DNA of 41,873 nucleotides from Candidatus Tenebribacter davisii (GTDB taxonomy: Bacteria; Cloacimonadota; Cloacimonadia; Cloacimonadales; TCS61). How positions within the stretch are numbered: position 1 is the stretch's first letter; each line of letters opens with the position of its first letter. Made by a program: the position numbers and the translations under genes. A model generated the notes under the pieces. The model was given only the letters and a program-made list of their open reading frames with translations. It was not told the origin of the DNA and ran no database searches. This document shows, in pieces, positions 1 through 41,873 of this stretch. The stretch is from the NCBI GenBank assembly GCA_030765535.1, contig JAVCCH010000117.1, forward strand, positions 1 through 41,873. Reading direction: 5' to 3'.

Positions 1-1
1 C

Positions 2-1726
2 GCAAACTTCTTGTTTAGCTACACATTGCCCAAAGTACTCTTTATCACTACTGGAGATGGAGATGGACGTGGGACTGTTTCCGATGGTGTGATCTTGGCA
101 ATGCAGGAATTCAACCAAAACGGAGCGATCGTAAAGCTGGATAATCGTAAACTGTTTTATGATATAGAAGAGATGATGAAATATCAGATTATGGTGCTGC
201 CTACAGCTTTTGGATATCACGATGCCGACCGCAAATATTCGCTTTCATATCTATCTGAAACAGAAATGATAAATATCAAACAATGGGTTAAAGGTGGTGG
301 AATTTTAGTCAGCGATAATTTTCTGGGTAGAAATAGATTGGATGGTTCAGATAGGATAACAATCTCCGGAAAATTGGATAAAAGCAATTGGCTTTTAAGC
401 GAATGTTTCGGCGTGGAACTGATCGAGAAGAATATGCAAACTGGAAAGATCGTAGATAAACAGAGCAAAATCTGGAAAAGCGATCTGACTTCTGTTTTTA
501 GCGATGCTGAATGGACTACTGTAATTAATAAGCAATTGAATGAATTAGAAGTCTGGGCTGAATGGCAAACGAAAGAGAATAACTATCCAGCAATCACAAT
601 AAATAAATTTGGAAAAGGCAAAGCTGTGCTATTAGCTAATTTCAATTTGATACATCCAGCTTCTGACGGAGGATTTTCTTCTTCCAAAGAGATCGAAGAG
701 TTTTATCATAAAATTTTTCAGCTGGCTTTAGATAACCCTAAATTCCCGGTGCAATTACATCCTTGGAAAAACGCTCATCCTACAGCTTTTGCGATCTCCT
801 TTGACGACGGTGGAACCGATAAACAATATAGTAGAGTTATCGATTTTATAGAAAAAAACCGCTTGAGCTCAAATTTCTTTGTTACAAACACTATTCTTCC
901 CCAACAATTGGATAATTTAAAGAATTCCAATTATATCAACATGGCTCTACACTCTGCATCACGAGCTGATTTCCGGACATTGTCGTATTCTCAGACTTTG
1001 CAGGAGATTCAGCTAAACCAGGTAGAAATCCCGGAAGCAAAAGGATTCCGTTTTCCCTTTACCAATAACAGTTACAATGGTTTATTAGCTTTGGATGAAC
1101 AAAATCTACAATATGACAGCTCAATTGCAATGAATCATCTGGAGTTTTACCGTGGATCAATTTTTCCCTACAATATCCCAGTTTTTTCCGATGGTTATTT
1201 CAAATCATTGGATGTATTGGAAATTTCACAGATCTTTCATGATGACAGTTATTTTTATGACAAAATCTCTAAGAACAATTATTCTGTTGAAAATCAGCTG
1301 GTCGATTCAAAAAGATTTTCAGCTTATCTTACCAGTTTATGGAGTCGCGCTATAAAACCCAACAATGGGATGATGATAATTTCAGCTCAACCAATGTTTG
1401 CCGGATACAGTGAGATCACTATCGAGCCACTTCAAAAAATGCTTGATCTAGCGAAAGAGGATAATAGTTGGATCTGTTCAATTGATGAACTCGCTGAGCA
1501 TTGGAATAAATTATTAGATCTAAAAATCGAAATTAATGAAGAAGGAAATGAGCTGGTTATTAAGTTTGAAACAGAAAAGACGATTGATGAGCTTAGCCTC
1601 AAACTAGCAAAAAAACCAAGAGAAATTATTTTTAAAGGAAAATATATAATTAAACAAATAGATGATGAGATCTTTTTAATTTTGGAAGAGGTAAACAATC
1701 TTGAGCAGGTAATTGTACGCTATTAG
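2..1726 (+). CDS. Polysaccharide deacetylase-like protein with N-terminal amidotransferase-like domain (5' partial)
   Basis: The reading frame is open to the window edge, so the true start probably lies upstream; the TTG at 11 is only an internal possibility. The first ~230 residues resemble a class I glutamine amidotransferase-like fold (KVLFITTGDGDG near the start, later a KGGGILVSDN turn), which in such proteins is usually non-catalytic. The following ~250 residues look like a NodB-type deacetylase: FAISFDDGG supplies the paired aspartates, and FRFPF matches the conserved arginine-proline motif. The metal site is not canonical. The usual HxxxH appears as HSASR, with the second histidine lost, and the late His motif reads as IISAQP. 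It may therefore be a divergent or inactive carbohydrate esterase. No signal peptide can be judged because the N-terminus is missing. About 60 residues of beta-rich tail follow. Confidence 0.7.
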   Translation, partial: ANFLFSYTLPKVLFITTGDGDGRGTVSDGVILAMQEFNQNGAIVKLDNRKLFYDIEEMMKYQIMVLPTAFGYHDADRKYSLSYLSETEMINIKQWVKGGGILVSDNFLGRNRLDGSDRITISGKLDKSNWLLSECFGVELIEKNMQTGKIVDKQSKIWKSDLTSVFSDAEWTTVINKQLNELEVWAEWQTKENNYPAITINKFGKGKAVLLANFNLIHPASDGGFSSSKEIEEFYHKIFQLALDNPKFPVQLHPWKNAHPTAFAISFDDGGTDKQYSRVIDFIEKNRLSSNFFVTNTILPQQLDNLKNSNYINMALHSASRADFRTLSYSQTLQEIQLNQVEIPEAKGFRFPFTNNSYNGLLALDEQNLQYDSSIAMNHLEFYRGSIFPYNIPVFSDGYFKSLDVLEISQIFHDDSYFYDKISKNNYSVENQLVDSKRFSAYLTSLWSRAIKPNNGMMIISAQPMFAGYSEITIEPLQKMLDLAKEDNSWICSIDELAEHWNKLLDLKIEINEEGNELVIKFETEKTIDELSLKLAKKPREIIFKGKYIIKQIDDEIFLILEEVNNLEQVIVRY

Positions 1727-1738
1727 GGATCTCTTAAA

Positions 1739-1801
1739 TTATATTAAATTTTTTGATAAAATAAATACCATTAGTGAGATGAATACAATTTTGTTTTTCA
1801 T
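1739..1801 (-). CDS. Orphan 20-residue hydrophobic peptide or leftover signal peptide
   Basis: On the minus strand an ATG at 1801 lies a proper distance behind AAGGAG. It is preceded by a plausible promoter: TTAAAC, 17 bases, TATAAA, within about 1815-1845. The product is MKNKIVFISLMVFILSKNLI, with a basic N-terminus and hydrophobic core like a signal peptide, but a TAA stops it at once. Two readings fit: the 5' remnant of a secreted-protein gene whose body was deleted at the junction with the deacetylase-like gene, or a very small membrane peptide. I prefer the remnant. Confidence 0.3.
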   Translation of the reverse strand: MKNKIVFISLMVFILSKNLI

Positions 1802-1915
1802 GTTTAACTCCTTATTATTTTTATATTAGTAACGCATAAATGGTTTAAGGTTACAATAAAATAGAAAAAGCCTTAGAAGTATTAGTTGTATGGGATAGTT
1901 TTTAGTTAATAATAA

Positions 1916-2038
1916 TGTCTTTCTGAGGATTCTCATAGTTTCACTTTCGAAGAATCTCATGAATGAACTTGTAGCTTTACATCATACTATGGTAGAGATT
2001 TTTCTCAGGAACAACTTGTAAGAAAAATCAGAATGACA
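1916..2038. repeat. Degenerate interspersed palindromic repeat
   Basis: The ends form an inverted pair: tgtctttctga at 1916-1926 and tcagaatgaca at 2028-2038 (10 of 11 bases complementary). The core contains cgaagaatctcat (1949-1961). This is the style of small palindromic intergenic repeats built around (g)aagaatctca and ctcaggatga, which many bacterial genomes carry in many copies. A related half-element lies at 2759-2784. Copy number cannot be judged from this window. Confidence 0.45.
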
Positions 2039-2239
2039 CATTTCTAAGGTCAGAAGAACAAGATTGATGTGAATGGGTTTTAGGTAACCCTTCTGCTGTC
2101 TTCCCTTAACAGGGCAGAACATGAGAAAAGCAGGAAGAAATTATTAAATGCAACCGATAAAGTGCTTTACAAAATGAAGTATCTAGAAAGAAATTGAGTG
2201 CAGATAAAGTAGAAATAATTTAAAAAAAGGAAGGAAATT

Positions 2240-2578
2240 ATGTTTTGTCCTAAATGTAAAGCCGAATATAAAGAAGGCATCACCCATTGCCCTGAATGTG
2301 ATGTTGAACTTGTGCAAGAATTTTCCGAAGAAGATTTTGTGAACTTTGTAAAAGTTTTCGAAAGCACTGAACCTAACCTAACTGTGATCATCAAATCTGT
2401 ACTGGAAGACGCCGGAATCAAATATTTCGTTCCCGGAGAAAATATGCAGAGCATATTGGGAGCAAAATTTTCTTTCGCTTTTGGAGCAGATATTGGAAAT
2501 GCTCAATTTCTTGTAAGTAAAGAAGATGAAAAAATAGCTCTCGAACTTTTAAAAGAAATTGATAAAAATGGAGGTTAA
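2240..2578 (+). CDS. Zinc-ribbon protein with DUF2007-like signal-transducing domain
   Basis: This 112-aa protein begins with a zinc ribbon (FCPKCKAEYKEGITHCPECD, two CxxC pairs, residues 3-20). A domain of about 75 residues follows that resembles DUF2007, annotated as a putative signal-transducing protein: NFVKVFES, SVLEDAGIKYFV, then a C-terminal FLVSKEDEKIALELL. That combination is common for this family, and the length is typical. A strong purine-rich Shine-Dalgarno (aaggaaggaaatt) precedes the ATG. The biochemical role is not known; binding of a small ligand or protein partner is a guess. Confidence 0.75.
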   Translation: MFCPKCKAEYKEGITHCPECDVELVQEFSEEDFVNFVKVFESTEPNLTVIIKSVLEDAGIKYFVPGENMQSILGAKFSFAFGADIGNAQFLVSKEDEKIALELLKEIDKNGG

Positions 2579-2754
2579 AATGACAAGGTGGCAAAATGAT
2601 ATTGTGCAATAAATTCATTAGGAGAGACAGCAAGCTTATTAATCGACACAGCTAAATCATTATAAGCATTCAATGAATTATAAGCACAAATTATTTCATA
2701 GTAACTTCTAACTAATCCTTCGGTATAGTCATCATTTGATAAGGACTTATTCAT
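2575..2754 (-). CDS. Small hypothetical protein (59 aa)
   Basis: A minus-strand ORF starts with ATG at 2754, five bases behind GAGGAG, and ends at TAA 2575-2577, overlapping the stop of the convergent zinc-ribbon gene. The translation begins MNKSLSNDDYTEGLVRSYYE and continues as a plausible helical stretch ending in QYHFATLSF. I recognise no family. The ribosome-binding site lies inside the degenerate palindromic half-repeat at 2759-2784, so the gene may be a truncated remnant or a chance frame. Confidence 0.35.
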   Translation of the reverse strand: MNKSLSNDDYTEGLVRSYYEIICAYNSLNAYNDLAVSINKLAVSPNEFIAQYHFATLSF

Positions 2755-2758
2755 TGTA

Positions 2759-2784
2759 TCTCCTCGACTCCGCTCAGGATGAAT
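2759..2784. repeat. Half-copy of palindromic intergenic repeat
   Basis: The bases ctcgactccgctcaggatga are the typical half of a REP-like intergenic element, related in sequence to the core of the repeat at 1916-2038. The following 2785-2830 is AT-rich with two copies of ttattcgt and no coding signal. Confidence 0.4.
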
Positions 2785-2837
2785 AAGGTTCTTTTGTTCG
2801 TTTTTTATTCGTAGTTTATTATTCGTGCTTTTTCGAT

Positions 2838-3896
2838 CTAATTAGCTAATAATTTCAGCATCCAGAAGGTTGATTCAAGAGTAAGGCCGTCTTTTCCTTT
2901 TCTATTTTCACCAAGTCCCATGTGAGAACCGGTTATGAAGTATGAATTATTTTTTTCTTTAAGATATTCCTTGGGGAAAAGGTAAGTTCCATTTTTCTGT
3001 TTAAATTGCTTTAAATGTTTTAAACAAGCTTTATACCATTTACTGTTACGAGCGACTTTAAATGGACTCATTAAGATCATTCTTAATATCAGGTTCTGTT
3101 TATGAAATTCATCGATATCAAAACCGTTATATCCAGGTAACCATACATTCCAGCCTAACACAGTATAGCGTTTTATTCCTGCCATAACAATTCCATAACC
3201 ATCAGGTAATTGTTGATATTTTTCATTTAAAATATAAGAGATTATGTGATCAATTTCTTTAGGGAATTCTTTATAAAAAGCTGAGAAAGTTAGAAGATCG
3301 TGTACCCATGGCAGTTTGAATATACCATCGGTGTATAATTCTGGATCGACAAGTGAATGAGCATCAAATGCACTTGATATTCCTTTGTAGTTTGCTTTAT
3401 CTACAAAAATGGAAAAATTATTATTTTTAGTAAAATCATATATTGTCTTAATCCGAGCACGATTAAATCCGGCGACTGGCTCAATATCTTTAAAACCTGA
3501 TGCTGACAGGAAAGAAGCTATGAGATTTTGATAGAAAAAATCTACAGGGTTTTCAATTGGCTCATCTGATTCACTTTCTAAACTTTCTTTTAGCCATTTA
3601 ACATAGGATTTAGAAGAATCTTCAAGCTTATTGAATCCAGCTTTGATACCCATGAAGATAAGTTTACCCATTGCATTTTCAAAACAATAATCATAACTGC
3701 CATGGATATAATTTAATCTACGTTTATCTTTAAGGCATTTCATCCAATAATGAGCCATCTGCGTTTTCATTAAATGAGTTCGCAATGAGGAAATATTAAA
3801 TTCTGATTTGTCTTCTGCCAGTTCAGTAGCTGTACGATATTGAATTACAGCATCTCCATTTTCAATAAGCCAGTCTATCAATTCTTTACGATTCAT
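2838..3896 (-). CDS. Unknown protein, prenyltransferase/squalene-cyclase-like helical fold
   Basis: This 352-aa soluble protein has no signal peptide or membrane segment. The opening LIDWLIENGDAVIQYRTATEL resembles the first helical repeat of proteins annotated as prenyltransferase-like or alpha/alpha-toroid, and further W-, Y- and F-rich helix pairs follow (GSYDYCFENAMGKLIFMGI, LPWVHDLLTFSAFYKEF, ESTFWMLKLLAN). No catalytic DxDD motif of true cyclases is visible, so enzymatic activity cannot be assigned. The ATG follows GAAGGAAATGA. It is a single-gene unit with TTGACATTATAT about 65-75 bases upstream and a terminator of the preceding gene just beyond that. Confidence 0.6.
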   Translation of the reverse strand: MNRKELIDWLIENGDAVIQYRTATELAEDKSEFNISSLRTHLMKTQMAHYWMKCLKDKRRLNYIHGSYDYCFENAMGKLIFMGIKAGFNKLEDSSKSYVKWLKESLESESDEPIENPVDFFYQNLIASFLSASGFKDIEPVAGFNRARIKTIYDFTKNNNFSIFVDKANYKGISSAFDAHSLVDPELYTDGIFKLPWVHDLLTFSAFYKEFPKEIDHIISYILNEKYQQLPDGYGIVMAGIKRYTVLGWNVWLPGYNGFDIDEFHKQNLILRMILMSPFKVARNSKWYKACLKHLKQFKQKNGTYLFPKEYLKEKNNSYFITGSHMGLGENRKGKDGLTLESTFWMLKLLAN

Positions 3897-3974
3897 TCAT
3901 TTCCTTCAATGTTTTCTTTCTTATACTATTATCACTTACCAACTTAATGAAATTAATATTGATATAATGTCAAT

Positions 3975-4003
3975 ATAAAAAAAGAGGCAGCATGACTGCT
4001 ACC
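3975..4003 (-). terminator. Rho-independent terminator of the 965-aa secreted protein gene
   Basis: Read on the minus strand, GGTAGCA-GTCA-TGCTGCC forms a 7-bp stem (one G-T pair) with a 4-base loop, followed by TCTTTTTTT. It lies 27 bases past the stop of the gene at 4030-6927 and before the promoter region of the 2838-3896 gene. Confidence 0.8.
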
Positions 4004-4029
4004 CCCAAAATTATCTATTATTTGTATGA

Positions 4030-6927
4030 TTATTTAAGTAATATACATTTATTAGTTAATTGTTTTGTATCCGCTTGCAATTTATAAAGATAGACTCCAG
4101 ATGAAACTGTCTTACCAATATCGTTTTTTCCATTCCATATCATGCTATAAGAAGATGCAGATAATTTTTCATTGATCAGTGTTCTGATCAATTGACCTTT
4201 AATATTAAAAATCTCTAAATTTACGTTTGAGTCTTTTTCCAAATTGAAATTAATTGAAGTTTTTGGATTGAATGGATTGGGGAAGTTGCCGAATAATTCG
4301 ACAATATCATGGGGATCAGGAACAGTGTGTTGCGTTGAATATACATTAGACTCGCCACCTGAGATACATATAACTTCTCCATTTCTACCTCCGCATACCA
4401 TTTCCCATGATCCGTCATTGTTTATATCGGGAATACCAGCAATTGCATCTACAGCAGAACTTATACTAGCAGTTCCTAAGTTTGTTCCATCTGCTCCATC
4501 AAGAAAATAACCATAATTGTTGTTAAATAATGTACCAACTAACACTTCCTGGATCCCATCACCTGTGATATCATTGATCTTATCAACACACCAGGGCTGA
4601 TCTGCTACAGATTGAAGCCATATGTTATCTCCGGTAAATCCATCAATAACAACAGCATTGCTGCTACTGTTGTGAGCGATAAGAATATCAGGGTGAGAAT
4701 CTCCATTGACATCATAAAGTGTTTCAAATCTGATTATCAGGCAAGTACCAATCGAACCGGAATATTCTACATTTCCTGTTGTAGCATTTAATCCATAATA
4801 ATTCCCGCTAAAATCACCTACAACAATATCATCTATATCATCAGAATTGAGATCATCTACCTGACTGATTGCCCATACCGAATTTCCAGCTGTAGTAAAT
4901 TGCCACAGTTGGGTACCATCCGCACCATTAATTCCATAAACTTTACCTTCTGATTCATAAGAATTAGAAGCTCCGGCAATGGCATCAGGAATGTTGTCTC
5001 CATTCACATCTTCTATGCTCAGACAACTGAATTGCGGTCCACCATCAGTATAAGACCAGATAACTGTACCGTCTGAACCATCAACACAAAATATGCGCTT
5101 AGGACCAAGATCCATAGAATCATCACCAGCTACAGCTAAAACATCAATTACTCCATCATTATTAAAATCTTTGGAAGCTTCAACCTGATATACCCATCCA
5201 CCGTCACCATATTCAGATGTATAATATATCCAGATATCTTCACCAGTTTTCCCAGAAATAGCATGTACTGCCCTGTCACCGCCAGTTGTTCCTGCAATAA
5301 TATCATCTTTATCATCACCATCTATGTCATCAATGATAGCTAATCCATTTTGAGAATAGACATCACCGGAAGATATCTCATTTTCCCAAATAATATCTGC
5401 TATACCGGATGAATTACCATTAAAGCAGCGAATAAAATTGTCTTGAGAACATACTATCACATCATCTATATTATCGTTTGTAATATCGGAAATGGGAGCT
5501 ATAGCTTTTGGTGAGTTATCATAACCAGCAGTAATTTGATATTGCCATAATTGCTGACCTATTGGATATGAAGAATCGCTGCCACTTCCATCAAGGGCAA
5601 TACTAATCATTGGTGTAATAGGGTCATTACTGTGAATTATACAAGCTCCATTATAGCTGATAGCTTCTTCGGGATTGAACCAAATTCTTAAGTTATAGTT
5701 TTCAGAAGGAAGAATTGAAACTGGAAGTTCAACAGTATCATCTACAAAATATTGTGAAATATCAAATTCTAATTCACTTAATTCTAACAGTTCATTACCC
5801 TGATTACTTATTTCAATATATCTTCCTGTAACTGCACCCATCCGTACGGAATTATAGTTCTGTGTTGTAGGAGTAACACTAATATGTGGACCTTCAATCA
5901 TTCCATATCCAGTTAATATAATCTCTTCATTTGGATGTACCGGATCATTTGAATTGATCTCTAAAGTACAGTCATAAGTTCCCCAAGATGATGGATTAAA
6001 TAGTATTGTAAGATTTTCGGATGCACCCGGTGCAATAGTAAAAGGTAAATTTTCGTTTGTATAGAATTCAGGTAGAGAAAAATTCATTGTAGTAATAGAA
6101 AGTTCAGCAGTGCCCGAATTAGTGATAGGAAGTTCAACAGAGGCAAGTTGACCAACAGTTGTGTTGCCAAAATCATATTCATCCCAGCCGAGTTGGATAA
6201 CCGGTGCACCAGCACCTTCAAGATCTACTTTATAAAGAAAATCATAATCTCCAGAACCATTATTACAATACCAAAGATATTGTCCATCCCAGACTATTCC
6301 TGCGGGATCAGTACCTTCGGAAGAGTGAAAATCTAATATCGTTCCAGAAGTATCAACTTTGTATAAAACATCATCATAATAGTCTGCAATCCAGAGATCA
6401 CTTCCAAGCATACACAAATCCCATGGTTGTTCAGTGGTGTCTGGGAGTTCAAAATTAAATTGCTGTAACACAGTACCTGTATTGTCAACTTGATAGATTA
6501 TACACGGATTATCCGGGTAGTAGGTTGCAACCCAAAAATCTCCATTATCGTAGGCAATACCAGACATATAATGAGCTGGAAGATCAAATTCGGATAAGAT
6601 ATTTCCTGACATATCATACTGATAGGCAGCAGCAGGTTCGTAAGTACCATTACGATGATCTGTTAACCAGAGGTTAGTTCCATCGAAACTCATGCCATAT
6701 GTATCTTCCAGAATCGGATCACTGAATTGGAGTTGATAAGTTCCATCAGTTGGATCAATTTGGTAGACTTCATCTCCATTGGCTCCATATATGCCGCAAT
6801 AAAGATATGTACCGTCAAAAGCAAGTCCTGATGAGCCTTCAGGAATTGAGTAGGTTTGTACAACTGTCCATTCAGCAGATAAAATTGCTGTAAATAATAA
6901 GAATAAGAAGATTAACTTTTTTTTCAT
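4030..6927 (-). CDS. Secreted multi-domain beta-propeller protein with C-terminal sorting domain
   Basis: This 965-aa protein carries a signal peptide (MKKKLIFLFLLFTAILSA). Domains in order: residues ~19-245, six-bladed NHL-like propeller repeats (W-D-G-x-Y-L-W type); ~246-345 and ~346-455, two ASPM/SPD2/Hydin-like Ig modules (DFGNTTVGQ, EINSNDPVHP, IIHSNDPITP); ~456-865, a second propeller of FG-GAP/PQQ-like blades with eight calcium-loop motifs such as DITNDNIDD, DIDGDDKDD, DFNNDGVID and DVNGDNIPD; ~880-965, a FlgD-like sorting domain (NFPNPFNPKTSI, IFNIKGQLIRTL, GVYLYKL). It is probably exported across both membranes by a type IX-like or related route and displayed at the surface. The ATG follows AAGGAG, and a terminator lies downstream. 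Binding or adhesion is an inference; no catalytic motif is seen. Confidence 0.8.
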   Translation of the reverse strand: MKKKLIFLFLLFTAILSAEWTVVQTYSIPEGSSGLAFDGTYLYCGIYGANGDEVYQIDPTDGTYQLQFSDPILEDTYGMSFDGTNLWLTDHRNGTYEPAAAYQYDMSGNILSEFDLPAHYMSGIAYDNGDFWVATYYPDNPCIIYQVDNTGTVLQQFNFELPDTTEQPWDLCMLGSDLWIADYYDDVLYKVDTSGTILDFHSSEGTDPAGIVWDGQYLWYCNNGSGDYDFLYKVDLEGAGAPVIQLGWDEYDFGNTTVGQLASVELPITNSGTAELSITTMNFSLPEFYTNENLPFTIAPGASENLTILFNPSSWGTYDCTLEINSNDPVHPNEEIILTGYGMIEGPHISVTPTTQNYNSVRMGAVTGRYIEISNQGNELLELSELEFDISQYFVDDTVELPVSILPSENYNLRIWFNPEEAISYNGACIIHSNDPITPMISIALDGSGSDSSYPIGQQLWQYQITAGYDNSPKAIAPISDITNDNIDDVIVCSQDNFIRCFNGNSSGIADIIWENEISSGDVYSQNGLAIIDDIDGDDKDDIIAGTTGGDRAVHAISGKTGEDIWIYYTSEYGDGGWVYQVEASKDFNNDGVIDVLAVAGDDSMDLGPKRIFCVDGSDGTVIWSYTDGGPQFSCLSIEDVNGDNIPDAIAGASNSYESEGKVYGINGADGTQLWQFTTAGNSVWAISQVDDLNSDDIDDIVVGDFSGNYYGLNATTGNVEYSGSIGTCLIIRFETLYDVNGDSHPDILIAHNSSSNAVVIDGFTGDNIWLQSVADQPWCVDKINDITGDGIQEVLVGTLFNNNYGYFLDGADGTNLGTASISSAVDAIAGIPDINNDGSWEMVCGGRNGEVICISGGESNVYSTQHTVPDPHDIVELFGNFPNPFNPKTSINFNLEKDSNVNLEIFNIKGQLIRTLINEKLSASSYSMIWNGKNDIGKTVSSGVYLYKLQADTKQLTNKCILLK

Positions 6928-7118
6928 TTTTTCTCCTTGTAATAAAATACTTTAATGATTAATAAACTAAAAAAAATAAATATAATGTCAAGGAAGATAA
7001 TTACTACTTAGATTAATAAATTTTTTTTTACTGGACGGATTAATTTAGTTTGAACTATTATAACTCACATATAAATAATTTTATCAAAAATTTTATAAAA
7101 TGAATTTTGGGAGGATAA
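6928..7118. promoter_or_regulatory. Divergent promoter region
   Basis: This 191-base AT-rich spacer separates two divergent genes. On the minus strand, TTGACATTATAT (6980-6991) gives a perfect -35 box, but I cannot fix the -10. The same 12-mer occurs at 3962-3973 upstream of the 2838-3896 gene. On the plus side, TTGAAC and TATAAA-like boxes occur around 7049-7075 with poor spacing. The plus gene has the Shine-Dalgarno gggagg. Confidence 0.4.
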
Positions 7119-8735
7119 ATGAAAAAACTGATAATACCGGTTATTTTAGTTTTAATAATAATTGGTTGTTCGATACCAAATGATATTGGATTGCCTTCTT
7201 GGACAGTCCCAATTCGACTAGTTTTACTGCATGATACATTTGATGCTGAGGTTATTGCTGAAGAGGTTGGATCATTTCAGGCCAATGGAGACACACTCCA
7301 ATTCTATGAAATGATATCAGAATCGCAACTTCTTGGTGATATAGAAATTGAAGATACAGATGTGCATAGCGAGTATTTCGCATTAGCAGAAATAGCTCCA
7401 CCTGATATTGGACAATTCAATGGACAGCCTGTTAATGTTATCCCGGGATATCCAAATGTAACTATTCCCTTTGATATTACAAAAGAATTTGAGCCATTTG
7501 ATGAGTATGAGCAGATCAAATTTGTAAGTGGTAACTTAAATCTTACAATTACAAATAATACAGTATTCTGGTTGGGAAATGCTCCTGAAGGATTACCTTT
7601 GACAGTTCAAATCCTTGATGCCACTCAAGTAGTTGGAGAAGCTATATTTGAAAATGTAGCTCCTGAAGGTGGCACTGTTACTGGAGTAATTAGTCTGGCA
7701 GATAGTGATAGTTTGATAAGTAATGAAATAACAATTAAACTAATAGGTGAGGGTGATGTTACTAATAATAGTTCAGCATTACTTGATACTACAGCAACGG
7801 TACAATTAGATATCCAGATCACAGATATTCAGGCTGAATATATTATTAACGCTATGGTACCTTCACAATCAATTGATCTGATCGAAGGTTACCAGGATAT
7901 CGATCTTGTTCAACCTGAGATTGTTGATGAAGATAGTTTTATGTTCAATGGAAACAGTTCTATAATCTTCACTATAGAATCTCCAATTCCTATGGTTGCA
8001 TCATTTGAACTTATTGCTAAGCGTGATACAACTGAAGTTCCACTTACTCATCTTGAAGGAGATCCGATCAATTTAAATGTTGAACAGGGAATTACTCAAA
8101 TTGAATTTAGTTCTGATGAGTACAATATTAATAATATGCTGCAGCTCATCCCGGATGGATTTGATTATGCAATGGATCCTGTAATTGGTAATGGATCAAT
8201 CATACCAGAACTTTCATTTGATGATTCAATAACTGTTGATTTTGAAATAATCGCAGATTTACAGATTATGACTTATGAAGAAGATGGGATCTGGATCATT
8301 CCACTAGACAATGGAGAAATTGATATTGAAATACAAGATACTAAGGATTTTGAAGCTAAAATGTTTGATGCGTACAATACTGGTAAGATTGTTTTTAAGT
8401 ATTGGAATAACACTGGAATGGAGCTAGGTTTTGATATTCTCGTTTCTGACGACAGCACAAAGGTCTATACTGAAATATTCAACTTTGAAGAACCTGATTC
8501 GAATAATGTTCAGATGTTCAGAGTTCCTCTTTTTGAAGAAACGGTGGGAGATAGCTGCAAACAATTTGAACTTGATATATTACAGAATGAATTATTTTAT
8601 TTTATTAGTGATTCAGTATATACTCTTCCCAGGATTCACATGTTTAGTAATGGTGGACATGCATGGACTGGCGGTTTAGAAGTTCAGGCAGATATTGAAG
8701 TTGAAATTAACATCAGCAATGATCTGATTGATTAA
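7119..8735 (+). CDS. Outer-membrane lipoprotein of unknown function
   Basis: This 538-aa protein starts with a lipoprotein signal (MKKLIIPVILVLIIIGCSIP, lipobox IIGC, Cys17). The mature part is acidic and beta-rich, with repeated strand pairs (NLNLTITNNTVFW, TVQLDIQITDIQ, SITVDFEIIADLQI), and suggests several Ig-like or beta-sandwich modules. I recognise no enzyme motif or named family. The ATG lies behind gggaggataa. The barrel-like gene at 8754 starts 18 bases after its stop, so the two are probably one transcription unit whose lipoprotein and outer-membrane products may work together. Confidence 0.65.
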   Translation: MKKLIIPVILVLIIIGCSIPNDIGLPSWTVPIRLVLLHDTFDAEVIAEEVGSFQANGDTLQFYEMISESQLLGDIEIEDTDVHSEYFALAEIAPPDIGQFNGQPVNVIPGYPNVTIPFDITKEFEPFDEYEQIKFVSGNLNLTITNNTVFWLGNAPEGLPLTVQILDATQVVGEAIFENVAPEGGTVTGVISLADSDSLISNEITIKLIGEGDVTNNSSALLDTTATVQLDIQITDIQAEYIINAMVPSQSIDLIEGYQDIDLVQPEIVDEDSFMFNGNSSIIFTIESPIPMVASFELIAKRDTTEVPLTHLEGDPINLNVEQGITQIEFSSDEYNINNMLQLIPDGFDYAMDPVIGNGSIIPELSFDDSITVDFEIIADLQIMTYEEDGIWIIPLDNGEIDIEIQDTKDFEAKMFDAYNTGKIVFKYWNNTGMELGFDILVSDDSTKVYTEIFNFEEPDSNNVQMFRVPLFEETVGDSCKQFELDILQNELFYFISDSVYTLPRIHMFSNGGHAWTGGLEVQADIEVEINISNDLID

Positions 8736-8753
8736 GAGTAGGGAGAACTAATA

Positions 8754-9980
8754 ATGAAAAAAATAATAATAACAATATTCATATTTACATTGAGTTTAGC
8801 TTTATTCGGGAATTTTGATTTCTTCCCGGAAAATCCGGCTAATAATGCTAACAGAAATTATTCTCAGATCCATCTCCCATATTTAAGTAATCAATTGAAT
8901 ATAAACAACTCAATACTCAGACTTGATGATTTGCGGATGTTTCAAATTGATCGTCAGCTTACAGAAAACGAGAAAAGTATTATTACAGCTGATGATTTTC
9001 ATTTAGATTTTAATACTTCAACATGTTTACTTAATTTTGGTCATAAAAACTGGAATTTTGCTTTTGATTTGAAAACTTATGGTAATGTAGAGATCTTGGA
9101 TAAAATGTATTCCAACCTGGTTATTTATGGAAATGATACGAATATCCCATATGAAAGTAATACAGGTGAAGGAAGTAGAGTTTTTTCTTTTTGGAGAGCT
9201 ACTTTTAACTATGCATATCCTCATGGTGTGAGTTTTGGCATGATCCCCGGATTGTTCCCAGAAGAAGAAAGCAATGCTTTTGTGGAATACTTAAGGGATA
9301 TGACTCTTTATGTGGGAGCAAACATCAATTTAGACTACTCGATGATGTATGCTTCAATTGACGATAGTTCTCAGAAATTCGGTTCTATGAAGGATAGTCT
9401 TTACTATCATTATAGAGCATATTTCAAATATACTGATGAAGCTTCTGTTGGTAGATTAACTCCCTCCTTTGGATTAGGTGTGAAAGTAAAGTTCTTCAAT
9501 GGTAATATACACGCACAAATTGATGACCTGTTTATGCAGTTAAACTATAAGAATCTTGGCGGCGGCTGGTATGATAAATATTATAGAAATGATCTATTAT
9601 ATTTTGATGTAGACTATGAAGCAATAGAAGAAACATTTATAGAAGATGATACTACTAGAGTAAAAAACCGTTATGTGAAATTTAATCCTTCTGTAAGTGT
9701 GGGAATGGACTACACTTTCTTTGACGAATTGCAGGTAATGGGAAAATATATAAATAATCAGCACTCATATAAAAATGGATTTTCTTTCGGTGCAGGATAT
9801 CAGTGGAAATGCCTGCCATTTCAAGCTGTAATGGGTTATGATGATAATGTATTCTATGAGTTTAAAACAGGATTGATCTTTGATAGATTTGAATGGAAAT
9901 TTGGAACCACATTCTACCATGGATTTTTCCGTTATGGCAAAGGAATTGGTCTGGATACATCAATGATGATCAAATTCTAA
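8754..9980 (+). CDS. Outer-membrane beta-barrel protein (DUF5723-like)
   Basis: This 408-aa protein has a signal peptide (MKKIIITIFIFTLSLALFG). It then consists of alternating-polarity strands with many aromatic girdle residues (NWNFAFDLKTYG, HYRAYFKYTDEAS, FEWKFGTTFYHGFF) and ends in Phe (MMIKF), the usual C-terminal signature of proteins inserted by BamA. The style matches FCB-group barrel proteins annotated as DUF5723 or PorV-like; the exact family is uncertain. It forms a likely operon with the lipoprotein gene upstream and is closed by a strong bidirectional terminator. A pore, structural or assembly role cannot be separated from sequence. Confidence 0.65.
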   Translation: MKKIIITIFIFTLSLALFGNFDFFPENPANNANRNYSQIHLPYLSNQLNINNSILRLDDLRMFQIDRQLTENEKSIITADDFHLDFNTSTCLLNFGHKNWNFAFDLKTYGNVEILDKMYSNLVIYGNDTNIPYESNTGEGSRVFSFWRATFNYAYPHGVSFGMIPGLFPEEESNAFVEYLRDMTLYVGANINLDYSMMYASIDDSSQKFGSMKDSLYYHYRAYFKYTDEASVGRLTPSFGLGVKVKFFNGNIHAQIDDLFMQLNYKNLGGGWYDKYYRNDLLYFDVDYEAIEETFIEDDTTRVKNRYVKFNPSVSVGMDYTFFDELQVMGKYINNQHSYKNGFSFGAGYQWKCLPFQAVMGYDDNVFYEFKTGLIFDRFEWKFGTTFYHGFFRYGKGIGLDTSMMIKF

Positions 9981-10001
9981 ACAAATTAATATTTAAAAGA
10001 G

Positions 10002-10032
10002 AACAGCCTGTAATTTTACAGGCTGTTTTTTA
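10002..10032. terminator. Bidirectional rho-independent terminator
   Basis: A perfect 12-bp stem, aacagcctgtaa (10002-10013) and ttacaggctgtt (10016-10027), is flanked by A-rich sequence on the left and a T run on the right. It lies between the convergent barrel gene (ends 9980) and the last gene of the fatty-acid operon (ends 10033) and should stop transcription from both sides. Confidence 0.9.
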
Positions 10033-12024
10033 TTAGAGGAGTCCCCATCTTTTTCTTAAAAACAGTTCAATACAAAATGCCAGTAAAAAGATTAATATAA
10101 CATACCATTTTTTATAAATAGGTATTTCATTACGAATTTTAATTGTTCTATTTTCTGCTTTGATAATTTCTAGCTCTTCAGCACTATCAATTAGTTTCCC
10201 ATTAGATTTGTTCGAGATATAAGATAATAATGTAAGATTGATCCCGGTATCTTTACTTTCGGGTGAGTCTTCAGATACAATAAATTGACCATCAGTTTGT
10301 GATTTGGAAATTCTATCTGAAATATGAAATTTATACTTTTCAGCGGGTAGATCAGATATTTTTAAAGTATATATATCATTTTCATTCAACATAAATCCCT
10401 GATAGACAATTTGATCTTTTGAATTTGTCACAGTTATTTCAGCATTTAACTCAGATACAGGAGATAGAGTTTCATCATAGGCAAACAGATCTATTTTGAT
10501 ATCTTCACCATAATAGAAAGAATACTTATCAAGTGTTGCATAGAGACGTTCAGATCTTGTTTGTGCTAACCAAGAAAAAATATTATGGATAAAATCATTG
10601 TAGCTGTCTGAAGAGCTCCAGAGCTGCCATTTCCAATGATCTAAGAAAGCAAACTCCAGGATCTTACCTTTCCCAAACTTATTATATAAAATAGCCGGGC
10701 TTTTTTCATCATTATTAAATTGTGCTAAGATATTTGCTTCTACTTTTGGATTGATATAATAATATGAAACTGGTGGGATATTCTTTATATCTTTTTTACT
10801 AATTGAGGAAAAAGTATAAAAACGATCACTATATTGAGTTAACTCAAATGTTGCTTTAAATGTTTTATTGATACCGGAATTTACAGCAGGTAATATATTC
10901 TCCAATTTTTCAAGGGGTTTACCAATAATAAATAATCCTCCGCCCTTGTTCACGAACTTATTAATTATTTTTACATCATCACTGGACAAATTTAAATTCC
11001 CGGTATTAATTAAAGTGAGGACATTAACTTCACTCATCTCAGTATTAAAAGAGACTTCCTTTTGAGCTTCGAACAAACCATTATTTTTCAAAAGGAACTT
11101 GCTTTGCCAATGTTGATCAGAATTTACAGCATTCTTAATAAATTTTACATCCCAATTCAAGCGATCTGAGATCAATAATGCCTTTAACCTATTCTGCTCT
11201 ACCATGATTGCACTATTTGCCAGATTGTTATCACTATTTATTTCGATAGAATCTGAATTGACTCGTACCTCGATAGGGTTAAGTCCGATAGAAGAAAAAG
11301 ATACATCAAAATTAAGTTTGAATATCTCGTTTTTCTTGAAACTAAGTTCTTTTTTCATTATCAGCTTTTCATTAGAATGTAGTTCGACTTTAGCATTACC
11401 GTTATAATTTATTGCACCTACACTAACTTCAATAGGGGTTATCTCTTCTTTATAAACACTCTTGTTATGTTTTAACTCTAATATTTTAAGGTCAATATCA
11501 GCTGCGTTAAAGTGGGGATTGATCGTGTAGATCGGAATATTTTGATTTTCAATTATATCTAAGTTCTCATCATTGAACCAACCATCAGAGATAAGAAAGA
11601 TATTTCTAATATTTTCGGGATTTGTCTTCCTGAAAAGCTGAAGAAATGTTTTACTTATATCAGTAGCTTTTGTATCACCCTCTAAGCCGTTCGCAAAATT
11701 ATAATTAATAATATTATAATTTTTTGATCCTATAACTTTCTCAATATCATTTTTCAGGTCTTGAAATACTTCTAACTTGGATGATCCATTTCCTATCTGC
11801 TGCATGCTTTCCGATACATCATTTAAAAAAACTATAGATGGTTGCTGAGATTTATTTTGATAGAAAAATAGAACCGGATTTAATAGTAAAAGTAATAGAA
11901 TGATAAATGCAATTGAGCGCAAAGAGATCAATAATATTTTTCGCCAGCCATTAATTGCCGGTATTGTCTTGTAGTAAAATAATAGAATTAATATAATTGA
12001 AACTGTGATAAAAAAGAATATCAT
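10033..12024 (-). CDS. Membrane-anchored VWA-domain protein (BatA-like)
   Basis: I place the start at the ATG at 12024; a GTG at 12030 and a TTG at 12033 are in-frame alternatives overlapping the radical SAM gene. Two membrane helices come first, the second being FIILLLLLLNPVLFFY. A von Willebrand factor A-like domain follows, with a MIDAS-type DVSES motif and later FLISDGWF. Ig-like strands come next, then a Rossmann-type segment with NKGGGLFIIG that resembles amidotransferase-like folds, and finally a C-terminal helix (WYVILIFLLAFCIELFL). This is the layout of FCB-group VWA membrane proteins akin to BatA or CHU_1480-type proteins. The role is unknown, probably metal-dependent protein interaction facing the periplasm. 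It is the last gene before the bidirectional terminator. Confidence 0.65.
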   Translation of the reverse strand: MIFFFITVSIILILLFYYKTIPAINGWRKILLISLRSIAFIILLLLLLNPVLFFYQNKSQQPSIVFLNDVSESMQQIGNGSSKLEVFQDLKNDIEKVIGSKNYNIINYNFANGLEGDTKATDISKTFLQLFRKTNPENIRNIFLISDGWFNDENLDIIENQNIPIYTINPHFNAADIDLKILELKHNKSVYKEEITPIEVSVGAINYNGNAKVELHSNEKLIMKKELSFKKNEIFKLNFDVSFSSIGLNPIEVRVNSDSIEINSDNNLANSAIMVEQNRLKALLISDRLNWDVKFIKNAVNSDQHWQSKFLLKNNGLFEAQKEVSFNTEMSEVNVLTLINTGNLNLSSDDVKIINKFVNKGGGLFIIGKPLEKLENILPAVNSGINKTFKATFELTQYSDRFYTFSSISKKDIKNIPPVSYYYINPKVEANILAQFNNDEKSPAILYNKFGKGKILEFAFLDHWKWQLWSSSDSYNDFIHNIFSWLAQTRSERLYATLDKYSFYYGEDIKIDLFAYDETLSPVSELNAEITVTNSKDQIVYQGFMLNENDIYTLKISDLPAEKYKFHISDRISKSQTDGQFIVSEDSPESKDTGINLTLLSYISNKSNGKLIDSAEELEIIKAENRTIKIRNEIPIYKKWYVILIFLLAFCIELFLRKRWGLL

Positions 12025-12026
12025 GA

Positions 12027-13010
12027 TCACCAATAACCGTCAGGTTTTGCCTTGCTGAACTTAAACTGATCTTTCAGTAATTTATTATTGATCTTCACCG
12101 GTAACGAGTCAATTTTATTGTCCAGTTTAAGATCTTTTAACATTTTGGAATTAAATCCTTTAAAAAGTGAAATGTCATACCTGGAAATTTCCAGTGTTTT
12201 ATCTTCAAAACTATTCAGTATTTTATTCCTCAACATTTCAGCTCTTACTAATTCCCCAAATGATTGATGGTATGGCCCGGCAATTATATTCTCTTTATCA
12301 ATATCAGAATGTAGCCCGACCTTGATTATAATAATATCTTTTTCTCTAAATTTCATTATCATTTCAGCTGAGATCTTGATTGATTCGATTAATGAGAGAG
12401 GAGAATAATTTCCTGCTTGATACCATCCTTCAAGCTTTGTATTTTTTAAAACGATGGTTGGATAGATCCTCACAAATTCAGGTTCAAGTGCGATCGTTGT
12501 TTCAATTGTTGTTTTAAGAGAACTAGTGTTAAATCCAGGAAGTCCGGGCATTAACTGTATACCCAGTCTAATGTTATTCTCTTTAATAAGATTACAGGAA
12601 TTTATAGCAGTTTGAGAGGTATAACCACGTTTAGTAGCATTAAGTACTGAAGTATCAAAACTCTGAATTCCCAGTTCAATGGTTCGAACATTATTATCCT
12701 TACAAAAATCGATGATATTTTGATCTATTGAATCCGGTCTGGTAGAGATTCTGATCCCGTCAAATGCATTTTTATGTACATTTACAGCATCAAAATATGT
12801 TTGTTGCAGTTCCTTTTTAAGTTTTGTAAATGTACCGCCAAAAAAAGCGATCTCTTTTTCATCATTTTTATTATATTCACAAAATGCTCTTATACTTTCT
12901 GAGATGGAATTAATTTCAGGTGGTTTACTTTTTGTTATTGCTACCTGATCGCAGTAAACGCAATTAAACGGACAACCGAGATGAGGAATAAAAATTGGAA
13001 ATATTTTCAT
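12027..13010 (-). CDS. Elp3-like radical SAM protein
   Basis: This 327-aa protein carries the radical SAM iron-sulfur motif CPFNCVYC (residues 13-20), then AFFGGTFT as the SAM-binding glycine-rich strand, RISTRPDSID and ELGIQSFD, all typical of the Elp3/COG1243 branch. The acetyltransferase domain of true Elp3 is absent. Short Elp3-like proteins of this kind are often found next to rnc in other bacteria, as here (14 bases downstream of rnc). The substrate is unknown; tRNA wobble modification is the family precedent, but without the acetyltransferase part that cannot be assumed. Confidence 0.75.
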   Translation of the reverse strand: MKIFPIFIPHLGCPFNCVYCDQVAITKSKPPEINSISESIRAFCEYNKNDEKEIAFFGGTFTKLKKELQQTYFDAVNVHKNAFDGIRISTRPDSIDQNIIDFCKDNNVRTIELGIQSFDTSVLNATKRGYTSQTAINSCNLIKENNIRLGIQLMPGLPGFNTSSLKTTIETTIALEPEFVRIYPTIVLKNTKLEGWYQAGNYSPLSLIESIKISAEMIMKFREKDIIIIKVGLHSDIDKENIIAGPYHQSFGELVRAEMLRNKILNSFEDKTLEISRYDISLFKGFNSKMLKDLKLDNKIDSLPVKINNKLLKDQFKFSKAKPDGYW

Positions 13011-13024
13011 TTTTGTTCTGACTG

Positions 13025-13792
13025 TTAAAATCCCAGTTTTTTGCAGGCATGTTTTGCCGCATCCTGCTGTGCTGCTTTTTTATTTGGACCTTTCCCTAAA
13101 CCGTAAGCTTCGCCTTTTATACTTACTTGGATTGTAAATATTTTTTCATGCTCAGGTCCTTCAGCTTTTAAGATCTGATAATCCGGTGTAGCATGAAATT
13201 CAGCTTGAGTAAACTCCTGAAGTTTACTTTTATGATCAGTCAGGTCTCCCTTTTTCAACTGCAAAGAATAATCCTTCAAAATGAATTGTTTGATAAATTT
13301 GCGGGTTTTCTCAAGATCACCATCAAGATAAATTGCACAGATCAATGATTCCATCGTATTTGATAAAACCGAGTTTAAGCCGCCTTTACCCGCCGAATCA
13401 CTATTAAAGATCACGTAATTTTTTAGCTTTATTTTGTTCGATACAAGAGCAAGCATCTTCCTGGATACAATCTTAGATTTTAACTTGGATAGTTCACCTT
13501 CGTTATAATCAGGATATTCTAAAAACAGCTCTTCTGAAGTGATCAAACCTAAAACCGAATCACCCAAAAATTCCATTCTCTCAAAATGAGATCCTTTTGT
13601 ACTCAAAGGTTCTTGCGAAGTATGTGTAAGAGCAGCAATCAGCATAGATTGGTCGTTAAAATTATAATTGATGATCTTCTGGAATTTTTTAATATTAAAT
13701 TGTTCGGATTTTTTATTTGATACTTGTGAAATGAGAGATTTGATAATATTTTTCAAAATAAAAAATAAAGTGTCCAGCCTAAGCCGGATCAC
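13025..13792 (-). CDS. rnc: Ribonuclease III
   Basis: This double-strand-specific endoribonuclease processes rRNA precursors and structured mRNAs. The 255 residues comprise a basic N-terminal extension (~30), the RNase III domain with signature ERMEFLGDSVLG (residues 71-82), and a C-terminal double-stranded RNA-binding domain (~185-255, ending KKAAQQDAAKHACKKLGF). The second catalytic motif reads NTMES: E148 is kept, but the aspartate usually three residues earlier is N145. The start is a GTG at 13792, four bases after fabF, with no strong Shine-Dalgarno, suggesting translational coupling. The rnc position after fabF and acpP is widely conserved in bacteria. Confidence 0.92.
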   Translation of the reverse strand: MIRLRLDTLFFILKNIIKSLISQVSNKKSEQFNIKKFQKIINYNFNDQSMLIAALTHTSQEPLSTKGSHFERMEFLGDSVLGLITSEELFLEYPDYNEGELSKLKSKIVSRKMLALVSNKIKLKNYVIFNSDSAGKGGLNSVLSNTMESLICAIYLDGDLEKTRKFIKQFILKDYSLQLKKGDLTDHKSKLQEFTQAEFHATPDYQILKAEGPEHEKIFTIQVSIKGEAYGLGKGPNKKAAQQDAAKHACKKLGF

Positions 13793-13795
13793 TTT

Positions 13796-15043
13796 TTAGT
13801 TCACAAATCTTTTAAAAATGACTACACCATTATGACCACCGAAACCAAGAGAATTATTTAAAGCATATTTTACGTCCATTTCAATAGCCTTATTTGGAAT
13901 ATAATCCAGATCGCAAGCTGGATCAGGATACTCATAGTTTATAGTTGGATGCAGCTTTCCGGATGTTATGGATTTGCAGCATACAATAGCTTCAATACCG
14001 GCAGCAGCACCAAGTGTGTGACCTGTCATAGATTTTGTAGAACTTATCTTAACTTTATACGCATAATTACCAAAAACTGATTTTATCGCGGCAGTTTCAG
14101 TTGGATCATTCAGTGGAGTTGATGTTCCATGCGCATTAATGTAATCAATATCTTCTGGATTTATGCCAGCGTCTTTAATTGCATTTTGTATGGCAAGTGC
14201 TCCTCCTTCACCATTTTTTGAAGGTGCTGTAATATGATATGCATCACTTGATGCACCATAACCGATTAGCTCGGCATATATTCTGGCACCGCGTTTGAGA
14301 GCATGTTCCAACTCTTCAAGAATTATCACACCGCCACCTTCAGCCATTATAAATCCATCCCGTTCTTTATCAAATGGTCGACTGGCTTTCTGAGGTTCAT
14401 CATTGCGGGTGGAAAGTGCTCTCATGGAACAGAATCCAGCAACAGCTAAAGGGGTCACGGATCCTTCCGAGCCGCCTGCGATCATAATATCTGCATCTCC
14501 GTATTGAATTGATCGGAATGCAGTTCCGATAGCATGATTTGCCGAAGCGCAGGCAGAAGAAATATTAAAATTAACAGCTCTTAGTTGATATTTTATTGCA
14601 ATTTCGGCAGATGCGATATTAGAGATCATTTTAGGGATGAAGAAAGGGCTTATTCTTTTTGGACCTTTCAGAGCCATTTTATATGCTTCAGTTTCAAATG
14701 TGAGCATACCGCCAATACCTGAAGATACAATTACTCCAGCTCGATCATGATCAAAATCAGCTTGTAACAGACCTGAGTCTTCCATTGCTTCTTTTGAAGC
14801 GATTAGAGCGTATTGTGTATAGGTATCGAGTTTTTTTAATCTCTTTTTTTCAAAGTGTTCTAAAGGATCGTAATTTTTAATTTCACCTGCAATTTTACTG
14901 GCATAATCATCAGTTATTTCAAATTTTTTTATATGATCAATACCGGATTTTCCAGCGAGTAGATTCTTCCATGTTTCTTCAACATTATGACCGACTGCAT
15001 TTATTGTACCCATTCCGGTAACGACGATTCTTCGTTTATTCAT
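13796..15043 (-). CDS. fabF: 3-oxoacyl-[acyl-carrier-protein] synthase II
   Basis: Elongating condensing enzyme of type II fatty-acid synthesis; it joins malonyl-ACP to acyl-ACP with loss of CO2. At 415 aa it has the family length. The Cys-His-His triad is visible: ISSACASANH (C165), NAHGTSTPLND and MTGHTLGAAAG. The C-terminal NNSLGFGGHNGVVIF is also characteristic. The ATG follows GAGG, 65 bases after acpP. Its place in the plsX-fabH-fabD-fabG-acpP-fabF-rnc cluster supports the assignment over FabB. Confidence 0.95.
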   Translation of the reverse strand: MNKRRIVVTGMGTINAVGHNVEETWKNLLAGKSGIDHIKKFEITDDYASKIAGEIKNYDPLEHFEKKRLKKLDTYTQYALIASKEAMEDSGLLQADFDHDRAGVIVSSGIGGMLTFETEAYKMALKGPKRISPFFIPKMISNIASAEIAIKYQLRAVNFNISSACASANHAIGTAFRSIQYGDADIMIAGGSEGSVTPLAVAGFCSMRALSTRNDEPQKASRPFDKERDGFIMAEGGGVIILEELEHALKRGARIYAELIGYGASSDAYHITAPSKNGEGGALAIQNAIKDAGINPEDIDYINAHGTSTPLNDPTETAAIKSVFGNYAYKVKISSTKSMTGHTLGAAAGIEAIVCCKSITSGKLHPTINYEYPDPACDLDYIPNKAIEMDVKYALNNSLGFGGHNGVVIFKRFVN

Positions 15044-15108
15044 ACAAACCTCAGTTCAAATATTAGTATGGTGGAGCTATAACATTATAACTCCACCAAG
15101 AATATTTA

Positions 15109-15342
15109 TTAACTTAATTGTTTTTCAAGATATTCGATTGCTTTTCCAACAGTAGTAAGTTTTTCTGCTTCTTCATCAGCAATATCGATATCAAATTCTT
15201 CTTCAAATTTCATGATAAGCTCAACTGTATCAAGAGAATCTGCTCCAAGATCTTCAATAAAACTAGCTTCAATAGTTACTTCGCCAGCTTCTACACCAAG
15301 TTCTTCAATTATGATCTCAGTTACTTTTGCTTTAATGTCCAT
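15109..15342 (-). CDS. acpP: Acyl carrier protein
   Basis: A 77-aa acidic four-helix carrier protein with the phosphopantetheine attachment site GADSLD (Ser36) and the recognition helix [21 protein letters not shown]. It carries growing acyl chains between the enzymes of this same operon. A near-ideal Shine-Dalgarno (aaggaggag) precedes the ATG, which fits the high expression usual for ACP. It lies 21 bases downstream of fabG and 65 bases upstream of fabF. Confidence 0.97.
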
Positions 15343-15363
15343 TATCTCCTCCTTAATTTTTTG

Positions 15364-16107
15364 CTACATTATCAAGCCGCCATCCACCTGGATGGTTTGG
15401 CCAGTTATATAACCAGCTTCTTCCGAAACTAGAAATAAACATAAATCAGCAACATCTTTCGCTGTTCCCATTCGAGCTAATGGGATAGCTGCTGCATAAT
15501 TGTCAATAATTTCCTGCGGTAATTTGTCAGTCATTTCTGTTTGAATGAAACCGGGAGCAATTGCATTTACCCGGATATTCCTGGATGCAAATTCTTTTGC
15601 AGATGATTTAGTTAGAGCAATGATTCCGCCCTTGGAGGCAGCATAATTTGCTTGTCCGGCATTACCCATCAAACCAATTACAGAGGCAATATTGAGAATT
15701 GCACCGGATCTCTTTTTCATCATATATCTGCAAACCTTCTGAGTACAAATAAATGTACCTTTGAGATTTACATTTATTACTGCATCCCAGTCAGACTCCT
15801 TCATTTTCATCAGTAATCCGTCTTTAGTTATACCAGCGTTGTTTATCAGAATATCAATTTTACCTAATTTTTCATTGATTTCTTTGAATACGGATGCTAT
15901 TCCTTCTGTATTTGTTACATCAGCAGCTAAGCCAATTGCTTTATTTCCTTTATCATCAATTTGTTGGACTGCGAGATCTACGGCTTCCTGATCAAGATCA
16001 ATGATCACTGAAGTTGCTCCATTTTCAGCTAAAACATCAGCTATGGTAAAGCCAATTCCTCGAGCTGCTCCAGTAATTATAGCAACTTTCTCTTCTAAAC
16101 GTTTCAT
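15364..16107 (-). CDS. fabG: 3-oxoacyl-[acyl-carrier-protein] reductase
   Basis: NADPH-dependent short-chain dehydrogenase that reduces 3-oxoacyl-ACP. The 247-aa length is standard. Visible motifs are the cofactor loop TGAARGIG, NNAG, the catalytic Ser in NIASVIG, and YAASK for the catalytic Tyr and Lys; it ends in the typical QTIQVDGGLIM. The start overlaps the fabD stop by ATGA, with GGAG just upstream, indicating coupled translation. Confidence 0.96.
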   Translation of the reverse strand: MKRLEEKVAIITGAARGIGFTIADVLAENGATSVIIDLDQEAVDLAVQQIDDKGNKAIGLAADVTNTEGIASVFKEINEKLGKIDILINNAGITKDGLLMKMKESDWDAVINVNLKGTFICTQKVCRYMMKKRSGAILNIASVIGLMGNAGQANYAASKGGIIALTKSSAKEFASRNIRVNAIAPGFIQTEMTDKLPQEIIDNYAAAIPLARMGTAKDVADLCLFLVSEEAGYITGQTIQVDGGLIM

Positions 16108-17045
16108 AGCATCTCCAAGTCATTTTTTACTAATTTAAATGTCTCAATCGTGTCGATACTTATTACTCTCACATTCTTGTCAATTTTCTTTAGCATTCCA
16201 GCCAGCACTTTTTTAGGTCCGAATTCAATAAATAGATCAACACCTTCGCTGATCATGAATTTCACAGAATCAACCCAGAGAATTGATGAAGTGATTTGTT
16301 TAGCAAGGTTATTTTTTATATCTTCAATATCGGTTACAGGTTTTGCATTTACGTTGGATATCAATGGAATCGAAGTTTTACTAAAGTTGATATTATTCAT
16401 TTCTGCCATAAGCCAGTTTTCAGCTTTTTTAATAAGTGGAGAATGGAAAGGACCACCTACAGCAAGTGGAACTATTCTTTTAGCATTTTTCTCTTTGGCA
16501 AGTTCAGCGGCTTTTTCAACTCCGGCTTTAGATCCTGAAATAACGGTTTGAACAGGTGTATTGAAATTTGCAGTAATTACAACATCAACTTTTGAAGCTT
16601 CTTCGCAAATATCTTTTACTTCATCAGAAGAAAGGCCTATAATAGCAGCCATGGCAAAAGGTTTGCCTTCATTGGCTTCTATCATGAATTCTCCCCGTTT
16701 GTGAACAAGGTACATGGCATCTTCCAGTGTGAGAATTCCATTGGCAACAAGTGCTGAAAATTCTCCTAAAGAGTGCCCGGCAACATAATCCGGTTTAATA
16801 TTGATCTCATTAAGAACGGTTTTCATGGCAACGATACTGTGAAATAAAATTGCCGGTTGGGTAAATCTGGTTTCTTTTAATTTTTCTTCGGGACCTTCAA
16901 ACATGATGTTTAAAAGATCGGTGTTATTTTTTTTATCAAAATTATTTAGGATCTTTTCAAATTCTATATTGCTTTTAACAAAATCCATAGCCATTCCAAC
17001 ATATTGTGTTCCCTGACCTGGAAAAATAAATGCAGTCTTACTCAT
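16104..17045 (-). CDS. fabD: Malonyl-CoA:ACP transacylase
   Basis: Loads malonyl groups from CoA onto ACP. The 313-aa protein starts SKTAFIFPGQGTQYVGM, a family hallmark, and carries the nucleophile elbow GHSLGEFSAL and the second catalytic region GGPFHSPLIKKAE with the active His. The length is normal for FabD. It follows fabH by 15 bases and overlaps fabG by four, so it is inside the operon. Confidence 0.96.
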   Translation of the reverse strand: MSKTAFIFPGQGTQYVGMAMDFVKSNIEFEKILNNFDKKNNTDLLNIMFEGPEEKLKETRFTQPAILFHSIVAMKTVLNEINIKPDYVAGHSLGEFSALVANGILTLEDAMYLVHKRGEFMIEANEGKPFAMAAIIGLSSDEVKDICEEASKVDVVITANFNTPVQTVISGSKAGVEKAAELAKEKNAKRIVPLAVGGPFHSPLIKKAENWLMAEMNNINFSKTSIPLISNVNAKPVTDIEDIKNNLAKQITSSILWVDSVKFMISEGVDLFIEFGPKKVLAGMLKKIDKNVRVISIDTIETFKLVKNDLEML

Positions 17046-17060
17046 TATTAATTCTCTTAT

Positions 17061-18056
17061 TTAAATTCTTATTAATAAGCTTCCGGAAGTTAGACCTGCG
17101 CCAAAAGAAGCTAAGAGTACAATATCGCCATGACGGATTTTCTTACTGCGAATAGCTTCATCCAAAGCCATAGGAATTGTAGCGGATGAAGTATTAGCAT
17201 ATTTCTCAATATTTATAATTACTTTATTTTCATTGATCTTTAATTTCTTTCCTAAAGCCTGAATGATCCGTAAATTGGCCTGATGTGTTATTAACCAGTC
17301 AATGGAGTGTACATCAAGTTGATTTCGTTTTAATACGATCTCACAGGCATTGTACATAGAGCGTACAGCATTTTTAAATATTTTATTACCTTCCATGTAG
17401 ACAGTATGAAGATTTTCTTTCACGGTCTCTTTTGTAGCCGGTAGACGTGAACCACCTGCTTTCTGGATCAGCAGTTCATGTTGCGTACCGTCTGCTGCAA
17501 GTTCCGAATCTATAAATCTGGAAATGTCTCTTTCCTTAGCTCGAGAGATAACTGTTGCACCGGCTCCATCTCCAAAAAGCACACATGTTCCGCGATCTTT
17601 CCAATTAGTGATCTTAGTAAGTATTTCAACTCCAATTACCAGGATATGTTTAGCAATTCCATTTTCAATGAATTGTTTGGCAATATTAGCAGCGTAGACC
17701 CAGCCTGTACATCCAGCTGAAACATCAAATGCAGGAAAACCTTTCAAACCAAGTTTTTGTTGTAAAATACAAGCAGTAGAGGGGAAGGCATAGTCACCGG
17801 AAATTGTGGCAACAATGATCATATCAATATCTTTAGCTCGAATACGAGCAGATTCGATAGCCTTTAATGAAGCTTCATAAGCCAGGTCGGAAGCAGCCTG
17901 ATCTTCGGAGGCAAGATGTCGTTCAGACATACCAGTTCTGGTTTTAATCCACTCATCAGTTGTATCTACAATTTTCTCAAGATCAAAGTTAGTTAGAACT
18001 TTATCAGGTACATACATACCTGTTCCTGAAATTTTAGCATAATATTTTATGCTCAT
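17061..18056 (-). CDS. fabH: 3-oxoacyl-[acyl-carrier-protein] synthase III
   Basis: Initiates fatty-acid synthesis by condensing an acyl-CoA primer with malonyl-ACP. At 331 aa it shows the Cys-His-Asn triad: DVSAGCTGWVYA, WLITHQANLRII and YANTSSATIPMALDEA. The N-terminal ISGTGMYVPDKVLTN and the TRTGMSERH segment are standard. Its ATG shares a base with the plsX stop (TAATG), so translation is likely coupled. The primer preference (acetyl or branched chain) cannot be read from sequence. Confidence 0.96.
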   Translation of the reverse strand: MSIKYYAKISGTGMYVPDKVLTNFDLEKIVDTTDEWIKTRTGMSERHLASEDQAASDLAYEASLKAIESARIRAKDIDMIIVATISGDYAFPSTACILQQKLGLKGFPAFDVSAGCTGWVYAANIAKQFIENGIAKHILVIGVEILTKITNWKDRGTCVLFGDGAGATVISRAKERDISRFIDSELAADGTQHELLIQKAGGSRLPATKETVKENLHTVYMEGNKIFKNAVRSMYNACEIVLKRNQLDVHSIDWLITHQANLRIIQALGKKLKINENKVIINIEKYANTSSATIPMALDEAIRSKKIRHGDIVLLASFGAGLTSGSLLIRI

Positions 18057-19054
18057 TATATTTTCTCCTCGAAATATTCTTTTGTATGCTGTACAAAACC
18101 CGACTCTACCAGATGTGCAGCGAGACCTACAGCATTTTTTACAGCTTTAGAATTTGATCTTCCATGTGAAACTACTGAAATACCATTAAGTCCCACAAGT
18201 AGAGCACCGCCATATTCTGAATGATCCAGTTTCTTTTTTAAATAGGCATAAGCCGGAAATGAGAGTAATGCCCCAATTTTTGCGATCCAATCTTTTTTCA
18301 TCTCACTTTTAAGGATAGACATTATTGAATAAGCTGCTCCTTCAACGGTCTTGAGCATAACATTACCAACAAATCCATCGCAGACAACAACATCTACGAC
18401 TCCTTTTAACAGATCTTTCCCTTCTATGTTTCCCACAAAATTAATATCTTTATTCTCTTCTAATTTTATATAAGTTTTCTTAACAAGTTCATTTCCTTTT
18501 GATTTCTCTTCACCAATATTTAAAAGTGCAACACGGGGATTTTTGCTTTTGAAGAAAAATTTAAAGTATAAGCTGCCAAGTATCGCGTATTGAACTAAAT
18601 TCTCCGGAGAGCATTCTACATTTGCACCTACATCAAGAATGATCTCTGGATGTGACTGGGTAGGAAAAGTTGTGGCAATAGCAGGACGAATGATATTTTT
18701 GATCCTGCCGTAACCAAAAAGAGAAGCAGCCATTACCGCACCAGTATTACCGGCACTTACAACAGCCTGCACAACTCCATCTTTTTGCAACTGTATAGCT
18801 TTTACCAAAGAAGAATCCTTTTTCTTTTTTACCATACGTGATGGAGAATCACTCATGCTGATAACTTCTGTGGCATTAACGATCTCTATCTTATCCTTTG
18901 GATAATAGAATTTTTCCAGCTCTTTGGCAAGGATATCTTGCTTACCAACCAGGTATATCTTATCGCAAAGTCCTTCCTTAATTGCAATAATTGCACCCTC
19001 CACTTCCGGGAAAGGTGCATTATCACTGCCAAAGGCATCAATAGCTATATGCAT
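18056..19054 (-). CDS. plsX: Phosphate acyltransferase PlsX
   Basis: Converts acyl-ACP to acyl-phosphate, the donor for the first acylation of glycerol-3-phosphate, linking fatty-acid synthesis to phospholipids. The 332-aa protein starts IAIDAFGSDNAPFPEVEGAI and has SAGNTGAVMAAS and VDVVVCDGFVGNV, all diagnostic. It is a peripheral membrane enzyme without membrane helices. It lies 23 bases after rpmF and overlaps fabH by one base. Confidence 0.96.
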   Translation of the reverse strand: MHIAIDAFGSDNAPFPEVEGAIIAIKEGLCDKIYLVGKQDILAKELEKFYYPKDKIEIVNATEVISMSDSPSRMVKKKKDSSLVKAIQLQKDGVVQAVVSAGNTGAVMAASLFGYGRIKNIIRPAIATTFPTQSHPEIILDVGANVECSPENLVQYAILGSLYFKFFFKSKNPRVALLNIGEEKSKGNELVKKTYIKLEENKDINFVGNIEGKDLLKGVVDVVVCDGFVGNVMLKTVEGAAYSIMSILKSEMKKDWIAKIGALLSFPAYAYLKKKLDHSEYGGALLVGLNGISVVSHGRSNSKAVKNAVGLAAHLVESGFVQHTKEYFEEKI

Positions 19055-19077
19055 AACAAAACTTAAAGACTATTCTT

Positions 19078-19248
19078 TTACTTCCAGAACTTTTTTCCGT
19101 TATAATGACCGCATTTTGCGCAGATATTATGAGGTTTACAAATTTCACCGCAATTTGAGCAAACAGCTGTTGCAGGTGCAGTTGCTTTATAATGAGTTCT
19201 TCTTTTATCTCTACGAGATTTAGAAGTTTTTCTTTTTGGTACTGCCAT
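19078..19248 (-). CDS. rpmF: 50S ribosomal protein L32
   Basis: This 56-residue protein begins [20 protein letters not shown], the classic L32 N-terminus, and holds a zinc ribbon with CSNC and CAKC pairs followed by [10 protein letters not shown]. It lies directly upstream of plsX, the usual rpmF-plsX arrangement, and is the first gene of the fatty-acid operon. The ATG follows AAGGATG, which itself abuts one of the two CTTATCTAAT-type elements in the leader. Confidence 0.95.
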
Positions 19249-19258
19249 TTTTCACATC

Positions 19259-19351
19259 CTTATCTAATATTTTTAACTTCTTATAATTCAATAGATTAGA
19301 ACACTTATCTAATCTGAAAAACCAAATTATTTTCAGAGATATGAGTGTCAA
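19259..19351 (-). promoter_or_regulatory. Promoter and candidate operator of the rpmF-plsX-fab operon
   Basis: On the minus strand a perfect -35 box TTGACA lies at 19346-19351; the -10 (around 19323-19329) is weak. Just downstream, agattaga-acactta-tctaatct (19293-19315) is a perfect 8-bp inverted repeat with a 7-base centre. The 10-mer cttatctaat within it (19304-19313) recurs exactly at 19259-19268, next to the rpmF ribosome-binding site. A dyad at the expected transcription start looks like a repressor site. Its TTAG/CTAA arms recall the fatty-acid regulator FapR, but no such regulator gene is in the window. Confidence 0.5.
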
Positions 19352-19467
19352 GGTTTTTGGGGTAATGTATATATAACGAAAGTACTACTTTATTAACATA
19401 TATTATTATAGGGAAATAATAAAATATTATGAATGAGCTTTCAGTTTTTTAATCAATTTAATTTCTT

Positions 19468-20025
19468 TTAATTTTTATAGCCACTCACTTCATCCGGTGT
19501 GAAGTTCACACCCAATCCTAATGCTATACGATTTACAAAATTAAAGTAACTAACAATCAAATTAATATCTAAAATAGCCCCATCTGTAAAACCGTTTTTC
19601 TGCAAATTAACGACGTCTGTTTGGCTGATATCATTCGGATTTTTGGTTAATTTAACAGCATATTCGATCATACTAACTATCTTTTCAGAAAATTCAAGAG
19701 ACTTGTAATCTTTCCATAATTTTTCTATTTTCGATCTATCTTTCCAGTAATGGTTCAAAGCTTCTCCATGATGATTCATACAATATTTACAGCCATTTGC
19801 TGAGGATACGGCAACAGCGATAAGTTCTCGTTCTTTACGCTTCAGATCAGAACTCTCAAACATCAGGTTCATATAGAGTTCTAAATGGGATTTTAAGGCA
19901 GGTGGATTTAAACTCTGAATTTTCATTATATTGGAAACTTTACCACGTTCACTGATAAGTTTCTTGTAAATTTTCTTCAACTGTCCAACAGCTTCAACAT
20001 CTTCTATGGTTTTGATCCAGGCCAT
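19468..20025 (-). CDS. AhpD-like peroxidase-related protein (carboxymuconolactone decarboxylase family)
   Basis: This 185-aa helical protein carries the AhpD-type redox motif NGCKYCMNHHGEAL: C79, C82 and H85/H86. The preceding RERELIAVAVSSAN-type helix is typical of the 'peroxidase-related enzyme' subgroup. Such proteins reduce hydroperoxides or act as dithiol carriers. The ATG lies behind AAGGAG. It is the gene after the ferredoxin on the same strand, but about 340 non-coding bases separate them, so co-transcription is uncertain. Confidence 0.85.
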   Translation of the reverse strand: MAWIKTIEDVEAVGQLKKIYKKLISERGKVSNIMKIQSLNPPALKSHLELYMNLMFESSDLKRKERELIAVAVSSANGCKYCMNHHGEALNHYWKDRSKIEKLWKDYKSLEFSEKIVSMIEYAVKLTKNPNDISQTDVVNLQKNGFTDGAILDINLIVSYFNFVNRIALGLGVNFTPDEVSGYKN

Positions 20026-20361
20026 ATCTTTCTACTCCTTCTATTATGGATGCTTATAAATTCAATCTAGTTTTCTGTTACAGATCAATCATGTCTATCT
20101 CTTTTTCTTAAGGAGCTGTGGTTCATAAGTTTTTTTAATTTCTCATTTATATCATTGATATCAGTGTTTCATTAAAATCTTCTCTTTTTGCATTTCCATT
20201 AATTCAAACTTGATGTTGGAACATACCGATCCTAACATAAAATGTAAAATTCCTAATTTACTTCCTGCATAATATATTACTGTTCTAGTAGTTTTTCACC
20301 CAGGAAGCTTCACCTGTTTTCTCCGTACAGTATCATCTCAAATAATCCTAAAAAATAGTGT
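20026..20361. other. Intergenic stretch, possibly decayed coding DNA
   Basis: No intact gene is seen in these 336 bases. On the minus strand, coding-looking segments sit in different frames: one containing SFLGEKLLEQ, then a 43-codon open run with YYAGSKLG and KFELMEMQKEKI, then NDINEKLKKLMNHSS. They could be parts of one frameshifted gene. However, the middle part includes the 13-mer aaaatgtaaaatt (20239-20251), which recurs in the non-coding stretch at 20820-20832. I therefore cannot tell a pseudogene from AT-rich filler. Confidence 0.3.
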
Positions 20362-20721
20362 TCATTCCTTTTTAAGCATTTGTAGTTTTTCTAATGTTTT
20401 TTCCATAACAATTTTTTCTTTATTGAAATGCTTTATCATTCTGTTAAGACATTTTTGCTTTTCTTTCGAATCTCCAAGATACTTAGCACAATCGTGCATA
20501 AATTCTTTTGTTTTTATTATGTTTGATTTAACTTCATCTTGTATTTTCTCACTGTCATGTCTTACTGCTAACTTAGGGCACGTATCGTGGCAGATTCCAC
20601 AATGGATGCAGTTAACCATATCTATAACTGCTACATCGTTCTCTAGAGAAATTGTTCCTACCGGACAATTTTCAACACATATTCCACAACCAATACAGTC
20701 TTCTCCTTTTATCCATGGCAT
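20362..20721 (-). CDS. 2x[4Fe-4S] ferredoxin-like protein
   Basis: This 119-aa protein has two complete [4Fe-4S] motifs: CIGCGICVENCP (C9, C12, C15, C19) and CIHCGICHDTCP (C38, C41, C44, C48). A Lys- and Glu-rich helical tail of about 70 residues follows, with two more cysteines (C73, C86 region). Small cytosolic electron carriers of this kind serve anaerobic metabolism; the partner is not evident. The ATG lies 10 bases after AAAGGAG. The tail is longer than in minimal clostridial-type ferredoxins. Confidence 0.85.
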   Translation of the reverse strand: MPWIKGEDCIGCGICVENCPVGTISLENDVAVIDMVNCIHCGICHDTCPKLAVRHDSEKIQDEVKSNIIKTKEFMHDCAKYLGDSKEKQKCLNRMIKHFNKEKIVMEKTLEKLQMLKKE

Positions 20722-21067
20722 ACTATTAATACTCCTTTGTTTTTTCTACTTCATCAAGCAACAGTTTGCTTAATGTCCTGCCAGCACAGCTGGAACTTAA
20801 CAATCACAACTTAAAATGTAAAATGTAAAATTAAAAATTCTCAATTCACATTTCCAATTAATAATTATCAATTTTTATTCTCTATGTTTCAACCATTTCT
20901 TCATCTTTTTGAGTGGAAAGTTCTTTGATTGTAAGTGGATAAATAATTTTTGTAGTACCAGTTTTATAAAACCATCGAAACAATCATCCAATATCTACTT
21001 TTCAATATCAAGTTCTAAATTACTCAATGATCTTTTCATTCTAAATACACTAATGTAACTAACAAAG
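20722..21067. other. Non-coding AT-rich stretch with small repeats
   Basis: This region holds a short hairpin ccagc-aca-gctgg (20781-20793) and an A/T repeat block ttaaaatgtaaaatgtaaaa (from 20811) of a kind common between genes in AT-rich genomes. On the minus strand it also has a 55-codon frame (20875-21039) broken by one TAG: MKRSLSNLELDIEK, stop, then a run containing FDGFIKLVLQKLF and ending MKKWLKHRE. No ribosome-binding site precedes it. It may be a gene fragment or chance. Confidence 0.35.
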
Positions 21068-22375
21068 TTATTTCAGAATTTTAAGGATCGTGTTCTCTTT
21101 TTGTACTTTTTTATCTGTTATTTTATAACTTTTTAGGATCTTGGTTATGCACAAATTACCTGTCTTTTTATCGTTGCAGTAAACATATCCGATGGTTTCA
21201 TTTATACTTATTTTATCACCGATCTTTTTAGTTAAATATGCACCTGAAGAGTAATCCAGTTTAGAATCAAGTGTTTTCCTGCCAGCCCCGATATCAACCA
21301 TGGCATAACCAATTTGTTGAGAATTTATTAAACTGATCCAGCCTGATCTTTTAGAGATAATTGGTATCTTATATTCAGCTTGAGGGAGTAAGGATGTGTT
21401 CTCGCAAACTTCAGGATCACCACCTTGCTGCTCTATAAAATTCTTGAAATATTTTAAAGCTTTACCAGAATTTATAACTTCTTGTATCATATTCATTGCT
21501 TCGCTCTCAGATTCGGCTACCTCAGAGAGCAATAACATTTCCACGGCTAAAGTTTTGGTAAGAACATCAATATCAGGAATATCCTTACCTTTAAGATATT
21601 CGATTGTCTCTTTAATTTCCAGGGCATTGCCAATATAACCACCCAGGGGAGAATTCATATTGGAAAATACCACCGTAACTTTCTGTCCGAATTTTTCTCC
21701 GGTCTTTATAAGCAGATCAGCCAATTTTTCACCTGTTTTAAGGTCTTTGATAAATGCACCAGTTCCTATCTTGAGGTCTATCACAAGGTTTTGTGCACCT
21801 TCTGCAATTTTCTTGCTCATGATGCTAGCTGTGATAAGGGGTAAACTCTCCACAGTACCGGATACATCTCTCAAAGCATAGATCCTGCGATCAGCAGGAA
21901 CCAGTTCTTCTGATTGGCTTATAATGGAAAACCCAACTTTCTCAATAATTTTCTTAAATTCAAAATCATTGAAATTGGTTCTAAAACCGGGAATTGATTC
22001 AAGTTTATCTAAGGTGCCGCCTGTATGACCCAGACCGCGTCCTGATATCATCGGGATCTTACCGCCGCAAGCTGCAACAATGGGAGCCAGCATGATAGTT
22101 ATTTTATCACCCACACCTCCAGTTGAGTGTTTATCTACTGTTTTATAGGTTGCGGGGAATGTGATATGCTTTCCGGAATCAATATATACTTTTGTAAGTG
22201 TTTGCACCTCTTCAATTTTCATATCCTGAAAATAGATAGCCATTAACAGAGCAGACATCTGGTATTCAGGGATTTCATCATTGATATATGAGTTAACAAA
22301 AAATTCCAATTCTTCTTGTGTCAGTTCTTTTCCGGTTTTCTTTTTTATGATTAATTCAACTGGATTGAATTCCAT
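21068..22375 (-). CDS. pdp: Pyrimidine-nucleoside (thymidine) phosphorylase
   Basis: Splits pyrimidine nucleosides with phosphate into base and (deoxy)ribose-1-phosphate, for salvage. The signature KHSTGGVGDKITIMLAPIVA and GRGLGHTGGTLDKLESIPG match the DeoA/PdP family; K-S residues in DLKIGTGAFIKD line the substrate site. I start at the ATG at 22375, seven bases after CAGGAG, giving 435 aa, the family length; the upstream in-frame GTG at 22402 overlaps the previous gene and lacks a signal. It is last in the aroC-aroDE operon, an odd place for a salvage enzyme. PdP and DeoA cannot be separated with certainty. Confidence 0.9.
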   Translation of the reverse strand: MEFNPVELIIKKKTGKELTQEELEFFVNSYINDEIPEYQMSALLMAIYFQDMKIEEVQTLTKVYIDSGKHITFPATYKTVDKHSTGGVGDKITIMLAPIVAACGGKIPMISGRGLGHTGGTLDKLESIPGFRTNFNDFEFKKIIEKVGFSIISQSEELVPADRRIYALRDVSGTVESLPLITASIMSKKIAEGAQNLVIDLKIGTGAFIKDLKTGEKLADLLIKTGEKFGQKVTVVFSNMNSPLGGYIGNALEIKETIEYLKGKDIPDIDVLTKTLAVEMLLLSEVAESESEAMNMIQEVINSGKALKYFKNFIEQQGGDPEVCENTSLLPQAEYKIPIISKRSGWISLINSQQIGYAMVDIGAGRKTLDSKLDYSSGAYLTKKIGDKISINETIGYVYCNDKKTGNLCITKILKSYKITDKKVQKENTILKILK

Positions 22376-22392
22376 TTGAGCTCCTGGGTCAT

Positions 22393-23958
22393 TTACCACC
22401 AAATTTGTTTAAGGTTGTCATAAGTAAAAATACGTTCTTCTTTATCTGAATTTTCTTTGACCAGCCAGTACAATCTTTTAGCAGGAAGGTCTTCAAATGT
22501 TAAAGGTGCTCCCAATGCCATTTTAGTTCCAAAAGGTTTCCAGCCGTTTTCCCAATAAGAAAGTTCATATTCTGCACCGACCTCAAAGAAGACAGTGCTT
22601 CCACCACTTTCCGCCCGGTCGATATTCTTTTTCGTAACTGAATGTAAGATAACTTTATCATTAAATTGTTCATCCCCGCCCAGTAATTTTTTATCTCCAT
22701 TTTTTGTCAGGATAAAAGGATCACCAGCCGGCAGGAGTTCTTCTTCAATATAGAACATGGGAAGGTAAGCTATATCCACACCCATATCTGAGAACTCAGC
22801 AGATCTACCTTTAAGTTCTGCCCAGTGAATTGCTTTCCAGTCACCCGAATTAAATACGCATAAATAGAGATAGTTCGTACTGTCTGGTATATCACGATCG
22901 AGAGTAATATCTACATCGACTACATTTGTGTATTCGCCTGTAACATCCATATAACATTTTCCGCCTAACCAGGCTGGAGCTTTTTCATTATCTTTTAACT
23001 TGAAGGCAAGGTTATCTTTCTGCTCGGAGAAGACCTTTCTATATACTTTAGCCACTTTATTGGAAAGCTTGTATTTGCCTGGATCAGCTTCGGCACCCAT
23101 GAAGGGAATTGGCTTTCCATCAGGCATGACAATAACATTCCAGGCGTGATTATTGCCGGAGTTTGCCCAATGCGGTGTGTAATCACTTGTGGCTCCTATT
23201 CCATTAGCTCTTAAGGCATAGATCGAAAGATTTGTCATATCTTCGCATCTTCCTTCTTTGCTCATAAGCATTTCAAAAAGTCCCTGATCTGTTGGATGTA
23301 AATAATATTTGGCATTGAATTTAAACCAGGTTTTCAGATCGTTATTTATTATCTCTGCAGCTTCTATAATATCTGTTTTATCAAACATCTGTGAAGCTAT
23401 ATCTTTATAACGGTCCAGGAAATAACCTCGCCAGGAACGCCATGATTCTATCGGTTCATTACTCCCACGATATGGTAAAATATACTCTTTGAAAATTGAA
23501 TAGTCATATTTTTTTGACCACGGTTTATCTTCCCAAGCCTTAAAGGCGAGATCTATATTATCAACGAGGTATTCAGAAGTTATAGTTTGATGATCAATTC
23601 TCTTTTCTTTTTTTTTCCAATGTAATTCGCCAAATTCCGCTTCAAGAGAGTCCATTGCGGTCTTTGCTTCATTGTAGTCTTTAAATGTCTCGAAATTCCA
23701 ATTAACTTCAACCTCATTTTCGTCAAATAGACCAACCTTTACATATGAATGGTTCGGCATATTTTCATAAAGGAAAATAAGTGCATCTAATTTGTCTGTC
23801 TGGTCTGTTTTGTTGAAGTATTTCGCAGCATTTTTCAGTTCTTTCTTATTCTTCTCTGAACCTTGCAGAGTCAGTTTTGCCTGTTCCGTGTAATTCACGG
23901 TAGAACATGATATAAACAAAAAGCTGATCAACAAAAAGGACATGAGTTTTATTTTCAT
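22393..23958 (-). CDS. Transglutaminase-like lipoprotein
   Basis: This 521-aa protein has a lipoprotein signal (LLISFLFISCST, Cys18), so it is anchored to a membrane outside the cytoplasm. A transglutaminase-like domain sits at ~225-300 with a Cys-His-Asp triad: EGRCEDM (C238), GNNHAWN (H271) and GAEADPG (D292). The C-terminal ~200 residues are beta-sandwich-like. Such domains act as cysteine proteases or peptide-crosslinking enzymes; the substrate is unknown. Its ATG overlaps the aroDE stop by one base (TAATG), so the two are translationally coupled although no functional link is obvious. Confidence 0.8.
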   Translation of the reverse strand: MKIKLMSFLLISFLFISCSTVNYTEQAKLTLQGSEKNKKELKNAAKYFNKTDQTDKLDALIFLYENMPNHSYVKVGLFDENEVEVNWNFETFKDYNEAKTAMDSLEAEFGELHWKKKEKRIDHQTITSEYLVDNIDLAFKAWEDKPWSKKYDYSIFKEYILPYRGSNEPIESWRSWRGYFLDRYKDIASQMFDKTDIIEAAEIINNDLKTWFKFNAKYYLHPTDQGLFEMLMSKEGRCEDMTNLSIYALRANGIGATSDYTPHWANSGNNHAWNVIVMPDGKPIPFMGAEADPGKYKLSNKVAKVYRKVFSEQKDNLAFKLKDNEKAPAWLGGKCYMDVTGEYTNVVDVDITLDRDIPDSTNYLYLCVFNSGDWKAIHWAELKGRSAEFSDMGVDIAYLPMFYIEEELLPAGDPFILTKNGDKKLLGGDEQFNDKVILHSVTKKNIDRAESGGSTVFFEVGAEYELSYWENGWKPFGTKMALGAPLTFEDLPAKRLYWLVKENSDKEERIFTYDNLKQIWW

Positions 23959-25331
23959 TATCCCTCCTCATTCAATATTGCTATAATAAATCTTTGCTGG
24001 TGGATTTTCGACTGAAGGATCCAAAAATTATTTCCATCAATAAATTTGACTTCATTTTCAATACAATTAGTTATTAGTAAAGTATTATTTTGTATATATG
24101 GCAGGTCGATCACACTTTTTGGAAGTTTTAGAGTAAAAGTTCGTAATAGATTTTCTTTGTTTGTGCCAATTGGCGTGCAATTAATTATCAGGTCAAATTG
24201 ACAGTCCCTCAATAAGTTAAGTGAAATAAAATTACGCTTACCTGCTTGTGCCAGTGCTCTGCCGGTTAATTCATTCCGGCTTGCAATATTTACTTTTTTA
24301 AAATCATTAAGTGCCTGCAATGCTGTTTCAGCAGTTGCTCCGCTGCCAACTATAAGAATTGAGTAGTTCTTTTGGATTGATAAAATTTCCAGTGATCTTT
24401 GAAATGCGATAAGATCAGTATTCAACATTTCATCAGTTTTTGGCAGAAATAAATTAATTGCATCAAGTCCTTTTTGGGTTCCGAATTTTTTTTTATACGG
24501 CATTGTTATGGAAAATCCATAAAGATCAATCTTACTGGTTTTAATCCAATTCCAGAGATCATCAAAATCATCAGTAATAAGGGGAAGATATACAGCATCA
24601 AGTTTTTCTTTAGTGAAGAGCTCATTATAATATTTTATGCCGAGTGATTGTTCAACTTGCCTACCGCCAATTATCCCGCCGATCTGTGTATTTGCAGAAA
24701 TGGATCTAAGTTTAAATAATTCAACTTCTTCCTTTATTAATTGTCCTTCTGCTGTATTATTACCGGGTAAGCCAATAAATGTTGCATCTGCACCAAGGTG
24801 CTTGAATAAGATCCTGCTAATCTTACCAAGTTTCCCCATCCCGGCAAATATAACCGGTTTTGTAGTTTGGGATATTAATTTTGTAATTTTTATCAGGTCG
24901 TTATATTTTGAGATTCTAACGGCGATCTTTATATATTTGGAAGGGATTGAATCTAATTTTTTGATGATATCTTTTAACTTTTTATAATCAATATCTTCAG
25001 AAAAGTTATGATAGGAAAGAATAAGATTTTCAGCCGGAATTGATGAAATATCATGCTGATCTATTTCATTGATCTCCAGATCGCAAAGGCAGTTTGTTTT
25101 GGAAACCAGTATACTGTAAAATTCAATTTTATCAATGAGATCAAAATCGTATTTTCCGCCTTCATTTTTACTGCGAATGGTAATAATTGTTTTATCATTG
25201 ATTAATTCGGAAGGAAATGAATGTAGATCCCGGGAATAATCCAAACGATATTCTTTCCATTGATCCGGATTTTCCTCGGATTTCTGAAAAACGAAATCGT
25301 TATCTAAATAGGGTATTGAAAGAATTATCAT
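23958..25331 (-). CDS. aroDE: Bifunctional 3-dehydroquinate dehydratase / shikimate dehydrogenase
   Basis: Catalyses two consecutive shikimate-pathway steps. Residues 1-~212 form a type I dehydroquinase: KEYRLDY, the general-base His in LSYHNF (H108) and the Schiff-base Lys in IKIAVR (K135). Residues ~216-457 form a shikimate dehydrogenase: GFSITMPYKKK with T275 and K280, AIN, and LNTD with D306; the NADP part has GSGATAETAL. The usual HSxSP substrate loop reads EQSLGI, keeping one serine but not the second. Fusions of this order are known in plants, Chlamydia and some bacteria. It overlaps aroC by ATGA. Confidence 0.9.
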   Translation of the reverse strand: MIILSIPYLDNDFVFQKSEENPDQWKEYRLDYSRDLHSFPSELINDKTIITIRSKNEGGKYDFDLIDKIEFYSILVSKTNCLCDLEINEIDQHDISSIPAENLILSYHNFSEDIDYKKLKDIIKKLDSIPSKYIKIAVRISKYNDLIKITKLISQTTKPVIFAGMGKLGKISRILFKHLGADATFIGLPGNNTAEGQLIKEEVELFKLRSISANTQIGGIIGGRQVEQSLGIKYYNELFTKEKLDAVYLPLITDDFDDLWNWIKTSKIDLYGFSITMPYKKKFGTQKGLDAINLFLPKTDEMLNTDLIAFQRSLEILSIQKNYSILIVGSGATAETALQALNDFKKVNIASRNELTGRALAQAGKRNFISLNLLRDCQFDLIINCTPIGTNKENLLRTFTLKLPKSVIDLPYIQNNTLLITNCIENEVKFIDGNNFWILQSKIHQQRFIIAILNEEG

Positions 25332-26629
25332 TGTTTGTTTTTACTTTCCGAAATAATGATCTGCCAAATTTTGAGGACAACAGATCCATCAATATTCCAC
25401 AATTTTGCTTTCTGTTCAAGTTGGGAGAGTAATTCTTTTTCTCGATCTTTATTTTCAATTTGAAGATTATTTTTCTGTTTGAACTTTCCGATAAGTTCAG
25501 ATATTTTTTGCCTTCTGCACAGTGCTGTTAAAATATCCTCATCGATCTTATCAATTGCTTCTCGGTAATCTGATAATTGCAGAGTATCATTTGCGATCAG
25601 TTTCTGATAACTTAGTGCATCTGCCAGTACAAGTTTAATCATTGCTTCTGCAACAGGTATAATGCGGGGAATTATGCAGGTGTCATGCCTGCCTTGAGAT
25701 TTAAATTCAACTTCTTCATTGCTTATTGTAACAGTTTTCTGAAGTTTATTGATCGAGGAAGTAGGTTTAACTGCAAATCGGAAGATCAAGTCATTCCCAG
25801 TACTTATTCCACCCAGGATCCCACCCTGGTGATTTGAAATAAATCCATTCTTATTCATTTGATCATTTGCCTTACTGCCCGTTAGTGCTGCAAGTTTAAA
25901 TCCATCACCAAATTCAATTCCTTTAACCGCACCAATTGAGAGAATTGCTTTTGCCAGATTTGCATCAAGTTTTTCAAATACCGGATCACCAAGTCCGGCT
26001 GGAATGCTGGTGATCCTTACCTCTACAATGCCGCCGATGGAATTTTCTTCTTCTTTTATCTTGTCCAAATATTCTATCAGGTCATTATAATTCGATCTAT
26101 CATGCCATGATAATTCATTCTGAATAGAAGCATCAAATTCAGATATTTCAAATTTTCCGATTTTCACAGGATATATGTTAATATTGATCCCATCTGTTAT
26201 ATCTTCAACTAATCCAGCTGCTGCAACTCTTGATATAGTCTCTCTACCGGAAGCTCTCCCTCCGCCACGATGATCATAGATCTTGAATTTCTTAAAATAA
26301 GAATAATCTGCATGTCCCGGGCGGAACAAGTCTTTTAAATGCTCATAATCTTTACTTTCAGCATCTTTATTATAAACAACTAAACAGATTGGCATGCCTG
26401 TCGTTACTCCATCCAGCATACCTGACAGAACTTGAATTTCATCTTCCTCGCTGCGCGCTGAGGAATATTCACCCTTACCGGGTCTGCGTTTATGTAAAGC
26501 ATCCTGGATCTTATTCAATGGAAATTTTATCCCGGGTTTTACATCTTCAATTACTACTCCGATCACTTTCCCATGACTTTCACCAAAAGTAGTGATCCCG
26601 TAAAATTTATCATAGCTATTCGATTTCAT
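25328..26629 (-). CDS. aroC: Chorismate synthase fused to AroQ-type chorismate mutase
   Basis: Residues 1-~350 are chorismate synthase, the FMN-dependent last step to chorismate: TTFGESHGK (H19), GGGRASGRETISRVAA and QGRHDTCIIPR. Residues 354-433 are an AroQ-fold chorismate mutase; aligning by eye to the E. coli P-protein, the residues equivalent to R11, R28, K39, R51, E52 and Q88 are all present (R356, R373, K384, R396, E397, and the final residue Q433). One enzyme could thus make chorismate and convert it to prephenate. I choose the ATG at 26629, behind AGGA; the frame is open to 26722, but that extension looks like leader DNA. The stop overlaps aroDE. Confidence 0.9.
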   Translation of the reverse strand: MKSNSYDKFYGITTFGESHGKVIGVVIEDVKPGIKFPLNKIQDALHKRRPGKGEYSSARSEEDEIQVLSGMLDGVTTGMPICLVVYNKDAESKDYEHLKDLFRPGHADYSYFKKFKIYDHRGGGRASGRETISRVAAAGLVEDITDGININIYPVKIGKFEISEFDASIQNELSWHDRSNYNDLIEYLDKIKEEENSIGGIVEVRITSIPAGLGDPVFEKLDANLAKAILSIGAVKGIEFGDGFKLAALTGSKANDQMNKNGFISNHQGGILGGISTGNDLIFRFAVKPTSSINKLQKTVTISNEEVEFKSQGRHDTCIIPRIIPVAEAMIKLVLADALSYQKLIANDTLQLSDYREAIDKIDEDILTALCRRQKISELIGKFKQKNNLQIENKDREKELLSQLEQKAKLWNIDGSVVLKIWQIIISESKNKQ

Positions 26630-26788
26630 ATTTTTTCCTATTTTCTTAACTGCGGATATGATTGAATTAGCGGGTTCAATGTCAAATAAAACCTTTCCAA
26701 TTTTGTTTATACGGATTTCCAAAAAAGATAATTTGACAATATTAACAGATTACATCTCATCGACGTACATATTCTGTTAGGAGGGAAG
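26630..26788. promoter_or_regulatory. Divergent promoter region between aroC and exbB
   Basis: TTGACA occurs on the minus strand at 26680-26685, about 50 bases before the aroC start, and on the plus strand at 26733-26738, about 50 bases before exbB. Clear -10 boxes are not visible at normal spacing for either, so the assignment is tentative. exbB has a strong taggaggg Shine-Dalgarno. Confidence 0.35.
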
Positions 26789-27454
26789 ATGGATTTAGTG
26801 ATTTTAGCAGCTGATGTTCCTGTGGAAACAAGCGTATTCTCAATAGCTTCTAAGGGTGGTTTTCTGATGATATTTTTATTCATCATATCGATCACCGTAT
26901 TATCATTGGTAATCGGGAAGCTGATACAGCTTAAAAGGTCTCACCAGAATGAAGAGGAATTTTTACAGGAAATTTATGGATATCTTGGAGAGAATAAACT
27001 GGAAATAGCAATTCGCATTTGTGAAGATAGAGAGAATAGTCCAATAGCCAATATTATCGCCAAAGCGATAAGTGTACTGGATAGAGGGATGAGTGAAACT
27101 AAAGAGGCTATAGAATCAGCAGTTAATAAAGAGGTCCATCGTTTAGAGAAAAATTTGGGAACACTGGCTACATTTGCTGCTGTCGCTCCACTCATAGGTT
27201 TTTTGGGAACTGTTACCGGAATGGTTAAAGTTTTTATGAGATTAGGTGAAACAGGCGGCGGAGTTGATATCAGTTTACTGGCGAATGGTATCTGGGAGGC
27301 ATTGATAACAACTATTGGCGGACTTTCAGTTGGTATCATAACGATTTTGTTTTATAACTATCTAATTGGAAGAGTAGAGAATCTTTCACATGAATTAGAA
27401 GAGAATACAAATGAATTTATATATAACATAAGAGGTATGAAGGATGATAATTAA
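26789..27454 (+). CDS. exbB: MotA/TolQ/ExbB proton channel family protein
   Basis: This 221-aa inner-membrane protein has a first helix at ~24-45 (FLMIFLFIISITVLSLVIG), a cytoplasmic loop, and two helices in the conserved C-terminal block (TFAAVAPLIGFLGTVTGMV and EALITTIGGLSVGIITILF). This is the proton-conducting partner of ExbD; with TonB it energises outer-membrane transport. A tolQ role is possible on sequence alone, but the downstream TonB-domain gene favours ExbB. The last 11 bases overlap exbD. Confidence 0.88.
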   Translation: MDLVILAADVPVETSVFSIASKGGFLMIFLFIISITVLSLVIGKLIQLKRSHQNEEEFLQEIYGYLGENKLEIAIRICEDRENSPIANIIAKAISVLDRGMSETKEAIESAVNKEVHRLEKNLGTLATFAAVAPLIGFLGTVTGMVKVFMRLGETGGGVDISLLANGIWEALITTIGGLSVGIITILFYNYLIGRVENLSHELEENTNEFIYNIRGMKDDN

Positions 27455-27857
27455 GACCAGGAAAAAAAGGATATCATCAATTGGATTGATCTCATTTACC
27501 GATGTTATCTTCCTGCTGCTTATCTTCCTCCTGATCTCTTCGAATTTTATTACTCACTCAGGCATTAAGGTTGATCTTCCCGGTTCAAATTCACAACAAA
27601 ATGAATTTAATAAGAATATTAGCCTTACTTTAACAAAAAACAATGAAGTATTTATTGATAATGAGGTTGTAAGTTGGGAAGAACTACCCGGAGTATTAAA
27701 TAGAAAATTAATTGATGATCCGGAACAGGTTGTTGTGGTTAGAGCAGATGAGACAGTAGAATTGAAAAATGTGGTCAAACTGTTGGATATTGCCAAATTA
27801 TCTGGTACTAACAGATTTTTTATAGCTACAGAAATTCAAGTTGAGGAAATTAAATAG
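27444..27857 (+). CDS. exbD: ExbD/TolR family biopolymer transport protein
   Basis: This 137-aa protein has a short cytoplasmic N-terminus, one membrane helix with the conserved proton-carrying aspartate (ISFTDVIFLLLIFLLI) and a periplasmic domain (SLTLTKNNEVFIDNEVV, VVVRADE). It overlaps exbB by 11 bases, and the TonB-like gene follows after five bases. The three probably form one energy-transducing complex. Confidence 0.88.
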   Translation: MIIKTRKKRISSIGLISFTDVIFLLLIFLLISSNFITHSGIKVDLPGSNSQQNEFNKNISLTLTKNNEVFIDNEVVSWEELPGVLNRKLIDDPEQVVVVRADETVELKNVVKLLDIAKLSGTNRFFIATEIQVEEIK

Positions 27858-27862
27858 TAACA

Positions 27863-28624
27863 ATGAATGAAAAATATATAGGAATTCTTTCTTCAGTCTT
27901 ATTTCACCTTCTTCTTATAGGGATTGCTATATTAATTAATTTCTCGATTTTACCGGAAAGTGTTTTTAAACGAATAGAATTTATTGAATTTGGATTTAAT
28001 GAAAGTGCGAATAACGAAAGATTTATATCGCAATTATCACAGCCGTCAAAAACTTCTAATACACAAGATATCGGTAGATTGAGTAATCTTATTCCCAAGA
28101 AAGTTGATCTGCCAAAAACATTTTCAGAATCAGAAAGTTCAGTTTATATACCTGAACATGAAGAGACGGCTTTTAATCAGCTTGATATGAATAATAAAGT
28201 TGGTAATTCTCCTATAAAATTAAAAGACAGAGCTGATGAAAAATTTATTAATGCATCTGAAATAGAAGATGTTGAAGATACATCTGTTCTTACAAATGAT
28301 GATTATTTGAATTCACTCACAAATAAGCTATTTGGAGATTCTGAAAGTAATTCCCCCTACATCCTGGAAGGTGAAATTGCCAATCGGAAAATATTGAATA
28401 AAGTTATTCCAACCTATCCGGAAGATGTTCAGCAAAGTGTAAAAGTAAAGATCAAATTTGATGTACTTCCTGACGGCTCGGTGACAAATATTATAATTGT
28501 ACAAAAAGCAGAATCCAAACTTGAGTTCACCAGCCTAAGTGCTTTAAGTCAATGGAAGTTCAATCCAATTTCACAGGATATTGTGCAAAAAGGTGTAATA
28601 ACCTTTATTTATGAGTTGAAGTAA
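27863..28624 (+). CDS. tonB: TonB-family energy transducer
   Basis: This 253-aa protein has an N-terminal membrane anchor (~7-28, SSVLFHLLLIGIAILINFSIL), a long polar periplasmic linker rich in Ser, Asp and Asn, and a C-terminal TonB domain (YPEDVQQSVKVKIKFDV, LPDGSVTNIIIVQKAES, ALSQWKFNP). The Pro-rich linker of model TonBs is lacking. No TonB-dependent receptor is in the window, so the cargo is unknown. It follows exbD directly and precedes folP by 13 bases. Confidence 0.85.
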   Translation: MNEKYIGILSSVLFHLLLIGIAILINFSILPESVFKRIEFIEFGFNESANNERFISQLSQPSKTSNTQDIGRLSNLIPKKVDLPKTFSESESSVYIPEHEETAFNQLDMNNKVGNSPIKLKDRADEKFINASEIEDVEDTSVLTNDDYLNSLTNKLFGDSESNSPYILEGEIANRKILNKVIPTYPEDVQQSVKVKIKFDVLPDGSVTNIIIVQKAESKLEFTSLSALSQWKFNPISQDIVQKGVITFIYELK

Positions 28625-28637
28625 TAGGTAAAAAGGG

Positions 28638-29837
28638 ATGAACAGAATATTAACAATAAATTCGCTCCAAGATGCTGCCCGGGAATTAAAAAAGATCAAT
28701 GTCTCTTCACGGGGAGTTGAAGTGATGGCACCCAAAGCCCTAGGTCTTTCTATAAAACTTTCAAATGTAAAACTTGGTGCTGCGAATATCCTTAAACAGG
28801 AAATGCTCTCAATTGGGGGAGATGCCGCAGTTGCAAAAGGCGTAGTAAATGGTAAACTTGAAACTAGTGATCTGATCCTTTTGGGGAATTTAGATAAAAT
28901 AAAAAAACTTGTAAAAAAATTAAATTACCAAACTATTTTCGGATTACCTGAAATAAAAAAAGATCTGATAAATATGATTGATACACTGGAAAATCCTCAA
29001 AAAATGTTCCTGAATTGTAACGGGATCAAATTAAAGTTGGATGAAACCAGAATAATAGGAATTCTCAATGCAACACCGGATAGCTTCTCAGACGGGAATC
29101 TATATTACAAGACTGAGGAAGCAGTACAACATGCATTAGATATGATATCTGAGGGTGCAGATATTATTGATATTGGAGGGGAATCAACCAGGCCCGGAGC
29201 AATGAAAATTAATGCAGATTCAGAATTAAAAAGAGTTATTCCGATCATAGAAAAGATCCGCAGAAAATCAGAGATTCCCATTTCTATTGATACGAATAAA
29301 GCAGAAGTTGCGAAGATTGCAATCCAGGCGGGAGCTTCCATAATAAATGATATTAGTGCACTTAGATTTGATGTTGGTATGGTAAAAGTATTACAAAAAT
29401 TCCCTGAAGTTCCAATAATTTTAATGCATATGCAGGGAACACCAGAAACAATGCAGGATGATCCGTATTACGAGGATGTTATTGAAGACATTTTATTATT
29501 CTTTGAAGAACGAATTAACTTCTGCCAGGAGAACGGTATAAAAAGAGAAAGAATAATTATTGATCCAGGCATTGGATTTGGAAAGAGGCAGGAAGATAAT
29601 CTGACGATCTTGAAAAAGCTGTCTGAATTCAAATGTTTTGGGGTACCGGTATTAATTGGTGCTTCCCGTAAAAGCTTTATTAAAAAGGTATATGATTCAA
29701 TCGCTACCGAACGACTTGCCGGAAGCCTTGCTTCCACTGCGTATGCAATACAAAACAGGGTAGAACTAATTCGTGTCCATGATGTGAAGGAACACACTGA
29801 ATTTCTTAAAATTATGAAAGAAATAAGGAATATATAA
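28638..29837 (+). CDS. folP: Dihydropteroate synthase
   Basis: Joins p-aminobenzoate to the pterin diphosphate in folate synthesis. The core motifs are all present: GILNATPDSFSDG, DIGGESTRPGA, INDISALRFD, ILMHMQGTPETMQ and IDPGIGFGKRQEDN. At 399 aa it is longer than the common ~280 aa because of a ~120-residue N-terminal domain (INSLQDAARELKKINVSS, LGAANILKQEML); the same extended form occurs in several anaerobes. The stop shares a base with the cdaA start (TAATG), so expression is coupled. Confidence 0.93.
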   Translation: MNRILTINSLQDAARELKKINVSSRGVEVMAPKALGLSIKLSNVKLGAANILKQEMLSIGGDAAVAKGVVNGKLETSDLILLGNLDKIKKLVKKLNYQTIFGLPEIKKDLINMIDTLENPQKMFLNCNGIKLKLDETRIIGILNATPDSFSDGNLYYKTEEAVQHALDMISEGADIIDIGGESTRPGAMKINADSELKRVIPIIEKIRRKSEIPISIDTNKAEVAKIAIQAGASIINDISALRFDVGMVKVLQKFPEVPIILMHMQGTPETMQDDPYYEDVIEDILLFFEERINFCQENGIKRERIIIDPGIGFGKRQEDNLTILKKLSEFKCFGVPVLIGASRKSFIKKVYDSIATERLAGSLASTAYAIQNRVELIRVHDVKEHTEFLKIMKEIRNI

Positions 29838-30580
29838 TGAGCATTTTTATACCAAAAATCACAGATATTATTGATATTATAATAGTTTCATTCATTTTAT
29901 ACAGAGTTTTCATTTTATTAATTAAGAGTGGTGGTTATCAAATTTTGCTGGGTTTGCTGGGAGTTTTTATAATTTATCTTTCAGCATCGCTACTCAAACT
30001 TAATATGATGACATCTCTATTAACAGTTTTTAAAGATTATTGGATAATTATTTTTATTATTTTATTCCAGCATGAGATCAGAAATTTATTTGCCCGGATA
30101 ACCCAAACACATGATATGAGAACACTGTTCAGAAGTGCCAAGAAATCATTTTATTCTCCTATGCTGAATGCAGTTTCAATAATGTCCTTCAGAAAAATTG
30201 GAGCATTGATCATTATTGAAAATAAGAGAAAGCTGGATAACTACATTGAAAGCGGTGAAATTATTGATGCCCAGATCTCGGTTAAATTATTGCTGACGAT
30301 CTTCAATAATAAAACAATTCTGCATGATGGAGCCGTTATTATTAGGAACGAAAGAATATATGCCGTAAAGGTTGTATTACCTTTATCTGAAAGTGTAGAA
30401 TATTCACAAAAGCTGGGAACACGACATCTGGCTGGAGTAGGTGTAACGGAAAATACAGATGCATTTTCAATAATAGTCTCGGAAGAAACAGGTAAGATCT
30501 CGGTAGCAAAGAATGGTATCCTTACGAGCGAGCTTACAATAGATGAACTATCACAAAGGATCAAGGATGAAACATCCTGA
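29837..30580 (+). CDS. cdaA: Diadenylate cyclase (c-di-AMP synthase)
   Basis: Makes cyclic di-AMP from two ATP. Two or three N-terminal membrane helices (~12-30, 35-52, 66-80) precede a DAC domain with DGA at 164-166 (ILHDGAVIIR) and GTRHLAGVGVTENTDA. The second active-site motif, normally RHR, reads R196-H197-L198. The tail after SEETGKISVAKNG is short, so the CdaA/DacA type is likely. The folP-cdaA adjacency recurs in other bacteria, where it suggests shared control of folate and c-di-AMP genes. The RHL change may lower activity. Confidence 0.88.
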   Translation: MSIFIPKITDIIDIIIVSFILYRVFILLIKSGGYQILLGLLGVFIIYLSASLLKLNMMTSLLTVFKDYWIIIFIILFQHEIRNLFARITQTHDMRTLFRSAKKSFYSPMLNAVSIMSFRKIGALIIIENKRKLDNYIESGEIIDAQISVKLLLTIFNNKTILHDGAVIIRNERIYAVKVVLPLSESVEYSQKLGTRHLAGVGVTENTDAFSIIVSEETGKISVAKNGILTSELTIDELSQRIKDETS

Positions 30581-31199
30581 TAGACCCTTATTAGTGGCCT
30601 TAACAGGTGGAATCGCTTCGGGGAAAACAGTTGTTGCAAAATGGTTTGAAGAACAGCAATTAAAAGTTTTCTATGCTGATAAGATCGGACATGCATTATC
30701 CCATGAACAATATATTATTAACCGAATTAAAGAAATTTTTGGAAATAAAATCGTAGTAAATAATATTGTTGATCGTAATAAACTGGGTGAGATTGTTTTT
30801 AATTCTGAACTTAAAAGAAAACAATTAAATGAGCTTCTGCATCCGGAAATATTAAAAAAGATCTTTCAGATTATTCGTTCAAGTACAGAAAAAATTCTCA
30901 TATTTGAGATTCCGCTTCTTTTTGAAAATGATCTGCAGGATTCTTTTGACTTAACTGTAAATATCTCAGTTGGAAAAGAATTGCAAATTCAAAGGATCAT
31001 GAAACGTGATAAAATATCGAAAATTGCTGCTGAAAAAAGAATTGATTCTCAGATGTCTGATATTGATAAACAAGAATTAGCAGATATAAATTTAGTAAAT
31101 GATGCAGGTTTTAGTGATCTTATTTCACATTTGCATGAGCTATATGAATATATATTGAGATTAAAAAAGAAAAAAAATATAAAACAATTATTGAACTGA
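30567..31199 (+). CDS. coaE: Dephospho-CoA kinase
   Basis: Last step of coenzyme A synthesis. The P-loop GGIASGKTVVAKWF, the ADKIGHALS substrate region, IFEIPLLFEN and the lid KRDKISKIAAEKRIDSQ are all typical. I start at the ATG at 30567, six bases after AAAGGA and inside the end of cdaA, giving 210 aa; an in-frame ATG at 30543 is less well placed. A Lys-rich tail (LKKKKNIKQLLN) ends the protein. Confidence 0.92.
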   Translation: MKHPDRPLLVALTGGIASGKTVVAKWFEEQQLKVFYADKIGHALSHEQYIINRIKEIFGNKIVVNNIVDRNKLGEIVFNSELKRKQLNELLHPEILKKIFQIIRSSTEKILIFEIPLLFENDLQDSFDLTVNISVGKELQIQRIMKRDKISKIAAEKRIDSQMSDIDKQELADINLVNDAGFSDLISHLHELYEYILRLKKKKNIKQLLN

Positions 31200-31217
31200 G
31201 ATAGAATCGGAGGAATT

Positions 31218-33839
31218 GTGAAATTAAAATATATGGCACTAATTATTATAGTATTTAGTATTATTGCTGGTGGAACACTTTTGTACAAGCCTGTTCCCAA
31301 GCATAAAACCATCTCTCATCCTAAATTTATTGATACACCTTATGGCGGGAAGATAAAAAAGGAACCGAAAGCTCTGCCCAATGAATGGTTTGGACATCAA
31401 AGAGCATACCCTTATCATGAGATAAATCATGAGGGATATTTGGAAGGTTTGCAGCAGGCAACAGATATGCACCAACAAACAAGAGGAAATCGTGAATACA
31501 ATTGGGAACTGGCAGGACCGATCAATATTGGCGGACGGATAACTGATCTTGCAATCCATCCTTCCAGTCCTGCAACCTGGTATGTGGGTGCCGCAACAGG
31601 CGGTATTTTCAAGACAATTAATGAAGGTAATGATTGGGAAAATATCTTCACTGAAGCACCAGTGATCTCAATAGGTGATGTTGCCATAGATCCAAATGAT
31701 GAAAATGTAATTTATGCAGGAACAGGAGAAGCTAATTCATCCAGTCAGAGTTTTATTGGCAATGGAATTTATAAATCTGTAGATGCGGGTGTAAATTGGG
31801 AGCATATCGGTTTGGAAAATTCAGCCTATATTGGTAGAATCGTTGTTGATCATTCTAATTCAAACAGAGTTTTTGTGGCTGCAACTGGAACCTTATTCAG
31901 TCCGAATGAAGAACGGGGAATTTACCGTAGTGATGATGGTGGTTTAACCTGGGATAGGAAACTTTTTGTAACAGATTCTACAGCTGCTGTAGATATTGTT
32001 CAGCATCCTACAGATCCAAGTATTTTGTATGCTTCAATGTGGGAACGGATGCGGGGTAGAGAATATCGTCGTTCAGGTGGATTTTCTTCAGGCATTTATA
32101 AGTCAATTGATGGTGGTGATAACTGGGATGAATTGACCATTGGCTTACCAGATCATAGCGGAGTTGGTAGAATTGGTTTAGCTATTGCCAAAAGCAATCC
32201 GGAAGTATTATATGCATTTTACGACAGACAGTCTGTTGGAAGCTATTCTTTTGAAGGAATATATAAAACTATAGATGGCGGAGCTAACTGGTATCAGACA
32301 AATGATGGTAATATTACAGATATGAATTCCAGTTTTGGCTGGTATTTTGGCCAGATCCGGGTTGATCCTTCCAATGAAGATAGAGCTTATGCCCTGGGAG
32401 TAGCACTATGTCGCACTGAGAATGGTGGTGCTAGTTGGGAAATTATTGCTGATTATGGTAACATGAATGAGATACATGTAGATCATCATGCTTTAACCAT
32501 TGATGAAACTACCGGTAGAATTGTAGAAGGGAATGATGGCGGTTTGTACACAAGCTACGATTTCGGAAATAATTGGGATAAGCTGGAAAATATTCCATTA
32601 ACTCAGTTTTACGCCATTGAAATGGATTTCCAGAATCCCGCAAGAATTTATGGTGGTACCCAGGATAATAGTACGATTAGAACAATGACAGGTGCTTTGG
32701 ATGATTGGGAAGTTATCCTCGGTGGAGATGGTTTCTACTGCAAGGTTGATCATTCAAATCCGAATATTATATATGCTGAATCTCAATGGGGAAATTTGCA
32801 TCGATCTACTAATGGCGGTGTCTGGTTTGAATATATTGCCGGTCAGATGAGCGGTGACCGGAAAAACTGGTCTTCACCTCTTGCTATGCATCCAATCGAT
32901 TCTGCTATTTTGTATTTTGGCACTTATCGCATTTGGAAAACAACTAACAGCGGTAATCATTGGACTGCAGTAAGTTTAGATCTGACTGATGGTGATTTCG
33001 GAACAAGCTATCATACTGTTTCTACTATTGCCGTAAATCCGAATTACTCGAATGTAATTATTGCAGGTACAGATGACGGTAATGTGCATGTTTCAATAGA
33101 TGAAGGAAGTAATTGGACAGATATAACTGCAGGATTACCAGACAGGTGGGTAACACGAGTTGCTGGAGATCCTTTTGATATGAATACAATTTATGTAACA
33201 GTATCCGGATTCCGCTGGGATGAGCCATATCCTCATGTTTTCAAATCTACAGATCTTGGACAGAACTGGAACGATATTTCATCAAATCTTCCACAGTTAC
33301 CAATGAATTGTATTATCCCAGATCTGGAAGTTCCAGATCGGATATTTGTGGGTTCGGATGCAGGAGTATTTTTTACAGAAAATGGGGGAGATGAATGGCA
33401 AAGTCTTTCTGATGGATTACCCAATGTTCCTGTAATTGATATGTTAATTCATAATCCGACACGTACACTTTTAATAGGATCGTATGGTTGTTCTTCCTAC
33501 ACTTTAGATCTGGATGATCTGAATACTGGAGTTATAGAGAATATAGAAGTCCCTTCAGCTGAGCTGAAACAGAATTATCCCAATCCCTTTAATCCTGAAA
33601 CAACGATTAGTTTCAGCATTAACAGATCAGTTTCTAATGCAGCTATTGAGATATTTAATGTAAAAGGGCAAAAAGTAAGAACTTTAAATATTGCTGATCC
33701 AATTATAAATATTGAAAATAAAGTAATTTGGAACAGTAAAAACAATAATGGAAATAAAGTAGCCAGCGGAACTTATCTATACAGATTGAAACTGGATAAT
33801 AGAGTTGTAGCTTCAAGAAAAATGTTACTTATTAAATAA
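31218..33839 (+). CDS. Secreted Asp-box (BNR) propeller protein with C-terminal sorting domain
   Basis: This 873-aa protein starts with GTG behind AGGAGG-like sequence and has an N-terminal signal or anchor helix (MALIIIVFSIIAGGTLLY). The body holds about twelve Asp-box motifs (S/T-x-D-G-G-x-x-W: SDDGGLTWDRK, SIDGGDNWDEL, TIDGGANWYQT, TENGGASWEII and others), forming two propellers as in VPS10/sortilin or sialidase-like proteins. The end is a FlgD-like sorting domain (YPNPFNPETTISF, IFNVKGQKVRTL, SGTYLYRLKL), the same type as in the 4030-6927 protein. No sialidase arginine triad can be identified, so a binding role is as likely as hydrolysis. Confidence 0.8.
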   Translation: MKLKYMALIIIVFSIIAGGTLLYKPVPKHKTISHPKFIDTPYGGKIKKEPKALPNEWFGHQRAYPYHEINHEGYLEGLQQATDMHQQTRGNREYNWELAGPINIGGRITDLAIHPSSPATWYVGAATGGIFKTINEGNDWENIFTEAPVISIGDVAIDPNDENVIYAGTGEANSSSQSFIGNGIYKSVDAGVNWEHIGLENSAYIGRIVVDHSNSNRVFVAATGTLFSPNEERGIYRSDDGGLTWDRKLFVTDSTAAVDIVQHPTDPSILYASMWERMRGREYRRSGGFSSGIYKSIDGGDNWDELTIGLPDHSGVGRIGLAIAKSNPEVLYAFYDRQSVGSYSFEGIYKTIDGGANWYQTNDGNITDMNSSFGWYFGQIRVDPSNEDRAYALGVALCRTENGGASWEIIADYGNMNEIHVDHHALTIDETTGRIVEGNDGGLYTSYDFGNNWDKLENIPLTQFYAIEMDFQNPARIYGGTQDNSTIRTMTGALDDWEVILGGDGFYCKVDHSNPNIIYAESQWGNLHRSTNGGVWFEYIAGQMSGDRKNWSSPLAMHPIDSAILYFGTYRIWKTTNSGNHWTAVSLDLTDGDFGTSYHTVSTIAVNPNYSNVIIAGTDDGNVHVSIDEGSNWTDITAGLPDRWVTRVAGDPFDMNTIYVTVSGFRWDEPYPHVFKSTDLGQNWNDISSNLPQLPMNCIIPDLEVPDRIFVGSDAGVFFTENGGDEWQSLSDGLPNVPVIDMLIHNPTRTLLIGSYGCSSYTLDLDDLNTGVIENIEVPSAELKQNYPNPFNPETTISFSINRSVSNAAIEIFNVKGQKVRTLNIADPIINIENKVIWNSKNNNGNKVASGTYLYRLKLDNRVVASRKMLLIK

Positions 33840-33865
33840 TAAATAGTTATTATATAATAAAGAAG

Positions 33866-33930
33866 TAAAATAGTAAAAAAGGAATTTGACATAAAATAGT
33901 AAAATTTCTTATAAGGGGAAAGAGGTAATT
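33866..33930 (+). promoter_or_regulatory. Promoter with direct repeat before the small exported protein gene
   Basis: A good sigma-70-like promoter: TTGACA at 33886-33891, 18 bases, TATAAG at 33910-33915. The 13-mer taaaatagtaaaa occurs at 33866-33878 and again at 33892-33904, inside the spacer. The Shine-Dalgarno ggggaaagagg lies a few bases before the ATG at 33931. Confidence 0.55.
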
Positions 33931-34365
33931 ATGAAAAAAATAATTGTGATTTTGATATTAACATTATCATTTTGTTTGAATGCTCAAATAATCAATAATG
34001 CTTTTACTCCCGAATTGATCATGCCATCAATGATCAATATGAATAAACTTAATATGAATCATTCTATGTCCTTTAGCAGTGCTATCTCATCGAATAACCA
34101 AAGTTTTTACGAATCAGTTTATACAAATCATATATCATATGAGTTTAACCCAAAATTTAATTTAAAATTAGATCTTAATTTTATTAATTTTGGATCTGCA
34201 ACTTATCAAAGTGGAATTGAATTTGAGGGTAATAATGATAATACAACTAAGGTTTTACCAAATTTTCAATTAAATTATAAACCTTCTGAAAATATTAATT
34301 TGATATTTGAATTCAGGCAGTATAATTCACCATTTGAAAGGAATAATTTTTTAAGAACTAATTAA
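33931..34365 (+). CDS. Small exported beta-strand protein, unknown
   Basis: This 144-aa protein has a clear signal peptide (MKKIIVILILTLSFCLNAQ). The mature part is rich in Asn, Ser and Met and in alternating strands (HISYEFNPKFNLKLDLNFIN, PNFQLNYKPSENINLIFEF), so a small outer-membrane barrel or barrel fragment is likely. I recognise no family. It has its own promoter, and its 3' end overlaps the convergent HD-GYP gene by eight bases with no visible terminator. Confidence 0.6.
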   Translation: MKKIIVILILTLSFCLNAQIINNAFTPELIMPSMINMNKLNMNHSMSFSSAISSNNQSFYESVYTNHISYEFNPKFNLKLDLNFINFGSATYQSGIEFEGNNDNTTKVLPNFQLNYKPSENINLIFEFRQYNSPFERNNFLRTN

Positions 34366-36379
34366 TTTCTTCTTGCGCTTTAGGAAATTTATAACCTTTT
34401 TCTTTAAATAAGTTTAAACATACATCAACAACATTAGGGTCGTATAATATATCTCTATTTTTCTCAATTTCCTCTAAGGCAGTATCAATTCCTAAGGATG
34501 GCCTGTAAGGTCGATGCGAAGACATAGCCTCAATAACATCAGCAACAGCTAATATCCGCGCTTTAATATGAATTTCTTCACCTTTTAAACCATTTGGATA
34601 CGATGAACCGTCATAGCGTTCTTGATGTTGCAGTACAATTAGAGCTATAGGCCAGGGAAATTCTATGGATTTTAAAATATCATAACCTGTTTGTGGATGC
34701 ATTTTTATTAAATTAAATTCCGGAATTGTTAACTTCCCGGGTTTACTGAGGATTTCAGCAGGAATATTTATCTTACCAATGTCATGAACTAAAGCTGCTA
34801 ATTTAAGACCGTTGATCTCATTTTCAGTGAAGTCCATATCTTTTGCAATTGCCGTAGCCAGGTCGGCAACACGTCGTTGATGACCGGCAGTATAGGGATC
34901 ACGCATCTCAACAGCACTTACGAGTCCCTGTACGGTTTCTTCTAATATTCTTTGGAGTGTACTATAACTTTCTTTTAATTGTTCTTCCGTATTTTTAAGA
35001 TTTGAAATGTCTATATTTACACCAGCATGATATTTCACATTATTCTTATCTGTGATCTCTATCATTCTATTTTCGATCCATATATATGTACCATCTGCTT
35101 TTTTAATTCTAAACCAGGTTGCTAAGACGTCTTTCTCTTCTCTTTTTTCCCATTCAGCAATTTTTTTTGTGATATATTCTCTATCATCAGGATGGATCAA
35201 AGAGTTAAATTTGTTTTTATCATTAATAAAATCTTCAGCAGGATAACCTAACATCTCTACAATATTATCAGACACAAATTCCTTTGCTCCACCTGTTTCA
35301 TATAATATGATATCCGGAACATTATTTAAGATCGTAGCTAAACGAGATTGAGTTTTGGCTAAGTTTCTCTCAGTTAGTTTTTCTTTTGAAATATTGGTGA
35401 CGATCCCATCCTGATATTTCCAGTTACCTAGCTCATCATGAATAGTATTGATATCTAATATGCACCAGATTTTTTCTCCATTTTTCTTTTGCAGGATAAC
35501 TTCAAAATTTCTTACACTCTTTTCTTTCTCCAAAATTATTAATAGTTCATCTCTCTTATTTATGTCAGGATATATTTTAGTAGTAGAAGCAGATAGGAAA
35601 TCTTGTTCTGAATCAAACCCGAACATTGAAACTAAAGCTTCATTAGCGGAAAGAAATTTGCCTTCTGGGGTAGCTCTGAATAACCCAACAGGGACATTAG
35701 AACGTAAATCCATAAATCTTTTATCGCTAGCTTTTCTTGCTTTCTCAGCAGATGTACGTTCTAATAATTCACTCTGGAATTTTTTATAATTTTGTGCATT
35801 TTTTATTGATGTTGCAACATTATTAGCGAAAGTATCAAGTAAGTTGAGGTCATTTTCAGAGAAAAATGGTCCTATTTTATTCAAACAAATGGCACCGAGA
35901 ATTTCATCTTTAAAAATAAAAGGAGCTGCAATTATTCTCTCTTCTTCCTCTTCTGTTGTACCTGGAATGTGAAAACCATTCTCATTTGCACCGGCATCGT
36001 TAAACATCATACTCTTCTTTGCTTTAACAACTTTTCCAGTAAAACTTGAATGTACATCTAAGGGAGTTGCCATAATTTCTTTTTTAAAAACAGGATCTAT
36101 TACGAATTTTGGAATAAGTTTATTCCTATCTTCAGAAAGTAAGTAAATAGCGCATCCATACGAATTCAGATGATCCATAATAACAACTGCGATTCGTTGG
36201 AATAATTCATTAATATCTAAATTCGAGTTTATATATCTTGAGATCTTAAGAATTAATTCTGATTCATAATTCTTTTTATTTAACTCTTCTTCCAGTTGAA
36301 TTCGTTGCTTGACTTCTTGCTTTAGCCTTTCCTTAAGCTCAATTAGGCTAAGATCCTTATCAATGATATTCTTTGTCAT
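34358..36379 (-). CDS. GAF-PAS-PAS-HD-GYP signalling protein
   Basis: This 673-aa soluble protein has, in order, a short coiled coil (LKERLKQEVKQRIQLEEEL), a GAF domain (~50-205), two PAS domains (~225-345, ~345-475; WIENRMIEITDKNN is a PAC end), and an HD-GYP phosphodiesterase domain (~485-665). The metal and GYP regions read YTAGHQRRVADLA, ALVHDIGKINIP, MHPQTGYDIL and HQERYDGSSYP. The DGxGYP consensus is therefore SSYP here, with Gly lost at one position. Cyclic di-GMP breakdown is the family activity. It follows the REC-PAS gene by 18 bases. Confidence 0.85.
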   Translation of the reverse strand: MTKNIIDKDLSLIELKERLKQEVKQRIQLEEELNKKNYESELILKISRYINSNLDINELFQRIAVVIMDHLNSYGCAIYLLSEDRNKLIPKFVIDPVFKKEIMATPLDVHSSFTGKVVKAKKSMMFNDAGANENGFHIPGTTEEEEERIIAAPFIFKDEILGAICLNKIGPFFSENDLNLLDTFANNVATSIKNAQNYKKFQSELLERTSAEKARKASDKRFMDLRSNVPVGLFRATPEGKFLSANEALVSMFGFDSEQDFLSASTTKIYPDINKRDELLIILEKEKSVRNFEVILQKKNGEKIWCILDINTIHDELGNWKYQDGIVTNISKEKLTERNLAKTQSRLATILNNVPDIILYETGGAKEFVSDNIVEMLGYPAEDFINDKNKFNSLIHPDDREYITKKIAEWEKREEKDVLATWFRIKKADGTYIWIENRMIEITDKNNVKYHAGVNIDISNLKNTEEQLKESYSTLQRILEETVQGLVSAVEMRDPYTAGHQRRVADLATAIAKDMDFTENEINGLKLAALVHDIGKINIPAEILSKPGKLTIPEFNLIKMHPQTGYDILKSIEFPWPIALIVLQHQERYDGSSYPNGLKGEEIHIKARILAVADVIEAMSSHRPYRPSLGIDTALEEIEKNRDILYDPNVVDVCLNLFKEKGYKFPKAQEEIN

Positions 36380-36397
36380 ATGTTTTTATTTTACCAG

Positions 36398-37888
36398 TTA
36401 GTCTTTTTTTCTTATTGTACTTTGTATAAGTGATCTATCATTATACTTCAAGTGATTTAACCAAACTTCTACCGGGAATGGATCACCATTATTTCTTGTA
36501 AAACTCCAATCAAACTTCAAATTCCCTTTTGATATTGTTTGCTTGATATATTTTTCGAAAGTCTCATGTGAATTTTTGTTATTCTCTTGTGTTACCGGTG
36601 AAATTGCAGCTGGATTAAGATTTAGTAATTCTGATTTATTTTTAAATCCAAATAATTTGAGTGCTGCTGCATTACAATCTATAATACAATTACTCTCCAA
36701 AAGTAATACTGCATCGATTGAAGAGTTAAAAAGCATTTTATATTTTTCTTCATATTCTTTACAGGCAGCCTCACTTTTTCTTTGCTCTGTAATATTTTTT
36801 AATGAACCTATTATTCTAACTTTACCTGAATCATCATCTTCAATAATTTTAGCATTGATCGTACAATTTAATAGTGTTTTATCTATATCTACAATTATTA
36901 TCTCATAATCAGTTACATGACCTTCTTTAGTTAATTTTGTTAAAAATAGATCATGTTGATTCTCATTATAATAGAGATCATAGATCGATTTACCAATTAG
37001 CTCTTTACGGGTATAGCTGGAATCCTGCTCTATAGAAGGACTTATCTCAAGTATTGTGCCGTCAAATTCCGTTTCATAATATACATCTTGAATATTCTCA
37101 AAAATCCTGGTATAACTATCTATTGTACGCTTCAATTTTAATTGAGACATTTTTTTATCTGTTATGTCATTGAATATTCCAAAAGTACCGACATACTTAT
37201 TATTAATAAATCTGGGACTACCGATAATGTTCAAATAACGTTTTCTACCATCTTTACGAATGATCTCTAATTCATAACGAGAAGATTTTTTCTGCTTTCT
37301 CAAATTATGATTTTCATAAACTTTTTCTTTATTAAATTTATTGAGATAATCTAATAAGTTTGCATCTTCAAAATCGCTGATCACTCCACCAAATATTTTT
37401 GCACCAGCTTCATTTATAAAGGTAAAATTGTCTTCAATGTCAAACATACTGATGCCTTCTTCGGTTGTCTCAACAAGTGTACGGAATTTTGCTTCACTTT
37501 CTACTAATTCCTGTTCCATCTCATATTTGAAAAAAGCCATTTGGATGGTAGCAATAAGTTCTCTTTCACGGAAAGGTTTAATAAGATATCCAAAAGGTCC
37601 AGTCACTCTTGCGCGTTCGATAATATCTTTATCAGAATACGCAGTAAGATAAATTATTGGAATATTCATGTTATTAATACTTGTTGCTACATCTATACCG
37701 CTTATCTCATCGTTGAGCATAATGTCCAGTAGGATAAGGTCAGGATGTAATTTTTCAATAGATTTTATAGCAGCTCCACCTGAAGGTATTATCCCCACAA
37801 CATCATAACCGTAATTATTCAATATCTTTTTAATATCTTCTGCTACTACATTTTCATCTTCAACGATTAATATTTGTTTTTTAAGCAT
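36398..37888 (-). CDS. Response-regulator receiver protein with three PAS domains
   Basis: This 496-aa protein has an N-terminal receiver domain (~1-125): acidic pocket E10/D11, phospho-acceptor D55 in LILLDIML, T82 in YLTAYSD and K104 in YLIKPF. Three PAS regions follow (~130-250, ~255-375, ~385-490). No histidine kinase, cyclase or DNA-binding domain is present, so it probably passes its signal by protein contact, most simply to the HD-GYP protein encoded 18 bases downstream. TTGACA occurs at 37947-37952, upstream of the start. Confidence 0.85.
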   Translation of the reverse strand: MLKKQILIVEDENVVAEDIKKILNNYGYDVVGIIPSGGAAIKSIEKLHPDLILLDIMLNDEISGIDVATSINNMNIPIIYLTAYSDKDIIERARVTGPFGYLIKPFRERELIATIQMAFFKYEMEQELVESEAKFRTLVETTEEGISMFDIEDNFTFINEAGAKIFGGVISDFEDANLLDYLNKFNKEKVYENHNLRKQKKSSRYELEIIRKDGRKRYLNIIGSPRFINNKYVGTFGIFNDITDKKMSQLKLKRTIDSYTRIFENIQDVYYETEFDGTILEISPSIEQDSSYTRKELIGKSIYDLYYNENQHDLFLTKLTKEGHVTDYEIIIVDIDKTLLNCTINAKIIEDDDSGKVRIIGSLKNITEQRKSEAACKEYEEKYKMLFNSSIDAVLLLESNCIIDCNAAALKLFGFKNKSELLNLNPAAISPVTQENNKNSHETFEKYIKQTISKGNLKFDWSFTRNNGDPFPVEVWLNHLKYNDRSLIQSTIRKKD

Positions 37889-37983
37889 ATTAACATTCCT
37901 TCTAGAAAAAAATACTTTTTAGAATTCATTTAATTTATTAAATTTCTGTCAAGCTGAATAATTATTATAGAAAAATTATTAAC

Positions 37984-39231
37984 TTATGAAAATGTCCAAT
38001 CAGTAAATTCTTCATCTATAATAGCCAGTTTGCCATTAAAGATCTTTTTCATTTTTTCTTTGCTCATACCATCAATTGTGATATTGTCATTATTAAAGAT
38101 ATTACTACTGAGTGCTGGTATTTCATTCTTAAGGTTAATTTGATCAATGATATCAGATGAGTTCAGAAGACCAGCTACAGTAACAGTATCACCAAAGGCA
38201 TGATTTATTACTTTTACTACTCTGGTTTTCTCTGCTAGAGCTTGATTAATTTCTGCTGAAATACTCATAATTGTTGAATATGCTAATGTACCTGTAATAA
38301 AAACGATCTTTTCTTTCATAGCTTTAATATCAGATAAGAAATCATTTTTATTAAGCTTCCAGTTCTCTAACAATAACCTGATCATGCCTATCCCATTTTC
38401 TAATTGTGGATAATCATCGTAAAAATCTTCAGGCGGGATTTGCTTATTTGCTAATAAATAGATTTCATCAGAACAATAAGTCCGCGGGAATTTTGATGAT
38501 AGCTTTAAGATCTGAGCAGCATGTTCTGAATTAACTGGCAAAAGTTGTGTAAGCGAATCGCGAAATTTTGTTAATCCAATTGGGACTATACCTATCGAGA
38601 GAGTATTTAACTCAGGAGAAGTTAGATCAATAAGAGTACTCTCAAGCTCTTTACTGTCGTTCCAACCTGGGATGACAACAATTTGAGTATGAAATTCAAT
38701 ACCATTGTTACTGAGAAAATTTAATTTTTCGAGGATATTAAAATCTTTTTTGTAGCGAAGCATTTTTTTATGAAGGATAGGATTTGTTGTGTGAACTGAA
38801 ATATATAGTGGATTTAATTTCTGATCGATCATTCTGATAAAATCTTTTTCTGATAAATTTGTTAGTGTAATGAAATTTCCAAATACGAAAGAGAATCGAT
38901 AATCATCATCTTTTATATACAAAGTATTTCTCAATTTACCGGGCATCTGATCTACAAAACAAAAAATGCAGTTGTTTGTACAAGTACGGCATCTATGCTC
39001 TTTTGGAATTATGCCTACTGGTAATTCCCAATCTTGAATGATCTTAACTTTGTGTTTTTTACCGGCATTATCAAAATATGTGATTTTCAGGATTTCATCT
39101 GCTGAATAGAATTGTAGATCAAGAAAATCATTTACTTCATTCCTATTGATTGAGAGGATCCTATCAGAACTTTTCAGCTTGGATCTATCTGCTAAACTTC
39201 CTTTTGTGATACTATCTATAGTTATTGGCAT
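37984..39231 (-). CDS. PDZ-radical SAM protein of the DUF512 family
   Basis: This 415-aa protein begins with a PDZ-like domain (~1-70, KLKSSDRILSINRNEVNDF). A radical SAM-type cluster motif CTNNCIFC follows at ~83-90, then FVDQMPGKLRNTLYIKDDD and FVFGNFITLTNLSEKDF, which are signatures of the DUF512/YtvG-like family found in many anaerobes and cyanobacteria. The C-terminal half is the DUF512 domain. The reaction is unknown. Only three bases separate it from the upstream permease gene, so the two are co-expressed. Confidence 0.82.
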   Translation of the reverse strand: MPITIDSITKGSLADRSKLKSSDRILSINRNEVNDFLDLQFYSADEILKITYFDNAGKKHKVKIIQDWELPVGIIPKEHRCRTCTNNCIFCFVDQMPGKLRNTLYIKDDDYRFSFVFGNFITLTNLSEKDFIRMIDQKLNPLYISVHTTNPILHKKMLRYKKDFNILEKLNFLSNNGIEFHTQIVVIPGWNDSKELESTLIDLTSPELNTLSIGIVPIGLTKFRDSLTQLLPVNSEHAAQILKLSSKFPRTYCSDEIYLLANKQIPPEDFYDDYPQLENGIGMIRLLLENWKLNKNDFLSDIKAMKEKIVFITGTLAYSTIMSISAEINQALAEKTRVVKVINHAFGDTVTVAGLLNSSDIIDQINLKNEIPALSSNIFNNDNITIDGMSKEKMKKIFNGKLAIIDEEFTDWTFS

Positions 39232-39234
39232 AGA

Positions 39235-40338
39235 TCAATCAGAGCTTATTAATGCAGAAACAACTTTCATTGACGGGATCCCTTTTAAGATCAAGTTGAG
39301 CGCAGAGGTAATTGGAACTGCCAGGATCATACCCACCGGTCCCCAAACCCAGTACCAGAAGATCAAAGAGATCAATACAATAAGTGGAGATAATTTCAGA
39401 CCGGTTCCCATTACTTTCGGTTCTACAAAATTACCTATAGTCATTTGTGTAGCGATCAAAGATACTGAAATTGCGAGTAGCTGCCAACTGAAACCATATT
39501 GAATAAAACAGATGAGAATTGGGAAAGCAGAAGCTAATATTGAACCTATGTTTGGAATATAGTTTAAAATGAAGATCAGTAATCCGGACATTACAACGAA
39601 ATCGATTCCAAAAATTGCTATGAAGAACATGCTTATCAAACCGGTTGCAAAACTGATGAGTGTTTTGTTAACAACATAGGTTTTGATCTGTTTTTCTATA
39701 TCTTTGAGAACATGTCCGAAATGTTCAACTTCATCCTCTGAAACAACCTTACCGACACTTTTAAACATTCTTGATCTATCCAAAATGATAAAGATCATGA
39801 AAGCAACTGTCAATAGTAATTTAATTAAGAAATCAATGAAATTGCCCATTGTTCCTGATACGATCTTTGATAATGAAAGCTTATCTGCCATCTGCAACCA
39901 ATTTACCTTATTTTGCAAATAGTCAGTAACTTGCTCCATAGGGATCTCAAATCTCGTTATCATATTCGAGATCATTGTAGTAAGTTGTGTTTCGTATTTT
40001 GGGAAATCAGTAACAAAAGAAGAAACGCTTGTGTATACTATTGTTCCTAAAGCCGTAAATAGTATTAGAATAATTATCACGATCAGAAAAATATTCACAG
40101 CAACAGGAATCTTTTTACTATAGAGGAACCTGTTTAAGGGCTGGAACATAAAAGAGAGAAATATGGCAAAAGTTAGTGGAATAAATATTGCCTTCAGCTC
40201 TCTAAGAATGATCATAATAATAGCAAACGCAATCATCCCAAGGAAAAATTTGATCGAATTTGATTCCTGCTTTCTATTGTCATTGTCTTTTTTCTCTTTC
40301 AATAAACTTTCTGTAATTATCTTGTTAATAGTACTCAT
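39235..40338 (-). CDS. AI-2E/PerM family permease
   Basis: This 367-aa integral membrane protein has about eight hydrophobic helices (FFLGMIAFAIIMIILREL, VAVNIFLIVIIILILFTAL, FVVMSGLLIFILNYIPNIGSI). The family signatures NYIPNIGS and the C-terminal WVWGPVGMILAVPITS are clear. The name comes from one proposed AI-2 exporter; most members have other or unknown substrates, so no quorum-sensing role is implied. The ATG follows gagga, and DUF512 lies downstream in the same unit. Confidence 0.85.
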   Translation of the reverse strand: MSTINKIITESLLKEKKDNDNRKQESNSIKFFLGMIAFAIIMIILRELKAIFIPLTFAIFLSFMFQPLNRFLYSKKIPVAVNIFLIVIIILILFTALGTIVYTSVSSFVTDFPKYETQLTTMISNMITRFEIPMEQVTDYLQNKVNWLQMADKLSLSKIVSGTMGNFIDFLIKLLLTVAFMIFIILDRSRMFKSVGKVVSEDEVEHFGHVLKDIEKQIKTYVVNKTLISFATGLISMFFIAIFGIDFVVMSGLLIFILNYIPNIGSILASAFPILICFIQYGFSWQLLAISVSLIATQMTIGNFVEPKVMGTGLKLSPLIVLISLIFWYWVWGPVGMILAVPITSALNLILKGIPSMKVVSALISSD

Positions 40339-40435
40339 ATCGATATCTATCCTCTTACTAAACTTATAGATAAGTTTTATATGCCAGAAATACTGACAAG
40401 TCTTTTTGAAATTCGATCATAAATAACTTGATATA

Positions 40436-41392
40436 TTAATTCCCGAATTCTTTTAATCTATTCAATCTTGCTTTATCATTATTAACAAGCCAGTTATCTT
40501 TAGACAGTTCTAAATATGCTAATTTGAAATTCTTTTTTGCTAATTCTATATTACCTTTTATTAAGTATAATTCACCCAATTCTTCATAGACATAGCCATC
40601 TTCCGGGAGATCATTTTCTTTGATCTCAGTTAAAATCTCATTTTGTAATTTTAGAGCCTGATCAAATTTATCTAAAGATCGTAAAGATCTTCCAACTGTC
40701 CATTTTGCGATTCTAGCACCTTTTTTATCACTTGTTTCAGTTCTCCAATCTAGTCCTTTTTGAAAAAATGAAAGTGCTTTAGTGTAATCTTTATTATCAA
40801 AGTATGTCCATCCGATATTGTTATAAAGAGGACCCAGCCAGCCTTTGCAATTTGTGTCGGAAGTTTCTTCAGTAATTTTAAGTGCTTTCAAACTCCATTC
40901 TAGTTGTTTCTCAGGAGGTTCTACAATGCCCATCATATGAGCAGCGTCTATCGTATATATATCCAAATTATTCTCAATACCGAAATTATAGGCTTTTAAG
41001 AAAAAGGGTTTGGATATTTCCCATTCACCAGCGGAATTAAATATGCGTCCACGCTCTAAGAGGTACCTGATATTTGCTGTTTTCATGTCGTCTGTAAGTA
41101 TATTTTTTACAGAATCCAGTATAGCTTTAGCTTGAGTAAATTTACCTTGAAGACCTTGAGTTCGTGCTATCTGAGTGAGAAGTTCAGCATGATATTCAGC
41201 ATCATAAGAACTTTCAGAAGTGTCTCTCAGACCTTTTAGAATCTCATTGAAAACGATCTCAGTAGAATCAGGATGCTGATAATCCCACATTGCATCAAAA
41301 TTAGGTAATGGATTTATTCCACCTTCTGAATTGTTTCCAACATTACATCCGAATAAAACAAACATTGCCAAGAGATAAAACAAATTCCTCAT
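40436..41392 (-). CDS. TPR-repeat lipoprotein
   Basis: This 318-aa protein starts with a lipoprotein signal (LLAMFVLFGCNVGN, Cys16). The rest is helical pairs of tetratricopeptide type, e.g. GPLYNNIGWTYFDNKDYTKALSFFQKG and YEELGELYLIKGNIELAKKNF. A scaffold role at the envelope is likely, but the partner is unknown. The ATG lies behind taggagga, and the terminator of the following barrel gene sits upstream. Confidence 0.75.
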   Translation of the reverse strand: MRNLFYLLAMFVLFGCNVGNNSEGGINPLPNFDAMWDYQHPDSTEIVFNEILKGLRDTSESSYDAEYHAELLTQIARTQGLQGKFTQAKAILDSVKNILTDDMKTANIRYLLERGRIFNSAGEWEISKPFFLKAYNFGIENNLDIYTIDAAHMMGIVEPPEKQLEWSLKALKITEETSDTNCKGWLGPLYNNIGWTYFDNKDYTKALSFFQKGLDWRTETSDKKGARIAKWTVGRSLRSLDKFDQALKLQNEILTEIKENDLPEDGYVYEELGELYLIKGNIELAKKNFKLAYLELSKDNWLVNNDKARLNRLKEFGN

Positions 41393-41440
41393 TAAGTCCT
41401 CCTATATCTTCTGTAAAGTTCTGGATTGCTTTAAAAATGA

Positions 41441-41476
41441 CAAGAAAAAAAAGCACCTGACATAAGACAGGTGCTT
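41441..41476 (-). terminator. Rho-independent terminator of the barrel gene
   Basis: Read on the minus strand, aagcacctg and caggtgctt form a perfect 9-bp stem around an 8-base loop, followed by TTTTTTCTTG. It lies about 40 bases beyond the stop of the outer-membrane gene. Confidence 0.9.
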
Positions 41477-41517
41477 TAGGTTATTAATTAATCCAAGTTG
41501 GATTAATATCAATTTGA

Positions 41518-41873
41518 TCAGAATTTTAGAGTAAATGACATTTTAAGCGACTGTACAAAATCCTGCAATGTGTTATGATCCAAATCAAAAAATCCCACAA
41601 AATCTATTTGCAGTTTCTTAGTTGGCTCAAAGCCAATACCGTAGAAATAATTTGTTGAACTTAATGTTGTTTTTCTTTGATTTGAATATGAGCTATATGT
41701 GTTATCTTCGATTTCAACGGTTGAAGTTTCGTCACCATATTCCGTAATGATAACAATCGGATCGGCATTTGTTACCTGTTTACTATGATTGTGAACTCTA
41801 TACCTATTGTAGAAAGAAGCTCCAAATCTGACTGCCCATTTATTATTTCTGGTGAATTTGTACTCTAAACCTA
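41518..41873 (-). CDS. Outer-membrane beta-barrel protein (5' partial, C-terminal 118 codons)
   Basis: A minus-strand frame runs in from the window edge and ends at TGA 41518-41520. The visible 117 residues alternate polar and hydrophobic positions with many Tyr and Phe (GLEYKFTRNNKWAVRFGASF, NYFYGIGFEPTKKLQIDFV) and end in MSFTLKF, the terminal Phe of Bam-inserted barrels. The family cannot be named from this fragment. A strong terminator follows. Confidence 0.7.
   Translation of the reverse strand, partial: GLEYKFTRNNKWAVRFGASFYNRYRVHNHSKQVTNADPIVIITEYGDETSTVEIEDNTYSSYSNQRKTTLSSTNYFYGIGFEPTKKLQIDFVGFFDLDHNTLQDFVQSLKMSFTLKF

Follow-up and report, generated by a model that had tools for sequence, protein, structure and literature searches.

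Chorismate synthase (AroC) is the last (seventh) enzyme of the shikimate pathway and depends on FMN. Its product is the substrate of chorismate mutase (CM), an enzyme whose fusions have informed thinking on branch-point control for decades. The published fusion partners of AroQ-type mutases are PheA, TyrA, DAHP synthase, TyrA-PheA-ACT and cyclohexadienyl dehydratase (PMC1173090, PMC10520331). Our search of the open-licence literature returned no description of an AroC–mutase fusion, nor of prephenate metabolism in Cloacimonadota.

The gene described here, aroCQ, lies in a stretch of 41,873 nucleotides from Candidatus Tenebribacter davisii (Cloacimonadota), called the window below, and its AroC–AroQ product resembles each of the known systems in part. 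As in the P-protein (AroQ–PheA), an AroQ-alpha mutase is joined to the enzyme of an adjacent step; in the P-protein, however, the mutase is N-terminal and coupled to the following step, whereas in AroC–AroQ it is C-terminal and coupled to the preceding one, and the prephenate dehydratase (PDT) domain of the P-protein has no counterpart in the window's genome. The T-protein (AroQ–TyrA) has a similar mutase domain, again within a bifunctional aromatic enzyme, but its partner and domain order differ, and the window's genome gave no PDH_N match. AroQ is also joined to a shikimate-pathway enzyme in the CM–DAHP synthase fusions and complexes; there the mutase sits on the first enzyme and serves or receives feedback control, whereas in AroC–AroQ it sits on the seventh, which makes its substrate. 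The exported CM–cyclohexadienyl dehydratase proteins are likewise rare fusions of a mutase with a neighboring step, in which both domain orders arose independently, but they are built from an AroQ-gamma domain and a PheC-type partner (PMC10520331). Compared with monofunctional chorismate synthases (1um0, 5z9a), residues 1–343 of the window protein are ordinary, and the known solved chains carry no mutase tail. What is new in AroC–AroQ is the partner, the domain order and the genomic setting; the protein itself would be expected to work like two ordinary enzymes.

The fused gene and its surroundings

The features of the locus relevant here are the following:

25328–26629, minus strand: predicted bifunctional chorismate synthase–chorismate mutase (AroC–AroQ), 433 aa, from an uninterrupted ORF, Pfam matches and an AlphaFold model
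25613–26596, minus strand: chorismate synthase domain, residues 12–339 (PF01264)
25568–25612, minus strand: linker, residues 340–354 (model pLDDT 64–67, low confidence)
25331–25567, minus strand: AroQ-alpha chorismate mutase domain, residues 355–433 (PF01817)
23958–25331, minus strand: aroD–aroE fusion (dehydroquinase/shikimate dehydrogenase), 457 aa, with a 4-nt overlap at the aroCQ stop

The aroCQ frame runs from an ATG at 26629 to a stop at 25328, through 433 codons with zero internal stops. M1 is invariant across 28 relatives, so translation does not begin at an in-frame TTG further upstream (26722); the coordinates and start given in a preliminary description of the locus stand. In a Pfam search, PF01264 covered the chorismate synthase domain at full length (residues 12–339, profile positions 3–326 of 327, E = 3.2e-119), and PF01817 (CM_2) matched residues 355–433 (profile positions 1–79 of 80, E = 4.4e-18, 65.7 bits against a cut-off of 27). 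Both domains are thus complete in one ORF, with the AroQ domain at the C-terminus of chorismate synthase, as had been proposed; the same search found no PDT or PDH domain on the chain. The NCBIfam model for aroC, TIGR00033, scored 382 bits (cut-off 212). An AlphaFold model built from 28 fused relatives (pLDDT 83, pTM 0.80) consists of a chorismate synthase body, the low-confidence linker and a three-helix tail, and its top Foldseek match was the chorismate synthase 1um0 (E = 5e-30).

Of 28 loci from relatives, 27 have an aroDE homologue, which in most cases directly follows aroCQ. In the window's own aroD–aroE fusion, the dehydrogenase half is divergent, with PF01488 under the cut-off. Elsewhere in the window, folP (dihydropteroate synthase, 28638–29837, plus strand) is present, despite the fact that we found no PabB-type (PF00425) enzyme in this genome, which leaves p-aminobenzoate without a recognized source.

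The mutase domain: fold, active site and selection

Used alone as a phmmer query, the tail matched E. coli CM (EcCM; 1ecm, E = 8.5e-8) and other AroQ mutases. Its predicted helices (352–387, 394–410 and 415–432) superpose on chain A of 1ecm with an rmsd of 0.8 Å and a TM-score of 0.86 on the target (Foldseek on the AlphaFold model), which answers the call for a comparison with the E. coli enzyme. The alignment to EcCM is ungapped and takes in the catalytic residues: R356, R373, K384, R396, E397, S429 and Q433 correspond to R11, R28, K39, R51, E52, S84 and Q88, respectively, and among the mapped residues only D48 differs, being N393 in the window protein. The key AroQ residues are therefore kept, as first suggested, with this one substitution.

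Across the 28 fused proteins, the equivalents of EcCM R11, D18, R28, K39 and R51 are invariant and that of E52 is found in 27. Mutation of K39 to alanine in EcCM costs 10^4–10^5-fold (PMC10520331). The equivalent of Gln88 is less uniform. It is kept in 17 of the 20 fused proteins outside family f10 and in none of the eight inside it (L070–L073, L082–L084, L088), where the mutase domain lacks roughly the last 5 residues. The preliminary description had taken Q433 as the mark of a complete domain under selection; this holds outside f10, but not as a general rule. Judging from the sequences, mutase activity in f10 may be reduced, changed or lost. In many genera of this family, both AroC and CM are gone.

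Many of the specific NCBIfam mutase equivalogs matched the tail and none did so above its own cut-off (best scores, 48.4 bits against 66.95 for TIGR01791 and 48.1 against 52.15 for TIGR01808), implying that the mutase domain is a distinct subtype. Among close relatives, dN/dS was 0.07–0.22 for the mutase domain and 0.08–0.14 for the AroC domain. Both domains are under purifying selection.

Distribution and origin of the fusion

AroC was present in 57 of the 99 Cloacimonadota genomes that we examined. The AroC–CM_2 fusion was intact, in one ORF, in 49 of these 57 separately assembled genomes, with identities of 44–79%; in seven more, contig ends or a frameshift interrupted the match, which was consistent with a fusion, and only one (G040) had separate aroC and aroQ genes. 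A CM_2 domain occurred in every AroC-bearing genome (57/57) and was absent from 41 of the 42 without AroC. The fusion is fixed in the whole phylum, and it also occurs in named public MAGs (L032–L039). The window's genome (3.0 Mb, 95% complete) has no second CM_2 domain, which answers the question of a separate mutase there as far as the CM_2 type is concerned, and the fusion is the sole CM_2 protein in nearly all relatives as well.

Some individual loci depart from this arrangement. In G021 (contig 146, 3138–4416), aroCQ is split over two frames, through either a pseudogene or an assembly error. G049, a genome in which we found no AroC, has a stand-alone 87-aa chorismate mutase gene right after an mfd-like helicase gene (L103:8192–8455). 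G040 has a full aro cluster, aroDE-DAHPS-aroB-aroA-aroC-aroQ (L080:1230–6906), in which aroC (5646–6644) and aroQ (6631–6906) are adjacent, overlapping genes. Its AroC falls in a third group of the AroC tree, implying that the separate genes are a replacement there and not clearly the ancestral state.

Outside the phylum, we searched about 260 bacterial genomes from many families for CM_2. A model of the fused protein was then run against the 72 able to hold a fusion (a mutase ORF longer than about 405 aa, second copies, or an unlisted ORF), and only two of these had one: G198 and G339, from one genus of family f87. A C-terminal CM_2 domain on AroC, the lineages of which the preliminary description had wished to see mapped, was thus found in Cloacimonadota and in this unrelated family. 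The f87 gene string is aroDE-aroA-aroK-aroCQ-tyrA, in which tyrA and the fusion share 4 nt; a CM–PDT pheA is present as a gene of its own. In a tree of AroC domains, all Cloacimonadota fusions formed one clade (100/100) and the f87 proteins were placed elsewhere (100/100). An AU test of a single clade for the two sets gave p = 0.038, which disfavors a single origin, albeit not strongly; the f87 fusion probably arose independently of the Cloacimonadota one. The source of the mutase domain was not recovered, as the tree of the 80-residue domain was too poorly resolved.

Fate of prephenate and function of the fused protein

The known users of prephenate are missing from almost the entire phylum. 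Prephenate dehydratase was found in all 14 control genomes and not in 98 of the 99 Cloacimonadota genomes; in the window's genome, there was no match even at an E value of 10. For prephenate dehydrogenase, the controls were again positive (14/14), and none of the 99 Cloacimonadota genomes had a match above the cut-off. On the chorismate side, TrpE/PabB-type enzymes (PF00425) were found neither in the window's genome nor in 93 of the 99.

Several other candidate consumers were tried and rejected. CmoA, which converts prephenate to carboxy-SAM, was above the TIGR00740 cut-off of 193 bits in 0 of 99 genomes, and the weak matches to this model resemble other methyltransferases. A PheC-type cyclohexadienyl dehydratase was ruled out in the window's genome, G007 and G026, where PF00497 matches were absent or lay only in ORFs of 745–1546 aa; SBP_bac_3 proteins of PheC size were not found in the window's genome. 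Two PDH_N matches below the cut-off (in G049 and G043) are glycerol-3-phosphate dehydrogenases by sequence. In G051, aroCQ and aroDE are separated by a 245-aa gene that was considered as a possible new prephenate enzyme; its product has a lipoprotein signal and belongs to no enzyme family.

As an independent check, we searched with sensitive settings a genome of the same family as the window's (G026; 2.04 Mb, 99% complete) that also has the fusion. It encodes a DAHP synthase (over the NCBIfam cut-off), aroDE, shikimate kinase and EPSP synthase; an aroB-like gene is tentative, its tested part being below the aroB cut-off and the gene sitting in a polysaccharide cluster. The sensitive search returned no dehydratase, dehydrogenase or TrpE/PabB enzyme, and none of the neighbors of the DAHP synthase, aroB-like and aroA genes was a candidate consumer. 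The route can therefore be traced to prephenate and no further. Just upstream of aroA on contig 5 of this genome (L146:7728–10555) are a flavin reductase-like gene and an iron alcohol dehydrogenase gene; the flavin reductase-like protein might be the source of reduced FMN for chorismate synthase. Most of the genomes are MAGs, in which a single absence means little; the pattern over 99 genomes, together with the 99% complete G026, is strong.

We consider it highly probable that aroCQ encodes a bifunctional enzyme taking EPSP through chorismate to prephenate, and mutase activity of the AroQ tail is very likely. The N-terminal domain would convert EPSP to chorismate in the FMN-dependent reaction established for its family, whereupon the AroQ-alpha domain at the C-terminus would convert chorismate to prephenate. 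In EcCM, each active site is completed by Arg11 of the partner chain. The mutase domains of two AroC–AroQ chains would presumably pair in the same way to build their active sites, and since chorismate synthase is a homotetramer, both symmetries can be satisfied in one particle. Such a fusion would commit newly made chorismate to prephenate and hold the two activities at 1:1, and might bring a kinetic benefit. Given the absence of chorismate users of the TrpE/PabB type, the whole pathway is probably committed to prephenate by the fusion. Direct transfer of chorismate between the two active sites is possible; when a CM–cyclohexadienyl dehydratase fusion was tested kinetically, no channelling was observed (PMC10520331).

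Three points count against a working mutase: the Asn in place of D48, the loss of Gln88 in f10 and the lack of a known prephenate-using enzyme in the genome, the last of which is odd and sits ill with such an activity. The latter two would fit a tail that is a non-enzymatic, structural or regulatory part of chorismate synthase, for instance a dimerization or chorismate-sensing domain. AroQ domains do serve as regulatory domains of DAHP synthases, and the CM-like domain of the B. subtilis DAHP synthase has low activity (PMC5526877). We nonetheless regard a purely structural or regulatory tail as unlikely, given the near-complete catalytic set outside f10 (K39 and E52 included) and the low dN/dS; moreover, with no TrpE/PabB-family user, none of the outputs of the shikimate route that we tested for would be left if the mutase were idle.

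It is very improbable that the tail acts on a different substrate, for instance on isochorismate, as the pyruvate lyase PchB does. PchB structures were among the nearest folds in Foldseek, and phmmer gave weak PchB matches, but sequence scores favor mutases and no isochorismate synthase (PF00425 family) was found in the window's genome. At the position of EcCM Glu52, PchB has Val (PMC12329711), and the Glu retained in the tail makes it mutase-like rather than lyase-like. Finally, a merger of two neighboring genes by misassembly or frameshift, which adjacent, overlapping genes such as those of G040 might have suggested and which had been raised as a way in which the description could fail, is refuted by the one-ORF fusion in 49 separately assembled genomes and in the public MAGs.

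If the fused protein is indeed a synthase–mutase, prephenate must be consumed in this lineage by enzymes that escape the known family models. The options are unrecognized dehydratase and dehydrogenase families, a non-enzymatic route (for phenylalanine only, since prephenate slowly loses CO2 and water to give phenylpyruvate), or a different product. Because nearly the entire phylum lacks the known dehydratases and dehydrogenases as well as the known users of chorismate, we tentatively suggest, as a reading somewhat short of even odds, that the Cloacimonadota shikimate pathway ends in a committed AroC–AroQ making prephenate, and that undescribed families convert the latter to phenylalanine, tyrosine or some other product.

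Whereas the known CM fusions involve later steps or the first step of the pathway, AroC–AroQ involves the very step that makes the mutase substrate, and thus offers a clean system for asking whether tethering successive branch-point enzymes alters flux. For the organisms themselves, a chorismate mutase maintained by selection, with no recognizable user of prephenate beside it, points to undiscovered aromatic metabolism in Cloacimonadota.
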